DNA of 64,000 bases from Salinibacter grassmerensis (GTDB lineage Bacteria; Bacteroidota; Rhodothermia; Rhodothermales; Salinibacteraceae). The notes under the pieces are model-generated. The model was not told where the DNA came from and did no database searches. It saw nothing but the letters and a program-made list of their open reading frames with translations. Position numbers and translations under genes: made by a program. The stretch covers positions 346,818-410,817 of the forward strand of contig NZ_CAMTTF010000001.1 of NCBI RefSeq assembly GCF_947077765.1, read 5' to 3'. Below are positions 1 to 64,000 of the stretch, piece by piece. Every line of letters starts with the position of its first letter. The stretch's first letter is position 1.

Positions 1-212
1 ACGCGCAAGATTCGTCCCTCGAAGGACCGAGGATGCCCAGGTCCTAGCTCTATTGCTCTCGGCCTCGCCGCGAACGGGGCTGGGGAACCAACAGCCACCA
101 AAAACGAAGGGACCGCACGGCGTGCGGCCCCAATCCGGGCATGAGGCGTCCGTTCAGGGTGCGCCCCCGTCCTGTTTCTTAGCCTCATCCATCTTTCTCC
201 ATACCACCGGCA

Positions 213-962
213 ATGGTTGTCGACACCAGTGTCTGGGTTGTTCTCCTCGGGGCCACCATCACGGCCGTCGCCACCGGACTGGGGGCGGTGCCCTTTCTGT
301 TCGTCCGGGAGGTGGGGGACTGGTGGCTCGGCGTGTTCAATGCCGCCGCGGGCGGGCTCATGCTGGCGGCCAGCCACAGTCTCATCGCCGAGGGGTCCAC
401 GGTGGGTACGGGACGCACCCTGATTGGCATTCTGGTCGGGCTGGCCCTCATTCTGGGGGCCAATACCTTCATCAGTCGAGGCGACGACCACGACGTGGCC
501 GAGCTCGCGGGGGCCGACGCCCGGAAGGCGCTCCTCATTCTGGGCATCATGACGGCGCACTCGTTTGCCGAAGGGGTGGGGGTGGGCGTCTCGTACGGGG
601 GCGGCGACGAACTCGGGGCGTTCATCACCGCGGCCATCGCCATCCACAACATTCCGGAAGGCCTGGCCATCAGCCTGGTGCTCGTGCCGCGCGGCACGCC
701 CGTCTGGAAGGCGGCGGGGTGGAGCATCTTTACGAGCCTGCCGCAGCCCCTCATGGCGGTCCCCGCCTTTCTGTTCGTCCTCGTCTTCGAGCCGTTTTTG
801 CCGATCGGCTTCGGGCTGGCGGCCGGCGCGATGATCTGGATGGTGTTCGCCGAGCTCATCCCGGACGCGCTCGACTCCATTTCCGGGCCCACCGCGGGGG
901 CGGCCGTCACGCTGTCGTTCGCCGCCCTCTTCGCGTTCCAGCACTTCGTGCTGCACGTGTAG
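213..962 (+). CDS. ZIP-family divalent metal transporter
   Basis: A 249-residue, very hydrophobic membrane protein predicted to move divalent metal (zinc, possibly iron or manganese) across the inner membrane. The family signature is clear: HSFAEG at residues 116-121 in one helix and HNIPEG at residues 145-150 in the next give the paired His/Glu metal site of ZIP proteins. A short acidic and His-containing loop (about residues 89-100, with DDHD) separates the N- and C-terminal helix groups where ZIP proteins carry a cytosolic metal-binding loop. The ATG start gives a first transmembrane helix at once. It stands alone, converging with tenA downstream. Metal specificity cannot be read from the sequence. 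Confidence 0.9.
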   Translation: MVVDTSVWVVLLGATITAVATGLGAVPFLFVREVGDWWLGVFNAAAGGLMLAASHSLIAEGSTVGTGRTLIGILVGLALILGANTFISRGDDHDVAELAGADARKALLILGIMTAHSFAEGVGVGVSYGGGDELGAFITAAIAIHNIPEGLAISLVLVPRGTPVWKAAGWSIFTSLPQPLMAVPAFLFVLVFEPFLPIGFGLAAGAMIWMVFAELIPDALDSISGPTAGAAVTLSFAALFAFQHFVLHV

Positions 963-1127
963 GGCGAGTCGCGACCCAGGAGTCCCGCCCCGGACGCTGG
1001 TGCCCTGCCAACCCCGCCCGGTTCGCGTCGAGTGGATTCGCCCTTGGATGGGCGCGCGCTGGTCTCCGCAAACGTCTATTCTCTGATCTTCTGTCTGCTT
1101 CCGACCCCAGCGCGGACGGAGTCCCCA

Positions 1128-1841
1128 CTACACGGGCCACTCCTGCCGATTCCAGGCCTGGTCCCAGAACATCCACTCGTAGCGGACGCTCGTGGTGAAC
1201 GCCGTCTGGGCCCGGCTCCGGGCGGTCTCGTCGGCCGCGTCGGCGAATCGCTGCAGGCGCCCTAGCAGGTTGGCCATGTACTCGTTGAACTCCGGATCGC
1301 GGTACATGGCAAGCCACTCGGCGTAGGGGTGATCCTCGGGAATCTCGCCCATCTCGCGCTCGAGGCGCTGGCCGAGCTCTATGTACAGCCAGGGACAGGG
1401 CGCGATGGCGGCCGTCCCCTCCACGAGCGTGCCGCGCTGGGCCCGATCGATCATGTGGTTCTGGTAGGCACGGTTGTTTGGAGTCAACTGGAGCTGGCGA
1501 ATGTCCGACGGGCCGTACCCGAGCTCCTCGCCGTAGCCTTCGTGGAGCTCCCCCTCGACGACGATCGCGAGGCGGGCCGCGTCAATGAACCAGAGCTTGT
1601 CGTCCGGGTCCGCACAGCGGGTGGAAAGGAGGGAGGTGGCGTCGGCGAACGCCTCCAGGTAGCGCGCGTCCTGCATCTGGTAGAACTTAAAGGTGTCCGG
1701 GTCCAGCGTGCCCTCGGCCAGGGCGTGGACGAACGGGTGGTCGAAGGCCTCCGTCCACGTGTCGTCGGCGTGGTCTAGGCAGGCCGCCGCAAAGGGAGGC
1801 ACCGAGAAGGCACGGGTGTCGAGAGGGGCAGTCAGGTCCAT
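1128..1841 (-). CDS. tenA: TenA-family thiaminase II / aminopyrimidine aminohydrolase
   Basis: A 237-residue TenA protein, expected to hydrolyse aminopyrimidine breakdown products of thiamine (or thiamine itself) for salvage of the pyrimidine half. Family residues are visible: an Asp in the QDARYL segment (D58), the active-site Cys in APCPWLY (C149) and the Glu of the C-terminal YEWMFW motif (E222). Length matches the all-helical TenA fold. A TPP riboswitch sits just upstream on the same strand, which supports a thiamine role independently of homology. The gene appears monocistronic because the next gene downstream is on the opposite strand. Confidence 0.92.
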   Translation of the reverse strand: MDLTAPLDTRAFSVPPFAAACLDHADDTWTEAFDHPFVHALAEGTLDPDTFKFYQMQDARYLEAFADATSLLSTRCADPDDKLWFIDAARLAIVVEGELHEGYGEELGYGPSDIRQLQLTPNNRAYQNHMIDRAQRGTLVEGTAAIAPCPWLYIELGQRLEREMGEIPEDHPYAEWLAMYRDPEFNEYMANLLGRLQRFADAADETARSRAQTAFTTSVRYEWMFWDQAWNRQEWPV

Positions 1842-1927
1842 GACGATGGCTTCGCAGGGTGGGTGCGGAACGAAAGGGGGGCGAAGCCAGGGGCAACGAC
1901 GCCCACGGAAAGACGGAAAAGATGTGT

Positions 1928-2010
1928 GCTTTCCTGCGCCGGCATGACCCGGATCAGGTTCGGAGGGACTTTCTCAGCCCGGCCGCCGTGTGGCGCCGAA
2001 CACCCCTAGC
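1928..2010 (-). promoter_or_regulatory. TPP riboswitch (THI element) upstream of tenA
   Basis: Read on the minus strand, the segment starts with GGGGTG, contains CTGAGA, then AACCTGATCCGGGT, and closes with a GCGCAGGAAAG stretch. These are the ordered conserved blocks of the thiamine pyrophosphate aptamer. It ends about 87 bases before the tenA start codon. The bases between contain GC-rich runs but no terminator with a clear U tract, so control may act on translation; that part is inference. Confidence 0.93.
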
Positions 2011-2124
2011 TTCGTTCTCAACGATACGCAGGAGAGTGGAGAGCATCTACCGTGCGAGCACCGACCGGCGCCTGTGTCGGGTAAATTTCCAAAACCTTTC
2101 TCCGAAGCCCTCACGGACGCGTCG

Positions 2125-5100
2125 CTAAGCCCGATCCGGGGAGTCCGCCGCGGGAAACCGCACGGTGAAGCAGCTGCCCTCCCCCTTCGCGGTCTCCACC
2201 TCGATGGTGCCGCCCATCTGCTCGATCGCCTGCTTCGTAACGGCCAGGCCGAGGCCCGTGCCCTCGTACGTCCGCCCGGGGCCTTCCGACTCCTGGCGGA
2301 ACGGCTCGAAGAGCTCCGGCACACGGTCCGGGTCCATGCCGACGCCGGTGTCCTCGATCTCCAGGACCACGTCCTCTCCTTCGCTGCCGGCCCGGATGTG
2401 GACCGCGCCGCCCTCCTCGGTATACTTCAGCGCGTTGGAGATCAGGTTCTGGAGGGCAATTCGCAGGCCGCCCTCGTCGACGCAGGCCCGAAGAGGGGCG
2501 CCGGACGTCTCCACGTTCAGGTCGATGCCCATTGTGCGTGCCTCGGGTTTGAATAGATCGGCGGCCTCCATCGCCTCGTCCGCCAGGTCCAGTGGGCTGC
2601 AGTCGAGTTCCATCTCCCCGGCCTCCAGCCGCGAGAGGTTGAGCACCGTGTCGAGCGTCTCGAGCAGGCGGTGTCCGCTCTCTTCGATGAGGCTGGCAAA
2701 CTGATCGAGAGTGGTGACGGCGTCGGAGGGCGAGCCCGAGTATTCCGACAGGCTCGTGGCCTCGTCCCCGATCACCTCGGCGAACCCGATGATCGAGGTC
2801 AGTGGGGTCCGGATCTCGTGGCTCATGTTGGCGAGGAAGGCGCTCTTCATCCGGTTCAGGCGCTCGGCCTCCTCTTTGGCCGAGACAAGCTCGCCCTCGT
2901 ATTCGATCCGCCCGAGCACGAGGGCGGCGTAGGTCGAGAGAATCTCGATCAGGCGGCGGTCGAAGTTCGCGATGGCCCCGGCGTCCAGGGACGCGACCGA
3001 GATGGTGCCGTGCCCCCCAATTGGCACGACGGCCGTGGCCCGTACGGCCCCGTAGTCGACGGCATTGTCGAGGGCCTCCAGGTCGTCGAACACAGCCGTG
3101 TCCCCCTCCCGGAAGGCCGTGGCCACGACGCCTTCGCCCGCCACGTCGAAGGTTGGCGGGTCGGGAAGATGCGTGGACACGTCGGGCGAGGCCTGAACGG
3201 GAACGAGCCGGTCGCCCTCACGGAAGCGGACAATGACGAAGGGGTATCCAAACACCTCGTTCACGAGGTCGACGATGCAGCGGCCCACCGCAGTTTTGTT
3301 CTCGGCACGGAGAACTTGGCTCGTCGTGGTGTAGAGGGCCTCCACCTTTTCCTGACGGTCCTGGAGCCCCTGCTCACGGCGCTTCCGCATCGTGATGTCG
3401 GTGGCCACCCCGATGATGCGTTCGAGCCGTCCGTCCTCGTCGTACACGCCCGCGGCCCGGTCGCGCACCCATCGGACAGTGCCGTCGGGCTGGACGACCC
3501 GATACGTCTCCTCGTAGGCGTCTGGGTCGTCGCGCTGGGTCTCCAGGGCCGCCTGGACGCGCTCCCGGTCGTCCGGATGGATCGCCTCCACGACGGCGTT
3601 TGGATGATCCTGGAGCTGCTCGGTCGGGCGGCCCCAGATCTCCTCGTAGGCGTCACTGATGAACTCAATCTCCGACTTGTCCGCCGGGCTCATCCACACC
3701 ACGTCCGTAATGTTCTCGCGGAGCTGCTTCAGCAGGTGCCCGCGCTCGCGGAGTTTGCGCTCCTTTGCCTTCCGTTCGGTAATGTCGGTGTAGATGGCGT
3801 ACCCTTCCGTTGGGCCCGTGCCCTCGTCCCGGAGGGTCACCTGGACCCGAAAATCCCGAACGCCGTCGCTCGTCTCCCGTCGTACCTCCCGGTCCACGGG
3901 TTCGCCGGCCAACAACCAGCGACGAATGGAGTCCGCCTCGTCCTGGGCGTTGGGGGGCACGATGTGGCCCTGGAGATTCTCGGTCCGGATCTGCTCTTCA
4001 CCGACCCCGAAGATTGACTCGAAGGTATCGTTGACGGTCTGGACCCGGAGGTGGCCCTTCTCGTCGGGCCAGCCGTGTACGACCGGCGTGGGCAGGTTGT
4101 GGAAGAGGGCCTCGAACCGGTCGCGCTCGGCCTGCAGGGCCTGCTCGGCCTCCTTCCGCTCGGTGATGTCGAGGAGCACCCCGTTGAAGAGGATCTCGTC
4201 CGCTCTCTGCTCAGGCATCGCGGAGCAGAGCAGCCAGATGCGCGTTCCGTCGGGCCGCTCGAATGGCACCTCGAAGCGGGCGGGTCGCTGCTCGGTGATT
4301 GCCTCCTGTACGTTGGTCAAGTACTGCTCCCGGTGCGTCGGCGGGATGTGCTCCACAAATCGGTCGTGAAACCCGTCCGGGTTGCCGGAGAGGCCCAGAA
4401 TGGCCTCGGCCTTCTCCCCAATAAAGTGATTGCCCCACTCCCCGTCGGGGCGGGCGTAGAACTGGTAGGTTACGCCCGGAAGGCTGTTGGCGAGCCCGCG
4501 CAGCCGAGCCTCTTTCTCGCGGAGGGCCCCCTGTGCCCGCTTGTGCTCGGTGATGTCCCACCCTGTTGTCACGAACTGACGGGTCCCGTCGACGACAAGA
4601 CACCGCACGTCCACCTCGACCGGGAACGTCGAGCCCTCTTTTCGTCGGTACCGGCCCTCCCGTCGGTACTGGTCGCCAGGGGCCATGCCTGCCCATCGGT
4701 CCCGGGCCTCGTCCGGGTCCAGGGAGACATCGAGGTCCCACATGTGTCTGCGGGTGAGCGTGTCGGCGTCGTACCCGGTCGTTTCGCAGAGGTGCGGGTT
4801 GGGCAGGAGAAGCTGCCCGTCGGTGTCGTGGAAGGCGATCATGTTGGGCGCCTCCTCAAATAGGGCCTCGATTCGGGCCGAGGCCTGTTGGAGATGGGTC
4901 TCGTGCTGGCGGCGCTCCAGCGTCTGCTCCACGGCCTGCACGAGGAGAGCAACGGCCGCGGCGTCCGATTCGGTGAACGAGGTCTGTCGTGAGGCCCGGT
5001 CGACGAAGCAGAGGGTGCCGTACAGATCCCCCTTCACCACAATCTTCGCCCCCAGATACGTGGACAACTGAAATGCTTCGTACGCAGGGGTGGCATCCCA

Positions 5101-5463
5101 GCCCTGCTCCGGCGCGTCCTCTAGGGCCAGGGCGTCCTCGCGCACGATCACGCAGCGACAATAGGTTTCGGCTAATGATACCGTGTCGCCCTCGGCGACG
5201 GTGGGGTGGGACTCGCTGACCGCCATCACCTCGTAGGTGGAGGCCGCCGTGTCGATGCGGGAAAGGTACCCAAGCTCGACGTTGAGCCACTCGGCACCGA
5301 GTCGGAGGAGCGCCCGCAGCGTTTCGTCGAACGGAAGGCTCTCGTCGTTCCGGAGGCCGCGGAGCCGGTTTCGATAGGTTTGATTGTCGGTCGCGGGGTC
5401 CAGGGAAATGCCATCCCCGTTGAGGGAGAAGAACATCCCTGAAGGTTGGTCGGGGTCATTCAT
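2125..5463 (-). CDS. Large cytoplasmic GAF/PAS sensor histidine kinase
   Basis: A 1112-residue sensor kinase with no evident membrane segment. Reading along the protein: an N-terminal GAF domain (about 35-190, with AETYCRCVI), four PAS domains (about 205-315, 325-440, 450-560, 575-690, each closing with a DITE/DITM-type motif), a second GAF domain (about 705-860), the HisKA domain with MSHEIRTPL and phospho-acceptor H882, and an HATPase domain with the N box (NLISNALKYT), DTGVGMD and GTGLGLAV. No receiver domain is fused and no response regulator lies nearby, so its partner is unknown. The HisKA core is nearly identical to those of two other kinases in this window, which points to paralogous expansion. 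The sensed signal is not predictable. Confidence 0.93.
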   Translation of the reverse strand: MNDPDQPSGMFFSLNGDGISLDPATDNQTYRNRLRGLRNDESLPFDETLRALLRLGAEWLNVELGYLSRIDTAASTYEVMAVSESHPTVAEGDTVSLAETYCRCVIVREDALALEDAPEQGWDATPAYEAFQLSTYLGAKIVVKGDLYGTLCFVDRASRQTSFTESDAAAVALLVQAVEQTLERRQHETHLQQASARIEALFEEAPNMIAFHDTDGQLLLPNPHLCETTGYDADTLTRRHMWDLDVSLDPDEARDRWAGMAPGDQYRREGRYRRKEGSTFPVEVDVRCLVVDGTRQFVTTGWDITEHKRAQGALREKEARLRGLANSLPGVTYQFYARPDGEWGNHFIGEKAEAILGLSGNPDGFHDRFVEHIPPTHREQYLTNVQEAITEQRPARFEVPFERPDGTRIWLLCSAMPEQRADEILFNGVLLDITERKEAEQALQAERDRFEALFHNLPTPVVHGWPDEKGHLRVQTVNDTFESIFGVGEEQIRTENLQGHIVPPNAQDEADSIRRWLLAGEPVDREVRRETSDGVRDFRVQVTLRDEGTGPTEGYAIYTDITERKAKERKLRERGHLLKQLRENITDVVWMSPADKSEIEFISDAYEEIWGRPTEQLQDHPNAVVEAIHPDDRERVQAALETQRDDPDAYEETYRVVQPDGTVRWVRDRAAGVYDEDGRLERIIGVATDITMRKRREQGLQDRQEKVEALYTTTSQVLRAENKTAVGRCIVDLVNEVFGYPFVIVRFREGDRLVPVQASPDVSTHLPDPPTFDVAGEGVVATAFREGDTAVFDDLEALDNAVDYGAVRATAVVPIGGHGTISVASLDAGAIANFDRRLIEILSTYAALVLGRIEYEGELVSAKEEAERLNRMKSAFLANMSHEIRTPLTSIIGFAEVIGDEATSLSEYSGSPSDAVTTLDQFASLIEESGHRLLETLDTVLNLSRLEAGEMELDCSPLDLADEAMEAADLFKPEARTMGIDLNVETSGAPLRACVDEGGLRIALQNLISNALKYTEEGGAVHIRAGSEGEDVVLEIEDTGVGMDPDRVPELFEPFRQESEGPGRTYEGTGLGLAVTKQAIEQMGGTIEVETAKGEGSCFTVRFPAADSPDRA

Positions 5464-5646
5464 ATGCGATCAGGGCACTGCTACGTGGGCACAGATGCGT
5501 CCCCTCAACGCGCCTCTTTACGGATGCTCAGGCCCCGAGACGTGAGAAGAACGATCCCTTGAGGGGGAATATCGGTACTAGACGAGGTGTATATGTTTGT
5601 CCTGTTAAATTTTTCTTCAATGAACGTTCCGGCACCTGCGTGTTGA

Positions 5647-6270
5647 CTACGCCTCCTCCGCCCCAGAAAGGTTCCAAGCGAGTCCGTCGGGGCCGGCGTT
5701 GACGACCCGGGTGGGCCCGATGGTGGCGGTATTTCCCCAACTGCCGTGGATGTGGCCGCAGACGGTGAGCCGTGGCGCGTGGGCCTCAATGGCCTCGCGG
5801 ACCGCAGCGCTGCCGAGCGATTGGCCCGTCGAGTCACGGTCCACCGCGCCCTTCGGCGGAGAGTGCGACACGAGCACAGCTCCCTCTGGACAGTCCGACA
5901 GCAGGGCTCGCGCCTCCGCTTCGGTCAGGTCGTAGCTCCACGGGCCGAACGGGGTCACGGGCACGCCGCCGCCCAGGCCGAAAAACGGGGTGCCGTCGAT
6001 CGTCGTGCCGCCGCCGTGCAGCACGTGCGCGGCGTCCCAGCCGACGGCGTCGACCCGGGCCTCCAGTTCGTCCTCCGTCTCGGCGTTGCCCGGCACGAGG
6101 ACCGTGGGCGTGTCGATGGCGGAGAGCGTCTCGATGGGCGCCTGCAGGTTGCGGCGGGCCACGCAAAAGTCGCCGGCGCCGACCACCACGTCCACCTTCG
6201 GGGCGCGGTCGACGAGGCGCTGGCAGGCGTCGCGGTCGCTGTGCACATCGCTGAAGAGAAGGAGGTCCAT
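5647..6270 (-). CDS. Calcineurin-like metallophosphoesterase
   Basis: A 207-residue protein with the metal-binding motif set of the metallophosphoesterase fold in the right order: FSDVHSD at the N terminus, GAGDFC, GNAET, SHSPPKG and GHIHGSWG near the C terminus. This resembles the small phosphoesterase branch, with several family members acting on phosphodiesters; the substrate is unknown here. The ATG at 6270 is chosen because it places the first motif five residues into the protein; an upstream in-frame start would add 17 residues without family similarity. The zinc-ribbon gene lies 54 bases upstream on the same strand. Confidence 0.85.
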   Translation of the reverse strand: MDLLLFSDVHSDRDACQRLVDRAPKVDVVVGAGDFCVARRNLQAPIETLSAIDTPTVLVPGNAETEDELEARVDAVGWDAAHVLHGGGTTIDGTPFFGLGGGVPVTPFGPWSYDLTEAEARALLSDCPEGAVLVSHSPPKGAVDRDSTGQSLGSAAVREAIEAHAPRLTVCGHIHGSWGNTATIGPTRVVNAGPDGLAWNLSGAEEA

Positions 6271-6324
6271 CGGGGGGAGCGTTGAGCGTTCGGGCTGAAG
6301 CGCCTGGGGTCCGCTGAACACGTT

Positions 6325-6534
6325 TCAGGTCGTCAGGAAGTCGAGGACCTGCTGGATCGACCCCGCGTCGGTGGCGTAGAGCTCGGTGTACTTGCACTGG
6401 GTACAGGTGACGGTCGTGAACCGTTGATTTTCAACGTCGAGCATTGAGGAAAGGCCGCCCCCGGACGCGCGGAGTTCGGCGGTGTCGAAGGTGTCGCTGT
6501 CGCATTTGGGGCAGGTCCAGTCGTCGTGGGTCAT
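6325..6534 (-). CDS. Small zinc-ribbon protein
   Basis: A 69-residue protein built around two CxxC knuckles, CPKC near the N terminus and CTQC in the second half, the pattern of a zinc ribbon that binds nucleic acid or acts as a structural module. The rest has no other recognisable domain. Similar short nucleic-acid-binding zinc-ribbon proteins occur widely with unknown roles. It lies 30 bases downstream of the P-type ATPase gene and just before the phosphoesterase on the same strand, so the three may be co-transcribed. Confidence 0.7.
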   Translation of the reverse strand: MTHDDWTCPKCDSDTFDTAELRASGGGLSSMLDVENQRFTTVTCTQCKYTELYATDAGSIQQVLDFLTT

Positions 6535-6564
6535 GGGTCGTCGGAGGATGTTGTGAACGGAGGT

Positions 6565-8919
6565 CTACGCGTCGGTCTTGAGCCGGCGGGCCGAGTTGCC
6601 GACGACGCCGAGGCTACTGGCGGCCATGGCGAGGGCGGCGAAGAGGGGGTTGATGAGGCCGACCAGGGCCAGCGGAATGGCCACGGCGTTGTAGAGGAAG
6701 GCCCAGGCCAGGTTCTGGCGAATGCGGCGTCGTGCGGCCCGGGCCAGGGAAAACACCGCTGGAATGTGGGTCAGGTCGCCGCGCAGGATCACCACGTCGG
6801 CGGAGTCGGCGGCCAGGGCGGTGGGGCCGAAGGCGATACCCACGTCGGCCTCGGCGAGGGCGGGGGCGTCGTTGCTGCCGTCCCCGATCATGGCGACGGT
6901 CCCGGCGTCGCGCAGCCCGCGGACAAGGTCGGACTTCTCGGCGGGCTGCACCTCAGCGATCACGCGGTCGATGGCGTCGTGCGCGCGGAGCGGGCGGGCC
7001 GCCGCGGCGCTGTCGCCGGTGAGTACGACGACCTCGCGCTCGTCGCCCCGGAGCGCGTCCATCACGGCGAGGCCCTCGTCCCGCAGGGTGTCGCCCACCA
7101 CGATGAGGCCCTGCACCGCGCCGTCCCACCCCACGGCGACGGGCACCTGGGCGTTTTCCTGCGCGGCCGCGGCCCGCTCGGCCAGGGTGTCGTCCATGCG
7201 CAGGCCCTCCGTCCGGAGCCACTCGGGGTGGCCCACCCGCACCCGATCGTCGTTCACCCGGCCCTCCACACCCCGGGGGTAGCTGCGCACGTCGGTGGCC
7301 GTGGCGGGCGCCCCGTCGCCGGTGGGGGCTGCCTCTTCGTCTTCGACGATGGCGCGGGCCACCGGGTGGGCAGCGTGCTGCTCCACCGCGCGGGCCCGTC
7401 GCCACGTCGCCGCGTCGGCCGCGGCGTCTACCACCTGCATGGCCCCGGTGGTGAGGGTGCCGGTCTTGTCCACCGCCAGCGTGTCGACGTCCGGTGCCGT
7501 CTCGAAGAGCGACACGTCTCGGATGACGATGCCGCGCTCCAGGGCCGTGCGCAGCCCCGAGGCCACGGCCAGAGGCGTGGCGAGGCCGAGCGCGCAGGGG
7601 CACGAGACGATGAGGACGGACAGTCCCGTGAGCAGGGCCGTCGTGGCGGACGCGCCGCTGGCCCACTGCCAGCCGAACGCGACGGCCGCCAGGACCAGCA
7701 CGAGCGGCACGAACACCGCCGCGATGCGGTCGGCCACGCGCTGGGCCCCGGGCTGGCTCGACTGGATGTTCCACATGAGGTTGACGAGGCGGTCGAGCGT
7801 GCTCTCGGCGGCCTCCCCCACCTCGATCGTGAGGGCGTTGTTGGTGACCACGGCGCCGCCAATCACGTCGTCGCCCTCGGTGCGGGTCACGGGGAGGGAC
7901 TCGCCGGTGACCAGCGACTCGTCGACCGCGGCGCGGCCCTCCACCACCGTTCCGTCCACGGGGACGCGCTCCCCGGCCCGCACCTGCACCCGATCGCCCG
8001 GCGTCAGGTCGTCGACGGCGACCGTCTCCGTTCCGCCGTCGGCGACCCGCCGGGCCTCGTCCACCTGCTCGCGGGTGAGCGTGCTCAGCAGGTCGGTGGC
8101 GCGGCGCTTGACCTGGTCCTCGTAGTAGTGCCCCAGCGACACGGCCATGATGATGACGACCGTTACGTCGAAGTAGACGTCCGTCTGTCCCATGAGCACG
8201 GCCCCGCCGCTGTAGAGGTAGGCGCTCACGGCGGCCAGGCCCACGAGCAGGTCCATGTTGGGCTGAAGTACGCGCAGGCTCACCGCCGCGCCCCGCAGGG
8301 TGGGCCAGCCGGTGACGAGAAGAACGAAGGTGGTGAAGGCCCACACGTTTGCCAGGACGTAGGTGCCGCCCTCCGCGCTGAGGTCCACGAGCCCCTCCCC
8401 GCCCAGGTGGACAGGGTAGAGAAGGACGATGTACACGGCCATCACCATCATCCCGAAGAAGCCGCCGAAGATGAGGCGTGCGGCGGTGTTCTGGTCGGCG
8501 GCCTCCTCGTCGGGCGCCGTCAGGTGGGCCTCGTAGCCGGCCTGGCTGAGGAGGGCCGGGAGGTCGGACTCACGGTGCCGGGACGGGTCGTACGCGACCT
8601 TTGCCATGTCGGAGGCGTAGCTCGCCTCCGCCTCGTGGATGCCGTCCGTCGACGCGGCAACCGTCTCGATGAAGTCCTCGCAGCTGGTGCAGTGCATCCC
8701 GCGGACGTGCAGGAAGGCCGTCTCGGTCTCGGCGGCGGGCCCGTTGGGGGCGTGCCCCGCGTGGCCGTGCCCGTCGCCGTGGTGGCAGCACGCGTCGTGC
8801 TCGTCATGGTCGGCGACGCGGTGGGCCTCCAGACAGCCGGAGCAGCAGAACACGCCGTCCACGTCGTCGCCCGTGACGGGGGCGTCGGTGGGCGCATCGC
8901 AGTAGGTGCAGCGGGGCAT
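6565..8919 (-). CDS. Copper-type heavy-metal P-type ATPase with CcoI-like N terminus
   Basis: A 784-residue P1B ATPase expected to pump Cu(I) across the inner membrane. From the N terminus: a cysteine module (C4, C7, then FCCSGC at 24-29) like the extra domain of FixI/CcoI proteins, a His/Cys-rich linker at 38-56, a heavy-metal-associated domain with GMHCTSC (C77, C80), transmembrane helices, the CPC ion-site motif at 440-442, DKTGT with phosphorylated D484, and GDGSNDAPAL. CPC plus the FixI-like N terminus suggests copper, either for export or for delivery during oxidase assembly; no cytochrome oxidase genes are visible to decide. The ATG at 8919 is used because it starts immediately before the cysteine module. 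It is divergent from the CheB/CheR kinase gene. Confidence 0.92.
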   Translation of the reverse strand: MPRCTYCDAPTDAPVTGDDVDGVFCCSGCLEAHRVADHDEHDACCHHGDGHGHAGHAPNGPAAETETAFLHVRGMHCTSCEDFIETVAASTDGIHEAEASYASDMAKVAYDPSRHRESDLPALLSQAGYEAHLTAPDEEAADQNTAARLIFGGFFGMMVMAVYIVLLYPVHLGGEGLVDLSAEGGTYVLANVWAFTTFVLLVTGWPTLRGAAVSLRVLQPNMDLLVGLAAVSAYLYSGGAVLMGQTDVYFDVTVVIIMAVSLGHYYEDQVKRRATDLLSTLTREQVDEARRVADGGTETVAVDDLTPGDRVQVRAGERVPVDGTVVEGRAAVDESLVTGESLPVTRTEGDDVIGGAVVTNNALTIEVGEAAESTLDRLVNLMWNIQSSQPGAQRVADRIAAVFVPLVLVLAAVAFGWQWASGASATTALLTGLSVLIVSCPCALGLATPLAVASGLRTALERGIVIRDVSLFETAPDVDTLAVDKTGTLTTGAMQVVDAAADAATWRRARAVEQHAAHPVARAIVEDEEAAPTGDGAPATATDVRSYPRGVEGRVNDDRVRVGHPEWLRTEGLRMDDTLAERAAAAQENAQVPVAVGWDGAVQGLIVVGDTLRDEGLAVMDALRGDEREVVVLTGDSAAAARPLRAHDAIDRVIAEVQPAEKSDLVRGLRDAGTVAMIGDGSNDAPALAEADVGIAFGPTALAADSADVVILRGDLTHIPAVFSLARAARRRIRQNLAWAFLYNAVAIPLALVGLINPLFAALAMAASSLGVVGNSARRLKTDA

Positions 8920-9131
8920 GGGCAGAAAGGGAGAAATGAGCAAATCACCTGCGGATACAACGCCGAGGACGCGTGGTCGATTCGGGCGCGCAACGGCCGG
9001 GGGGCGACGAGATGAACGTTCCCCTCAGTGCACGGGCATACCGGCAGCCACGGCAGCTCGACATTCGATTTCGGGTTTTGCAAAGATACTGCTTGAATCA
9101 TCTTTTCTTTACAAAAGTGCAACTGGCCCTC

Positions 9132-9144
9132 AATAATCATTATT
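9132..9144. promoter_or_regulatory. AT-rich perfect palindrome before the CheB/CheR kinase gene
   Basis: AATAAT-C-ATTATT is a perfect 13-base palindrome in an unusually AT-rich stretch, 11 bases before the GTG start of the kinase gene and in the divergent interval shared with the P-type ATPase. Position and symmetry suit an operator or part of a promoter, but no regulator is identified. Chance occurrence in an AT-rich spacer is possible. Confidence 0.3.
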
Positions 9145-9155
9145 AGTGTTTTTCT

Positions 9156-12100
9156 GTGAGCCTCCTCAATAAGACTCCCCAGTCTTCATTTGTGCCTGCC
9201 CCTACTGCCGTTACGAAAAAAAGCACCGGTTCCGTTGTCGGAATCGGCGCGTCGGCCGGCGGCGTCGAGGCGCTTCGCCGCTTCTTTCGGCATCTGCCGG
9301 ACGACACGGGCATGGCCTTCGTGGTCGTACTGCACCTCTCGCCCGACCACGAGAGCAACCTCACTGAGATCCTTCAGCACGAGACGGATCTGTCGGTGCA
9401 GGAGGCGGTGGACGAGTGCCCCCTCCAGCCTGATCACGTCTATGTCATTCCGCCCCAGCACGAGATGCGGGTGGAAGGGACGACGCTTCGGCTCTCGGAG
9501 CGCTCCCCCAACCATCGCCCCAACGCCATCGACGTCCTGCTGGGCTCCCTGGCGGAGGAATATCAGGACGAGGCCATCGGGGTCGTGCTGTCGGGGACCG
9601 GGGCGGACGGCACCCTCGGCCTCCGCTCGGTAAAGACCCACGGGGGCATCGCCATGGTTCAAGAGCCGGCCGATGCCGACCACGAGGAGATGCCGCGCAA
9701 TGCGCTGGACGCAGGGGTGATCGACCTCGTGGCCCCCGCCGACGAGCTTGCAAACCGCCTGTCGATCTACCGGCAGAATGCCCGCGTCATCCAACTTCCA
9801 GAGTCCGAGGAGGACCTCCCCTCCGACGAGCAGACCATCCTCCAGAAGATCTTTGTGGAGCTCCAGGCCCGGACCGGGCACGACTTTAGCCACTACAAAC
9901 GATCCAGTGTGCTGCGCCGGCTCGAGCGGCGGCTCCAGGTTACCGACGTGGAGACCCTGAACGCCTATCTCCAGGTCCTCCACGATCAGCCCGGGGAGGC
10001 CCAGGCCCTCTACGAGGAACTGCTCATCAGTGTCACGCGGTTTTTCCGGACGCCGGACGCCTTCGAGGCGTTGGAGGAGACCGTCATTCCGTCCCTGTTC
10101 GATGAAAAGTCCCCCGATGAAGAGGTTCGCGCGTGGGTGGCAGGGTGTGCAACAGGGGAGGAGGCCTACTCGCTCGCCATGTTGTTGCAGGAGCATGCCC
10201 ATGCCCTGGACCGACCGCCCGAGCTCCAGGTGTTCGCGACCGACGTCGATCCTGAAGGCCTCGACACGGCCCGGATGGGCATTTACCCCCCGACCATTGA
10301 GACGGACGTTTCCGAGGAGCGCCTCGGCCGGTTCTTTCGACGCGAGGACGACCAGTACCGCATAACCCCGTTGCTGCGCAACTCGGTGGTCTTCGCCGAG
10401 CATGATGTAACCCAAGATCCCCCCTTCTCGAACCTGGATCTGGTGTGCTGCCGAAACCTGCTCATCTACCTTGACCAGCAGATGCAGGAGCGCGTGTTCC
10501 GGCTCTTCCACTACGCCTTGAACGACGATGGCATTCTGTTCCTTGGGCCGTCGGAGGCGACCGGGCCCGCACAGTCGCTCTTCTCGGCGGACGGCGAGAC
10601 GAAAAGCATTCTGAGAAGGACGACCGGGTCCGCCGACAACCGCCCTATTCCCCTCTTCCCGTCGTCGGAGACTGCGATGGAGCCACGTCCACGGCCCGCG
10701 TCTCCTGTGACTAAGGGGCAAGACCTGGCGGGTCTCCATCAGCGCCTGCTGAAGAAACAGGTGGCGAGCGTCATCGTCGACGAGAACTACGAAATCGTCC
10801 ATCTCACAGAACAGGCCGGGGCATTTCTGCAGCACGAGAGCGGAACGCCCACCCATAACCTCCTGGACAAGGCAGTGCCGTCGCTGCGGATGGAATTGCG
10901 CGACGCCCTGCACCAGGCGTTCCGGAAGGGCAAGACGACCGAGCGGACCCTCTCCGTGTCCGGTCCGGCCGGTGTGTCGGGGTCCGTGCACGTCCGTGTC
11001 AGCCCCGTCGACGATCCCGATGTGGACCGACCCTTCGCTCAGGTGCGCTTCGTAGAGACCGACGAGCTCCTTCCGGCCGTCCCGGAGAACGAAGTAGATC
11101 AGGAGCCCGAGGCCGGGCCGACGACGCGGGAGCGAGACCTCGGGCAGGAACTGGAGGACACGAAGGAGCAGCTCCGCATCATGAATGAAAAGTATGAGAC
11201 GGTTACCGAGGAGATGGAGACGGCCAACGAGGAGCTCATGTCGATGAACGAGGAGCTGCAGGCCAAAAACGAAGAACTGCAGACCAGCGAGGAGCAGCTA
11301 AAATCCGTCAATGAGGAACTGGCGACCACCAATCAGCAGCTCAACGTCAAAGTGGAGGCGCTGGACCGGGCCAACAATGACCTCCAGAACTTGATGGAGG
11401 CGACGGAGGTCGCAACCCTGTTCCTGGACCAAAACCTGGACATCCAGCGCTATACCCCACCGATCACGGACATCTACGGCCTTCGGGGCTCCGACATGGG
11501 GCGCCCCATCACCGACTTCACGCCGAAGATTAAATACGACTCCCTCGTGGAAGACGCCGAGCGGGTGCTGAGCGACCACACCCCGATCGAGCGCGAGGTG
11601 CAGAACGAGGAGGGCCGAGTGTGGTACCTGATGCGCCTCCGGCCATACCGAAGCGCGGCGGAGAACGTGGAGGGGGTAGTAGTGACCTTCGTGGACATTA
11701 CGGCGCAGAAACGCGCCGCGGAGATCCTCCGAGAAGAGCGTGATCTCGTGTCCGCCCTAATTGACACCGCCGGTGCCCTGATCGCGGTACTGGATGAGGA
11801 CGGAGCGATCGTGCGCTTCAACACGGCCTGCGAGCGCCTTACCGGCTATGACGCCTCGGAGGCGGAGGGGGAGGACCTCCGCGACCTGCTCGTGGATCCC
11901 AGCGACCGGGACGCCGTCACGACCCGGCTTAACGCCCTCGCCGACGGGACGACCGACCGGGCCGAGCTGGAGATGCGATGGGCATCGGCGGAGGGCGATC
12001 CACGCCTCGTCAGAGGGTCGTTCACGGCTCTCCGAAGAGAGTCCGGGGGCGTGCAGTACTTCATCGTGAGCGGCACCGATGTCACCAGACACCGCGAACT

Positions 12101-12731
12101 GGAGCGCGAGGTGATCGAGATCAGCGATCGGGAGCGCCGCCAAATCGGGGCAAACCTGCACGACGTGATCAGCTCCGGGCTGACCAACGTGACGATGCGC
12201 GTGGACACCCTGATTCACGAGATGGAGGGGGAAGAGGGCACGGTAGAGGCGGAAGATCTCCGACCTGTCACGGACAAGATCCAGGAGGCCGCCGACCAGA
12301 TTCGGGCTCTCTCCCACACCCTCGTCCCGAAGGCGCTTCGGGACGGCCACCTGGCCGGCGCCCTCGCCGACCTGGCGGAAGAGGAGGAAGACTTCTCGAA
12401 CGTCTCGTGTGCCTTCGTGGGGGACCCCGGCGAGACGCACCTAAACGACGAAGCCACCGCGATGAACCTGTACCGAATCGCCCACGAGGCGGTGGCCAAT
12501 GCCCGCGAGCACGCCGACCCGACCCGCATTTCGATCGATCTGGGCCGGGAGAACGCAGACCTTGTCCTTACGGTCCGCGACGACGGGGACGGGTGGGACG
12601 GAGCGGCCCCGGAGGAGGAGGGACTCGGCCTGCACCTGATGCGCTACCGAGCCGACCTCATCGGGGCTACGCTCACCCTCACGAGCGGCGACGAGAATAC
12701 GGTGGTGGAGTGCCGCCTGCCGCTTTCGTAG
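9156..12731 (+). CDS. CheB-CheR-PAS-histidine kinase fusion protein
   Basis: An 1191-residue multidomain signalling protein. Domains in order: a CheB methylesterase-like domain (about 27-210) with the serine in GASAGG (S33), a His in VVLHLSP and an Asp in GTGADG; a CheR methyltransferase domain (about 240-500) with the SAM-binding VAGCATGEEAYS and CCRNLLIYL; a long heptad-rich coiled coil (about 655-747) of repeated NEEL units; two PAS domains (about 745-985); a HisKA_3-type dimerisation domain with ERRQIGANLHD (H1002); and an HATPase domain. No receiver domain precedes CheB, as is usual for such fusions. The kinase class usually signals to NarL-type regulators, none of which is present here. 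The GTG start at 9156 fits the short tail before CheB. Confidence 0.93.
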   Translation: MSLLNKTPQSSFVPAPTAVTKKSTGSVVGIGASAGGVEALRRFFRHLPDDTGMAFVVVLHLSPDHESNLTEILQHETDLSVQEAVDECPLQPDHVYVIPPQHEMRVEGTTLRLSERSPNHRPNAIDVLLGSLAEEYQDEAIGVVLSGTGADGTLGLRSVKTHGGIAMVQEPADADHEEMPRNALDAGVIDLVAPADELANRLSIYRQNARVIQLPESEEDLPSDEQTILQKIFVELQARTGHDFSHYKRSSVLRRLERRLQVTDVETLNAYLQVLHDQPGEAQALYEELLISVTRFFRTPDAFEALEETVIPSLFDEKSPDEEVRAWVAGCATGEEAYSLAMLLQEHAHALDRPPELQVFATDVDPEGLDTARMGIYPPTIETDVSEERLGRFFRREDDQYRITPLLRNSVVFAEHDVTQDPPFSNLDLVCCRNLLIYLDQQMQERVFRLFHYALNDDGILFLGPSEATGPAQSLFSADGETKSILRRTTGSADNRPIPLFPSSETAMEPRPRPASPVTKGQDLAGLHQRLLKKQVASVIVDENYEIVHLTEQAGAFLQHESGTPTHNLLDKAVPSLRMELRDALHQAFRKGKTTERTLSVSGPAGVSGSVHVRVSPVDDPDVDRPFAQVRFVETDELLPAVPENEVDQEPEAGPTTRERDLGQELEDTKEQLRIMNEKYETVTEEMETANEELMSMNEELQAKNEELQTSEEQLKSVNEELATTNQQLNVKVEALDRANNDLQNLMEATEVATLFLDQNLDIQRYTPPITDIYGLRGSDMGRPITDFTPKIKYDSLVEDAERVLSDHTPIEREVQNEEGRVWYLMRLRPYRSAAENVEGVVVTFVDITAQKRAAEILREERDLVSALIDTAGALIAVLDEDGAIVRFNTACERLTGYDASEAEGEDLRDLLVDPSDRDAVTTRLNALADGTTDRAELEMRWASAEGDPRLVRGSFTALRRESGGVQYFIVSGTDVTRHRELEREVIEISDRERRQIGANLHDVISSGLTNVTMRVDTLIHEMEGEEGTVEAEDLRPVTDKIQEAADQIRALSHTLVPKALRDGHLAGALADLAEEEEDFSNVSCAFVGDPGETHLNDEATAMNLYRIAHEAVANAREHADPTRISIDLGRENADLVLTVRDDGDGWDGAAPEEEGLGLHLMRYRADLIGATLTLTSGDENTVVECRLPLS

Positions 12732-12862
12732 GAACGGGGGCGAAACGGAGGCAGGCGTCGCAACCTCATCCTGGTTTCAAGGCTCGGGCTTGGGCCCGTG
12801 CGTCCCTGCTTTGTAGATTGGCGGGACGTTAACTGTACTCCCTCCCCGACCCCCATCCCGAG

Positions 12863-13675
12863 ATGACCTGGTGGGAAGCGTTGCTCCTCGGCCTCATTCA
12901 GGGCCTGACCGAATTTATTCCCGTTTCCTCCTCCGGCCACCTCGTGCTGGGGCAGTACCTGTTGGGGCTCGACAAAGAAGCGGCCGACGTAACGTTCGAG
13001 GTCTTTGTGCACTTCGGCACCGTGCTCAGTATCCTCACCGTGTACTGGGAAGACGTAGCGGAGCTGCTGAAGGAGGCCTGGGCCGGACTCCGGGCGCCGT
13101 GGGCCGCCCCTGCGCGCTTCGCGGAGAACGATACCTTCCGGCTCGGGGTCTTCATCCTCGTCACGCTCGTGCCCACCGGCGTAGCGTACGTGCTCTTTCG
13201 GGAGCCGCTGGAGCAGATGTTCAACAGTCCACTCCTCACGAGTGCGATGCTGCTGGTAACGGGCCTCCTTCTGCTCCTCACGCGAATCGGCCCGCGCCCG
13301 GAGGGGGACCTGAGCGGGCTCAAGGCGGTCGTCGTGGGGGTGGCGCAGTCATTCGCCATGATCCCGGGCATTTCGCGGTCGGGCGCCACGATCTGCGTCG
13401 CGCTCTACCAGAACGTGGCGCCGGAGCGGGCGGCGAACTTTTCGTTTCTGATGCTGCTTCCGGTGGTGATGGGGGCGACGATTCTGAAGGGGCTGGAGCT
13501 TGCAGAACAGGGCCTTGGAACGGCGGGCGGGCCGCTGCTGCTGGGCACCGTGGCGGCGTACGGCTCGGGCATCGGGGCCATCTACGTGGTGCTCGACGTG
13601 GTGCGGCGGGGAAATCTGCAGTACTTCGCGTACTACTGCTTCCTCGTCGGGGGGCTTGGGGTGTGGCTGTTGTAG
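12863..13675 (+). CDS. uppP: Undecaprenyl-diphosphatase
   Basis: A 270-residue integral membrane phosphatase that recycles undecaprenyl diphosphate to the monophosphate carrier used for peptidoglycan and surface polysaccharide synthesis. The two family signatures are intact: QGLTEFIPVSSSGH near the N terminus and PGISRSGAT in the middle, which together form the active site. About eight hydrophobic helices and the total length match UppP (BacA) proteins. It begins 131 bases after the kinase gene on the same strand and is probably transcribed independently or with the EcsC-family gene that follows. Confidence 0.96.
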   Translation: MTWWEALLLGLIQGLTEFIPVSSSGHLVLGQYLLGLDKEAADVTFEVFVHFGTVLSILTVYWEDVAELLKEAWAGLRAPWAAPARFAENDTFRLGVFILVTLVPTGVAYVLFREPLEQMFNSPLLTSAMLLVTGLLLLLTRIGPRPEGDLSGLKAVVVGVAQSFAMIPGISRSGATICVALYQNVAPERAANFSFLMLLPVVMGATILKGLELAEQGLGTAGGPLLLGTVAAYGSGIGAIYVVLDVVRRGNLQYFAYYCFLVGGLGVWLL

Positions 13676-13909
13676 AGCGCGGGGGACGGGCAAGAACGAC
13701 AAAAGTGCCTGGGAGAGCGGGTCCCATCGCAAATCGCGGGGGCCACGCCGCCGCACCCTGTGTCGACGACGGAGGGGCTGGGCCGTTCGTAACAATTGCG
13801 TCGACCCGCTCGTCTTCAGCGCGGCACCGTACCGAGGACCCGTCTGCATCTTTTCGGGGGAGCTCCCGTTGTAGAGACGGTCGCCATCTACTCCCTCACG
13901 CCCCACGCC

Positions 13910-14725
13910 ATGCGACTCACCGACGAGGAAAAAGCCGTTCGACGCGAGATTGAGGACTGGCAGCACGCGGACGCCTCCGTGGCGTCGCAGGCCATGGACT
14001 GGGCCATGCGGCCGGTAGACTGGGCCGTGGAGCAGGTCGTGCCGGCCGAGCAGATGGATCAGGTCGCCGACCGGATCGAGCAGTTTCTCTCTACCCTCAG
14101 TGACGCGTCGGAGTGGACACACGCGTCGGACGACATTTTGGCCGCCGCGGAGGACCGCGGCCTCCCCGCCGAGTCCGTCCAGGACCTGCGCAACCGGCCC
14201 GTCGCGGATCTCGACGCGCTGGCCCGCAGCCGCTTCCGGCAGAACACCCTCCTCGCCGCACTGGAGGGGGGCGGGACGGGGCTCGCCGGAGCGGCCTTCG
14301 TCGCCGCCGACATCCCGCTTCTCTTCACCATCAACCTGCGCCTGATCCAACAAATTGCGGCCAGCTACGGCTTCTCGCTGGAGGGGCCGATGTTTCGGCC
14401 GCTCGTGCTCTCGATCTTCAACGTGGCGGCGTCCGGGGGGCGCGAGGCGCGCAACGAGGCGCTGCGCGAGGTGAGCGTGGCCGCGGCTGCGTTCGCCGAC
14501 GACCTCGACTACGCGGGGCGCGTGTCCGGCACCTTCCGCGACCAGAACCGCCACGTGCCGCGCGAGATTGCGAAGACGCTCCTGGAGCGCAAGCTGGGAC
14601 AGACGGTTCCACTGGCCGGGGCCGCCGTGGGCGCGGGCGTCAACTACTGGTTCACGACGCAGACCGCCGAGTCGGCCTTCATGTGCACCCGGGCGCTGTA
14701 CCTGGACTGGAAGGAGCGGCGTTGA
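13910..14725 (+). CDS. EcsC family protein
   Basis: A 271-residue protein resembling the EcsC family: an acidic N-terminal helical region, then a glycine/alanine-rich hydrophobic stretch (GTGLAGAAFVAADIPLL) and a C-terminal segment with AGAAVGAGVNYWF. EcsC proteins are found beside ABC transporter and secretion genes in Firmicutes, but their biochemical role is unknown. The ATG at 13910 is chosen because the preceding in-frame residues are basic and unlike the acidic body of the protein. Whether it is membrane-associated through the hydrophobic stretches is inference. Confidence 0.75.
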   Translation: MRLTDEEKAVRREIEDWQHADASVASQAMDWAMRPVDWAVEQVVPAEQMDQVADRIEQFLSTLSDASEWTHASDDILAAAEDRGLPAESVQDLRNRPVADLDALARSRFRQNTLLAALEGGGTGLAGAAFVAADIPLLFTINLRLIQQIAASYGFSLEGPMFRPLVLSIFNVAASGGREARNEALREVSVAAAAFADDLDYAGRVSGTFRDQNRHVPREIAKTLLERKLGQTVPLAGAAVGAGVNYWFTTQTAESAFMCTRALYLDWKERR

Positions 14726-15069
14726 GCCCGAGGCGTTGGGGAAGCAGAACGGGCACCGGCTGCCCGGCTCGCCGCGGGGCGCCTGTCAGGCCTGGTCGGG
14801 GCTCCCGGAAGGGCCGTCGGCCGCGGGAGCAATTCCATCGAATATTGCCGAGGGACGGGGATACAGTCCGCGCGATCAGTGCGTGTACTGTCCGAGACGA
14901 GCCTGTAGCCTGTTGTTGGAGGTGCGGGACGCTCGTCGCACATCGGTAGGCACGCACGCGATGAAGCTGGACCCGCAGGGCGACCGCAGACTGTAACCCG
15001 TCCTTCTCCCGTTCGTCGCAGGCCTCCTCCGCTCGCCTCTCATCTCTTCCCCATGTTCCCTCTCTCGTC
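14726..15069. other. Intergenic spacer between the EcsC-family gene and der
   Basis: No plausible gene: the short open frames have residue compositions unlike the acidic genes around them. A small inverted repeat (GGGCA and TGCCC, around 14752-14766) directly follows the upstream gene but lacks a U tract, so it is only a weak terminator candidate. The promoter of der is presumably here but no box is convincing. Confidence 0.5.
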
Positions 15070-16368
15070 GTGCTAGCAGCCATCGTCGGACGGCCAAACG
15101 TCGGCAAGTCCACCCTTTTCAACCGCCTCACCGGCTCGCGCCAGGCCATCGTGAAGGACACGCCCGGCGTCACGCGCGACCGCGTCTACGGCGAGGCCGA
15201 GTGGGAGGGGCACACCGTTCCCCTCGTCGATACCGGGGGCTACGTTCCCCGCTCGGACGACCCCTACGAGCGGGCGATCCGCGAGCAGGCCGAGATTGCG
15301 CTCGAGGACGCCGACGTGATCCTCTTCGTGGTGGACGTGATGACCGGAATTACGGAGATGGACAAGGAGATTGCGAATGTGCTCCGTCCCGCCGAGACGC
15401 CCGTGATGGTCGTTGCCAACAAGGCCGACAACGAGGAGCGTGAGTGGGCGGCGAGTGAGTTCTATCAGCTGGGCCTCGGCGAGGTCTTCCCCGTGAGCAG
15501 CACCAACAAGCGGGGCGTCGACGACATGATGGCGGCCCTGGTGGAGACGGTGCCGGGCACCGAAACAGAGGAGATGGAGAATCGCGTCCGCGTCTCGCTC
15601 GTGGGGAAGCCGAATGCGGGCAAGTCGTCCCTCGTCAACGCCACCCTGGGGTTTGACCGCGCCATCGTCACCGAGAAGCCCGGCACCACCCGCGACACGG
15701 TCCAGTCCGTTGTGCAGTACGAGGGGCGCGACCTAATGCTCGTGGACACCGCCGGCATGAAAAAGCGCTCCAAGACCGACGGGGTCGAGTTCTACGCCAC
15801 CGTCCGCAGCGAGCGGGCCATCCGGGCGGGCGACGTGTGCGTGCTCGTCCTCGACGCCACCGAGGAGCTGCACAACCAAGACCTCAGCGTGCTCTCGCAG
15901 GTCAACGAGCACAAGAAGGGCATGGTGGTGGCCGTTACCAAGTGGGACCTCGTGCCGAAGGACGACGGCACGATGGACCAGTACACGAAGTATCTGCAGC
16001 AGTACCTGGGCACGCTCGACCACGTGCCCATCGTGTATGTGTCGGCCGTCACCAAGCAGCGGGTGTACGAGCTGCTCGACAAAGCCCTGGCGGTGGCGGA
16101 GGAGCGGGAGAAGCGCGTACAGACGAGTGACCTGAACGACGTGGTCCAGGCAGCCCTCGACGAAAAGCCCCCTCCCACCACCAGCAGTGGGGCATTTGTC
16201 AACATCACCTACGCCACGCAGGTGCGCACGGCCCCACCCGTCTTCGTCTTTTTCGCCAATCACCCGGAGGGCATCCGCACCTCCTACGAGCGGTACCTGG
16301 AGGGGAAGCTGCGGGACGCGCTCGGGTTTGAAGGCGTGCCGCTGACGCTGGTCTTCAAGGAGAAGTGA
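15070..16368 (+). CDS. der: Ribosome-assembly GTPase Der (EngA)
   Basis: A 432-residue protein with two tandem GTPase domains, the defining feature of Der, which is needed for maturation of the 50S ribosomal subunit. First domain: GRPNVGKST (P loop), DTGG, NKAD. Second domain: GKPNAGKSS, DTAGMKKRSKTD, TKWD. A C-terminal KH-like domain follows (about 350-432). The GTG start at 15070 puts the first P loop at residue 7, as expected for Der, and there is no earlier in-frame start. This is a single-copy housekeeping gene. Confidence 0.97.
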   Translation: MLAAIVGRPNVGKSTLFNRLTGSRQAIVKDTPGVTRDRVYGEAEWEGHTVPLVDTGGYVPRSDDPYERAIREQAEIALEDADVILFVVDVMTGITEMDKEIANVLRPAETPVMVVANKADNEEREWAASEFYQLGLGEVFPVSSTNKRGVDDMMAALVETVPGTETEEMENRVRVSLVGKPNAGKSSLVNATLGFDRAIVTEKPGTTRDTVQSVVQYEGRDLMLVDTAGMKKRSKTDGVEFYATVRSERAIRAGDVCVLVLDATEELHNQDLSVLSQVNEHKKGMVVAVTKWDLVPKDDGTMDQYTKYLQQYLGTLDHVPIVYVSAVTKQRVYELLDKALAVAEEREKRVQTSDLNDVVQAALDEKPPPTTSSGAFVNITYATQVRTAPPVFVFFANHPEGIRTSYERYLEGKLRDALGFEGVPLTLVFKEK

Positions 16369-16537
16369 GCGTGGACGATCGTCGCGTCCGGCCCCGCGGC
16401 ACGGAGGTCGGAGCATGCTTATGTTGCGGTTTCGTCATGGACACCTGCGGGGCTTAATCTGTAAATAAAAAAGCATTCATCGCCACCTCCGCGCATGTGC
16501 GGCCGCCGCGACCGGTGCCGCAGAGGCCACGACCCGC

Positions 16538-17317
16538 ATGGGATCCACTGACTTGAGCGATCTGAAGGACCGGTCCGAACGGATCCGGTTGGGCCGCAAG
16601 GTGCGCGCCTACTTCGTGCACCTGTTTACGGCCTCCGGGGTGGCGTTCGCGTTTCTGGCAATGCGGGAGGTCGTGCGGGTCGACCTGGATCCGCGGTGGG
16701 TCTTCGCCTGGCTGACCCTGGCCGTCTTCATCGACGCGGCGGACGGGCCCCTGGCACGGCTCTGGGACGTGAAGCTCTACGCCTCCCGCATTCTGGGCAA
16801 GACCATCGACCTGATCGTCGACTACCTGACGTTCACGTTCATTCCCCTCGTGCTCGTGTGGCGGATGGACTGGCTCCCGGGGTGGGACGGCCTCTGGGTC
16901 ACGCTCGCGATGGTGGCCAGCCTCCTGGGGTTTGCCAACACCGCAGCGAAGCAGAGTCAGGAGGGCTTCTTTCTCGGCTTCCCGTCGTACTGGAACGTGG
17001 TGGCGTACTACGTGGGCCTGCTCGCCGTCGAGTACGGGGGCGTTGGGTCCTACATGTCGCTGGGGTCGGTTCTTACCCTGACCGTCTTGACGCTGGTGCC
17101 GGTCCGGTTTGTCTACCCGAACGCCGCCCCGAAGCCATGGCGCGCCATCGTGACGGTGGGGGGCGTTGCGTGGCTCGGGCTGCTGCTGGCGCTGCTGCCC
17201 ACCTTTCCCGGGCTGCCGGCGTGGGGCGGCGACTGGGTCCTCTGGGCGTCGTTCGTGTACCCCGTGTTCTACTTCGGCCTCTCCGGCTGGCTGGACTGGA
17301 CGAGCCGGCAGTCGTAG
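16538..17317 (+). CDS. Phosphatidylcholine-synthase-like CDP-alcohol phosphatidyltransferase
   Basis: A 259-residue membrane protein of the CDP-alcohol phosphatidyltransferase family. The catalytic pattern is DAADGPLARLWDV followed by GKTIDLIVDY (residues about 66-105), matching the DG-AR-G-D-D arrangement. The segment FLGFPSYWNVVAYY and the N-terminal AYFVHLFTASG are typical of bacterial phosphatidylcholine synthases (Pcs), which join CDP-diacylglycerol to choline. This makes a PC synthase more likely than a phosphatidylserine or phosphatidylglycerophosphate synthase, although the family assignment does not prove choline as the substrate. Around seven to eight hydrophobic helices. It stands alone and converges on the sulfur operon. 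Confidence 0.8.
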   Translation: MGSTDLSDLKDRSERIRLGRKVRAYFVHLFTASGVAFAFLAMREVVRVDLDPRWVFAWLTLAVFIDAADGPLARLWDVKLYASRILGKTIDLIVDYLTFTFIPLVLVWRMDWLPGWDGLWVTLAMVASLLGFANTAAKQSQEGFFLGFPSYWNVVAYYVGLLAVEYGGVGSYMSLGSVLTLTVLTLVPVRFVYPNAAPKPWRAIVTVGGVAWLGLLLALLPTFPGLPAWGGDWVLWASFVYPVFYFGLSGWLDWTSRQS

Positions 17318-17380
17318 CGAAGCGAGGCCGCTCCGAAGGGGCCCGTTCAGACGAGGCCGTCGGCTGCCCCGCGTCCGTGG

Positions 17381-17884
17381 TCACATCTGTCGCCGACCTC
17401 GCTTGGCGGTGATGACGCCGGTATTCATGCCCATCCAGTGCATACCGCCCTGGAAGCGGCCGTGCTCCATCTTCATGCAGCGGTCCATCACCACGTCGAG
17501 CCCGTGGCCGTCGGCAATCTCGGCCGCCTCCGGGCTCGCGATGCCGAGCTGTAGCCAGAGGGCGTCGGCCCCAATCGCGGCCGCCTGCTCCGCGTACGTG
17601 GGGCATTCGTGCGGGGGGCGGAAGACGTCAACCACATCGACCGGAACGGGAACGCTCTCCAGGTCCGGGTAGGCGGTCTCGCCGAGAATCGAGTCCGCCT
17701 TCGGATGGACGGGGATGAGGCGATACCCCTGATACTGCAGGTACGTCGCCACAAACTGGCTCGCCTTCTGCGGGTTGGAGGACAGTCCCACCATCGCGAT
17801 GGTGTCTGCCTCCCGAAGAAGGCGGCGAATCGTGTCGGGGTGTTGATACTGCTCTTGTTGCTCCGGGGAGAGCGAGGAGTTCAT
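17381..17884 (-). CDS. CoA-binding (YccU-like) protein
   Basis: A 167-residue single-domain protein with the CoA-binding Rossmann fold: VGLSSNPQKASQ near the N terminus, VHPKADSILGETAYPDLESVP in the middle and VVMDRCMKMEH near the end. Such stand-alone domains bind CoA or related nucleotides; their function is not established. The ATG at 17884 overlaps the metY stop codon (ATGA), so the two genes are translationally coupled, and it is the last gene of the sulfur operon. Coupling suggests a role linked to sulfur or acyl-homoserine metabolism, but that is inference. Confidence 0.85.
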   Translation of the reverse strand: MNSSLSPEQQEQYQHPDTIRRLLREADTIAMVGLSSNPQKASQFVATYLQYQGYRLIPVHPKADSILGETAYPDLESVPVPVDVVDVFRPPHECPTYAEQAAAIGADALWLQLGIASPEAAEIADGHGLDVVMDRCMKMEHGRFQGGMHWMGMNTGVITAKRGRRQM

Positions 17885-19242
17885 TGCGAGATCGCATGTA
17901 GGGCCTGATCCAGATCCCATAGCAGGTCGTTGGTGTCTTCGAGTCCAATGGAAAGGCGAATCATTCCCGGCGAGAGGCCGCTCGACCGCATCTCCTCCTC
18001 GGAGAGCTGCTGGTGCGTCGTAGAGGCCGGGTGCAGCACCAAGCTCCGCGCATCGCCCACGTTGGCGAGGTGTGAGAAGAGCTGAAGGTTCTCGATGAAG
18101 GTCGTTCCCGCGGCGCGTGGGTCCTGCCCGTCGGGGCTTAGCTCAAAGGTGAAGATGGCGCCGGGGCCCTTGGGCAGGTACTTTTGGGCAAGGGCGTGGT
18201 ACGGATTGTCGGAGAGCCCGGGGTAGGCCACATTCTCGACGAGCGGATGTTCGTCGAGGTGCTTGGCCACGGCCTGGGCGTTGTCCACGTGCCGCTCCAT
18301 GCGGACAGAGAGGGTCTCCAGCCCCTGGATGAGTTGGAACGCGTTGAAGGGGGACATGCTGGCTCCGGTGTCGCGGAGTGTCTCGGCCCGGGCCTTCATG
18401 AGGTAGCCCTGGTGGCCGAACGTGTCCGGGAATCGGAGGCCGTGGTAGGAGTCCGAAGGCTCGGCCACCGTGTCGATGGTGGTAAAGTCGAACGAGCCTC
18501 CGTCCAGCACGACGCCCCCGATGGAGGTGCCGTGGCCGCCGATGAACTTGGTTGCGGACTGGACGACGAGCGACGCTCCCCAGTCGAGGGGGCGGCAGAG
18601 GTAGGGCGTCGCAAAGGTGTTGTCGATAAGGAGCGGGAGGCCGTGGGCGTCGGCCAGCTCCGCGAGCGGCTCAAAGTCCAACACGCTCCCCTGCGGATTA
18701 CCGATCGTCTCCCCGTAGAGCACCTTCGTGTCGTCCGTAATGGCCGCGTCCCACGCGTCCAGGTCGTTCGGCTCCACGAACGAGGCCTCGACGCTCAGCT
18801 TCTGAAACGTGTTCGTGAAGAGGGTGCGCGTGCCGCCGTAGAGGTGCGCGGAGGCCACGATCTCGTCGCCGGGCTCCAGCAGCGTCATCAGGGCCACGAG
18901 TTCGGCCGCCATCCCGCTGGCGGTTGCCACCGCCCCCACGGCGTTTGCAAGGGACGCGACCCGTTCCTCGAAGGCCGCCGTCGTCGGGTTGTTGATCCGG
19001 GTGTAGATGTTGCCGTACGCCTTCAGCTCAAAGAGCTGGGCGGCGTAGTTGGTGTCGTCAAAGACGTACGAGGTTGTCTGGTGGATGGGTACGGCCCGCG
19101 ATCCCGTCTCGGCGTCGGGGACGTGGCCGGCGTGGAGCATCCGGGTTTCGAATCCGAAGTCGCGTCCGGCCCCGGCAGCAGACGGGGCCCCGTTGGACGG
19201 AGGGGACGAGGAGGCGGGTGATGTGTCGGAATCGGGGGGCAT
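17881..19242 (-). CDS. metY: O-acetylhomoserine sulfhydrylase (MetY-type)
   Basis: A 453-residue PLP enzyme of the Cys/Met metabolism family. It is expected to make homocysteine from O-acetyl-homoserine and sulfide. The PLP lysine is K232 in SATKFIGGHG; other family segments are HQTTSYVF, YTRINNPTTAAFEERVA, ATASGMAAE, YGGTRTLF and GNPQGSVLD. Length and the long C-terminal domain fit MetY (about 430 residues) better than cystathionine gamma-synthase (about 380). The ATG at 19242 leaves an acidic Ser/Pro-rich tail of about 30 residues before the conserved core. It lies 104 bases behind the flavin reductase gene, in an apparent operon for sulfur scavenging, and could consume sulfide derived from the sulfite released upstream. 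Confidence 0.9.
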   Translation of the reverse strand: MPPDSDTSPASSSPPSNGAPSAAGAGRDFGFETRMLHAGHVPDAETGSRAVPIHQTTSYVFDDTNYAAQLFELKAYGNIYTRINNPTTAAFEERVASLANAVGAVATASGMAAELVALMTLLEPGDEIVASAHLYGGTRTLFTNTFQKLSVEASFVEPNDLDAWDAAITDDTKVLYGETIGNPQGSVLDFEPLAELADAHGLPLLIDNTFATPYLCRPLDWGASLVVQSATKFIGGHGTSIGGVVLDGGSFDFTTIDTVAEPSDSYHGLRFPDTFGHQGYLMKARAETLRDTGASMSPFNAFQLIQGLETLSVRMERHVDNAQAVAKHLDEHPLVENVAYPGLSDNPYHALAQKYLPKGPGAIFTFELSPDGQDPRAAGTTFIENLQLFSHLANVGDARSLVLHPASTTHQQLSEEEMRSSGLSPGMIRLSIGLEDTNDLLWDLDQALHAISQ

Positions 19243-19346
19243 TCGAGGATGGGAAGGTGATTGTAGGAATTTCAACGATGGGTGTCGGGGAGGCGCCCCG
19301 GCATTTCGCGACGGATGACAACATACGGCCCATTCCCCGTCGGGCT

Positions 19347-19868
19347 TCAACCGGTGGAGTGGGAGTCGGCAGGGGCACTCACGCTCCGATAGTCCTGGTC
19401 GTAGTACAGGAGCGGGCGGGCCTCGTCGCGCTCCTCCAGCTGAGTTACGCGGCCCACGACGATGTCGTGGTCCCCGGCCGCAAAGGCTTCGTGCCAGTGA
19501 CACTGGAGAACGGCCGGAGCTGATTCGAGGATGGGGGTTCCGTGCGTGTCGGTGTGGTACGTCACCGCTGCGAGCTGGTCGGGGCCGGACTGGTCCGGAA
19601 CGGCGAAGTGCTGGCAGAGCTCGGACTGCCGGTCGGCCAGCAGGTGGACGGCAAAATGGGAGGCCTTCGCCAGCACTGCGTGCATCTGGCTGTCCTTCTC
19701 GACGTTGAACGAAACGAGCGGAGGATCCAATGAGACGCTGGTGAGGGAGCCAATCGTGGCGCCGCGTGCCTCCGAGCGCCCCGCGGCGGTAACGACCGTC
19801 ACGGGGGATGGGACGCGCTGCATCACGCTGCGGAGGTCCTCACCGGCAATGGAAGGTCCTGTGGGCAT
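19347..19868 (-). CDS. Flavin reductase-like domain protein
   Basis: A 173-residue single-domain protein of the flavin reductase (FMN-binding split barrel) family. The pattern RVPSPVTVVTA, GATIGSLTSVSLDPPLVSFNV, FAVHLLADRQ and GDHDIVVGRV is typical of the small subunit that supplies reduced FMN to a two-component monooxygenase. It lies 72 bases downstream of an NAD(P)H-dependent FMN reductase gene and in the same operon as a predicted FMNH2-dependent dimethylsulfone monooxygenase, its likely client. Why the operon holds two different reductases is unclear; one might serve a second monooxygenase elsewhere. Confidence 0.87.
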   Translation of the reverse strand: MPTGPSIAGEDLRSVMQRVPSPVTVVTAAGRSEARGATIGSLTSVSLDPPLVSFNVEKDSQMHAVLAKASHFAVHLLADRQSELCQHFAVPDQSGPDQLAAVTYHTDTHGTPILESAPAVLQCHWHEAFAAGDHDIVVGRVTQLEERDEARPLLYYDQDYRSVSAPADSHSTG

Positions 19869-19940
19869 GTGGGGGGAAGAGGTTGTTGAGAGAGGGAAAA
19901 AGAACCTGTGGGGGACGGGCTTATCTTGTGGGGACGAGCA

Positions 19941-20534
19941 TTAAAACTGTGGGCCCAACTCCGACAGGGCACCGCTGTCCTCGATGGCCCGGTGCAGGTC
20001 GACCGTCGCCACGCCGAGGGTGCGGAGGCGCTCGCGTACCGTGTCGTCCGTCAGGGTGCGGTCGTCGCCGTAGTGGTCGCCGTGGACGTACGTGCCGCTG
20101 CCGACCAGGTGAGCGCCGAAGAAGGAAAGCACGGGGGCAAGCTCCTTCTCGACCGTGAGGTAATGGTGCGGGGTTGCCCCCGTCCCCACGAGTCCCGCGG
20201 CACTGTTTGCCAACGGGGCCACATCGGCCTGCCACATGCCACGGGGGATCATGTCGAACAAGTTTTTCAGAGTGCCCGCGTAGGAGGCCCGGTACACCGG
20301 GGTGCCGATGATGTAGGCCGAACCGTCGATGATGCGCTTTAGGGCCTCGGCCGTATCACCGGTGTAGTGTTCCAGCGACCGTCCGTCGGCAGGATCGAGG
20401 TCATACTCGGCCAGGTGAAGGACCTCCGTGTCCACCTCGCGCTCCGCCGCGGCGGCGTCCAGGGCCACCTCGACGGCAGCACGGGTGTTGGAGGGGGCGG
20501 AGAGGCTTCCGACAATGCCCAGGATGTCACTCAT
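19941..20534 (-). CDS. NAD(P)H-dependent FMN reductase (SsuE/MsuE-like)
   Basis: A 197-residue flavodoxin-fold reductase. The N-terminal phosphate-binding loop is GSLSAPSNTR, and the middle GTPVYRASYAGTLKNLFD is the flavin-binding signature of the SsuE/MsuE group, which reduces FMN for alkanesulfonate, methanesulfonate and dimethylsulfone monooxygenases. The ATG at 20534 sets the first strand at the usual distance from the N terminus. It follows the sfnG-like gene by 127 bases, a spacer that contains a stem-loop. Context and family agree on delivery of FMNH2 to the neighbouring monooxygenase. Confidence 0.9.
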   Translation of the reverse strand: MSDILGIVGSLSAPSNTRAAVEVALDAAAAEREVDTEVLHLAEYDLDPADGRSLEHYTGDTAEALKRIIDGSAYIIGTPVYRASYAGTLKNLFDMIPRGMWQADVAPLANSAAGLVGTGATPHHYLTVEKELAPVLSFFGAHLVGSGTYVHGDHYGDDRTLTDDTVRERLRTLGVATVDLHRAIEDSGALSELGPQF

Positions 20535-20594
20535 GAGATCGGGGTGGGTCGGGGGGGCAGAACGTTGTACGAAGCTGGCGCTGCGGTCCGTAAA

Positions 20595-20641
20595 GCGTGA
20601 TGCGGGAAGCGGGACCCGCAGATTCAGGTCCCCCCTCACGC
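20595..20641 (-). terminator. Stem-loop between sfnG-like and FMN reductase genes
   Basis: On the minus strand GCGTGA, then TGCGGG, pair with CCCGCA and TCACGC, giving two stacked 6-bp stems separated by a one-sided internal loop and followed by TTTACGG. It could be a partial terminator that lowers downstream expression or an RNA-stabilising processing site. The tail is too weak for a firm terminator call. Confidence 0.4.
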
Positions 20642-20661
20642 ATTACTCCTCACGCGCTGGT

Positions 20662-21747
20662 TTATGCCGGCACCGCCTCCTCCGGGCGATCCAGCGGCTC
20701 GGCCTCCCGCACGGCCGGGATGATCTCCTCCCCGAAGTGGGGAAGTTCATCCTCGTAGTGCAGGAAGCCGGTCAGGACGAGGTCCACCCCGATGGCGTCG
20801 AGCCGGCGGATGCGCTCCACGACTTGCTCCTTCGTCCCGATGAGGCCAGTGCGAAAGCCGTCGTTGTACTGGACGAGGTCTTCGAATTCGGAGTCGTCCC
20901 ACATGCCCTCGCCTTCGGGGGAGGCCTGTCCGGCCTGTTTGACCTGCTCCTTGAAGCCTTCGACCGCCTCCTCGGTGGCGTGCTCGATGATGTTTTCGAG
21001 CACCTGCTTGGCCTCGGCTTCCGTGTCGCGCACGATGACGAACGAGTTGACGCCGATTTTGGGCGGCTCGACGCCGAACTCGCGGGCGTACCCGTTCACG
21101 TCGTCGATGATGCCCTTCAGGTCTTCGAGGCTTCCGCCGTTGATGAAGAACCAGTCGGAGGCGCGGGCGGCCATGCGCCGGGCACGCTTCGAGTTGCCTC
21201 CCTGAAAGATGTCGGGGGGCGTCTCGGGCGTGGGCTCGCAGGGGGCCTCGTCGATCTGGTAGAAGCGCCCGTCGTAGCTGAAGAGGTCTTCGGTCCAGAG
21301 GCCTTTCAGGACCTCAATGAACTCTTCGCTGCGCTCGTAGCGTTCGTCGTGGGCGAGCCAGGGCTCGCCGAAGCGGGTATATTCGCCCTTGAACCAGCCG
21401 CTGACTACATTGAGGTGGAAGCGGCCGTTACTGATGTGGTCCGCCGTCGAGACAAAGTTGGCGATGGGCCCAGGCTTCCACTGGCCCGGGTGCACGGCCC
21501 CGATGAGACGCAGTTTCTCGGTGTGCGAGGCCAGTGCATTGGCGACCGAAAGGGCCTCCAGCTGCTTCTCAGCGTTGTAACTGCCAAAAAAGCGGGCCTG
21601 GGCGAGGGCGTATTCGAAGCCAATCTCTTCGGCCGTCTGCGCGATCTCTTTGTTAAAGGGCCATTTCCAGTCGGTCTTCATCGGCCAGTCGGTGATGACG
21701 AGGCCGCCGCTAACGTTGGGGACCCAGTACGCAAATGTGGTATCCAT
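20662..21747 (-). CDS. sfnG: FMNH2-dependent dimethylsulfone monooxygenase (SfnG-like)
   Basis: A 361-residue bacterial-luciferase-like TIM-barrel monooxygenase. FAYWVPNVSGGLV at the N terminus, the IVSGWFKGEF-type segment (here VVSGWFKGEYTRFGEPWL) and HDERYERSEEFI are the pattern I recall for SfnG, which oxidises dimethylsulfone to methanesulfinate, rather than SsuD or MsuD. This would let the cell recover sulfur from DMSO2, a breakdown product of marine dimethylsulfide. The ATG at 21747 is preferred: it starts the conserved core at once and has AAGGAG ten bases upstream. First gene of the sulfur operon, preceded by the Cys-peptide leader. Alkanesulfonate monooxygenase is the main alternative. 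Confidence 0.88.
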   Translation of the reverse strand: MDTTFAYWVPNVSGGLVITDWPMKTDWKWPFNKEIAQTAEEIGFEYALAQARFFGSYNAEKQLEALSVANALASHTEKLRLIGAVHPGQWKPGPIANFVSTADHISNGRFHLNVVSGWFKGEYTRFGEPWLAHDERYERSEEFIEVLKGLWTEDLFSYDGRFYQIDEAPCEPTPETPPDIFQGGNSKRARRMAARASDWFFINGGSLEDLKGIIDDVNGYAREFGVEPPKIGVNSFVIVRDTEAEAKQVLENIIEHATEEAVEGFKEQVKQAGQASPEGEGMWDDSEFEDLVQYNDGFRTGLIGTKEQVVERIRRLDAIGVDLVLTGFLHYEDELPHFGEEIIPAVREAEPLDRPEEAVPA

Positions 21748-21757
21748 GGTGTGAACG

Positions 21758-21810
21758 CTCCTTCGGGTAAGGGAATGCGGGTGGAAAGCGCCGCGCACCT
21801 GCCGAAGGAG
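21758..21810 (-). promoter_or_regulatory. Hairpin sequestering the sfnG ribosome binding site
   Basis: On the minus strand CTCCTTCGG (21810-21802) is perfectly complementary to CCGAAGGAG (21766-21758), which holds the AAGGAG ribosome binding site of sfnG; flanking GTGA and TTCAC can extend the helix. The 5' arm begins just after the U tract of the upstream terminator. The 5' arm (with its flank GTGACTCC) can instead pair with GGAGTAC, the top of the terminator's 3' arm. Switching function is inferred from complementarity. Confidence 0.5.
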
Positions 21811-21814
21811 TCAC

Positions 21815-21850
21815 AAAAAAAGCCTGTACTCCGGCGGCAGGAGCACAGGC
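21815..21850 (-). terminator. Intrinsic terminator in the sulfur-operon leader (attenuator)
   Basis: Minus-strand GCCTGTGCTCC pairs along its whole length with GGAGTACAGGC (ten Watson-Crick pairs and one G-U) around a 7-base loop, followed directly by seven T. This is a textbook Rho-independent terminator. It lies 33 bases after the stop of the Cys-rich leader peptide and 67 bases before sfnG, with no other gene ending between, so it is positioned to control read-through into the operon. Confidence 0.85.
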
Positions 21851-21883
21851 ATAAGCGTAGTAGAATGGGACGACGGTTACCTC

Positions 21884-21952
21884 TCACTCCACAGCGCGCA
21901 CGGGCTCCTCCGGGGGACACATACATGTGTCACCACAACACAGACACAGCAT
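21884..21952 (-). CDS. Cysteine-rich leader peptide of the sulfur operon
   Basis: A 22-codon ORF from ATG at 21952 to TGA. Its N terminus reads MLCLCCGDTCMC: Cys at positions 3, 5, 6, 10 and 12, all TGT. The remaining ten residues are PPEEPVRAVE. Five Cys codons in twelve are far beyond chance in an organism whose proteins are poor in Cys. It ends 33 bases before a strong intrinsic terminator and precedes a sulfur-acquisition operon, the arrangement of leader-peptide attenuation: scarcity of charged tRNA-Cys would stall ribosomes here. GGAGGAGC at codons 14-17 can pair with GCTCCTGCC of the terminator's 5' arm as an antiterminator. GACACA and TGTGTC within the Cys codons form another hairpin. 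No clear Shine-Dalgarno precedes it. The 262 bases upstream, to the lipoprotein gene, hold no gene I recognise. Confidence 0.75.
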   Translation of the reverse strand: MLCLCCGDTCMCPPEEPVRAVE

Positions 21953-22214
21953 GCCGTGGCGGCGGCTGCGCTGGATGGACGGAGAAAGCGTCTGCACGAA
22001 CAAGGGGGTTAGGGAGAGAAGACTTCGGTAACCACTCCCCTGAATATCACGAGGCCGAAAGATGTTGCGGTGTCGTGCCAGGGTTTGCCATCCTTATTTT
22101 CTTCTTAACACATGGGGCCGGACGTACACGCGGCGGATGATTTGGGGGTCCCGACGCGGCATCCATGACATTGCGGGGAGAGGACAGGGTTGCGAGTGTG
22201 TCCCTGCGCCGGAG

Positions 22215-22919
22215 TTAGGGGCGGTGGAGGCGCTGCAGTTGTGTGCCAACGTCGTCCACGAGCACGTCGAGGCCGCGGCCGAGCCGGGCAACAAGCCCCC
22301 CGTAGTCGTCCACGCGCCACTCCTCCGTTCGGTGATGGGCAGTCGCCTGGGCCAGCACCGTATCGACCTCTGGTTGGCGGATGGTCCACTGCACAGTCAT
22401 CTGAGTGTGGCCGTCCGGCGGCGGGGCATCGTCGTCGGCCTCTGGCTCGGGAGGACGCGGCCCGACGCCCTCGAAGCCGGAGACGTGCAGCTGCAAGAGG
22501 TAGTCAAATGTGGCTCCGCGCGGCCACGGCACCATCTCCACCGACCGGATCCCCGGACGAGCCTCCAGCGCACGGGCCACAGTGCGGCCGATGCCCTGGT
22601 CCAGGTCCTCCCCCCAGCGGTGAAACTCGGAAAACTCGATCGCATTGGGCCCGTGGCGCGTCACGATGCGCGTCTCGTCGAGGTAAGAGGCCAGGCGCGG
22701 GGCGCGCAGTCCAACCCGCAGGCCCATCGTGTCTGCGGACGGGGCCTGCGTCGCCACGGTATCCGGGGCGGACGCGGAATCGAGTAGATAGTAGGTGGCG
22801 TCGCTCTTGCGCGGCTCCAGCAGGCGCACGCACCCGGTCACGGAGAGCGCGACCAGGCCGGCGAGCGCGGCGCAGCACCCGAGCCGGCGGAGAAGGACCG
22901 AGGGGAAAGACACAGTCAT
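22215..22919 (-). CDS. ABC-transport auxiliary lipoprotein (PqiC/MCE-associated)
   Basis: A 234-residue predicted lipoprotein with a hydrophobic signal and lipobox LSVTGC. Its body resembles the ABC-type transport auxiliary lipoprotein family: YYLLDSAS near the start, then LRAPRLASYLDETRIV, WGEDLDQGIGRTVARAL, and a C-terminal region with TIRQPEVDTVLAQ. Such proteins (PqiC-like) partner MCE proteins in carrying lipids between inner and outer membranes. It lies four bases downstream of mlaD, so it is almost certainly co-translated with it and forms the last gene of the lipid-transport operon. It takes the place of the soluble carrier MlaC, which is not visible here. Confidence 0.85.
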   Translation of the reverse strand: MTVSFPSVLLRRLGCCAALAGLVALSVTGCVRLLEPRKSDATYYLLDSASAPDTVATQAPSADTMGLRVGLRAPRLASYLDETRIVTRHGPNAIEFSEFHRWGEDLDQGIGRTVARALEARPGIRSVEMVPWPRGATFDYLLQLHVSGFEGVGPRPPEPEADDDAPPPDGHTQMTVQWTIRQPEVDTVLAQATAHHRTEEWRVDDYGGLVARLGRGLDVLVDDVGTQLQRLHRP

Positions 22920-22923
22920 GCGA

Positions 22924-23958
22924 CTACTGCTGGTTTGAAGGAGGGGGCTCTTCGCGGCCGCGGAGGAACATGCTGGGGTTGCGCTCCAGGGACTGCACGA
23001 GCACCCGCAGGGCCTCCGTCGCCTCCGAGAGATTCGAGAGGGCCTCGTTCATCTGGTAGCCGACGCCGGAATCGGTGGAGAGGGTCTGATCCACTTCGTC
23101 CATCGTGCGGCGCATGCGCTTCAGGGTCGTGCGGAGCTGCCTGCTCGTCTTTTCGAGCTCGTCGGCCGTCGGCTCCACGCCCTGATCGAGCCGCTGAATC
23201 AGGGTCTGCGCGTCCTTGATGGTGGTCCGGAGCCGCTCGGTGGCCTTCGGCATGTCCTGCAGCGTGGTGCGCACCTCCTCGGACTCCACGACCTCCCGCA
23301 CCGACTCGATGGTGGCGAGGGCCGAGCGGTTGATCGCCTCGGCGTCGAGGGCCTCCAGCTTGTCGTTGGCGTTGACGAGGAACGTGACGAGGTTCTCGTT
23401 GATCTGCGTCACGTCGAACTGGCGCAGGTTCGTCACCAGCCCGGACGCGCCCTCGCCGAGCTTGGCCAGGGGGGAGAGCTCGGTCGGAATGGAGAGGCGG
23501 GAGGGCGGGCCCTGGGCGTAGACGGCCGAATCCGGGGTGGAGATGTACGTGAGCTCGACGTACAGCTTGCCGGTGACGATGCTTTCGAGCTGCAGCTGGG
23601 CCCGCAGTCCATCCTCGATCTGGTCGCGGAGCAGGGCCGGGTCGTCCAGGTCGAGGCGCGTTCCGGTGGTATCGGTCACAGGATCGAGGTTGATCGCGTA
23701 CTGTACCGGCACCTGAAACGTCTCGTTTTCGAGATCAACGCGCAGGTTGATATCCGTCACCTCGCCGATGGGCACGCCCTTGAACTTGACCGGGGCGCCC
23801 ACGTCGAGCCCGTTGACCGACTCGTCGAAGTAGCTGATGAACGTCGTCCGTCGCTCGAAGAACTGCCCGGAGCCGAAGGCCCCCACCCCCGCGACGGCCA
23901 GCACGAGGGCGCCGACGACGAAGAGGCCGATAAGGGTCGGGCTGACACGTTGGCTCAT
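22924..23958 (-). CDS. mlaD: MlaD/MCE-domain lipid transport protein
   Basis: A 344-residue MCE protein with one N-terminal membrane anchor (about residues 8-30) and one MCE domain (about 38-120: YFDESVNGLDVGAPVKFKGVPIGEV is spread over the start). The remaining two-thirds is helical and acidic, rich in heptads, as in MCE proteins that form a hexameric tunnel or needle across the periplasm. It would receive phospholipids from the MlaE/MlaF inner-membrane complex. It sits between mlaF (33 bases upstream) and the lipoprotein gene (4 bases downstream) in a four-gene operon. Direction of lipid transport is not deducible. Confidence 0.9.
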   Translation of the reverse strand: MSQRVSPTLIGLFVVGALVLAVAGVGAFGSGQFFERRTTFISYFDESVNGLDVGAPVKFKGVPIGEVTDINLRVDLENETFQVPVQYAINLDPVTDTTGTRLDLDDPALLRDQIEDGLRAQLQLESIVTGKLYVELTYISTPDSAVYAQGPPSRLSIPTELSPLAKLGEGASGLVTNLRQFDVTQINENLVTFLVNANDKLEALDAEAINRSALATIESVREVVESEEVRTTLQDMPKATERLRTTIKDAQTLIQRLDQGVEPTADELEKTSRQLRTTLKRMRRTMDEVDQTLSTDSGVGYQMNEALSNLSEATEALRVLVQSLERNPSMFLRGREEPPPSNQQ

Positions 23959-23991
23959 AGAACGGGTCGTCGAGCGGGCGAGGGCCCGGCA

Positions 23992-24753
23992 CTATTCGTT
24001 GTTGAGGGACCGAGTCAAGAACTGGTACACGCGCTCGTTGGGTGGGTTGCTTCGCAGGGCCTCAGGAGGCCCCAGGGCCGTCATGGTCTTGGTTTCGATG
24101 TCGAGGTAGAGCGCGCGGTCGGCGATGGTAAAAATGCTCTCGAGGTCGTGGCTCACCACCACGACGGTCGTGTCGAGGCTGTCGCGGAGCTGCAGGATGA
24201 GGTCGTCGAGGCGCCGAGCACTGATCGGGTCGAGGCCGGAGGTCGGCTCGTCGAAGAACAACAGGTCGGGATCGAGGGCGATGGCCCGGGCGAGGGCGGC
24301 CCGCTTCCGCATGCCCCCGCTGATTTCGTGGGGACGGAAGTCTTCGAAGCCCCGCAGGCCCACGAGGGCGAGCTTGAGCGACACGATCCGGTCGATGTCC
24401 GGGGCCGTGAGGGTCGTGTGCTCCTCGAGAGGGAGCGCCACGTTCTCGGCGAGCGTCATGGTGCTCCAGAGCGCGTCTGCCTGGTAGAGAATGCCCACCT
24501 CGCGGAGCATCGCCGCGCGTTCGTCCCCGCTCATGTCCCACAGGTCACGCCCCCCAATCCGAATCGTGCCCGCCGACGGGCGCATCTGGCCGAACAGGTG
24601 CTTGATCAGGGTGCTTTTGCCCGACCCGCTCCCGCCCATGATGGCAAAAACCTCGCCCGACTCCACCTCGAACGTGAGGTCCTTCATCACCACGAAGGAC
24701 CCGAAGGCAAGCACGAGGTCCTCGGCCGAAATGGCGGGGGGAGAGAAAGACAC
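23992..24753 (-). CDS. mlaF: ABC transporter ATP-binding protein, MlaF-like
   Basis: A 253-residue ATPase subunit of the lipid ABC transporter. Walker A is GGSGSGKST, the signature is ISGGMRKRAALARAIA and Walker B is LLFFDEPTSGLDP; SHD supplies the switch histidine. The variant ISGGMRKR, not LSGGQ, is characteristic of the Mla group. The GTG at 24753 is chosen as the start because earlier in-frame codons lie inside the mlaE stop region and its downstream spacer, and because the first strand (ISAEDLVLAFG) follows eleven residues later. It is 73 bases downstream of mlaE. Confidence 0.9.
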   Translation of the reverse strand: MSFSPPAISAEDLVLAFGSFVVMKDLTFEVESGEVFAIMGGSGSGKSTLIKHLFGQMRPSAGTIRIGGRDLWDMSGDERAAMLREVGILYQADALWSTMTLAENVALPLEEHTTLTAPDIDRIVSLKLALVGLRGFEDFRPHEISGGMRKRAALARAIALDPDLLFFDEPTSGLDPISARRLDDLILQLRDSLDTTVVVVSHDLESIFTIADRALYLDIETKTMTALGPPEALRSNPPNERVYQFLTRSLNNE

Positions 24754-24826
24754 GGCGAAGCAACGGATGCGAGCAGAAAGCCGGAAGGAGCGAGAGCGGG
24801 AGGACGGGCCCCGCCGCCCACGCGCG

Positions 24827-25942
24827 TCAGATCTGGAGAACGGCGGCGGCCCAGTCGATGACGGCGTTGGCGAAGACGATGAGGAGGATGCCGGTGACGA
24901 CGGCGGACGTCGTGGCCTGTCCCACCGCCGAGGCGTCGTCGCCGGTCTGTAGCCCCCGCATGCACCCGGCGAGGCCAATGATGCCGCCGTACACGACGGC
25001 CTTGAAGAGGCCCACGAGGGCGTCGGACAGCACGACCGGCTCCAAGAGGCCCGTAAGGAACTGCGTGGTGCTGAGGTCCAGCATGGTGACGGCCACGCCC
25101 ATGCCACCGACGATGCCCAGCGCGTCGGCGTAGAGGGTGAGCATCGGCAGGGCCAGCACCACCGCTAGGATGCGGGGGGTCACCAGAAAGTCGATCGGCG
25201 AAATGCCGAACGTTTCCAGCGCGTCGATCTCCTCGTTCACCTGCATGCTCCCGAGCTCGGCGGCGAACGCGGCCCCAGTGCGCCCCGTCATGATGATGGC
25301 GGTCATGAGGGCGCCCAACTCCCGCAGCATGCCGTAGCTGACGAGGTAGGAGACGAAGTAGTCCGCCCCGAACCGCTGGAGCACCACGGCCCCCAGAAAC
25401 GCGATGATAAGGCCCACGAGGAGGCTGATGACCGTGACGATGGGCAGGGCCGACGCTGTGCTCTCCTGCAGGGCCACGCCGAACGTGCGCCAGCGCATCC
25501 GCCCACGCCCCGTGAGGACGGCGCCCACACTGCGGACGGCCCGTCCAAGGAAGGTGACGAGCGCGTGCGCCTCGTCGTACAGGTCCAGCCCCCGGTGGCC
25601 GAGGCGAGCGAGCAGAGACGAGTCCTCCGCCTCCGGCGTCGTGTCCTCCTCCGGCACGGCCTGCGAGAGGGAAACGAGCCGTTCAAGGGCGGTGGGGAGC
25701 GTGTCGGTCCGGACGTCCAGGTCGTGGGCCCGGCCGTACTCGGCGGCCTCGAAGAGAAAGGCAACGAGGCTGCTGTCCCAGTCGCCCACCCCGGAGGTGT
25801 CGAACGCGACCGTCGTCACCGGACTCGACGGGGCCGCGTTCACCATGACGGCCTGCACGTCGGGCAGGGACCGGTCGAGGGTCCAGTCGCCCATGGGCGC
25901 GAGGACCAGCGTGTCGTCGGTATGGTGCGTCTCGACCTGCAT
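24827..25942 (-). CDS. mlaE: MlaE-like permease with fused N-terminal STAS domain
   Basis: A 371-residue ABC permease. The C-terminal 240 residues are the MlaE domain, with LREIGPVLTA-like LRELGALMTAIIMTGRTGAAFAAELGSM and EEIDALETFGISPIDFLVTPR, and about five helices. The first 100 residues look like a STAS domain (VLAPMGDWTLDRSLPD, then FDTSGVGDWDSSLVAFLF), the fold of MlaB, the cytosolic partner that stabilises MlaF in E. coli. A fused MlaB-MlaE would account for the lack of a separate mlaB in this operon. First gene of the operon; promoter is in the divergent spacer shared with the tricorn protease gene. Confidence 0.9.
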   Translation of the reverse strand: MQVETHHTDDTLVLAPMGDWTLDRSLPDVQAVMVNAAPSSPVTTVAFDTSGVGDWDSSLVAFLFEAAEYGRAHDLDVRTDTLPTALERLVSLSQAVPEEDTTPEAEDSSLLARLGHRGLDLYDEAHALVTFLGRAVRSVGAVLTGRGRMRWRTFGVALQESTASALPIVTVISLLVGLIIAFLGAVVLQRFGADYFVSYLVSYGMLRELGALMTAIIMTGRTGAAFAAELGSMQVNEEIDALETFGISPIDFLVTPRILAVVLALPMLTLYADALGIVGGMGVAVTMLDLSTTQFLTGLLEPVVLSDALVGLFKAVVYGGIIGLAGCMRGLQTGDDASAVGQATTSAVVTGILLIVFANAVIDWAAAVLQI

Positions 25943-26050
25943 CGCGGCAGATCCGGTTCACGAGAGGGCAAAAGCGCCGAACATTCTTAAGATGCTAGGC
26001 GCGAGGCATGAAGGCAACCTCCTTGCATTCTGGCCGTTGCCGCGCCACCT

Positions 26051-26056
26051 TATAAT
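26051..26056 (+). promoter_or_regulatory. Possible -10 element of the tricorn protease gene
   Basis: A perfect TATAAT hexamer in otherwise GC-rich DNA. A TTGCAT lies 22 bases upstream, too far for an ideal spacer, so the upstream box is doubtful. Start of transcription near 26063 would leave too little room for an ATG at 26069 and so favours the ATG at 26099. Confidence 0.35.
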
Positions 26057-26098
26057 ATCGCACCCTCCATGCCCACTTCACACCACACGGACTGTTTC

Positions 26099-29000
26099 AT
26101 GCTGCGCTCCGCCCTTCGCTCCTGTCTCCTCGTTCTCCTCGCGGCGGCTCTGGGGCGCCCCGCGGCGGCCCAGGACGCCACACAGCTCCTCCGCCAGCCC
26201 ACCGTGAGCCAGAGCCACATCGTGTTCGCCCATGCGGGGGAGTTGTGGCGCGTGGGGCACGACGGCGGCGACGCCGAGCGGCTCACCAGCTTCCCCGGCG
26301 TCGCCTCGCACCCGCGCCTCTCGCCGGACGGGGCACACGTGGCGTTTTCCGGAGAATACAACGGGCAGATGGATGTTTACGTGGTACCGGTAGATGGGGG
26401 CACGCCGGAGCGCCTCACCTGGCACCCCGGCACCGACGAGGTGCAGGGGTAGGCGCCGAATGGGGACCGGGTCCTCTTTGCGTCGGGGCGCGACAGCGCC
26501 CCGGCCTCCTACAGCCGCTTCTGGACGGTTTCCACGGCGGGCGGCAAGCCGTCCCCGCTCGCCATCCCCCGCGCCGACGTCGGGCGCTATGGGCCCGAGG
26601 GCGAGCGGATGGTCTACCAGCCCATCGAGCGGTGGCAAAACCACTGGCGCGGCTACCGGGGCGGCCAGACGCATCCGCTTTGGATCATCGACCTCGAGGA
26701 CTACGGCACGACGAACATTCCCTTCGAGGGCGGCATCGACACGCGGCCCCTCTGGGTCGGAGACACCATCTACTTCGTCTCGGACCGCACGGACAGGGTC
26801 CGCAACGTCCACGCCTACGACGTGGAGGGGGACACGGTGCGGGCACTCACCGCCCACACCGACTTCGATGTAAAGACGATGGGCGCTACCGAGAGCACGG
26901 TCGTCTACGAGCAGGGTGGGCGTCTCCACCGGCTCGACCCCGATACGGGAGCGTCGACGCCGCTCGACATCACGGTCCAGGGCGACTATCCGTGGACGCA
27001 GACGCAGTGGAAAGCGGTGGGCGGCGACATCATGACCGCCAATCTATCCCCCACCGGCGTGCGGGCTGTGTTTGGGGCCCGGGGCGAGATCTTTACGGTG
27101 CCCGCGGAGGAGGGAGGCTGGCTCAACCTGTCGGGGACGCCGGCCCAGGCGGACCGCTTTCCCGCCTGGTCGCCGGACGGGGGACAGGTGGCCTGGTTCT
27201 CGGACCGGAGCGGTGAGTATCAACTCATGATCGGCCCTCAGGACGGGCAGGAGGCCCCGCGGGCGATCGACCTTCCGCCGTCGTTCTACTACCGCCCGCA
27301 GTGGTCACCGGACGGGTCGCACCTGCTCTTTACGGACGCCGACCGCAATCTTTGGGTGCTGGAGGTGGAGAGCGAGGAGCTGACGAAGGTCGACTACGAC
27401 CTCTACGCCCATCCGCAGCGCTCGCTGAATCCGGAGTGGTCGCCCGACGGCGACTGGATCGCCTACGCGAAGCGCATGCACAACCAGTTCCGCACCATCC
27501 ACGCCTACTCGTTGGAGGACGATGAGAGCATCGCCCTCACCAACGGCATGGCCGACGCGGTGCATCCGGCCTGGGACAAGAGCGGGGATTACCTCTACTT
27601 CGCGGCCAGCACCGACTACGGCCTCAACACCGGCTGGCTCGACATGAGCTCGTACGAGCGGGAGGCGGAGCGCGGCCTGTACCTCGCGGTGCTCGACGAC
27701 GACACGCCGTCGCCCCTTCTCCCGGAGAGCGACGAGGAGCCCGTTGACAGCAGCGACGACGGCGAGGCCTCGGAAGCGGGCGGCGATGAGGAGGTGGACG
27801 TACAGATTGATACGGCCGGACTCGACCAGCGTATCCTGTCCCTCGACGTACCGGTGAGCACGTACAGTGGCCTCCACGCTGCCACGGAGGGCACCTTGTT
27901 CTTTGGCGAAACGGGGGACGACTCACCGGGCCTACAGATTCATCAGTACCAACTCGACGCGGACGAGGCGCAGCCGTACCTGGGCGGCGTTACGCAGTTT
28001 GCCGTGTCCCACGACGGGCAGAAGGCCCTGTACCAGGCCCGCGGGCAGTGGGGCATCGTCGGGACGGCCGGCAATCCGTCCGTCGGAGACGGCTCGATCG
28101 ACGTATCCGGGCTGGAGATGACGGTCGACCCGACGGCCGAGTGGGCGCAGCTCTTCAATGAAGCCTGGCGCCTCTACCGCGACTACCTCTACGTGGATAA
28201 CTACCACGGGCTCGACTGGAACGAGGTGCGGGGCCTGTATGAGCCCTGGCTGGAGGACGTCCACCACCGGTCCGACCTCAACTACCTGATTGCCAACATG
28301 ATCGGGGAGCTGTCGCTCGGCCACACCTACGTGGGCGGCGGCGACATGCCCGAGATTGACGGGCCGGGCACGGGGCTTCTGGGCGCCGATCTGGAGGCGG
28401 ACCAGGGACGCTACCGCATCGCCCGCATCTACGACGGCGAAAGCTGGAATCCGACCCTCCGCGCCCCGCTTCGCGCGCCGGGCCTCGACGTGGAGAAGGG
28501 CGACTACCTGATTGCCGTGAACGGCACCGACCTGACGGCCGACATGAATCCGTATCGCCTCTTCGAAGGGCAGGTGGGCCGGCAGGTGACGCTCCTCGTG
28601 AACGATGAGCCGGCCCGCGAGGGGGCCCGCGAGGCGACCGTGGTGCCGGTGGGCAACGAGGGGGGACTCCGCACGCAGGCGTGGGTGGAGGAGAACCGCC
28701 GCCGCGTGGAGGAGGCGTCCGACGGGAGGCTGGGGTACGTGTGGGTGCCCAGTACCTCTCAGGCCGGCTACGAGAACTTCAACCGCTACTACTTTTCGCA
28801 GCAGGACCGCGACGGCATCGTCATCGACGAGCGGTTCAACGGCGGCGGCTCGGCGGCCGACTACATGATCGACGTGATGGCGCGCGACCTGCACGGCTTC
28901 TTTAACAACCCCATCGGCGACCGGGACGCGTTCACCACGCCCGGCGCCGGCATCTGGGGCCCCAAGGTCATGGTGACGAACGAGGCGGCCGGCTCCGGGG

Positions 29001-29344
29001 GCGACCTCCTGCCCTACATGTTCAAGCGAGAGGACCTGGGTCCCACCGTGGGACGCACCACGTGGGGCGGCCTCGTGGGCATCTGGGACACGCCGCCGCT
29101 CATCGACGGCGGCTATCTCACTGTACCCCGCGGCGGTTTTTACGACCGGAACGGCGAGTGGGCCGTGGAAAATGAGGGCGTGACGCCCGACATCCAGGTC
29201 GTCCAGCAGCCCCGCGCGGTCATCAACGGGGCCGATCCGCAACTCGACCGGGCCGTGGAGGCCGCCCTGGATCGCCTGCCCGCCGGAGAGCCGGTTCGGC
29301 CCGAGCCAGCCCCGCCCACACCGGCTCCGCGTGGGCAGCGGTAG
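26099..29344 (+). pseudogene. Tricorn-type S41 protease interrupted by an in-frame TAG
   Basis: The reading frame codes for a tricorn-like protease of about 1081 residues: a signal peptide (LLVLLAAALGRPAAAQ), N-terminal WD/TolB-like beta-propeller repeats (WSPDG and similar), a C1 domain, a PDZ domain (about 790-870) and a C-terminal S41 peptidase core with DERFNGGGSAADY and catalytic serine in EAAGSGGDLLP. At codon 118 a TAG (26450-26452) stands in the motif VQG-stop-APNGD, where relatives have VQGW(S/T)PDG. A single G-to-A change from TGG explains it. Before and after the stop the frame and composition are intact over 3.2 kb. The gene may be a recent pseudogene, be read through, or reflect a sequence error; a restart within the frame (for example near 26609) would lack the signal peptide and first blades. 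Confidence 0.85.
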
Positions 29345-29623
29345 GGAGAGACCGAGTGGGACATCCGGTGGAGGCCCCGTGGCGCCGTCGGTGGACCCAC
29401 GAAAGACGAAATGAGGACGTCCCCGGGATCATTGGCGCGGAATCTGATTTATACAAAGTACACAATTGTAAAGGAAATGTATTCCACGGGGCCTTCTGGG
29501 CGTGATTCCCTCGTTCGACCGAAAGCGGACCCTGTAGGATACACGTGATGCATCGGAGGGGAAGGGCCCATCCGGGTGCCTGGCCTCCGACCATGCCTAC
29601 GTGCCACGAGACCCCGCCGAGCC

Positions 29624-30037
29624 ATGCCCGATGCCCACTCGCGTCTTGCAGACAAGGCCGCGCCCGTGACCCAGATCGCCGACGCAACCTACCGTAGCCT
29701 TACGTCGGCCCTGTCCCGGCGGTGTGCCGACCTTTACGATATGGACGTCAGGGTAACCCGCGTCGATGCGGGGCCGCCAATGAAGGTGCGGGTGCACTGC
29801 GAGGACCGGTTCGAGCTGCGTCTCCGAGTCACAGTGGAGCACGTCGGTGGCAACGTGTACGACGTGTTTTGCACGATCGAAGAGGGCGCGTCGTCCCAAC
29901 TCACCTATAGCCGCCCCGAGGGAGCAGACACGCCTCTTCCGCTGTGCCCCCGTCTGGGACAGCGGTTTTCGGCGTTCGTAATGGAAGAATTGGAGCGGCG
30001 ACTTGGGCGCTGGCACCTCTGCAGGGAGGAAGACTAG
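29624..30037 (+). CDS. Hypothetical protein
   Basis: A 137-residue ORF of unknown function. It has no signal peptide or membrane segment. The C-terminal half shows alternating hydrophobic residues (FELRLRVTVEHVGGNVYDVFCTIEEG) suggesting beta strands, and it ends in a charged helix. I do not recognise the family. The ATG at 29624 is the second possible start; an upstream one adds 16 Arg/Pro-rich residues that look like spacer. The TAG stop overlaps the kinase gene's stop by four bases in convergent orientation (CTAG). An open frame of similar length lies on the opposite strand, but this one has the more protein-like composition. Confidence 0.5.
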   Translation: MPDAHSRLADKAAPVTQIADATYRSLTSALSRRCADLYDMDVRVTRVDAGPPMKVRVHCEDRFELRLRVTVEHVGGNVYDVFCTIEEGASSQLTYSRPEGADTPLPLCPRLGQRFSAFVMEELERRLGRWHLCREED

Positions 30038-32886
30038 TTGGCGACGTCGGCCTCCCGTGGGGCGGGGGGGGCACCCAGGTTCGGGAGACGGATGGTGAAG
30101 CAGGTGCCCTCGCCCACGGCCGTATCCACAGCAATGTCGCCGTTCATCTGGTCGACAATCCGTTTCGTCACCGATAGGCCCAGGCCGGTCCCCTCGTACT
30201 CCCGGCTGGTGCCCTCGGACGCCTGCCGGAATGGTTCGAAGAGCGTAGGTACCTGATCGGGATTCATGCCAATGCCTGTGTCCTCAACCTCTAGCACGGC
30301 CGCGTCGTCGGAGGTCCGCGCACGCACCTTCACGTGTCCTCCCTCGGGGGTGTACTTGATCGCGTTCGACACCAGGTTGCGCAGCGCGACCTGTGTGCCG
30401 CCCTCGTCGGCCCGAACCGGGGCCGCGCTCGTGTCGGCGTGAAGATTGACGGACGCCTCTTCGGCCTGGGGGTGGAGCTGAGAGACCATTTCCTCAACCT
30501 GGTCGGCCAGGTCGAAGGCTTCTGGCCGAAGGGCCATTTCTCCGGCCTCCAGCTTCGACAGGTTCAGGACTGCGTTGAGGGTGTCAAGCAGGTGCCGTCC
30601 GCTTTTCTCGATGAGCCCCGCAAAGTGGGGGACGGGCCCCTCGGCGTCCGCGTCCACCTCATTGCCGATCGCCTCGGCGAATCCAATGATGGAGGTCAGG
30701 GGCGTGCGAATCTCGTGGCTCATGTTGGCCAGGAACGCGGACTTCATTTGATTGGCATCCTCCGCTTCTTCTTTTGCCGCGCGCAATTCCTCCGCGCGCT
30801 TCTTCCGCTCAGTAACGTCTCGGGCAGAGACGACCAGTGAGACGACACGACCGGACCGGTCCGTCACGGGGCGAATGTTGCCCGTGACCATCCGCATGTC
30901 ATCGTCCGGATGTGTATGCTCGGCCTCGAACTGGGCATACTCCCCATCGGCGGCCCGCTCAATCTTTTGGCGGATGGTGCGCTGCATGTCCTCGGCCCAC
31001 CACGGTGTTTCCCAGAATAGCTCCCCGAGCACCTCGTCCCGGGACGCCTCAATGTACCCCATGGCGGTGTCATTGACCGCGAGGAAGGTCCCGTCGGGGT
31101 TGAGCAAGCCCGCCAGAATGTTGGGGTCCCCGAAGATGGCCTGGTACCGACGCTCCTTGCGGCGGAGGTCCTGCTCCCGTCTCTTGCGGTCGGTGATGTC
31201 GGTGTGAATGCCCCGCATTCGCTGCGGCGCTCCGTCCGCGCCGTACTCCACCGTCCCGCGGCTCTGGATCCAGCGCTCGGTGCCGTCTCGTTGCGGGACC
31301 CGGAAGTCCGCCTGGTAGCGTTCGTCTGTCTCGAGGGCCTGTTGTACGTGCTGCTCGACTGCCTCCAGGTCGGCCGGATGTACCTGGTCGGTGAAGGCCT
31401 CGTAGGTTCCGGGAAATGTGCCCGGCTCGTAGCCGAAGAGCTGCTCGCAGGCCTCGTCCCAGAAGATGGTGTCGGCGTCGAGGTTCCATTCCCAAAAGCC
31501 CATGTCGGTGGCCTCTAGGGCGAGCTGTAGGCGGGTCGTCAGCTTTTCGAGTTCGCGCTCGTACTCCTTCTCCTCGGTGATATCCGTGTAGATGGCGTAG
31601 AGCTCCGGTGGGCCATCCGCAGGGGCCCGCCCGGCGGCCTGCAATTGAAAGTCGCGAGGCCCCTCCTCAACCGTCCGGTGCACTTCGGTTCGCAGGGACT
31701 TGGCCCCGAGGGTGGAGCGGTCGGTCTGGATTCCGTTCAGGGTGTCGGCCTCCGCCACATCCTCGCCGGAGAGAAGCAGGTCGGCGGCTTTCTGTCCCTC
31801 CGCCGCGGCGGCGTCGATCCCGAAGACCTTCTCGAAGGCCCCGTTCGTGTCGGCAATGTGCGCGCCGTCCTCCTCGATGGTACAGCGCACCACCGGTGTG
31901 GGAAGGCTCTCAAAAAGGGTCTCGAACCGGTCACGCTCGTCCCGGAGGGCCCGTTCAGCCCGTTTTTGCTCGGTGATGTCTAGGATGACGCCGTTGAACG
32001 TCCCCCCTCCGCCCTGCCCCGCCGGGGTCGCCGCACAGAGGAGCCAGAGGCGCTCGCCCGAAGGCGTATCGAAGGGCACTTCCTGCTGCCAGGGGGTTCT
32101 TGTTGCGGCTGCTTCGGCGAGAGAGGCCCGAAACCCCTCGCGGTGAGACGAAGGAATCTGCTCGATGAAGCGGTCGTGGAAGACATCGGGGTCGGCCGGG
32201 AGGCCCAGAAGAGACTCAGCGTGATCGCTGACGAAGTAGGTCCCGTGGGAATCCTCCGGACGGGTGTAGCCCTGAAAAGCCACGCCCGGAATGCTGTGGG
32301 CAAAGCCGCGGAGCTGGTTCTGGGTGGACAGGTGGGTCTGGATGGCGATGCCTTCCACGAGTGCCACCGCGGTGAGGCTCGCCAGCACGGCGCCCGTCTT
32401 GGTCATCGACGCGGGGCCGAGTCCGGCACTGACGGCGCCCAATAGCATCCCGAGTCCCAAAAACCAGAGGACAGGGCCTATTCCCCGGCTGCCGATCGCC
32501 ACCATGCCCGGAAGAATTGCGTATACCAGTAAAAATCCCATGTCGTAGTCCCCGGCAAACCCGTTCAGGCCGGCGACGACGGCGAACCAGACCAGGAAGA
32601 CGTACAATACGCCCCGCAGGCACTGTGGAAAGCGACGACGAACCCAGGCGGACGCGTAGGAGGCCCCGAAGAGACCGACGAATAGTCCAGCCACCCCGAG
32701 CCGTGCTCCCGCCGGGTTGATGGACCCAGAAAGGCTGGTGGCGTCGTAGAGCGCCCCGAGTGCAAGCACGAGGACCGTGCTCAGCAGGCAGAGCAGCCGA
32801 TGGAGCTGAACGGTGGTCTCGGTCGCCGGGGATAGATCTCCGCCGAGAGGGCGAAGCAGCGCGAGGGCTGGGGGCGGAATGTGCAT
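30034..32886 (-). CDS. Membrane-bound multi-PAS sensor histidine kinase
   Basis: A 950-residue kinase. The first 200 residues hold about six hydrophobic helices forming an integral sensor or anchor region without recognisable sensory motif. Four PAS domains follow (about 205-310, 325-440, 455-570, 585-690), each ending in DITE/DITD/DVTE, then HisKA (MSHEIRTPL, H724), the N box NLVSNAIKYTPEG, DTGIGMN and GTGLGLSV. The first two PAS domains closely resemble PAS 2 and 3 of the kinase at 2125-5463, supporting duplication and domain shuffling. An ATG at 32886 is used; a GTG two codons earlier is equally possible. No response regulator is adjacent. A run of eight C codes for part of the Ala/Pro-rich C-terminal tail. 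Confidence 0.92.
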   Translation of the reverse strand: MHIPPPALALLRPLGGDLSPATETTVQLHRLLCLLSTVLVLALGALYDATSLSGSINPAGARLGVAGLFVGLFGASYASAWVRRRFPQCLRGVLYVFLVWFAVVAGLNGFAGDYDMGFLLVYAILPGMVAIGSRGIGPVLWFLGLGMLLGAVSAGLGPASMTKTGAVLASLTAVALVEGIAIQTHLSTQNQLRGFAHSIPGVAFQGYTRPEDSHGTYFVSDHAESLLGLPADPDVFHDRFIEQIPSSHREGFRASLAEAAATRTPWQQEVPFDTPSGERLWLLCAATPAGQGGGGTFNGVILDITEQKRAERALRDERDRFETLFESLPTPVVRCTIEEDGAHIADTNGAFEKVFGIDAAAAEGQKAADLLLSGEDVAEADTLNGIQTDRSTLGAKSLRTEVHRTVEEGPRDFQLQAAGRAPADGPPELYAIYTDITEEKEYERELEKLTTRLQLALEATDMGFWEWNLDADTIFWDEACEQLFGYEPGTFPGTYEAFTDQVHPADLEAVEQHVQQALETDERYQADFRVPQRDGTERWIQSRGTVEYGADGAPQRMRGIHTDITDRKRREQDLRRKERRYQAIFGDPNILAGLLNPDGTFLAVNDTAMGYIEASRDEVLGELFWETPWWAEDMQRTIRQKIERAADGEYAQFEAEHTHPDDDMRMVTGNIRPVTDRSGRVVSLVVSARDVTERKKRAEELRAAKEEAEDANQMKSAFLANMSHEIRTPLTSIIGFAEAIGNEVDADAEGPVPHFAGLIEKSGRHLLDTLNAVLNLSKLEAGEMALRPEAFDLADQVEEMVSQLHPQAEEASVNLHADTSAAPVRADEGGTQVALRNLVSNAIKYTPEGGHVKVRARTSDDAAVLEVEDTGIGMNPDQVPTLFEPFRQASEGTSREYEGTGLGLSVTKRIVDQMNGDIAVDTAVGEGTCFTIRLPNLGAPPAPREADVAN

Positions 32887-33088
32887 AACCACCAGGAGGG
32901 GACGTGGAGGGCGACCGAAGCAGATCGCATGCAGGCACTATGGTGACCACTATCGATATGCAAAAACCATGCGGGGTCTGCGCATGTAGGCGAGCAACCG
33001 GCGGGGCTCGGGCTGCTCAGAACTCGAGGGCGTCGAGAAAAGCGAGGGAGCGTCGGTGAGAACGGGGGTGCCGTGGTGCCCTCCTGAT

Positions 33089-33149
33089 CCCGGAGACCCC
33101 CTCGTGGTTCAATGGAAAGGGCCTGCAGATGAATTAGCGCTGGGGCCAA
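33089..33149. repeat. Long-range inverted repeat downstream of the OmpA gene
   Basis: CCCGGAGACCC (33089-33099) and GGGTCTCGGG (33140-33149) can form a ten-pair stem with one bulged base and a roughly 40-base loop containing a GGCC...GGCC pair. The loop has TGGTTCAATGG, which recalls a tRNA arm, but the 61-base total and missing T arm exclude a normal tRNA. It may be the OmpA terminator without a U tract or part of an RNA element. Confidence 0.35.
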
Positions 33150-33174
33150 GGGTCTCGGGGCCTAGTAACCACTG

Positions 33175-33861
33175 TTACCGGCCGCCGCTGCCTTCCGCCT
33201 GTTGCTGCGCGCGCTCTCGGTACTCCTCGTTGGCGTAGATGGCAACCTCGACGCGCCGGTTTTGCTGACGGCCTGCCTCCGTGTCGTTGGAAGCGACGGG
33301 CTCGGTCTCGCCCCGCCCCACGGACGTCAGGCGGCTCGGATCGACGCCGCGGTCCACCAGATGGCTCGTGGCCGACTCTGCGCGCCGGTCCGATAGCTTC
33401 TGGTTGTATCCTTCGGAGCCTTTCGCGTCCGTGTGGCCCACGACGAGAATCCGAGTCTCCTCAAACTCTTCCATGCTTTCCGCGAACTCTGTAAGGTTTT
33501 GACGGGCCTCGTCACGGAGGGTGGAGGAGTCGAAGTCAAACAGAATGCCGCTGTCGAAGGTCACCTTGATGCCCTCGCCGACCCGCTCCACGTCGGCGTT
33601 GTCGAGTTCCTCGTCGAGTTCCTCGGCCTTGGTGTCCATGCGGTTGCCGATGATGGCCCCGGCCGCGCCGCCCACGGCCGCGCCAATGATCGCCCCCTCA
33701 GCGGTGCCCCCGGCGGCCTTGCCCACGGCCGCCCCGCCGGCTGCCCCGGCGCCTGTCCCGATGATGGCCCCTTTCTGTGTATTGCTCAGTGACGAGCATC
33801 CGCCCAGCAGGAGGGCCGTGATGAGGAGAACCAGTGGTGCGGAGTGACGAACAGACAACAT
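33175..33861 (-). CDS. OmpA-family lipoprotein with glycine zipper
   Basis: A 228-residue outer-membrane-associated lipoprotein. The signal ends in lipobox LLLGGC. Residues about 32-75 form a glycine zipper with GxxxG-like spacing (GTGAGAAGGAAVGKAAGG and repeats), followed by an acidic linker and the C-terminal OmpA peptidoglycan-binding domain (about 105-212) with FDFDSSTL, GHTDAKGSEGYNQKLSDRRA and NRRVEV. The Asp and Arg that contact diaminopimelate in this domain are in the expected places. This architecture matches YiaD-like proteins that tie the outer membrane to peptidoglycan. Confidence 0.93.
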   Translation of the reverse strand: MLSVRHSAPLVLLITALLLGGCSSLSNTQKGAIIGTGAGAAGGAAVGKAAGGTAEGAIIGAAVGGAAGAIIGNRMDTKAEELDEELDNADVERVGEGIKVTFDSGILFDFDSSTLRDEARQNLTEFAESMEEFEETRILVVGHTDAKGSEGYNQKLSDRRAESATSHLVDRGVDPSRLTSVGRGETEPVASNDTEAGRQQNRRVEVAIYANEEYRERAQQQAEGSGGR

Positions 33862-33996
33862 GGGTGTGCGGAAAGGAAAGAAGGGATGACAGAAAGAAGA
33901 GAGAATCGGAATGATGGGTGCCTACAAACGACGGCCCGGACTCGAAGTTGCCGCTGAGCGTTGCCGACGGCTGCGGGGACGCAGACGGACTGTCCC

Positions 33997-34980
33997 TTAC
34001 GCCTCCTGGGGATACGCGACGCCCCACTCCGCGCGGAGGGCATCCATCGTCTGGAGGAGGGCGTGGCTTTCGCCGAGGGGCATCACGGGGCTCTCCGTTC
34101 GCCCCTCGCGGAGGCAGGTCATGACGTGGGCGGCCTCAAACTGGTAGCCGTTTCCCTCGTACGGGCGGGCCCAGGAGGTCGTGGAGCCGTCGCTCCGGGT
34201 CAGCTCAAACGGTGCTCCCTTCCACCACGCCCGCGTGCCCTGAAGGCGCCCCTCCGGGCCGGCAAGCATGCAAGTCCGCCCGGCGTCGGCCCTCAGTGAA
34301 GCCTGCCATATCGCCTGCGGCCCGTCGTCGTAGCGGAAGACGGCGGCGCATTGCTCATCGACGCCGCTTTCGGCGAGAACGGCCGAGGAGGTGACGGCGT
34401 CCGGCGCACCGAACAGATCGAAGGCAAACGCGACGGGGTACACACCAAGGTCCAGGAGCGCCCCGCCGCCGAGGGCGGGGTCGAAGAGACGGTGGTCGGG
34501 GTCGAAGGGCTGCGTCACGCCGATGTCGGCCCGGAGCAGGCGCACGTCGCCAAGGGCACGCTCTTCGTGGACGAGGCGGTGGACGTCGTCCATGACAGGG
34601 AGGAAGCGGGTCCACATCGCCTCCATCAAAAACTGGTCGTGCCGCCGGGCGGTATCGATCAGCTGCTCGGCCTGCGTGGCGTTTAGGGCGAGCGGCTTTT
34701 CGCAGAGCACGGCGTGCCCGGCCTCTAGCGCCATGGTGGCGTGCTTGAGGTGGGCGGAGTGCGGGGTGGCTACGTGAATCACATCGAGGTCCGGGTCGGC
34801 CACGAGGGCCTCGTAGGATCCGTGCCGATGCGGGACGTCGAATGTGTCTCCGAACGTGTCGGCCCGGGCCTGCGCCCGAGAGCCCACGGCGGCCAGCTCC
34901 GCGTTGGGAAGAAGGCCGAGGTCGTCGGCAACGAGACGGGCGATGGTTCCGGTGCCCAGGATGCCCCAGCGGATGGTCAT
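33997..34980 (-). CDS. Gfo/Idh/MocA-family oxidoreductase
   Basis: A 327-residue NAD(P)-dependent dehydrogenase. The N-terminal Rossmann domain starts with GILGTGTIARL, and the family's hallmark EKPLALN lies near residue 95. LLDLGVYPVAFAFDLFG in the second half carries the position used for catalysis by this group. Substrates are typically sugars, inositol, scyllo-inosose or trans-dihydrodiols; nothing here indicates which. It appears monocistronic. Confidence 0.88.
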   Translation of the reverse strand: MTIRWGILGTGTIARLVADDLGLLPNAELAAVGSRAQARADTFGDTFDVPHRHGSYEALVADPDLDVIHVATPHSAHLKHATMALEAGHAVLCEKPLALNATQAEQLIDTARRHDQFLMEAMWTRFLPVMDDVHRLVHEERALGDVRLLRADIGVTQPFDPDHRLFDPALGGGALLDLGVYPVAFAFDLFGAPDAVTSSAVLAESGVDEQCAAVFRYDDGPQAIWQASLRADAGRTCMLAGPEGRLQGTRAWWKGAPFELTRSDGSTTSWARPYEGNGYQFEAAHVMTCLREGRTESPVMPLGESHALLQTMDALRAEWGVAYPQEA

Positions 34981-35109
34981 GTCTCTGGCAGAAGAGGGGA
35001 CGATGAAGTATCGAGGCGATCGGGCCCCGTTGTCTTCGAAGCCGGCACCGGGGCGCCAGGGAAAGACCTTCCTCGCGTCTGGTTCGCTGTCCGCTCACGC
35101 CGGGGGCGT

Positions 35110-37086
35110 TCACCGTGGAAGCTGGACCGTGAACGTCGTGCCGACTCCTTGTTCGCTGTCCACCGCGATGGTTCCGTCCATGAGGTCGGTCAGGCGCTTC
35201 ACGATGGGAAGCCCGAGCCCACTGCCCGTCTGCTGAGCCGTGCTTTCGCCCCGGGCGAACGACTCGAACAGGTAGGGCAGGAAATCTTCGTCGATGCCGG
35301 GGCCGGTGTCCTCGACCTCAATCGTAACCGTCTCGGGGTCGGCGTGGGCACGGAGCACGACCGTCCCGCCGGGGTCCGTGAACTTGAGGGCGTTCCCCAC
35401 GAGGTTGTCGGTGATGCGGTGGAGCATCGTCGGGTCGAGCTCGGCCGGTAGGGTGTCGCCTGCCACCTCCGTGGTGAGCGTAACGTCCTGGTCCTGGGCC
35501 TGCGGCCGAAACATCTCACTGGTGCCCAGCACCTCGTCGGACACGTCGACCGAGGTTGGCTCCGGCGTGACGGCGTCGGCCTCCAGCTTCGATAGGTCGA
35601 GGACCGAGTTGATGGTTTCCAGCAGGCGGCGGCTGCTGCGCTCGATGCGGTCGACGCTGTCCTGACACTCCGCCGGGGCGGACTGGGCCAGCATTTCCAC
35701 CGAGCCGATAATGGAGGAGAGGGGCGTGCGCAGGTCGTGGGTGACGTTGGCGAGGAACGCGGCCTTGAGTTCGTTGGCCCGCTCGGCCTCGTCCTTGGCG
35801 GCCTTCAGCTCGCGCTCGTACTGGACCCGGTCGGTAACGTCCTCGATCGAGAAGACAACCTGCCGGATCGTGCCATCCGGATCGTAGAGGGGCGCCCCGT
35901 TGACGGAGAGAGAGCGGGTGGTGCCGTCGGGCCGCTCAAATACGTACCGCTCGTCCGAGATTGGAGTGCCCTCCCGCAGAATGCGGCGAAACGGCCACTC
36001 CTCCGCCGAGAGTACGTTCTCCTCCAGGTCGGCAAGGGTGCCCGTGTCGGCGTGGCGCGTTCCCTGCAGGGCCTCGGTCGACCTGCCGAGAATCTCGCCG
36101 GCCCGGTCGTTGGCAAAGGAGATGTGTCCGTCGGCCTCGACGATGACGAGGGCCGCCACGCTCGTGTCCAGGATGGCCTCGGTCAGGTCGCGCTCGCGCC
36201 GAAGGTCGGCCTGGGCCTCCACCCGATCGGTTACGTCGTCGAAGTATACCGAGAGGCCGCCGTCGAACGGGAACGCCTTCACCTCCAGCCAGCGGTCGAG
36301 GGGCGGGTAGTACTCGAGAAACTCGACCGTGCGCTCTTCCTCGACGGCCGTCTCGTACTTGTTCTGAAACGTGGACCCGACGGCCTCGGGAAACTCGTCC
36401 CATACGCACCGCCCCAAAAGTTCGTCGCGGGGACGTTCGAGGAGCGTTTCGGCCTGGGCGTTGGCGTAGGTGAGGGTCCAGTTCTCGTCGAGGGCGACGA
36501 AGGCGTCGGTGATGCTTTCGAGGATGCGGCGCCGCTGCTCGCTCGTCTCCTGGTGGGCCCGGCGTGAGGCGTCCAGGTCCGACGCGTAGTGGCGGAGGGT
36601 AAGCTCGTCCATGACCACGCCGGCCAGGTCCGTGAGGGTCTCCCGGTCCTCCTCCGCGAAGGTGCGGGGCGTGTCATCAATGAGGCAGAGGGTGCCCAGG
36701 CGGTATCCATTCGGGGCCGTCAGGGGGGCGCCGGCGTAAAACCGAATGTGTGGCGGCCCCGTGACGAGGGGGATTTCGGCGAACCGGTCGTCCTCGCGAG
36801 CGTCGGGAACCACCATGACCTCCGTCTGCTGGATGGTACGAGCACAAAACGAAACCTCCCGGTCTGTGCGATCCAGGGTAAGGCCATGCGAGGACAGACA
36901 CCACTGGTTCTCCTGATCGATAAAGTTAATCATGGCGACGGACACCCCGAACAGCCGGGCGGCCAGGCGCGTGATGCGGTCAAACGCGTCCGTGGGTGGG
37001 GCGTCGAGCACGTCGTACTGCTCGAGCGTGCGGAGGCGGGCGGCCTCCGGGTCGGAGGGTCGAAAGTCCGAGGGGGAGGCCTCCAT
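35110..37086 (-). CDS. GAF-PAS-PAS sensor histidine kinase
   Basis: A 658-residue soluble kinase. Residues about 15-175 form a GAF domain (typical start LRTLEQYDVLDAPPTDAFDRI and later YAGAPLTAPNGYRLGTLCLID). PAS domains occupy about 185-295 and 305-425, then HisKA with VTHDLRTPL (H450), the N box NLVGNALKFTDPGG, DTGPGID and GSGLGLPIV. Its HisKA sequence is the most divergent of the five kinases here. No receiver domain or adjacent regulator. Light, redox or small ligands are possible inputs, but none can be assigned: the GAF domain lacks an obvious chromophore cysteine motif. Confidence 0.93.
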   Translation of the reverse strand: MEASPSDFRPSDPEAARLRTLEQYDVLDAPPTDAFDRITRLAARLFGVSVAMINFIDQENQWCLSSHGLTLDRTDREVSFCARTIQQTEVMVVPDAREDDRFAEIPLVTGPPHIRFYAGAPLTAPNGYRLGTLCLIDDTPRTFAEEDRETLTDLAGVVMDELTLRHYASDLDASRRAHQETSEQRRRILESITDAFVALDENWTLTYANAQAETLLERPRDELLGRCVWDEFPEAVGSTFQNKYETAVEEERTVEFLEYYPPLDRWLEVKAFPFDGGLSVYFDDVTDRVEAQADLRRERDLTEAILDTSVAALVIVEADGHISFANDRAGEILGRSTEALQGTRHADTGTLADLEENVLSAEEWPFRRILREGTPISDERYVFERPDGTTRSLSVNGAPLYDPDGTIRQVVFSIEDVTDRVQYERELKAAKDEAERANELKAAFLANVTHDLRTPLSSIIGSVEMLAQSAPAECQDSVDRIERSSRRLLETINSVLDLSKLEADAVTPEPTSVDVSDEVLGTSEMFRPQAQDQDVTLTTEVAGDTLPAELDPTMLHRITDNLVGNALKFTDPGGTVVLRAHADPETVTIEVEDTGPGIDEDFLPYLFESFARGESTAQQTGSGLGLPIVKRLTDLMDGTIAVDSEQGVGTTFTVQLPR

Positions 37087-37128
37087 GGGGACGCGGGCAG
37101 AAGTGAGACAGAGAGCGCAAGATCACCG

Positions 37129-38520
37129 CTACGTGGCCTCGGCGGCCATCGTTTCCGCCAGGGCGCTGCGGGTGTCCGCGAGTCGTTTCTCCAGGGCGTC
37201 ACTGAGGACGACGTCGTAGTCCTCCTTCTTGGGGGCGGCGGGAGAGCGGAGGCGGGACGGCAGCTCGCCCAGCCGCGCCGCCGCGTGCTCCCGGATCGCC
37301 GATAGAGGGCGTGCGGTGCCGGCCTCGGTCCGTGTCCCGTCGGCCATCACCTGCTCCAGCAGCGGCGTCCCGTTCGTTTGCTCGTCCTCGGTCGCAATGA
37401 CGTCCTGCACGGCCGTGCCGTCCTCGTACTGGCGGGCGACCTGCTTCCGCCCCGGCAGGTTCGACTTATTGGGGGCGAGCTTCATGCGGGGGGTTCCGGC
37501 GTACCCGGCCAGCTTGTAGGCGGTATCGAGGGCGGGCTGGTCGGCGGCAGTGCCCATCTTGGTGCCCACCCCGAAGCCGTCGATCGGGGCACCGCGGTCG
37601 AGGAGGTCTGCGATCGTGTACTCGTCGAGCCCCCCGCTGGCGAAGATCATGACGTCGGTGAGCCCGGCCTCGTCGAGCAGGCGGCGGGAGGTGTGAGCCA
37701 GCTCCGCAAGGTCCCCCGAGTCGAGCCGAATGCCGCGCACCTGCACCTCGTCGTCGGTCTCGTCCATCAGGTCGATCACCTTGCGCACGCCGTCGAGCGT
37801 GTCGTAGGTGTCGACCAGCAGAATTGTCTCCGGGTAGAGCGCCGAGAAGGCGCGGAGGGCCTCCACCTCCGAGTCGTGCGCCTCGACGTAGCTGTGGGCC
37901 ATGGTGCCGGTGATCGGCAGGTCGTAGGCCTGGCCGGCGGCTACGTTGGAGGTGGCGTCGATCCCCGCGACGTATGCCGCACGGGCGCCCTTCACCGCCG
38001 CATCGGTGCCGTGCGTCCGACGCATGCCGAAGTCGGCCACGATCCGGTCCGCCTCGCCGGCCTGGGCCGCCTCGACGATCCGGCTCGCCTTTGAGGCAAT
38101 TGTCGTCTGGAACGTAATCTGATTCAGGAGAAACGTCTCCGCGAGCTGGGCCTCCCCAACCGGGGCCACAACCTCCACCAGCGGCTCGTCGGGGAAGACT
38201 GGTGTGCCCTCGGGCACGGCGTACACGTCGCCGGTAAACTCAAAGTCGGCCAGCCAGTCGAGGAACGCGGGCTCGAACGGGTCCTGCGTGGCGAGGTAGT
38301 CGAGTGCCTCCTCCGAAAACGAGAGCGTCTCCAGAAACTCCAGCGCTTGCTCGAGGCCACAGGCCACCAGGTAGTTGCGGTCCTTCAGGCGGCGCACGAA
38401 GAGGTCGAAGACCGCTGGCTCGTCCATGTCCTCCCGCCAGTAGGCCTGCAGCATGGTGAGCTGATAGAGGTCCGTATACAGCGCGGACGTATCGGGGCGA
38501 AGCTGGTCGTCAAACGGCAT
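37129..38520 (-). CDS. pncB: Nicotinate phosphoribosyltransferase
   Basis: A 463-residue enzyme that joins nicotinate and PRPP for NAD salvage. Recognisable segments: ALYTDLYQLTMLQAYW at the N terminus, ADFGMRRTHGTDAA, GTMAHSYVEAHDSE with the conserved His, LLVDTYDTLDGVRK, RLDSGDLAELA, SGGLDEYTI and FGVGTKMGTA, all typical of the bacterial branch. The acidic C-terminal 60 residues extend beyond the core. It is 42 bases upstream of the GAF-PAS kinase gene on the same strand and may be co-transcribed with it, without evident functional link. Confidence 0.94.
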   Translation of the reverse strand: MPFDDQLRPDTSALYTDLYQLTMLQAYWREDMDEPAVFDLFVRRLKDRNYLVACGLEQALEFLETLSFSEEALDYLATQDPFEPAFLDWLADFEFTGDVYAVPEGTPVFPDEPLVEVVAPVGEAQLAETFLLNQITFQTTIASKASRIVEAAQAGEADRIVADFGMRRTHGTDAAVKGARAAYVAGIDATSNVAAGQAYDLPITGTMAHSYVEAHDSEVEALRAFSALYPETILLVDTYDTLDGVRKVIDLMDETDDEVQVRGIRLDSGDLAELAHTSRRLLDEAGLTDVMIFASGGLDEYTIADLLDRGAPIDGFGVGTKMGTAADQPALDTAYKLAGYAGTPRMKLAPNKSNLPGRKQVARQYEDGTAVQDVIATEDEQTNGTPLLEQVMADGTRTEAGTARPLSAIREHAAARLGELPSRLRSPAAPKKEDYDVVLSDALEKRLADTRSALAETMAAEAT

Positions 38521-38842
38521 GAGCGGAGGGCCTAGTGATGGGACGGGTGAGCGGCGGCCCCGCAGGAACGCACGGCACGCGGTGAACAGGGCAACGAGAC
38601 GGCGGTCGTGTGGTTGGGGAGCCGCCGCCGTGCGCTGCTCGTGGAAGTGCCCGGAGGATCAACTGCACGCACCTAACGAGTCCCCCGGCCGGTGGTTTTC
38701 CGGCCGGAAAGAACGAAGAAGCACGCTGGGAAGATGGGAGACCTGTTTTCCTACACCTTCGCCGATGGACGGCTCTCCTCGGACGTGCAAGGGGCGCTGG
38801 GAACCGGGCCGTCCGGTACTGTTACCGCCCCGTAGTTTGGTT
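38521..38842. other. Intergenic spacer with an 8-bp inverted repeat
   Basis: No plausible gene. CCGGCCGG (38685-38692) is repeated after seven bases (38700-38707); since the unit is self-complementary the pair forms an eight-base-pair hairpin. It lies between the stop of the metalloprotease gene and the start of pncB, so it may be a terminator, though neither strand has a run of T behind it. Confidence 0.4.
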
Positions 38843-41662
38843 CTAGGGGCTCAGGTCCAACGATGCGTTCAGGGCCCGGTCGATGCGGGCCTGTGTCTCG
38901 GACAGGTGGGCCTGTGTCTCCGTCTCAAGATCGGAGGCTTCCAGGGCCGCGTCGATCTGGGTGGACAGCTCGGTCAGTTCCAGCCGGGCCACCGAGCGGA
39001 CGTCCTCGGGGGCGTCGATCTGGTCGATGCCGGCCGTCGTGATGGTGATCCAACTGGTGGTCCCCATCATGAGCTCGATCAGCATGTCGGTGTAGGTGCG
39101 CTGCAGCGGCCGCCGGAATGAATTGATGGGGGCGGGCTGAGGGCCGGCCGTGTCGATCTCGCTCCAGATGGCGTCGGTCATCGTTTGGAAGAGGGGGCCC
39201 GGTGAATATCCCGCGCCGTCCGGGGTGCGGGCCTGGGCGTCGATCATGCGCTGCAGGCGAGCCGGGTGGAGCAGCTCGCGGAGCAGGTTGCTCTGCATGG
39301 TGTGGACGCGGCGGTGGACAGGGTAGTCGAGGGGGAGGCTCGGGGAGGTGCCCCAGTGCGAGCGCCGGTTCGGGGCTAGTTTGTTGAGCTGCTCCGGGTC
39401 GAACTGGAAGGCGTCGGGGGCGAAGGCCTCGTCTACGAGCAGCTGCACCGCCTCGCGCTGCTCCTCTGCCGGTACGGGCCGAAGCGGGGGGCGGGCGTCG
39501 GGCGTTCCCTTGTGGTCGCGGGCCACGTAGCTGCCGCCCACGGTCTTCGTAACGGGGCGAAGCGACCGGTACCGCTCCATGAGGAGGGCCGTCGTGGCTC
39601 GGCGGAGGGGGTAGTAGCGCTCGCCCTCCGCGACGAGCCGGTCCTCGAGCTTCGGCATCACCTTTTGCACGAGGTCCGCGCGGGTCTCGGCGAAGGCCTT
39701 CGGGTCACTGCCCAACTCCCAGGCGTTCGTCAGCGGGTCAACGGCGTAGCCGCCCAGCCAGTTGTCCTCGTCGGTGCCGTAGCGGTGTGTCGGGGCGCTC
39801 GACGTGGCGGCAATCTTGTTGAGGCCCGCCGCCTCGGCGGTCGCGGTGTCGGCGAGAGCGGCGTTCCGTGTGAGGGCACCGTCGTCGGACTGCTCGGCGA
39901 TGGGCATGTACCCGTACTTGATGGCCCACTCGTCATAGGGCCCCACGTTCGGATTCCAGTAGTGGCCCTGCTCCTCTTCGTCGAGGGCAACGTTGACCGG
40001 GGCGTAGTCCATCACCGAGAGGCTCACCCCGTGCTCGTCTGTGTAGCTCTCATCGTGGAGCTCGTCGTTGGGGATGCCCGAGGAGGCCTTGAAGTTGTGC
40101 CGCAGGCCGAGCGTATGGCCGACCTCGTGCATTACGAGGTCTTTGATGGCCGCGCCGAGGTACTCCTCCGGCATGGTGTCTCCGGGGGCGATGGTGCCCC
40201 GGGCGAGGAGGAGGGTGCGCTGCAGGCCAACCTGCTGGGCCATGCCGCGCTCCGCCCAGCAGGCCCGCCGGGCCAGTTCCGGGGAGAGTACCTTGCGGAG
40301 AGCCTGAGAAGTACGGGACGACACCGGCCCGTGGGCGGTGGTCTCTGTGTCCGCGTTCGGGCCCGGGGTGATCTGGCTGTAGCTGTCCTGCCAGCCGCGC
40401 ACGAACGAGGACGAGATGAGGACATCGGCGTTCAGAATCTCGCCCGTCCGCGGATCCGTCTGCGACGGGCCGATGGCGTAGCCCATCTGGTGAGCCGCCG
40501 TCCACCGGACCGTCGAGTAGCGAATGTCTTCGGCGCTCCACGTGGAGTCGTTCGGGGCAATCCGGGCCTCAACCGCGTTCTTGTATCCGGCGGCGCGGTA
40601 AGCCTCGTTCCAGGCCTCAATGCCCTGCCTCACGTACTCGCGGTATTGGTCGGGCACCGTGCGGCCCACGTAGTACACGATCGGTTCGACCGGCTCCACA
40701 AGCTCGCCGCGCCTGTAGGCCGCGGTGTCGCGGGGCGCCAGGCGCCAGCGCTGCACGTAGCGGACGTAGGGGCTGGACGCCCGGTCTCGCGAAAAGTCCT
40801 TCACCGCGTCGACGAAGTAGCCCACCCGGTCGTCGGCGAGGCGCCGTTGCATTTTCGACTCTGGGAGCTCGAACAGCGAGTACCGCACCCCCACGGGCAC
40901 GGCCCGGTAGTCGGGGATGGCCTCGCCCCCGATCAGCGGGGCGGACGAGCCCTGATAGGTAAGCGATACGTCGATCTCCGTGTTCTCGGGGAAGCCCCGG
41001 GCCTGTTTCACGTAGCTCTTCTCCCGCTGGAGGGTGACCGGGGCGCCGCCGAAGTACAGGCTGAGCCGGTCGCCGATCTCAGGATAGTCCGACGCCAAAA
41101 AATCGGACACCTCAATCAGGAAGTGTCCGGTTGAGTCGTTGCGGCTGACGATGTCGAAGGCCTCAACCACGGAGTCCCCGGTGTTGTCATCTAGGGACGC
41201 GCGCATCGGCCCCGCGTCCGCCCGGAAGCGAACGTTGCGGTGGACGAGGTGCACGGAGCGATTCACACGGCGGAACTGCATCAGGCGCGTGTCGCTGAGG
41301 GGCAGCCCGTCGTGCAGGTTGAAGACCCCTACGCCTTGGCTGATGTGGAGGGTCAGCCCAAACGGGTCGCCCATCCGTTCCGACGGAATCTCGGCGTAGA
41401 GCGTCCCGTCGTCCTTCTCGTGCAGGGGAAGAAACCCGTCGATTTTTCGGGTGTCCTCGAGCGTTTCGTCCCAGGGGTCAAACGGATCCTCCTCTTTATC
41501 GCCTGGGTCTTCCTCTTTGTTATCAGCGGTGGACGAGGGAGCCTCGGTCGAGGATGGGGTCGGCTCGTCGGCCGTCTCGCCCGTGTCCCCTGGGCGAACG
41601 TTCACGGTCGTGCACGCGGCAAAAAAGAGGACGCCGAGGACAAGGAGAAGGGAACTGCGCAT
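38843..41662 (-). CDS. Zinc-dependent metalloprotease lipoprotein (DUF4953/DUF5117 type)
   Basis: A 939-residue exported protein. The signal ends with lipobox LFFAAC, so it is probably a lipid-anchored protein. An acidic Ser/Thr-rich linker (about 25-65) leads to a large N-terminal region and then the catalytic domain with HEVGHTLGLRHNF, a metzincin-like HExxHxxGxxH zinc site, followed by a Met-turn candidate SVMDYAPVN about 30 residues later. This layout matches a Bacteroidota family of uncharacterised zinc-dependent peptidases. The physiological substrate is unknown; extracellular protein turnover or envelope maturation are plausible. Confidence 0.88.
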   Translation of the reverse strand: MRSSLLLVLGVLFFAACTTVNVRPGDTGETADEPTPSSTEAPSSTADNKEEDPGDKEEDPFDPWDETLEDTRKIDGFLPLHEKDDGTLYAEIPSERMGDPFGLTLHISQGVGVFNLHDGLPLSDTRLMQFRRVNRSVHLVHRNVRFRADAGPMRASLDDNTGDSVVEAFDIVSRNDSTGHFLIEVSDFLASDYPEIGDRLSLYFGGAPVTLQREKSYVKQARGFPENTEIDVSLTYQGSSAPLIGGEAIPDYRAVPVGVRYSLFELPESKMQRRLADDRVGYFVDAVKDFSRDRASSPYVRYVQRWRLAPRDTAAYRRGELVEPVEPIVYYVGRTVPDQYREYVRQGIEAWNEAYRAAGYKNAVEARIAPNDSTWSAEDIRYSTVRWTAAHQMGYAIGPSQTDPRTGEILNADVLISSSFVRGWQDSYSQITPGPNADTETTAHGPVSSRTSQALRKVLSPELARRACWAERGMAQQVGLQRTLLLARGTIAPGDTMPEEYLGAAIKDLVMHEVGHTLGLRHNFKASSGIPNDELHDESYTDEHGVSLSVMDYAPVNVALDEEEQGHYWNPNVGPYDEWAIKYGYMPIAEQSDDGALTRNAALADTATAEAAGLNKIAATSSAPTHRYGTDEDNWLGGYAVDPLTNAWELGSDPKAFAETRADLVQKVMPKLEDRLVAEGERYYPLRRATTALLMERYRSLRPVTKTVGGSYVARDHKGTPDARPPLRPVPAEEQREAVQLLVDEAFAPDAFQFDPEQLNKLAPNRRSHWGTSPSLPLDYPVHRRVHTMQSNLLRELLHPARLQRMIDAQARTPDGAGYSPGPLFQTMTDAIWSEIDTAGPQPAPINSFRRPLQRTYTDMLIELMMGTTSWITITTAGIDQIDAPEDVRSVARLELTELSTQIDAALEASDLETETQAHLSETQARIDRALNASLDLSP

Positions 41663-42032
41663 AGACGTGAAAACATAGAAGGGGCAAGTGAGGCCGCGTC
41701 CACTGGAAAGCGGTGACGATCCGCCTGGACCAGTGGCCAGGGGAACGGACGAGCCGCTTGGGTGCGGCGGCCCGCACGGTCCCCATGGGACCGGTCCTCA
41801 GTGGTGTGCGGCCAGGGACTGAAGAGAACGCTCCTCAGGGAAGAGGTCCTCCACAATCGAAAGACAACCTGTGTGGGGGAGCCAGGGGTAACGTAACCGG
41901 CCTCGGTCTACGTTTTCAGTCGCCCGGTCGCAATGGTCCAGAACGGCGGAACGTGCCTGTTTCCCCCACGGCGTCCCCGGAGCTCCACACAAATGGGAGG
42001 AGCGGGGGAAAGTGTGCTAGGATGGGGAGAGG
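41663..42032. other. Intergenic spacer upstream of the metalloprotease gene
   Basis: No plausible gene or strong structure. It should contain the metalloprotease promoter (minus strand) and the end of the gbsR-like transcript. The small open frames here on either strand have no recognisable similarity. Confidence 0.4.
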
Positions 42033-42557
42033 CTACCGGGAGGTCACGGCTTCCTGGTTAGACTCTTCGTCGAGCTGCTCCTGCTTGACCTCCCACCAGC
42101 GTTCGGCGAAGTCTTCGAGGAATGACTCCATGAGATCGTAGAACGCCTCCATGTGCTCGAGACTTCGTCTGGTCTTTTCCGTCTCGTCACCTTCGGTATC
42201 GATCCGGGTCAGGAAGCGCTCGGCGAGCGAGCGATTCTCCTGAACCGTCTGCATGTTGAACTTGAAATTGTTAAAGAAGATATTAGGGTGAGATTCGTAG
42301 TAGTTCCGCCGGTTGTTCGGTCCTTCCACCTTGCGGACGTAATCCATGTCGTCGAGTCGTCGCACGGAAATGGAAATGGGACCCTTCGAGCGGTCAAGAA
42401 TCTCAACCATGTCGTCGAGGGACACCGGCTCACTCTTCGTGAGCAGGAGGCCGACGATTAGTCCCTGCAGGCGCCGAAGGCCGTAGGACTCATAGATGTT
42501 GCCGAACTTTTCGATCAGTTCTTGCTCGATGGGGGAGGGAGGTGTCGATTCGCTCAT
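42033..42557 (-). CDS. GbsR/MarR-family transcriptional regulator
   Basis: A 174-residue winged-helix regulator. IEQELIEKFGNIYESYGL followed by LQGLIVGLLLTKSEPVSLDDMVE and SKGPISISVRRLDDMDYVRKVEGPNNRRNYYE is the pattern of the GbsR group, whose members repress glycine-betaine synthesis or uptake genes in response to choline and osmolarity. In a halophile such a role would be natural, but no betaine gene is near. The ATG at 42557 is chosen because the conserved region starts within ten residues; a longer frame upstream runs into spacer. The C-terminal half is helical and acidic. Confidence 0.85.
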   Translation of the reverse strand: MSESTPPSPIEQELIEKFGNIYESYGLRRLQGLIVGLLLTKSEPVSLDDMVEILDRSKGPISISVRRLDDMDYVRKVEGPNNRRNYYESHPNIFFNNFKFNMQTVQENRSLAERFLTRIDTEGDETEKTRRSLEHMEAFYDLMESFLEDFAERWWEVKQEQLDEESNQEAVTSR

Positions 42558-43206
42558 TTTTCTAACGGGAACGATGATGAAGAATGCCAGCTCAGAAGCT
42601 GGCGGCCGGTGGGGTCTTAATTTAGATGTTAAAGTAGCCGAATAGTTTGCGAGTTGACAATTTTTTCGGAGCTCAATGCTTCCTATTGGCCCTGAGGCGA
42701 GGTCCAAGCGGTCATGCGACGCATGCACAAGGCATTCGCCCCGCGCCGAGAGAGTCTGAAGTCTCACGCCGTTTCCAGCTGCGCCCCCTGCCAAATCGCC
42801 CGGACCCCTCGTGCTTGGCTGGACAAAACGACTGTCCAGTGCCAACCGCTGTTTCAGTCCGGCCGGACAGGGGCAGACCGAAAGAGTTAGTTTTTCTTTT
42901 CACAAAGGGTGTGCCATTGATAAAAAAAGACTAGTATTAAGCGTCTTTCATGGGTACCAGGAGAACGTATTAAATAAAATTTAACTTTTTGATCCATACG
43001 CCCGGCGGAATCGTCGAGCTGCGTCGGGGAAACGGGATAAGTTTCATGCAATAGGGCCTGTAGAGTGCACGGTAGTCAGCTCCTGAGCGACCCCCCATCG
43101 CTCGTAAAAGAGCGACCTTCGACATTCCGGCTCTCGTCTGTTCGGCCTCGCACGCTGCTGTCCCCAGTGTACCCATGGCCGTGTGCCTTGAGAGGAGACG
43201 AGAATA
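42558..43206. other. AT-rich intergenic spacer upstream of the gbsR-like gene
   Basis: Markedly AT-rich patches (around 42600-42670 and 42890-43000) stand out from the genome average and suit promoter DNA for the gbsR-like gene. CTGGACA (42819-42825) and TGTCCAG (42833-42839) form a perfect seven-base inverted repeat around seven bases, operator-like or a small hairpin. TTGACA at about 42654 on the plus strand has no convincing -10. No gene is supported. Confidence 0.4.
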
Positions 43207-45471
43207 CTAGAGCCAGACGGCACGTCCCCTCGCTTCGACGTAGCGAGTGAACATATCAAATACGTCGCCGGCCGTTACGGTGCCGGCGTCGCCCACGACG
43301 ACGGCCTTTCGGCGAGCGCGGGTGACGGCCACGTTGAAGCGGCGCGGCTCGTCGAGAAAGCCGATCTCCCCGCGGTCGTTACTGCGGACGAGTGAAATCA
43401 AGACGACCTCTTTTTCCCGTCCCTGGAAGCCGTCGACCGTGTCCACCTCGAGCCCGTCCAGGGCGAGGGTGCGATCGATGCGGTCGACCTGGTCGTCGTA
43501 CGGAGAAATGACGGCCATGGCGGACGGGGCGACGCCCGCCTCCAGCAGGGCGGTCGTCAGTCGAGTGATGAGTGCGGCCTCGCGGGGGTTCTCACGGGAG
43601 TGGGAGCCGGAGCGCTGGTGCTCGGGGGCATCGATTCTGCTCGTGTCCACGAAGACGAGGGGCGCCCCCGGGTCTAGAATATCGCGGCGCTTATCATCGG
43701 GGAGGGTGCGTCCGGCCGCCCCAAGGTCGGCGAGCGTATGGTGACGAACCGTGCCGTCCGCCTCCAGCCGCCCGTCGTAGAAGGTCTGGTCGGAGAAGCC
43801 CATGATCGTCTCGTGCATCCGGTACTGCGTGCGCAGCAGGCTCCGGATCGAGCCGGCGGCCTCCGGACCTGTCTCGTGGTGATGGGCGAGGCGTTCGAAA
43901 AGAGTGCGCCGGAGTCCGCGCCGGGCGGCCTCCTGGTTCAAGATGGTGGGCGGCAGCTGCTTGTGATCGCCCACGAGGATGGCACGGCCGGCATGCGTCA
44001 TCGGGATCCAGCAGGAGGGAGCCGTGGCCTGCGTCGCCTCGTCGACCACGAGCGTGTCGAACGTGTGGCCGCCCAGCAGGTCGCTGCCGGCGGTTGAGTT
44101 GGTGCTGCACACCACGTCGGCGGCCTCCACAACCTCGTCGATGGCCGCCTGCTCCAGCGCCTCCGCTTCGTCGAACAAGGCGTCGGCCCGCTCCTGCAGC
44201 TCCAGCCAGTCGGCCATCTCCGCAATGCGCTCCGGCGGCACCCCCCGCGACCCGCGGCCCTCCTCGGCAAGCGCTTTGATCCTGCGGTCGGACATCCCCC
44301 GCCGCCAGCGGCCGGAGGGGGGCGTCAGGTCCTCCTGTCGGTCGAGCATGGCGAAGGCCTTCTCCCGCTTCCTCTGCGCCCGCCGGTACGGCTCGCGGTC
44401 TTCGATTCGGGCGTCGAGCGTGTGGGCGTGAAGCGTCTCCGTCACGCGGGCCGGATGGCCGAGGCGCACCAGGTCGGTGTCCTGGGCCACTAGGAACTCC
44501 ACGATGTTGTCGACGGCCGTGTTGGAGGCGGCGGTGGCGAGCACCGACTCGCCGCGGTCCACGCACTGCCGCAGGACCTCGATGGCGGTGGTGGTTTTGC
44601 CGGTCCCGGGCGGCCCGTGAATGAGGTGCACGTCCTCGGTGGCCAGGGCCCTCCGGACGGCCCGTCGCTGAGCGTTGTTGAGGGCCGGATTGTGCCAGTC
44701 GTCGATCGGGGCGGGCTCGGTGGAGATGGGCGAGGCGGCGCCGGTGCTCACGTCGCGGAGGCGCTCGAGGGAGCCGTCGGCGGTAGGAAGCCGGGCCAGC
44801 GCGTCCTGCATGCGCTGGTAGGTGGTGTCGCCCACGTAGAGGTCCACGCGCAGGCCGTCCCCGAGCACCCATCCGTCGGGCGCTGGGGTGAAAGACGCGG
44901 TGAGGGAGTAGTTGGTGACCTGCGTGACCGTGCCCGTGGGGTTGTCGTCGCGGAGGGGATCCTGCTTGGAGACCATGACGAGGTCGCCCACGCGGATCTC
45001 GTGGTCGGGGAGGGGCTGCCCCTTCTGCTCGCGCATGAGTTTGACGTGGTGACCACTGAGCGCCTCGCCCTCATCGCGGCCCCGCATGCGGAGCAGCGCG
45101 CGGCCCCGGTCCTCGCGCTCCCGGCCCGAGAGGGTCTGAATCTCCACCTCGTGGCGGCGCATCTCCTCCTCGCGCTCCCGCTCCACGAGGTCGGCGAGGG
45201 CGTCGGCGTACTCACAGGCCGCCGCGGTCTCCTCGTCGAAGGGGGCGACCGACACGGTCGTGGTGCCGATGCGGCCGCCGTCGAGTGCCTGCACGATGCG
45301 GTCGGCCACGCCAGTGGGCACGTCCACCGTCGCCGTGCCGTCGCCGATATCGACGGCCCTGATGGCGTCGGGTGCCATGTCCGCCTCGTCCGTGAAGGCG
45401 CCGACAATGTCGCCGGGGCTTTCATCAGACGGCTGCCGGAAGTACACGAGCAGCGTCGTCTCGTCGCTCAT
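43207..45471 (-). CDS. Superfamily 1 (Upf1/IGHMBP2-like) helicase
   Basis: A 754-residue helicase. Motifs in order: an N-terminal charged coiled region and a beta-barrel-like segment (IRVGDLVMVSKQ), Walker A GPPGTGKTTT, VDEATQA (Walker B), GDHKQLPPTI, a Q/R-rich motif with SLLRTQYRMHE, VDGFQGREKEVVLISLVRSN and RRFNVAVTRARRK. These identify the Upf1-like SF1B group, which includes DNA and RNA helicases; bacterial members are poorly characterised. The ATG at 45471 gives a start close to the first strand of the N-terminal domain; a frame upstream would add 11 residues. Stand-alone gene. Confidence 0.9.
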   Translation of the reverse strand: MSDETTLLVYFRQPSDESPGDIVGAFTDEADMAPDAIRAVDIGDGTATVDVPTGVADRIVQALDGGRIGTTTVSVAPFDEETAAACEYADALADLVEREREEEMRRHEVEIQTLSGREREDRGRALLRMRGRDEGEALSGHHVKLMREQKGQPLPDHEIRVGDLVMVSKQDPLRDDNPTGTVTQVTNYSLTASFTPAPDGWVLGDGLRVDLYVGDTTYQRMQDALARLPTADGSLERLRDVSTGAASPISTEPAPIDDWHNPALNNAQRRAVRRALATEDVHLIHGPPGTGKTTTAIEVLRQCVDRGESVLATAASNTAVDNIVEFLVAQDTDLVRLGHPARVTETLHAHTLDARIEDREPYRRAQRKREKAFAMLDRQEDLTPPSGRWRRGMSDRRIKALAEEGRGSRGVPPERIAEMADWLELQERADALFDEAEALEQAAIDEVVEAADVVCSTNSTAGSDLLGGHTFDTLVVDEATQATAPSCWIPMTHAGRAILVGDHKQLPPTILNQEAARRGLRRTLFERLAHHHETGPEAAGSIRSLLRTQYRMHETIMGFSDQTFYDGRLEADGTVRHHTLADLGAAGRTLPDDKRRDILDPGAPLVFVDTSRIDAPEHQRSGSHSRENPREAALITRLTTALLEAGVAPSAMAVISPYDDQVDRIDRTLALDGLEVDTVDGFQGREKEVVLISLVRSNDRGEIGFLDEPRRFNVAVTRARRKAVVVGDAGTVTAGDVFDMFTRYVEARGRAVWL

Positions 45472-46587
45472 GGGGCTGACGGTATTTAGAGGGCAAAAGT
45501 CCACGCGGGAGGCCGTACGCGCTCCTCAAAATGAGAGTTGCGGCTCCTGGCCGGCACCGAGATCCTGACCCCCTGATTGCAGAAGAGAAAGAGGGCGAGG
45601 CGCAGGGATCATGTCCCACGTGTGTGGAGGGGGCGACGGGTACGGGCTCACGGCCGGCCAGGCCGAAGCGAGCGCCTCTTTCATATCGTTGACTGCGCCA
45701 CCCTGTCGCAGGTCGGGACGCTCCGCGACGAGACGATCGCCAGCACCGACGGCATCCTCGCCACGGAGCACTCCTTCGGCGGCTTCGGGCAGGGGGCCTG
45801 CCACGCGGTACACAACGACCGGCGCACCGTGGCCGTCGACTGCCCCCCGACCAGTGGCTGCCCGAGGGCGCTCCGAGAACGTGGAGCAGGGCGTGAAGGC
45901 ACGCTCGCCGGTCAACACCAGTGAGCGCACGCACGGAAACACGCTGGGATACGAGTGCTCCTACTCCTGGCGTGCCCGTGGGGGGGATGGCAACCGCCCG
46001 GGAAGGATCATGCCTTCCTTCCCAGATCCCAACGGTCGAGGGGGAGACCACCTTTCTGTTCTTCGACGACCTGAGTGGGACACCGCACGGGGCTTCCAAT
46101 GAGTTTTTGACGGCCCGTTCGCCGCATTTCTCCTTGGACGCGCCGTCGCCTGGGTATTTTTAGTAAGGCGAGGGAAATATCGCCCTTTCTGGAGGTCGAA
46201 AGTGCGCCCCCCGTCAGCCTGGGCATGCCGTTTTCTGCCGCGTGGAGGGGGGGGGGCTTCACACGAACTAAATTGTGGCACGAGACTTGCGCCACAGCAT
46301 CTGCCCCAATAAAGACCGTCGAACGCCCCGGCTTTCACAGTGCTGAGGCCTCGCACTCACAAAATCACGGATGGAAAACCAGGACTCCACGAAGAGGCCG
46401 AGGCCCGTCTGCTGACCCCCCACTCCTCTCTGGACATCGGTTCGCTCGATTGCGACCGGGAAGTGCGTCCCGCTTCCGTACAAAGGTTGCCGATCCCTCG
46501 GCTTTCGGCTTTTGGGTGAAATTAACGTTCAGTGAACCGATGTGTTAGGGGCATCGGCGCCTATTTCCTAATTTCAAGTAAATACGC
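45472..46587. other. 1.1-kb spacer without a supported gene
   Basis: Several medium open frames overlap on both strands at 45.5-46.1 kb, none with recognised similarity or convincing composition; this may be decayed coding DNA. A run of ten G occupies 46247-46256. CCGATG (46537-46542) and CATCGG (46552-46557) form a hairpin 30 bases before the next kinase gene. The last 100 bases are AT-rich and probably hold that gene's promoter. Confidence 0.45.
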
Positions 46588-49500
46588 ATGAGCGATGCCT
46601 CATCCCCGAGTTCAGAGCAAGGCGTGGAGGCGCCTATTTTTAGGATGGATGGGGCGGAGGAGCAGTTGGAGGTCCTTCACCGATACGATGTACGTGAGGG
46701 CCGGCTCGAAGAAGCCTTCGACCGGATGACCCGGATCGCCGCCGATCTGTTCGACGCGGAGGCGGCGTTTGTCGTTTTCCTGAACAGCAGCCAGCAGTGG
46801 ATCGAGAAAAACGTCGGCCTTGAACCGTCGGAACGCCGTGCCCTGGCGTCCTGGTGCCCCCGAGTGGTTGAGGAGGGCGCCCCTCTCGTGGTCGAACGCA
46901 CACCAGAAGATGACGGTCTGGGCTCGCACGCCAAAGAGATGGAAATGGGCTTCTGCGCCGGAGTGCCAGTTCACGTCTCAGGAGGAACGTGTATCGGTGT
47001 GTGTGCGATCGTCGATTCAACGCCACGGCCCGTCTCCGAGTCCCAGAGACGCCAGCTTGAAGATGTAGGCCAGATGATTAGCGAGAAGCTGGAGCGACGC
47101 CGCCAGGCCGATGCTCAGAAGCGCCTCACCCGGCAGCGGAAGGAGATGTCCCATCGGTTCCAGGCCATTCTTGAGGACCCCAACATGATGGTTGGTGCCC
47201 TTGACGTTGACGGGACGCTCCTGGACGCCAATGCGACGGCCCTTCGTTACATCGAGGAGGACCGGGAGACGGTCATCGGAAGCCCGATCTGGGAAACCCC
47301 ATGGTGGCGAGAAGAAGACCGGGAGACCGTTCGCCGGTGGGTTCAACGAGCCGCCGAGGGGGAGTACGTGAAGTACGAAACGACGTCGACCAACGCACAG
47401 GGCCGCAAATACTGGGTCGAGGGAACGATCCGCCCCGTCACCAAGAGCGGAGAAAAGGGCGACGAGCAGGTGGAGGCACTCGTCGTGTCGGCCCGCGACG
47501 TGACGGAGCGGGAACGAAGCCGGCGGACGCTCGAGCTATACCGGGACTACACCGATCGCCTCCTCGACGACATCGACGACATCTTCTTCGCGCTCGACGA
47601 GGAGGCTCAGTCTCAACGGTGGAATGATCGTCTGTCCGAGGTGACCGGCTACTCGGACGAGGAGATTGCGGAGATGACCGCCTTCGATTTTGTGCCCGCG
47701 AGCAAGCAGGACCGACTGGCGGACAAGATCACGGAGGCCTTTTCGGCCGACAGTACGCGGGTCGAAATTCCGCTTCTGTGCCGGGACGGAACGACGGTTC
47801 TCTACGAGTTTGTGGCGAGTTCCCTCGATCACCCGGAGGGCGGCCGACAGGTGGTCGGCATTGGTCGAGACATCAGTGAGCGAAAAGAGCGGGAGCGGCG
47901 GCTTCGGCAGACCGAGACGCTGTTCCAGAACGCCCAGGAGCCGCTCTTTCTTCTTGATGTACAGGAGGCGGACGAAGAGTTTCACCTCAGGCGTGTCAAT
48001 CCGGCCTACGAGGAGAAGTTTGGACGCACGGAGGAAGGGGTCCGTGGGCGATCTCCGCGGGACATCTACGGGGAAAAGTTTGGCGGCCTCATGGAAGAGA
48101 AGTGCAGGAAGTGCGTCCGTCGGGGGGAGGCGATCCAGTACGAGGAGAAAGTTCCCTTCGACGGAGAGATCACCTACTGGCAGACCCGAATTGCGCCGGT
48201 GACTATGGAGGGGGGCGTACAGCAGATTGTGGGGCACGCGACCAACGTGACGGATCAAAAGCGGCGCGAACGAATCCTCCGCGAGCGACAAGACAAGATC
48301 GAGGCCCTCTACAAGACGGCCGATCGCCTCATTCGGGCCACCAGTAAAGAGGCGGTTGGCAGGGTTCTCGTCCGGCTCATACGGACGGCCCTCGGGTACC
48401 AAGCCGTGGCGGTGCGCTTCGCCCAAGAGGGACGCCTGGTGGTGGGTGAGGTGTCCGAGACAAACTTCGAATTCATGCCCGAGCGTCCCGATCTCAGTGT
48501 AGACGGTGACAATCCTATCTCTGAGGTGTATCGATCCGGTGAGACCCTCGTGATCAGAGATGTAGAAGAAGAGGTTGAGGATGAAGACATTGGGATCGAT
48601 CCCCCAGACTACTACGGCAATCTGCGATCCGGAGTCGTGGTGCCGGTAGAGGGGCACGGCACCCTCGCGGTTGCTTCTCAGGAACCGCAGGCAATCCGGC
48701 CGTTCGATCGGCACCTGATTGACGTGCTCGGAAACTACGCAGCAGTGGTGATCGACCAACTTGGACAGGAGCAGACCCTTCGGGAACGCCAGGACAAGAT
48801 TGAGGCCCTCTACGAGGCAACCCAGCGCCTGCTCACCGCCGAGGAGCCTGAGTCGGTCTCCACGCGCATCCACGCGCTGCTCGAGAACATCTTCGACTAT
48901 CCCCTCCGAAACACAGAGTTCGTGGATGGTGAGCGCATCGTGCCGGACCGAACCACGGCCAAACCCGCGCTGGGCGTGCCGCCCCCTGAGTGCCGGCCGA
49001 AAGACGGAGACAGTCTTTCCGCCCGGGCCCTGCAGGCCGGCGATACGGTCGTGATCGACGATATAAACTCTCTGGACAACGACGTGAAGTACGGGGCGCT
49101 TCGCACCGCCGCGGCGGTGCCCATCGGAAAGCGGGGCGTTGTGGTGGTCGGCAAAACAGAGGTGGAGGCCTTCGACGCATTCAATCTTCGCCTGATTGAG
49201 GTGCTGTCGGGCTACGCCGCCCTCGTTCTCAACCGGTTGGATCGGGAGGCGGATCTGCGCGAAGCGAAGGAGGAGGCCGAAGAGGCGAGCCAGATGAAGT
49301 CGGCCCTTCTCGCGAACATGAGCCATGAGATCCGGACGCCCCTGACCTCGATCATCGGGTTTGCCGAGGTGGCGGGCACGGAGGCCAGCGAACTCGACCT
49401 GCCGACAGGGTGCCCGCTGCCCGACTTTGCCGACCGGATTGAACGGGGAGGGAAGCGACTGCTCGATACGCTTGAGGGGGTGCTCAACCTTTCGAAATTG

Positions 49501-50028
49501 GAGGCCGGGCAAATGGAGCTTGGGGCCGAGCCGGTTGCCCTCACCACCGAGGCCCAGCGGGCCGCCGACGAGCTGAGCTCGAAGGCACGAGAGAAAAACA
49601 TCGACCTTCGGATGGAGACGGAGAACGTCTGGGCGGAAGCCGACGAGGGGGGTGTGCGGATCGTCGCGCGAAATCTACTTTCCAACGCGATCAAGTACAC
49701 TGAGACCGACGGAATCGTTTGGGTTCGGAGCTACAAGGAGGAGGGACGCGCGGTGCTAGAAGTAGAGGACACGGGCATCGGGATGGAGTCGGAAGCGGTC
49801 CATGATCTTTTCGAGCCGTTCCGGCAAGCCTCCGAGGGATTTGGCCGCAAGTACGAAGGCACTGGGGTGGGGCTTGCGGTGACGAAGCGCGCGATCGAGG
49901 AGATGAACGGAGCGGTTCAGGTGGACACCAGTGAGGGAGAGGGGAGCCGATTCACTGTGCGGCTTCCGGAGGCTAAAGGAGCACGGAGCGAGAACGGAGA
50001 CGGGACGCCCAGAACGAGGGACTCCTAA
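46588..50028 (+). CDS. Large soluble GAF/PAS sensor histidine kinase
   Basis: An 1146-residue kinase without membrane helices. Domains in order: GAF (about 25-175), PAS (about 190-310), PAS (about 320-435), PAS (about 445-560), GAF (about 575-730), GAF (about 745-890), HisKA with MSHEIRTPL (H913), and HATPase with NLLSNAIKYTETDG, DTGIGME and GTGVGLAV. The first PAS resembles the last PAS of the kinase at 30034-32886 (IWETPWW motif), and the HisKA segment is almost the same as in two other kinases. The cysteine pair CRKC in the third PAS (about residues 505-508) could bind metal, a weak hint. No partner regulator is nearby. Confidence 0.93.
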   Translation: MSDASSPSSEQGVEAPIFRMDGAEEQLEVLHRYDVREGRLEEAFDRMTRIAADLFDAEAAFVVFLNSSQQWIEKNVGLEPSERRALASWCPRVVEEGAPLVVERTPEDDGLGSHAKEMEMGFCAGVPVHVSGGTCIGVCAIVDSTPRPVSESQRRQLEDVGQMISEKLERRRQADAQKRLTRQRKEMSHRFQAILEDPNMMVGALDVDGTLLDANATALRYIEEDRETVIGSPIWETPWWREEDRETVRRWVQRAAEGEYVKYETTSTNAQGRKYWVEGTIRPVTKSGEKGDEQVEALVVSARDVTERERSRRTLELYRDYTDRLLDDIDDIFFALDEEAQSQRWNDRLSEVTGYSDEEIAEMTAFDFVPASKQDRLADKITEAFSADSTRVEIPLLCRDGTTVLYEFVASSLDHPEGGRQVVGIGRDISERKERERRLRQTETLFQNAQEPLFLLDVQEADEEFHLRRVNPAYEEKFGRTEEGVRGRSPRDIYGEKFGGLMEEKCRKCVRRGEAIQYEEKVPFDGEITYWQTRIAPVTMEGGVQQIVGHATNVTDQKRRERILRERQDKIEALYKTADRLIRATSKEAVGRVLVRLIRTALGYQAVAVRFAQEGRLVVGEVSETNFEFMPERPDLSVDGDNPISEVYRSGETLVIRDVEEEVEDEDIGIDPPDYYGNLRSGVVVPVEGHGTLAVASQEPQAIRPFDRHLIDVLGNYAAVVIDQLGQEQTLRERQDKIEALYEATQRLLTAEEPESVSTRIHALLENIFDYPLRNTEFVDGERIVPDRTTAKPALGVPPPECRPKDGDSLSARALQAGDTVVIDDINSLDNDVKYGALRTAAAVPIGKRGVVVVGKTEVEAFDAFNLRLIEVLSGYAALVLNRLDREADLREAKEEAEEASQMKSALLANMSHEIRTPLTSIIGFAEVAGTEASELDLPTGCPLPDFADRIERGGKRLLDTLEGVLNLSKLEAGQMELGAEPVALTTEAQRAADELSSKAREKNIDLRMETENVWAEADEGGVRIVARNLLSNAIKYTETDGIVWVRSYKEEGRAVLEVEDTGIGMESEAVHDLFEPFRQASEGFGRKYEGTGVGLAVTKRAIEEMNGAVQVDTSEGEGSRFTVRLPEAKGARSENGDGTPRTRDS

Positions 50029-50552
50029 TCGGGGTGGTGAGACTACCTGCCGTTTGCTCCAGGGGGTCGACCAGTTCAGATAATCTGACAGTTACTTTCT
50101 TGACTTTTCTGACGAGGGGTCGTCACTTTCGTCACGACGGTGATAACGAGCCAGGCAGAGCAGTCTCCGACGTTCTGTCTTGTCCGCCCTCTGGAACGGA
50201 GTGTCTTGGATCGATGCCTGCGGGTTTCTCAGCTACCGAATGCGCGCCACAGATGCGCTCTGTGCTACCTGAGCCTGCTCTTTTCTGCTCTATGACCCAC
50301 ACCGATGCCCACACTGTCGGTATTGGAGTTGCGCAATGGAAAGGGCTCGCGGCAGAATAAGGCCGACATCCGAGGTTAGAGCTAGTGATGAACGGCATGG
50401 ACGGTCCGCATTCTCGACAGCCACGTCTGCTGCCGGAAGTGTCGGCACAGTCCACTCCCCCAGAATGCGTCCAGGCGGACGCAAAGGCCAATCGCGTCCC
50501 CGTGCCTTGCGGCCTGCCTCGGAAGGTGAGAGGGCGAAAGGGACGACGGCCA
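50029..50552. other. Spacer between the kinase and the symporter gene
   Basis: No plausible gene. The sequence has a moderately AT-rich stretch just after the kinase stop. A 13-base string CAATGGAAAGGGC near 50334 also occurs near 33110, a possible short dispersed repeat. A terminator with a U tract was not found. Confidence 0.35.
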
Positions 50553-52130
50553 CTACCAAAAAACGACGAGCATCACTGCCGTCAGGCCGAGCACGGCCGC
50601 CGCGTGGACCCGGTAGTTCTTGTGCCAGGCCATTGCGGGGCCCGTCTCAAATACGCGGTTCGCCCAGGTGAGGTCGTCGACTTTCTCCTCGGGGGGGGCG
50701 TCGCCCAGGGTGAGGGAGGTGACCACGAGCATGCCGATGCAGAGGGCCGTAAGGATGCCGGCAATGATCGTGAAGTGCAACTCGATGACGCCCATCTGGC
50801 TCAACACAAAGACGGTCAGTGAGAGCGCGTGGCCGCCAATCAGGGTGGCGAATGCGCCATTCCCGTTCGTGCGTGGCCAGAATACACCGAGGAGGAAAAT
50901 GGCCACGACCGGCGGCACCAGGTACGAAAGCACGGACTGGATGTAGCTCCAGAGGCCTGGAAAGTAGCGAATCATGGGCGCCCAGGCCGCCGCCAGCAGC
51001 ATGAGCACGATCGTCGCGATGCGTCCGACGCGTCCGGTTTCCTCGGGCGAGAGATTCTCCCGCCGCGGCTTGATAAAGTCGATCGTGATGAGGGTGGAGG
51101 CCGAGTTAAGTGTGGAGTCGATGGTGGACATGATGGCGGCGATGAGCCCGGCCATGACGATCCCCACGACGCCCACCGGCAGCAGGTCCGTCACGAGTGT
51201 GGGGAAGACCTGATCGGGATTGCCGAGATCCGGGTACAACTGCAGCGCGAACGCCCCGGGCAGCACCATGATGAAGAGGGGCAAAAGCTTCAAGAAGCCC
51301 CCGAGCATGGCGCCCCACCGGGCGTGGTTCAGGTCGCGCCCGCCCAGAATGCGCTGCACGATGTACTGATTGAGGCCCCAATAGTAGAAGCCGAGAATGG
51401 GAACCCCTATCAGCGTGCCGAGCCAGGGCAGTCCCTCTGCGTCCATCGGTCGCATAAGCGAGAGGTGGTTCTCCGGCAACTGCGCGGTGGCCTTCGCCCA
51501 CGAGAAGTCGAATTCGGCAAACGTGATGCCGGCGATGAACGTGGAGCCGACGAGCAGGATGATGGCCTGCAAGATGTCGGTATAGACGACCGCCGCGAGG
51601 CCGCCCGCTGCCGTGTACACCCCCGCGACGATGGCCAGGGCGAGGGCCGTAGGCACGAACGGCAACTCCGGAAAGAACGTGCGCAGCACCACGGTGCCCG
51701 CGTAGATGCCCCCTGCGGTGTCGATAATGACGCTCGTAAAGATCGTGAGACCTGAAAAGTACTTCCGGGAGCGGGCGTCGAACCGCTTTTCTAGGTATTC
51801 CGGAATGGTCGTGAGGCCCGACCGGATAAAGAAGGGGACGAAGAAGACGGCGATAAACACGAGCACCACCCCGGCCATCCACTCGTAGTTCGACACCGCG
51901 ATGCCCGTCCGGTAGGCATCGCCGGCAAGCCCGATCAAGGTCGTGCTCGAAATGTTCGACGCGAAGAGCGAGAACCCGATGGTGCCCCACGCGAGTGTGC
52001 GCCCGGCGAGAAAAAGGTCCTCTCCGCTCTCGATGCGCTGGGCCACGATGTACCCAATGATCCCGACGACGGCGAAATACCCGACAATGATGGCCAGGTC
52101 TAGGGTTGCGAGGGGAAAGTCGGGGGACAT
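50553..52130 (-). CDS. Sodium:solute symporter (SSS/SGLT family)
   Basis: A 525-residue transporter with about 13-14 hydrophobic helices. Family segments include FLAGRTLAWGTIGFSLFASNISSTTLIGLAGDAYRTG, YLEKRFDARSRKYFSG and FYYWGLNQYIVQRILGGRDLNHARWG, close to bacterial sugar symporters of the SGLT branch. It would bring sugar across the inner membrane using the sodium gradient, which suits a halophile. The ATG at 52130 starts just before helix 1; an upstream frame adds about 79 residues from spacer. A LacI-type operator lies 69 bases upstream, linking it to the neighbouring glycan locus. Sugar identity is unknown; galactose or oligosaccharides would fit the GH53 neighbour. Confidence 0.9.
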   Translation of the reverse strand: MSPDFPLATLDLAIIVGYFAVVGIIGYIVAQRIESGEDLFLAGRTLAWGTIGFSLFASNISSTTLIGLAGDAYRTGIAVSNYEWMAGVVLVFIAVFFVPFFIRSGLTTIPEYLEKRFDARSRKYFSGLTIFTSVIIDTAGGIYAGTVVLRTFFPELPFVPTALALAIVAGVYTAAGGLAAVVYTDILQAIILLVGSTFIAGITFAEFDFSWAKATAQLPENHLSLMRPMDAEGLPWLGTLIGVPILGFYYWGLNQYIVQRILGGRDLNHARWGAMLGGFLKLLPLFIMVLPGAFALQLYPDLGNPDQVFPTLVTDLLPVGVVGIVMAGLIAAIMSTIDSTLNSASTLITIDFIKPRRENLSPEETGRVGRIATIVLMLLAAAWAPMIRYFPGLWSYIQSVLSYLVPPVVAIFLLGVFWPRTNGNGAFATLIGGHALSLTVFVLSQMGVIELHFTIIAGILTALCIGMLVVTSLTLGDAPPEEKVDDLTWANRVFETGPAMAWHKNYRVHAAAVLGLTAVMLVVFW

Positions 52131-52198
52131 GAGGCGGAATGGGCTTGAAGAAACGTAGGAGCGTCTACAAGAAGCCGTGGTGTTTCGCGACCGCTGAA

Positions 52199-52212
52199 TG
52201 TAAGCGGTTACG
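52199..52212. promoter_or_regulatory. LacI-type operator between symporter and GH53
   Basis: TGTAAGCGGTTACG matches 13 of 14 bases of the box before lacI (53607-53620). It is located in the divergent spacer, 69 bases upstream of the symporter start and 185 bases upstream of the GH53 start, so it may control one or both. Confidence 0.65.
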
Positions 52213-52396
52213 AGAAAGTAGGAAGGGCGAGGAAGGGACGCAAGAAGAACGGGTCTATGGACAGGCAAAGAACACCGTTCTGGGCGTGGGCGGTAGAATT
52301 GCGACTCATTTCTCTTCCCGAAAGGATTTCGGGAGGTAGAGAAGACCGTCCCCGTTCTTCTGGACACAGCGGCCGCCCCGGCGGCCCCTCCGCCTC

Positions 52397-53508
52397 ATGC
52401 GTCTCAGCGCCCGTCTAGTAGTCAGCATCGTCGTTGGCCTTCTGGGGAGCCTTTTTGGCGCCCCCGCCGCGCCGGGACAGCCGTCCGACTCCCTGCGGGC
52501 CCCGGACCTCACCTACGCGGTGGGCGTGGACCTGTCGTTTTTAAAAGCGGCGGAGCAGCAGGGCACCACGTTCCGGGAACAGGGAACGGCGAAGCCCGGT
52601 CTTCAAATCTTCCGGGAGCACGGGTACGACTGGGTTCGGCTGCGCCTTTTTCACTCGCCCGATGAGCTGCCCAACGACCTCGACTACACAATCGACCTCG
52701 CCAAGGCGGCCCAGGAGCGGGGGGGCAGGTTTCTGCTCGACTATCATTACGCCGATAGCTGGGCTGATCCGGGCAAGCAGCCCATTCCTGCCGCCTGGGA
52801 GGGGCTCTCCCCCGAGGTTCTAGCTGATTCGGTCTACGAATACACCCGGCGTACCATCACGGCCTTCCGCGAGGCCGGCGTAATGCCGGAAATGGTCCAG
52901 ATCGGGAACGAGACCCGGAACGGCATGCTCTGGCCCACTGGCAAATTGCCGGACCACTGGGACCAGTTCGCGGCGCTCGTGAAGGCTGGGGTCGACGGCG
53001 TGGATGCCGGGCGCGGCCAGGCGCCACGGCCCCTCATCATGCTCACTACGATCAGGGGGCCGATGCCGCTGGGGCCAGAGCGTACTACGATACGTTCAAC
53101 TCTTACAACATCGGATACGACTTCATTGGGCTGTCCTACTACCCCTGGTGGCACGGCAACCTGCTGAAACTGCGGGAGAATTTATTGTCGCTCACCGACA
53201 ACTACGACAAGGACATCGTCCTCGTCGAGACGGCCTACAACTGGCGGCCCAGCGAGTACCAGAACGTCCCGGCGCCCTACCCAGAGACCCCAGAAGGACA
53301 GCGCGAATTTCTGCGTTCGGTGCACGAGACGCTCCTGAGCGTCCCGAGCCGTCAGATCAAGGGCATTCTTTGGTGGGAGCCCGCCGTGATGAAAGGCCCC
53401 ATTCGCTCCCGCGGAATGTTTGACGATGCGGGCAACGCCCTTCCCGCACTGGATGTGTTTGAGAAGTACACGCACGGGGCGGTCGGCGAGTCAAACGCGC
53501 CGGAGTAA
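52397..53508 (+). pseudogene. GH53 endo-beta-1,4-galactanase, frameshifted
   Basis: About 370 residues if the frame is repaired. A signal peptide (LVVSIVVGLLGSLFGAPAAPG) is followed by the GH53 domain: VGVDLSFL, DWVRLRLF, LLDYHYADSWADP, QIGNETRNGMLWP with the acid/base Glu (E172), and, in another frame, GYDFIGLSYYPWWHG and VLVETAYNW with the nucleophile Glu. The shift occurs near 53042-53046: ATG-CTC-ACT should continue as CTC-CAC-TAC-GAT, so one C appears to be missing. Both catalytic residues are retained but on either side of the break. Predicted role: secreted or periplasmic endo-cleavage of beta-1,4-galactan. Either inactive allele or sequence error. Confidence 0.85.
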
Positions 53509-53565
53509 GGCCGTGGTCATGCCCTCGAAAAACTAGACAACCTGGGCGCTGTCCACAGAATCGTA

Positions 53566-53575
53566 GAAGCGCTTC
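53566..53575. promoter_or_regulatory. Secondary AAGCGCTT palindrome before lacI
   Basis: GAAGCGCTTC shares the AAGCGCTT core with the stronger box 43 bases downstream (centre to centre), close to four helical turns, so the pair could bind two LacI dimers cooperatively. Flanks do not match the consensus, so this is weaker. Confidence 0.35.
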
Positions 53576-53606
53576 GACTTGACATTGTATTACCCTGGTG
53601 TTACCG

Positions 53607-53620
53607 TGTAAGCGCTTACG
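53607..53620. promoter_or_regulatory. LacI-type operator before lacI (autoregulation)
   Basis: TGTAAGCGCTTACG, with the perfect 12-base palindrome GTAAGCGCTTAC at its centre. It lies 37 bases before the GTG start of the LacI-family gene. This is the best copy of the motif seen at three places in the locus, suggesting the adjacent regulator binds it and represses its own gene. Confidence 0.7.
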
Positions 53621-53656
53621 TAACAGAAATTCGTCGCGCCTCCGCTCTACCTACTT

Positions 53657-54739
53657 GTGTCGACTACCATCTATGACATAGCGGAGCGGGCAGACGTGTC
53701 GACGGCGACGGTGTCCCGGGTCTTCAACGACGAATCCGGGGTGAGTGAAGACACGCGGCAGCATGTGCTCGACGCGGCGGCGGCCCTAAACTATCGTCCT
53801 CACGCCTCGGCGCAGAACCTGGCGCGACAGCACACGAACCAGATCGCCGTCGTGGCGCCGGTGGTGGCAAATTACTTTTACATGCACGTGATGCGGGGCA
53901 TTCAACACGCCCTTGCGGACCGGAGCATGGACCTTATGGTGCATGCGCCGGCGAACCCGCAGGATCGCATCCACGAGCAGCCCGATCCGGAGTCCCTGAA
54001 CACCTACATGGCCCGGGCTCTCCAGCCGGGCCGAAACGACGGCATCCTCTTGCTCTCGATGCCGCTGACGGACGAGTGGGCCGATCGACTAGCGGAGACC
54101 AGCCGGGCGGTCGTCCTCGTAGACGGCGAGCATTCACGGTTCGAATCGTTCGCGGTGGACAGTCGAGACGGGGGGTACAAGGCGACGCAGCACCTGATTG
54201 ACATAGGGTATGAGCGCATCGGGCACATTACCGTCGAGTACGATCCCCCCCCTGCTCGCTACCGCCGTGAGGGCTACGAGCAGGCGCTCCGGGACGACGA
54301 CCGGATGGTGCGAGATAAACTGATCGCCGCGAGTGACGAGCGGCCGTTTGCGTTCTCCGAGAAAGGCGGGTACCGAGCTATGAAAGCCCTTCTTGAACGC
54401 GAGCCCCGACCGGACGCGGTATTCGCCGCGTCGGACATGCAGGCCCTGGGAGCGATGCAGGCAGTCCGGGAGAAAGATCTTCGCGTGCCGGAGGATCTCG
54501 CGATCGTCGGGTTCGACGATCTCGAGCTGAGCCGGTGTGCCGGCCTCACGACGCTTCGCCAGCCCGCCCACACGATGGGGGCCCGATCGACGCGAACCCT
54601 GCTTCGACGCATCGAGAACGCCGACTCGGCCCCGGTCTCAAGCACCGTATTTGCCCCGGAACTCGTCGTTCGCCGGACATGCGGGAAGCGCCCCGAGTCC
54701 GAAGGGGCCTTGCCCGGATTCATGCTGGAGGACCAGTGA
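53657..54739 (+). CDS. LacI-family transcriptional regulator
   Basis: A 360-residue regulator. The N-terminal helix-turn-helix reads TIYDIAERADVSTATVSRVFND and is followed by the hinge helix and a periplasmic-binding-protein-like sensor domain (about 60-340: QIAVVAPVVANYFYMHVMRGI, IVGFDDLELSRCAGLTTLRQP). The GTG start puts the HTH at residues 3-25, as in LacI proteins; a later start would destroy it. The gene sits between GH53 and susC, and palindromes of LacI type lie before it, before susC and before the symporter, so it probably controls the glycan locus in response to a released sugar. Confidence 0.94.
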   Translation: MSTTIYDIAERADVSTATVSRVFNDESGVSEDTRQHVLDAAAALNYRPHASAQNLARQHTNQIAVVAPVVANYFYMHVMRGIQHALADRSMDLMVHAPANPQDRIHEQPDPESLNTYMARALQPGRNDGILLLSMPLTDEWADRLAETSRAVVLVDGEHSRFESFAVDSRDGGYKATQHLIDIGYERIGHITVEYDPPPARYRREGYEQALRDDDRMVRDKLIAASDERPFAFSEKGGYRAMKALLEREPRPDAVFAASDMQALGAMQAVREKDLRVPEDLAIVGFDDLELSRCAGLTTLRQPAHTMGARSTRTLLRRIENADSAPVSSTVFAPELVVRRTCGKRPESEGALPGFMLEDQ

Positions 54740-54768
54740 AAAGAGGCGTTCACTATTTATTTTCTGCA

Positions 54769-54782
54769 TGTAAGCGCTTTCT
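54769..54782. promoter_or_regulatory. LacI-type operator before susC
   Basis: TGTAAGCGCTTTCT keeps the left half and the AAGCGCTT centre of the motif and diverges only on the right flank. It lies 29 bases after the lacI stop and 127 bases before the susC start, in an AT-rich stretch suitable for a promoter. Confidence 0.6.
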
Positions 54783-54909
54783 CAGCAGGGCATGAGAGCA
54801 AGGGGACACCGCATGATGCCGTGCGATGGCCTTCGCAGCGCACGTCAAGTGCCGCCCTACGAAGCGGTTCCCGATCCGATTCTAAATCATCGACACAGCA
54901 ATCTGACCT

Positions 54910-57906
54910 ATGCAATACCGACACTCGATCCTGACGCTCGTGCTTTTGGGCATGGCCCTCTGCGTGGGGGCGGTTCAGGCACAAGACCGGCAGACGATCA
55001 ATGGTACGGTCACCAGCGCCGATGACGCTGCGCCGCTTCCGGGGGCCAATGTGTCTGTTCCCGGGACCACTGTCGGGACGGCCACCGGCGCCCAGGGCCA
55101 GTACTCGCTGCGCGTCCCCGCAGATGCGGACTCGCTGCGCTTCTCCTTCGTGGGCTTCCGGGCACAGACCGTGGCCATTGCGGGCCGTACGACGATCGAT
55201 GTGGCCCTTGCCCCGGCCGCGCAGCAGATTGACGAGTTGGTTGTTGTTGGATACGGCGAGCAGCAGGCCGGGGACGTGACAGGTTCAGTCGATAGGGTTG
55301 ACGCGGCCGACTTCAACGAGTCATCCAATGTAAGTCCTGAAAAGCTCATTTCTGGAAAGGTGTCTGGGGTGCAAATCTCTTCAAGCAGCGGAGCTCCGGG
55401 AGCTGGCTCCTTCATCCGTATTCGGGGACCTTCGTCGGTAAATGCGAGCAGCCGTCCTCTCTTCGTGATCGATGGGGTGCCCATTACCAACGACGGGAAT
55501 ACGGCTCAGCGCAACCCACTGAACTTTCTGAGTCCGAATGACATCGCGAACATCACAGTGCTGAAGGACGCTTCCGCTACGGCTATCTACGGCTCGCGTG
55601 GTGCGAACGGTGTGATTTTAATTGAGACCAAAAACGCTGAAGAGGGAGAGGCGACTGTCAGCTACAGCGGCTCAATCTCGTCGAGCAGCGTGACCGATCA
55701 GATCGACATGCTCGGTCCCACGCGTTTCCGCAGCGTGGTGCGTCGAGAGGCTCCTAGCGTATCTTCTCGCCTTGGAGATACAAGCACCGACTGGCAAGAT
55801 CTGGTGCAGCGCACGGCTCTGGGGCAGAATCACTCTCTGAGCTTCTCACGGGGGTATGAGGACTCCGATGTTCGGCTCTCCCTCAGCTACCTCGATGAGG
55901 AGGGTATTCTCCAATCGTCATCAACTGAGCGGTTGAACCTCTCGCTGAACTACAATCAGGACCTGCTGGACAACGTTCTGACGGTACGGACCAACCTAAA
56001 AGGCTCAAAAACCACTGACGACTTCGAGCCTGGATCGATGGTCGGCAACGCTGCTAGTTTCGACCCCACACAACCGGTCCGCGATCCTGGAAGCCCATTC
56101 GGCGGGTTCTTCGAGTGGGAAAACTCCCTGCCGGAGAATAACCCAGTTTCCTCATACGTCTACGAACAGAATAGCGGTGAGACCTTCCGCGGCCTCGGTA
56201 ACGTCGAGGCTGAGTACCGAGTGCCATTCCTCACCGGATTGAGCTTGCGGGCCAACGTAGGAGCCGACATCACGACGGGCGAGCGAGAGTTCTTCGCGCC
56301 CACGTTCTTGAAGGGACAGGCTGAAAGCACCTTCCCAGGCTCAGTGACACGCGCCAATTTCCGGCAGCTAAATACGCGAGTCAACGCATTTTTCGATTAC
56401 AATCGTGACATCGACCAGATCAGCAGCAGTGTCGAGGGAACGCTCGGCTACTCCTGGCAAGAGTTCAACGAGGAGTATCCGGAGTACAGTGTCAACGGGC
56501 TAAGCACAAACATCTACGGATCAAATCGGACGGACGTGCTCCAGGCAGATTCGCTCAGTCAGGTGAGTCCGACTGTCTCGGAGATCCCGAGCCGACTGAT
56601 ATCGGTCTTCGCTCGTGTCAACTACACGTTTCAAGAGAAATATCTCCTGACGGCCACGGTACGACGAGATGGCTCCTCAAAGTTCGGCCCTACTAACCGA
56701 TGGGGGACATTTCCGTCTGCGGCCATTGGATGGCGTGTTCATCAAGAACCGTTCATGGAGGACATTTCCTCGATCTCGACGCTGAAAATTCGACTTTCCG
56801 CTGGCACCTCCGGCAACCAAGAGATTGGAGACTTTAACTACGCGCCATTTTACACCACAGGTGGGCGTCGTGCCCAGGCACTCTTTGGCGATGGTGCTAC
56901 CACGACTATTCGACCACGCGCTGCCGATCAGACGATTCAGTGGGAGGAGACGACGACCTACAATGCGGCAATCGACTATGGGCTACTGGATGGTCGCATC
57001 AGTGGATCTCTGGAGTTCTACCGTAAGAACACTGATAATCTCCTCTTCAACACTACCGCTGCTGGGTTCTCGAACCTCAGCAACTTTGTGCTTACGAACG
57101 TCGGTGAGATGCGCAATCAGGGGGTGGAGTTTTCCGTCGATGGCAGCGTAGTAAACTCGGAGAGTTTCTCGTACGACGCGCAGTTCAACGCTTCGTACAA
57201 CAAGAACGAACTGCTCAGCATCAGCACGGCTGCCGAACAGATTCTCACCGGAGGCATCAGTGGAGGCATCGGCAATCAGGTCCAAGTTCTGAAAGAAGGA
57301 GAACCGATCAACTCCTTCTTTACCTACGAGCATGTGCGCGACGGTGACGGTTCACCACTCACAGAGGCTGAGGCTGCCGCGATGGATACCACGCAGTTCG
57401 TGGACGTCAATGCTGACGGCAACATTAATGCGGAGGACCGACAGATTACCGGCAACCCACGTCCGGACGTCATCCTTGGGCACACGTCCAACCTGCGGTA
57501 TCAAAACTTCGACCTCAGTCTCACACTGCGGGCGCAACTCGGCCAGCAGGTGTACAACAACGTGGCCTCTAACTTCGGTAACTACGACCGGATTGCCACC
57601 AACCAGGTCCCAACCAACGTACATGAGTCGGTATTGGAGACGAACTTTGAATCCCCGCAGTACCTCTCCGATGAGTACGTGGAGGATGCCTCGTTCCTGC
57701 GTCTCGACAACGTGACCCTTGGGTATACCGTCCGGTCAATACCGTCTGTCGATCGTCTGCGAATCTACGGTCGGGTAAGCAATGCTCTCGTGCTGACTGG
57801 TTATAGTGGTCCCGACCCGGAGGTTTATTCTTCGGGGGTCGGCATCGACGACACTGTGTACCCGCGTTCCCGCACCTGGACCGCTGGTTTGAACATCCGG
57901 CTTTAG
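54910..57906 (+). CDS. SusC/RagA-family TonB-linked outer membrane transporter
   Basis: A 998-residue outer-membrane receptor. A signal peptide (LTLVLLGMALCVGAVQA) is followed by a carboxypeptidase-regulatory-like domain (about 28-105: INGTVTSADDAAPLPGANVSVPGTTVGT), a segment DELVVVGYG that marks SusC proteins, the plug domain (about 115-235, with VIDGVPI and ASATAIYGSRGANGVILI) and a large beta barrel ending in a C-terminal LNIRL. It imports oligosaccharides captured by the SusD partner encoded 52 bases downstream. Base composition is less GC-rich than the surrounding genes from about 55.3 kb on, which could mark an acquired segment. Operon head, with a LacI-type box upstream. Confidence 0.95.
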   Translation: MQYRHSILTLVLLGMALCVGAVQAQDRQTINGTVTSADDAAPLPGANVSVPGTTVGTATGAQGQYSLRVPADADSLRFSFVGFRAQTVAIAGRTTIDVALAPAAQQIDELVVVGYGEQQAGDVTGSVDRVDAADFNESSNVSPEKLISGKVSGVQISSSSGAPGAGSFIRIRGPSSVNASSRPLFVIDGVPITNDGNTAQRNPLNFLSPNDIANITVLKDASATAIYGSRGANGVILIETKNAEEGEATVSYSGSISSSSVTDQIDMLGPTRFRSVVRREAPSVSSRLGDTSTDWQDLVQRTALGQNHSLSFSRGYEDSDVRLSLSYLDEEGILQSSSTERLNLSLNYNQDLLDNVLTVRTNLKGSKTTDDFEPGSMVGNAASFDPTQPVRDPGSPFGGFFEWENSLPENNPVSSYVYEQNSGETFRGLGNVEAEYRVPFLTGLSLRANVGADITTGEREFFAPTFLKGQAESTFPGSVTRANFRQLNTRVNAFFDYNRDIDQISSSVEGTLGYSWQEFNEEYPEYSVNGLSTNIYGSNRTDVLQADSLSQVSPTVSEIPSRLISVFARVNYTFQEKYLLTATVRRDGSSKFGPTNRWGTFPSAAIGWRVHQEPFMEDISSISTLKIRLSAGTSGNQEIGDFNYAPFYTTGGRRAQALFGDGATTTIRPRAADQTIQWEETTTYNAAIDYGLLDGRISGSLEFYRKNTDNLLFNTTAAGFSNLSNFVLTNVGEMRNQGVEFSVDGSVVNSESFSYDAQFNASYNKNELLSISTAAEQILTGGISGGIGNQVQVLKEGEPINSFFTYEHVRDGDGSPLTEAEAAAMDTTQFVDVNADGNINAEDRQITGNPRPDVILGHTSNLRYQNFDLSLTLRAQLGQQVYNNVASNFGNYDRIATNQVPTNVHESVLETNFESPQYLSDEYVEDASFLRLDNVTLGYTVRSIPSVDRLRIYGRVSNALVLTGYSGPDPEVYSSGVGIDDTVYPRSRTWTAGLNIRL

Positions 57907-57958
57907 TGTCACGGCAAGTCCACTGGTCTCTCAAATCTCCCATACCGAACTAACTACC

Positions 57959-59614
57959 ATGCGTACTTCCATGACGACAACGATTGGACGAGCCTTCCTG
58001 GGACTCACACTCCTATTCGCCGTAGCGATTGGATTCTCTGGCTGTGACCAGGTTGGTACGGAGCCGAAGGGCCTGGCCTCTGGAGAGAATATTTTTCAGG
58101 ACGATGGGTCTTACAAGTCGTACCTTGGGAAGCTATACGCTGGCCTGAATGTGACTGGTCAGTCGGGACCGGCCGGAGACGCCGACATTGAAGGCATCGA
58201 TGAGGGGTTTTCTCAGTACGTGCGGCTCTGGTGGCAGATGCAGGAGCTTCCGACCGATGAAGCGGTGATTACCTTCCAGGATGCTGGAGGCGCTCCACAG
58301 ACCCTCCAGAAAACCAACTGGGGGCCAACCAACGGCTTTCTCTCGGCAATGTACGCCCGCATCTCTTTTCAGGTGATGCAGATAAACGAGTTCTTGCGCG
58401 AGTCCACGTCGGGGAAGCTCAACTCGCGTGGGGTGAGCCCAGAGGTGCAGAATAAAATGCCAAGGTGGCGTGCCGAAGCGCGGTTTTTGCGCGCCCTTAG
58501 CTACTGGCATGGGGCAGATCTCTTCGGCGGCATTCCGGTGGTGACGCAGGAACAGCCCCGTGGGGGGGCGCCGCCCTCTGCCAACACGCGTCAGGAGGTC
58601 TTTGAGTTTGTGGAGAGCGAACTCCTGGCCATCACCGATGATGAGGGAGAAGAAAACCTCTCGCCCACCGGTGCTGCTCCGTACGGCCGGGCTGACCGTG
58701 CGGCCGCCTGCATGGTGCTCGCCAATCTCTATCTCAACGCTCCGGTTTATCTCGACAATCCGCAGCAGGTGGTCGGCGAGGACCCGATGAACCGTGCCGC
58801 GGAGTACGCTGGGCGTGTGATTGAATCAGATGCATTCAGCATTGAGTCGAACTATCAAGACCTGTTCCTGGCCGACAACCACACTGCCAACGGTGTCGTC
58901 TTTGCTATCCCGAATGATGGGGAGTCCACTCAGCATTACGGAGGAACGCAGTTTCTGACCCACGCGGCTGTGGGAGGCAACATGGAGCCAAGCAACTACG
59001 GTATCGACTTCGGCTACAATGGGCTCCGAACCACACCAGAAGGGGTGAATCTCTACGGAGGAGAGACCAGTGATGACCGGCGCATCTTTTTCACCGACGG
59101 ACAGTCACTTGAGGTCGACGACCTGCTCGACTTCCAGGATGGGTACGCAGTACCGAAATACCAGAACGTGACGTCGAGTGGCCAAGCAGGCGACAACCCT
59201 ACTTTCCCGGACACTGACTACCCGATGTTCCGCCTCGCGGAGGCCTATCTCATCTATGCCGAGGCGACCGTACGGGGTGCCAGCAATGGCGATATTGGTC
59301 GGGCCGTCTCCTTGGTAAATGATCTGCGGCAGCGAGCCGGTCTGGGCCGCGACGTGGCGGCCTCGGACCTGCAAGACCTTGATCAGTCGGGCACGCCGTT
59401 CCTGCTGCAGGAGCGTGGGCGCGAGCTTTTCTGGGAGGCCCGACGCCGGACGGATCTGATTCGCTTCGGCCGGTTCACTGGAAGCGAATACACATGGTCC
59501 TGGAAGGGCAACGACCAGGCAGGGGCCTCCATCCCGGACTATCGAGCCCTATACCCGCTCCCCGAGTCTGAGCTGCAGGTGAACCCGAATCTGGAGCAAA
59601 ATGCGGGCTATTAG
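57959..59614 (+). CDS. SusD/RagB-family nutrient-binding lipoprotein
   Basis: A 551-residue lipoprotein with a signal and lipobox IGFSGC (Cys at residue 29). The mature part has the tetratricopeptide-like SusD fold: RAEARFLRALSYWHGADLFGGIPVV, RAEARF and FRLAEAYLIYAEATVRG, and the C-terminal RRTDLIRFGRF/YPLPESELQVNPNLEQN ending are characteristic of the family. It acts at the cell surface, holding glycans above the SusC channel encoded directly upstream. The ATG at 57959 or the one at 57971 are both possible; each leaves a functional signal. Substrate cannot be read from sequence. Confidence 0.95.
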   Translation: MRTSMTTTIGRAFLGLTLLFAVAIGFSGCDQVGTEPKGLASGENIFQDDGSYKSYLGKLYAGLNVTGQSGPAGDADIEGIDEGFSQYVRLWWQMQELPTDEAVITFQDAGGAPQTLQKTNWGPTNGFLSAMYARISFQVMQINEFLRESTSGKLNSRGVSPEVQNKMPRWRAEARFLRALSYWHGADLFGGIPVVTQEQPRGGAPPSANTRQEVFEFVESELLAITDDEGEENLSPTGAAPYGRADRAAACMVLANLYLNAPVYLDNPQQVVGEDPMNRAAEYAGRVIESDAFSIESNYQDLFLADNHTANGVVFAIPNDGESTQHYGGTQFLTHAAVGGNMEPSNYGIDFGYNGLRTTPEGVNLYGGETSDDRRIFFTDGQSLEVDDLLDFQDGYAVPKYQNVTSSGQAGDNPTFPDTDYPMFRLAEAYLIYAEATVRGASNGDIGRAVSLVNDLRQRAGLGRDVAASDLQDLDQSGTPFLLQERGRELFWEARRRTDLIRFGRFTGSEYTWSWKGNDQAGASIPDYRALYPLPESELQVNPNLEQNAGY

Positions 59615-59722
59615 CCGTAGCCGCCGAAGGACCAGGGGCACCGCCACGCTTGGTTCATGACTCGGCTCCCGCTCATGCATTGAGAGCTATACACTGAGTT
59701 TTTCCTATCCCTTGTGTTTGAT

Positions 59723-61168
59723 ATGCGACGTTCTGCTGTACTTTTTACCGGCCTTCTCCTTCTCTCATTGGGAGGACTCGCGGGATGCGATACCTTCGAG
59801 GACAGTCCCTCCGAGGTGGAGGACTTCGACATCCAAGAGAACATGATAACCCCAACGGCCAGAACTGTCACGCCTGATTTGAGCCCACAGTTCACTGTGA
59901 GCTACCAGGGACTTTCTGAGCCCCCTCTGGTGGAGGCCTCCTCCGACATTCTCTCCGTTGAAACCCTCTCCACAGAAGGCGACGCGACACGTGGAGGGGA
60001 GCGGAGCTGGCAGTTGAGTCTAGCCACGGAAAGTCTCGATGAGATCCTGCGTCAAGAAGAGTTGCGCATCCAAGGGACCACCAGAGAGGGCAACACTATC
60101 ACCGACACCCTTTCGGTTGCCGCGACCACAACTTTGGCGGTGGAGCAAAACTTTGAAAGCAGCTACGCAACCGTTGCCGATTACGAAGGAGATGTGACGA
60201 GCGACACGTACGGAGAAAATGAGGTAGATACTGAGGCGTACTCCGGGTCGCAGCGGCAAATCGAAGTGTCAGGTGGGACGACTACAACTCTCGCAAACAG
60301 CTCCTTTTCTCAGGGTGATAATCAGCCCAGTGGAAGCAACGGGGTTCGCTTCTTGGAGATTGACGGCAGCAGTTCTGGATCCGTCACCATTCAGCGTTGG
60401 ATCAGCGTTCCAGACTCTGATGTCTTCACGTTTCTGGTACGGCCTGCCGCGACATCATTCAACCTGACCATTACCTTGACTGAGGAAACGGAGGATGGCA
60501 CCGCCAGCTACGATTTCGAACTGCCAATCCCGGCTGGGGGAGATTGGCTTAAGATTGGTATCCCGTTCGAGTTCTTCGAAGGATTCAATCCCGTAGCAAC
60601 CAGAGCCGGTGGAAATGGGCCTCTCACAAGCGTCAACTTCGCGGCGGATCAAAATGTCTCGTACGCCATCGATGAGTTGGTATTCGGGAAAGACGGGGTC
60701 GGGGGACGGGCCGAATTTCACGACTTTGAACGGACAACTCTCGCGTACGGCCCTCCTTTCGGAAGTAATACCTTCGGCTTCGCCATGGGGGCCGACTCCA
60801 TTAGTGCACAGAGCGATGGGCTGACCTCTCGTCGCATCAGCGGAGAGAGCTTCTTCGGATACAACTACGGGCAACTCTACCTCGATGTGGATGGCAATGA
60901 CGTCGTCTCCTTTCGAGCCAAGGGTAGCACCGAGACAGAAGGAGCGGACGAGATTGAGGTTTTCCTCGAGACCACAGGTGGAGCTGGTGGCTTTGGCAGT
61001 ACGGTGAGTCGGACGGCGTCCGACGGAAGCTGGCAGAAGTTCGAAATACCTGTGAGCGACTTGGGGAGCGACCCATCGGCGCTACAGAATCCTGGAATCA
61101 ACAACATTGGCTTCAATGCGCGCGGGACTTTCCTCCTCGACGACGTAAAGATCATGCCTAAGGAGTAG
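59723..61168 (+). CDS. Putative surface glycan-binding lipoprotein (SusE/F-like position)
   Basis: A 481-residue secreted lipoprotein with lipobox LGGLAGC (Cys about residue 22). No catalytic motif is visible. The first third looks like an Ig-like domain; two later regions (about 150-320 and 330-480) have the beta-sandwich character of carbohydrate-binding modules, each closing in a similar strand (YAIDELVFGK and FLLDDVKIMPKE). It follows susD by 108 bases and precedes a GH13 enzyme, the position taken by SusE/SusF glycan-binding proteins. The function is inferred from place and fold impression, not a confident family match. ATG at 59723 is preferred over the GTG at 59714. Confidence 0.65.
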   Translation: MRRSAVLFTGLLLLSLGGLAGCDTFEDSPSEVEDFDIQENMITPTARTVTPDLSPQFTVSYQGLSEPPLVEASSDILSVETLSTEGDATRGGERSWQLSLATESLDEILRQEELRIQGTTREGNTITDTLSVAATTTLAVEQNFESSYATVADYEGDVTSDTYGENEVDTEAYSGSQRQIEVSGGTTTTLANSSFSQGDNQPSGSNGVRFLEIDGSSSGSVTIQRWISVPDSDVFTFLVRPAATSFNLTITLTEETEDGTASYDFELPIPAGGDWLKIGIPFEFFEGFNPVATRAGGNGPLTSVNFAADQNVSYAIDELVFGKDGVGGRAEFHDFERTTLAYGPPFGSNTFGFAMGADSISAQSDGLTSRRISGESFFGYNYGQLYLDVDGNDVVSFRAKGSTETEGADEIEVFLETTGGAGGFGSTVSRTASDGSWQKFEIPVSDLGSDPSALQNPGINNIGFNARGTFLLDDVKIMPKE

Positions 61169-61213
61169 CACTGCGTCGCTGATTGCTCACCTTTTCCTTC
61201 GCCTGACGGCATC

Positions 61214-61247
61214 GGAGGCGCACTGGCTCGACTGCTGGTGCGCCTCC
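61214..61247 (+). terminator. GC-rich hairpin between the lipoprotein and GH13 genes
   Basis: GGAGGCGCAC (61214-61223) pairs perfectly with GTGCGCCTCC (61238-61247) around a 14-base loop. It is followed by ATCATTTG, a poor U tract, so it may be a partial terminator or a transcript-stabilising structure that sets the level of the GH13 gene relative to susCD. Confidence 0.5.
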
Positions 61248-61287
61248 ATCATTTGAAGCATACGTTTCTGTACATCCCTTACCACCC

Positions 61288-64000
61288 ATGTTTGCGCACG
61301 GCATGTCCCGTCTTTGGTCGCTTCTTGCCGTCGGCTTCGCGCTGCTGCTGGCCCCGTCCGCGGCTGGGCAGGTCGTGGAGACGACCCCGAGTCCGCCCCG
61401 CACCGACCAGCCGGTGACGCTCTACTTCAACGCGGAGGCAGGTGATGCGGGATTGGAGGGATACGATGGGGACATCTACGCCCACACCGGCATCTCCACC
61501 AACCAGAACCCTGAAGGGGAGTGGAAGTGCGTGAAGAACAATTGGCCGACGGAGGACGCCTTTGCCGGAAACCGAAAAGATACCCGCCTCGCCCCGATCG
61601 AAGGAGATCCGAACCGCTACAAGCTGGAGATTGACGACATCCGGTCGTATTACCAGGAGACCAGCACGCAGTGCAGTTTGGGGGGCGACGAGCGTATCCA
61701 GACCCTGAATCTGGTCTTCCGAAACGGCGACGGATCCCGAGAAGGGAAGGCGGAAGGCAGCGGTGACATTTACGTGGATGTGTTCGACGCAGGAGACGAT
61801 CCCTCACTGCGGGCATTCGTGCAGACGCCCGAGTCGAACCCGCCGCTTTATCCATTCATCACGCAGAATAGTACGGTGGATGTGACTGTGTCGGCGGATA
61901 CGGCCAACGTTCAGTCCTTCTCGGGTCTCCAACTCTTCGTGGACGGTACGCAGGTGGCCTCGACGGCGGAGGACTCGCTCACCTACTCCTTGGATACGTC
62001 GTCGCCGAGCAAATCCAAAATCCGTGTGAGAGCGGAGGCCACCGCCGACGGAAGCATGCTCACCGACAGTGCCGAGACCCGAATCATTCGGGCGCCCACC
62101 GTAGAGAAGGTAGCACGGCCGTCCGACATCCAGGGGGCGCCGGGGGAGAACGACGGCATCACCTACAATGCAGACGGGAGCGTCACACTCTCGCTGTATG
62201 CGACAGGCAAGAACTTCGTCTACGCCATTGGCGACTTCTCAAACTGGGAGGTCGACGCGGACTATTTCATGAACCGGGATGGAGATCACTGGTGGATTAC
62301 GATACCGTCCTCGGCGTTGTCGGGCCAAGAAGAGTATGATTTTCAGTACTTCGTGGACGGGGAGATTCGGACCTCCGACCCGTTTGCGCACAAAATCCGC
62401 ACGCCGCAGGATGAGGGCATCGGTGGAGACATCTATCCGGGCCTAGAGCCCTATCCCGACGACCAGACCGAGAACCTCGTGTCGGTCATCCGGCCGGGGC
62501 AGCAGGACCCGTCGTTTGCATACCCGGACTTTCAGCCGCCGGAGCGAGAGGACCTGGTCGTATACGAGCTCCTCGTACGGGACTTTGTCGAACAAAGCTC
62601 CTACCAAGTACTGGCCGATACGCTCGACTACCTCGACTCCCTGGGGGTCAATGCCGTGGAGCTCATGCCGGTGGCGAATTTCGGAGGCAACAACAGCTGG
62701 GGGTACAACCCAAACGCCCACTTGGCGCTCGACAAATCGTACGGCACGCCGGACGGGTTTCGGCAATTTGTGGAGGAAGCACACCGAAGGGGCATTGCGG
62801 TGTTCATGGACGTGGTCTACAATCACATTACCGCACAGTCTCCCCTTTCGCAGCTGTACGGGGCGAACCTTGACAACCCATTCTTGGAGCCGCAGCCGGG
62901 AGAAGATCCGTCGGCGGACCGGGGCTTCTGTGACGACTTCTTCCAGGAGCTCAATCACGAAAGTCCGTTTATTAAAAACTACATCGATCGGGCCAACGAC
63001 TACTGGATCGAGAATTTCAATGTCGACGGCTTCCGCTACGACCTCGCGAAGTGCGTAGCCGACGATGGCCTCCCCATCAGCGACCAGAACTATTCGAACA
63101 AAATCCGAGCCGGCTGGAAGGACGTGGCGGATGAGATATGGGCGGATCATCCGGAGACCCATGTGATTCTGGAATTCTTCGGGTCCACCAGCGAGGAAAA
63201 TGCGCTTGGGGGGTACAGCGGAGTCGGCAACACGGCCGGGATGATGACCTGGGAACCTTTGAACCGTCCCTACAGCCAGGCCGACATGGGGTACCAGGAT
63301 AATAGCGGTCTGTCGACTACCTACTATGGAAACCGATCAGGATATGACCAGCCCAGCAACCTCACTTACATGGAGAGCCACGACGAGCAGTGGCTTATGC
63401 GCCGCAAGAAGGCCTTCGGGAATGAGCGCAACGGCTACAGTACGCGTGACCTGAAGACAGCCCTAAATCGCCAAAAGCTGGTGGGGGCGTTCTTCTTCAC
63501 TGTACCGGGCCCGCGCATGATGTGGCAGTTCGGCGAGTTGGGCTACGGCTGGGGAGAGGACGAGTGCCTGAAAGAGGACGGCGACGCCGAGGGCGCCTGC
63601 GACTCCGGCGACCCAGGACGCACCGGCCCTAAGCCCGTCCGCTGGGAGTACCGCGACCCCGACACCCACCCCGACCGCGTACGCCTCTACAAGACCTGGT
63701 CCACACTCCTCCGCCTGCGGCAGGCCCACGAGGTCTTCCGAAGTGCGGAGACACAGGTCGACATGCAGGTGGGCAGCGGGGAACGCATTCGGTCTATCCG
63801 CCTCACGCATCCCTCGATGGACGCGCTGGTGGTGGGCAACTTTGGGCTCCTGCAGCGGAACGCCGACGTCACGTTTTCGCAGACGGGCACCTGGTACAAC
63901 GTTTTTGCCAACGAGGACGTCCGCATTCAGGACACCACGAAAACTGTCCCACTCCGTCCCGGAGAGTTCCGCGTGTACACGTCCGAGCCCCCGGCGGTGA
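61288..64000 (+). CDS. GH13 alpha-amylase-family enzyme, cut by window end
   Basis: An open frame of 904 codons continuing past the window edge. It has a signal peptide (LWSLLAVGFALLLAPSAAG), an N-terminal region of beta-sandwich character (about 30-290), an immunoglobulin-like/CBM48-like module (about 290-380: YAIGDFSNWEVD) and the GH13 barrel from about 420. The four conserved regions are present: DVVYNH (508-513), GFRYDLAK with nucleophile D585, VILEFFG with acid/base E629, and MESHDEQ with D699. It should be exported and cut alpha-glucans or a related alpha-linked polymer near the SusCD complex. A starch-type enzyme next to a galactanase leaves the true substrate of the locus open. Confidence 0.93.
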   Translation, partial: MFAHGMSRLWSLLAVGFALLLAPSAAGQVVETTPSPPRTDQPVTLYFNAEAGDAGLEGYDGDIYAHTGISTNQNPEGEWKCVKNNWPTEDAFAGNRKDTRLAPIEGDPNRYKLEIDDIRSYYQETSTQCSLGGDERIQTLNLVFRNGDGSREGKAEGSGDIYVDVFDAGDDPSLRAFVQTPESNPPLYPFITQNSTVDVTVSADTANVQSFSGLQLFVDGTQVASTAEDSLTYSLDTSSPSKSKIRVRAEATADGSMLTDSAETRIIRAPTVEKVARPSDIQGAPGENDGITYNADGSVTLSLYATGKNFVYAIGDFSNWEVDADYFMNRDGDHWWITIPSSALSGQEEYDFQYFVDGEIRTSDPFAHKIRTPQDEGIGGDIYPGLEPYPDDQTENLVSVIRPGQQDPSFAYPDFQPPEREDLVVYELLVRDFVEQSSYQVLADTLDYLDSLGVNAVELMPVANFGGNNSWGYNPNAHLALDKSYGTPDGFRQFVEEAHRRGIAVFMDVVYNHITAQSPLSQLYGANLDNPFLEPQPGEDPSADRGFCDDFFQELNHESPFIKNYIDRANDYWIENFNVDGFRYDLAKCVADDGLPISDQNYSNKIRAGWKDVADEIWADHPETHVILEFFGSTSEENALGGYSGVGNTAGMMTWEPLNRPYSQADMGYQDNSGLSTTYYGNRSGYDQPSNLTYMESHDEQWLMRRKKAFGNERNGYSTRDLKTALNRQKLVGAFFFTVPGPRMMWQFGELGYGWGEDECLKEDGDAEGACDSGDPGRTGPKPVRWEYRDPDTHPDRVRLYKTWSTLLRLRQAHEVFRSAETQVDMQVGSGERIRSIRLTHPSMDALVVGNFGLLQRNADVTFSQTGTWYNVFANEDVRIQDTTKTVPLRPGEFRVYTSEPPAV

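Follow-up and report, generated by a model that had tools for sequence, protein, structure and literature searches.

A probable cysteine-codon attenuator before a sulfur-scavenging operon in Salinibacter grassmerensis, with counterparts at sulfur genes across Rhodothermia

In this study, we have analysed a 64,000-nucleotide stretch of the Salinibacter grassmerensis genome (hereafter, the window) and found, before an operon for sulfur scavenging, a short open reading frame (ORF) rich in Cys codons, an intrinsic terminator behind it and a possible pairing between the two, in a design that is conserved in relatives and placed there, too, before sulfur genes. Judged from sequence comparison, this element is most probably a ribosome-mediated transcription attenuator of the trp type (probability about 0.87), in which the regulatory codons would be those for Cys, joined by those for Met in most relatives. 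Attenuators of this kind are known; the set of amino acids that would be sensed, the lineage and the regulon appear to be new.

The initial annotation had pointed to a 22-codon ORF with five TGT codons in twelve, whose stop lies 33 bases before an eleven-pair terminator with seven T residues, and it was right on each count. The ORF (MLCLCCGDTCMCPPEEPVRAVE) occupies 21884..21952 on the minus strand, from an ATG at 21952 to a TGA at 21886-21884, and has TGT at codons 3, 5, 6, 10 and 12, the last Cys thus being codon 12 of 22. After a spacer of 33 nt (21883-21851) comes the terminator (21850-21815), comprising a hairpin of 11 pairs with a 7-nt loop (21822..21850, minus strand; -21.0 kcal/mol) and the tract TTTTTTT (21815..21821, minus strand). 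The leader ORF, with three nested starts, is the sole short ORF of the 64 kb window to have at least five Cys in 12 codons, and 40 dinucleotide shuffles of the window gave a mean of 0.2 such ORFs, with a terminator behind in 0/40. Its start codon is uncertain: besides the ATG at 21952, an in-frame GTG at 21997 or TTG at 22003 would give an ORF of 37 or 39 codons, the frame being open throughout this possible N-terminal extension (21953..22003, minus strand), which is 96% identical in the sibling genome G010. No sigma-70-type promoter match was found upstream of the window leader, and we have counted this against the attenuator reading. In G010, the leader ORF is identical at 69/69 bases and the terminator hairpin is retained with a single loop change, while the upstream neighbour gene is 82% identical. 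As this gradient of identity may partly stem from recombination of the operon, the identity of the leader alone is weak evidence.

The mechanism that we propose follows the trp model, and for the translation of the leader, the stalling, the signal and the antitermination in the cell we infer the following. When charged tRNA-Cys is ample, the leading ribosome would reach the stop codon and cover region 2, so that the terminator (3:4) would form and transcription would end before sfnG. When charged tRNA-Cys is scarce, the ribosome would stall at codons 3-6, region 2 (GGAGGAGC; 21904..21911, minus strand, codons 14-17) would act as the candidate antiterminator strand by pairing with region 3, and transcription would enter the sulfur-scavenging operon. 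Region 3 (21833..21850, minus strand) consists of the terminator 5' arm GCCTGTGCTCC and the loop TGCCGCC; GCTCCTGCC spans the end of this arm and part of the loop. The folding of the window leader was modelled with a placed ribosome, whose footprint was assumed to extend 12 nt past the A site. With the A site at codon 3, 5 or 6, about 10 region 2:3 pairs are expected; at codon 10 there are about 7, at codon 12 about 0.6 and at the stop codon none, the terminator then forming. Thus, in the model, the position of the ribosome decides between the 2:3 and the 3:4 fold, as in the antiterminators of known attenuators. As a ribosome stalled at codon 12 would hide region 2, codons 3, 5 and 6 would be the effective sensors, and codons 3-6 are the likely ones in this leader. 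The suggestion made at the outset, that stalling on the Cys codons frees region 2, therefore stands for codons 3, 5 and 6 in the folding but fails for codon 12.

The pairing of GGAGGAGC with the terminator 5' arm, also part of the initial annotation, fared similarly. It forms in the model when the ribosome sits at codon 3, 5 or 6 and has a strong equivalent in many relatives, but the window duplex of region 2 with 21850-21833 (-16.4 kcal/mol) is nearly matched by GC-rich dinucleotide shuffles (p about 0.12), so that in the window the predicted antiterminator is plausible and, on its own, short of significance. The terminator fold is favoured over the antiterminator at equilibrium (-41.6 versus -34.1 kcal/mol), and antitermination would therefore have to be kinetic, which is a common assumption for trp. 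For the window leader, the 1:2 helix does not reach significance, and the version with the extended start is no better than shuffles. Searches with the Rfam 15 covariance models at gathering thresholds found no RNA aptamer, riboswitch or T-box at the element. A known riboswitch at this site was rejected, as Rfam searches of the window and 22 loci returned only a distant TPP riboswitch (1914-2017 of the window, minus strand, 62.5 bits) and SAM riboswitches in three congeners.

Behind the leader lies an apparent operon, all of it on the minus strand, which bears out the annotation as a sulfur-recovery unit. Its first structural gene is sfnG (20662..21747), encoding dimethylsulfone monooxygenase (TIGR04021, E 2e-170, 567 bits against a cutoff of 383). 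It is followed by an NADPH-dependent FMN reductase of the MsuE/SsuE type (19941..20534, start approximate; PF03358, with TIGR03566 below cutoff), a flavin reductase (19347..19868; PF01613, E 2e-45), an O-acetylhomoserine/O-acetylserine (OAH/OAS) sulfhydrylase (17881..19239, start approximate; TIGR01326 above cutoff, E 4e-175) and, as the last gene, a CoA-binding protein (17381..17920; PF13380), which overlaps the sulfhydrylase gene. A similar CoA-binding gene adjoins OAH sulfhydrylase behind leaders in relatives. Thus, a leader with five Cys in twelve codons precedes genes for sulfur scavenging and an OAH/OAS sulfhydrylase, linking the operon to the amino acid of the leader. The window genome (G000) yielded no match to assimilatory sulfite reductase, even though its operon acts on oxidised organosulfur. 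Between the window and G010, sfnG is 97% identical, with 31 substitutions, every one at a third codon position, and the gene after it is 91% identical. The presumed sfnG start, ATG at 21747, reads ATA in G010, and for this reason the true start may lie elsewhere, an in-frame GTG at 21798 being a candidate. A phosphatidylcholine synthase-like gene (16538-17317, below the NCBIfam cutoffs) adjoins the end of the operon.

A comparison of sfnG units in related genomes had been proposed as a check, and when it was run the leader was kept wherever sfnG was kept. The search covered 245 genomes of the class and found sfnG in 14; in 14/14, a Cys-rich leader with a terminator heads the transcription unit. 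In eight of these the leader stands directly before sfnG (the window genome, G010 with its identical leader, G020 with MLSRMCCVCMRNCHCAEKATWSLG, four genomes of family f16 and G184), and in the other 6/14 it stands before an operon with sfnG further downstream. The sfnG leaders of family f16 include MRMFCSLYMCCMMALCCMPEYKKTTCKRAMLT and MQFFCSLYMCCMMDMACMPTYPNTACKRARVP, and loci L003 and L004 link two of the orthologues with direct leaders to Fodinibius roseus and F. sediminis. Six distant SfnG proteins (57-61% identity) have no leader adjoining sfnG; there, the gene order is a CoA-binding gene and OAH sulfhydrylase with sfnG behind, and a Cys/Met leader lies at the operon head in 6/6. In one example from this group, the operon-head leader MKLIAQNNIFSICMMCMCCHT is followed by TGCAGAGGGT and a terminator of the type CCCTCTGG...CAGGGCTTTTTT. 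Across genomes, the sequence of the sfnG leaders is almost wholly replaced, while the Cys codons and the terminator are retained. In G184, a tandem leader-terminator pair, MNFYYSPKIATDFMNSTCCMQMCMCMSCNFSLRNKGRII and MTGMMPCCGMCNSNLNQVRNEDSE, precedes a single sfnG (G184:C179:4575-5046; L014 ~992-1450).

Searches with RNA patterns support, by sequence comparison, the view that the leader system forms a regulon and is not special to sfnG. The first pattern, two Cys codons (TGYTGY) and a GCCCRC terminator, found leaders before genes for mercaptopyruvate/thiosulfate sulfurtransferase, sulfite reductase, uroporphyrinogen methyltransferase (siroheme), a CitMHS-type permease and a TonB-dependent receptor. 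Eight matches to TGYTGY (L025, L027, L029, L030, L040, L041, L043 and L050) were dropped as chance matches because no Cys-rich short ORF fitted them. The leader before the TonB-dependent receptor (L023) is Cys/Met-rich and has a terminator behind it, and the substrate of this receptor may be a sulfur compound. A copy of the terminator 3' arm, in the form of GGTAGTGG, GGCAGTGG or a sequence close to these, is present in most first-pattern leaders. The second pattern consisted of the region 2 copy and the terminator only, with Cys codons left out of its definition; it matched 28 distinct places in 23/245 genomes (reversed-pattern control, 0), and 28/28 fall inside a short ORF with 3-7 Cys codons. 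The genes behind these 28 leaders encode sulfurtransferase, sulfite reductase, siroheme synthase or permease. Furthermore, most leaders translate GGTAGTGG as GSG, whereas L087 and L093-L095 use another frame (VV); as the region 2 element is translated in different frames, it is the RNA that is conserved and not the peptide.

A wider scan of 395 genomes of the phylum also found leaders before OAH sulfhydrylase, with ICLCCMCMPMPYLQPED in f16 (Fodinibius-type) and MKNNNKMCCMMMMCMCAPP or MMMCCMMPMCIPIYCCRK in family f31, genus g103. Two genomes of the window's own order have sulfite reductase with a Cys leader and terminator. A profile search from eight sfnG-type leader peptides mostly returned known leaders again. 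The leader ORFs encode 18-53 residues, in which the spacing of the Cys residues, like the remaining peptide sequence, is free to vary. On this comparative evidence, the same switch most likely fronts at least six kinds of sulfur gene in the class and one in another, related family.

In the window's own genus, a leader precedes a sulfurtransferase gene in the window genome (MRHADVRSSHLSSSVWTLTAPVCLCSCLCGMIASCRG; L157, bases ~1093-1206), where it is the second Cys leader, and in seven congeners, and the gaps within this ORF are all of triplet length. In three congeners, a SAM riboswitch (RF00162, 68-70 bits; L112 673-803, L113 754-897 and L114 3392-3523, minus strand) lies before sulfite reductase, and a conserved Cys-rich mini-ORF starting MEICLC follows the riboswitch and its terminator. 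This arrangement suggests a possible two-input control of sulfite reductase. An obvious terminator is absent at the genus-level leaders before sulfurtransferase and sulfite reductase.

The competing pairing was assessed by folding each leader's region 2 with its own terminator 5' arm and comparing the result with dinucleotide shuffles. The 2:3 pairing beat the shuffles in 27/27 GG-type leaders, 4/4 OAH sulfhydrylase leaders of family f31 and 2/5 of those of f16; for the sfnG leaders, the window included, it was individually without significance (p 0.09-0.48). In most leader groups, pairing with the own arm was stronger than with the arms of other groups (-18.6 versus -11.9 kcal/mol for the GG type, and -14.3 versus -8.0 and -11.4 versus -6.4 kcal/mol for OAH sulfhydrylase leaders). 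Most sulfurtransferase leaders have a strong 1:2 helix on either side of the Cys codons (z down to -6.5), and so have 4/6 sfnG leaders of the Balneolales type. When 13 leaders were aligned with MAFFT, RNAalifold predicted the terminator alone because region 1 misaligns, and covariation in the 2:3 helix is weak in this set because most pairs are invariant. With regard to the amino acid sensed, Cys accounts for 15.9% of the residues in 47 leaders and internal Met for 14.1%, and 46/47 have at least two internal Met; the window leader, with only one, is an exception. As Met codons in the relatives are nearly as many as Cys codons, Met may be sensed too, and dual sensing of Cys and Met is possible from these counts; the Met codons could also have another role, such as keeping the loop unstructured.

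These comparisons bear directly on the other ways in which the element could be explained. The simplest, an ordinary terminator of the upstream gene with a chance ORF, draws on the same-strand gene that ends ~263 bases upstream of the leader ORF and on the frequency of intergenic terminators, but the combination occurred in 0/40 shuffled windows and a Cys ORF accompanies 14/14 sfnG units and 28/28 of the RNA-only matches; already contradicted by conservation, this explanation is barely credible. Alternatively, the nascent Cys/Met-rich peptide might itself act as the sensor of a ligand, be it copper, another soft metal or a sulfur compound, and so arrest or release the ribosome. Cys and Met are indeed soft-metal ligands, and a copper-responsive upstream ORF (DUF2946) has been described in Bordetella (PMC9426467). 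However, the downstream genes here are for sulfur assimilation, with 0 copper genes, so that the window differs from the Bordetella type with its copper genes downstream; moreover, the Cys spacing and the peptide are free to vary while region 2 is kept as RNA across frames. We regard a peptide sensor as improbable.

Slightly less probable again is that leader translation acts on sfnG through Rho-dependent termination or translational coupling, the hairpin being a partial terminator. Such a mode has been proposed for poly-Cys leaders in mycobacteria, where conserved hairpin terminators are absent from the cys leaders (PMC1262725); within the window's genus, the sulfurtransferase and sulfite reductase leaders also lack a clear one. 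Against this, strong hairpins with T tracts are present in the window unit and in more than 45 relatives, most of which carry a copy of the 3' arm as region 2. The reading as a Cys-codon attenuator is well supported by comparison.

Among known systems, the closest are the trp/his-type attenuators of Proteobacteria, together with ilvB in Corynebacterium and Mycobacterium, which share the leader ORF with regulatory codons, the intrinsic terminator and the competing antiterminator; as in many relatives of the window leader, they have a 1:2 helix, and their targets make the sensed nutrient. In trp-type attenuators, as in most of the leaders here, region 2 duplicates the terminator 3' arm. The leaders described here differ in that, by their codons and genes, they would sense Cys, and perhaps Met, and act on sulfur scavenging and assimilation, and in that they are found in Rhodothermia and, beyond it, in at least one further family of the phylum. 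Short Cys-codon-rich ORFs before sulfur genes are also found in the cys operons of actinobacteria (PMC1262725), as the initial annotation stated, but there the Cys runs lie close to the stop codon and conserved hairpin terminators are absent, and the mycobacterial ones are leaderless (poly-Cys ORFs of Canestrari 2020, as cited in PMC13236596). In the window, by contrast, the Cys codons lie upstream of region 2, away from the stop, and are accompanied by an intrinsic terminator and a candidate antiterminator. A tandem-Cys upstream ORF with two stems and a terminator, uORFC-8-2, has been proposed to act by ribosome-mediated attenuation before cysS in Rhodobacterales (PMC8632094). That system comprises two Cys codons before cysS only, in alphaproteobacteria, whereas the leaders here have 3-9 Cys codons and Met, precede several sulfur operons and, in the window, front sfnG in a Rhodothermia genome. 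Similarly, the S-box (SAM-I) riboswitch (RF00162) controls sulfur genes by transcription termination, but through an RNA aptamer, which the window element does not have.

According to a 2010 survey of premature terminators, leader-peptide systems were, to its authors' knowledge, unshown beyond Proteobacteria and Actinobacteria; the survey added Firmicutes, and its main text does not mention Salinibacter or Bacteroidetes (PMC2965389). A comparative study of attenuation in bacteria by Lopatovskaya and colleagues dates from the same year (2010; as cited in PMC4833913). Transcriptome papers on Flavobacterium and Bacteroides suggest leader-peptide attenuation, the passages concerned giving no Cys case (PMC9723704, PMC7366714). 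The statement in the initial annotation that no such leader was known in Rhodothermota agrees with the open-licence literature, where we found no relevant attenuation report for Rhodothermota or Balneolota, although one may exist elsewhere; the Cys-leader switch is apparently undescribed in Rhodothermia.

In model bacteria, sulfur assimilation is under the control of S-box riboswitches or of regulators, CysB and CymR among them. The distant group studied here seems to govern a large part of its sulfur regulon through charged tRNA-Cys, and perhaps tRNA-Met, read on short leader ORFs that are followed by terminators of the classical type. We hold it to be an evenly balanced proposition that leader peptides run a sulfur regulon throughout the clade. 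In such a regulon, attenuators with mixed Cys and Met codons, the majority having a duplicate of the terminator 3' arm as region 2, would act on at least six unlinked sulfur operons in Rhodothermia and, in another family of the phylum, on OAH sulfhydrylase; they would respond to both sulfur amino acids together and would, in some genomes, stand in tandem or behind a SAM riboswitch. The orthologous attenuators form a natural series for tests of mechanism, and the regulon offers a route to predicting sulfur genes in uncultured relatives.
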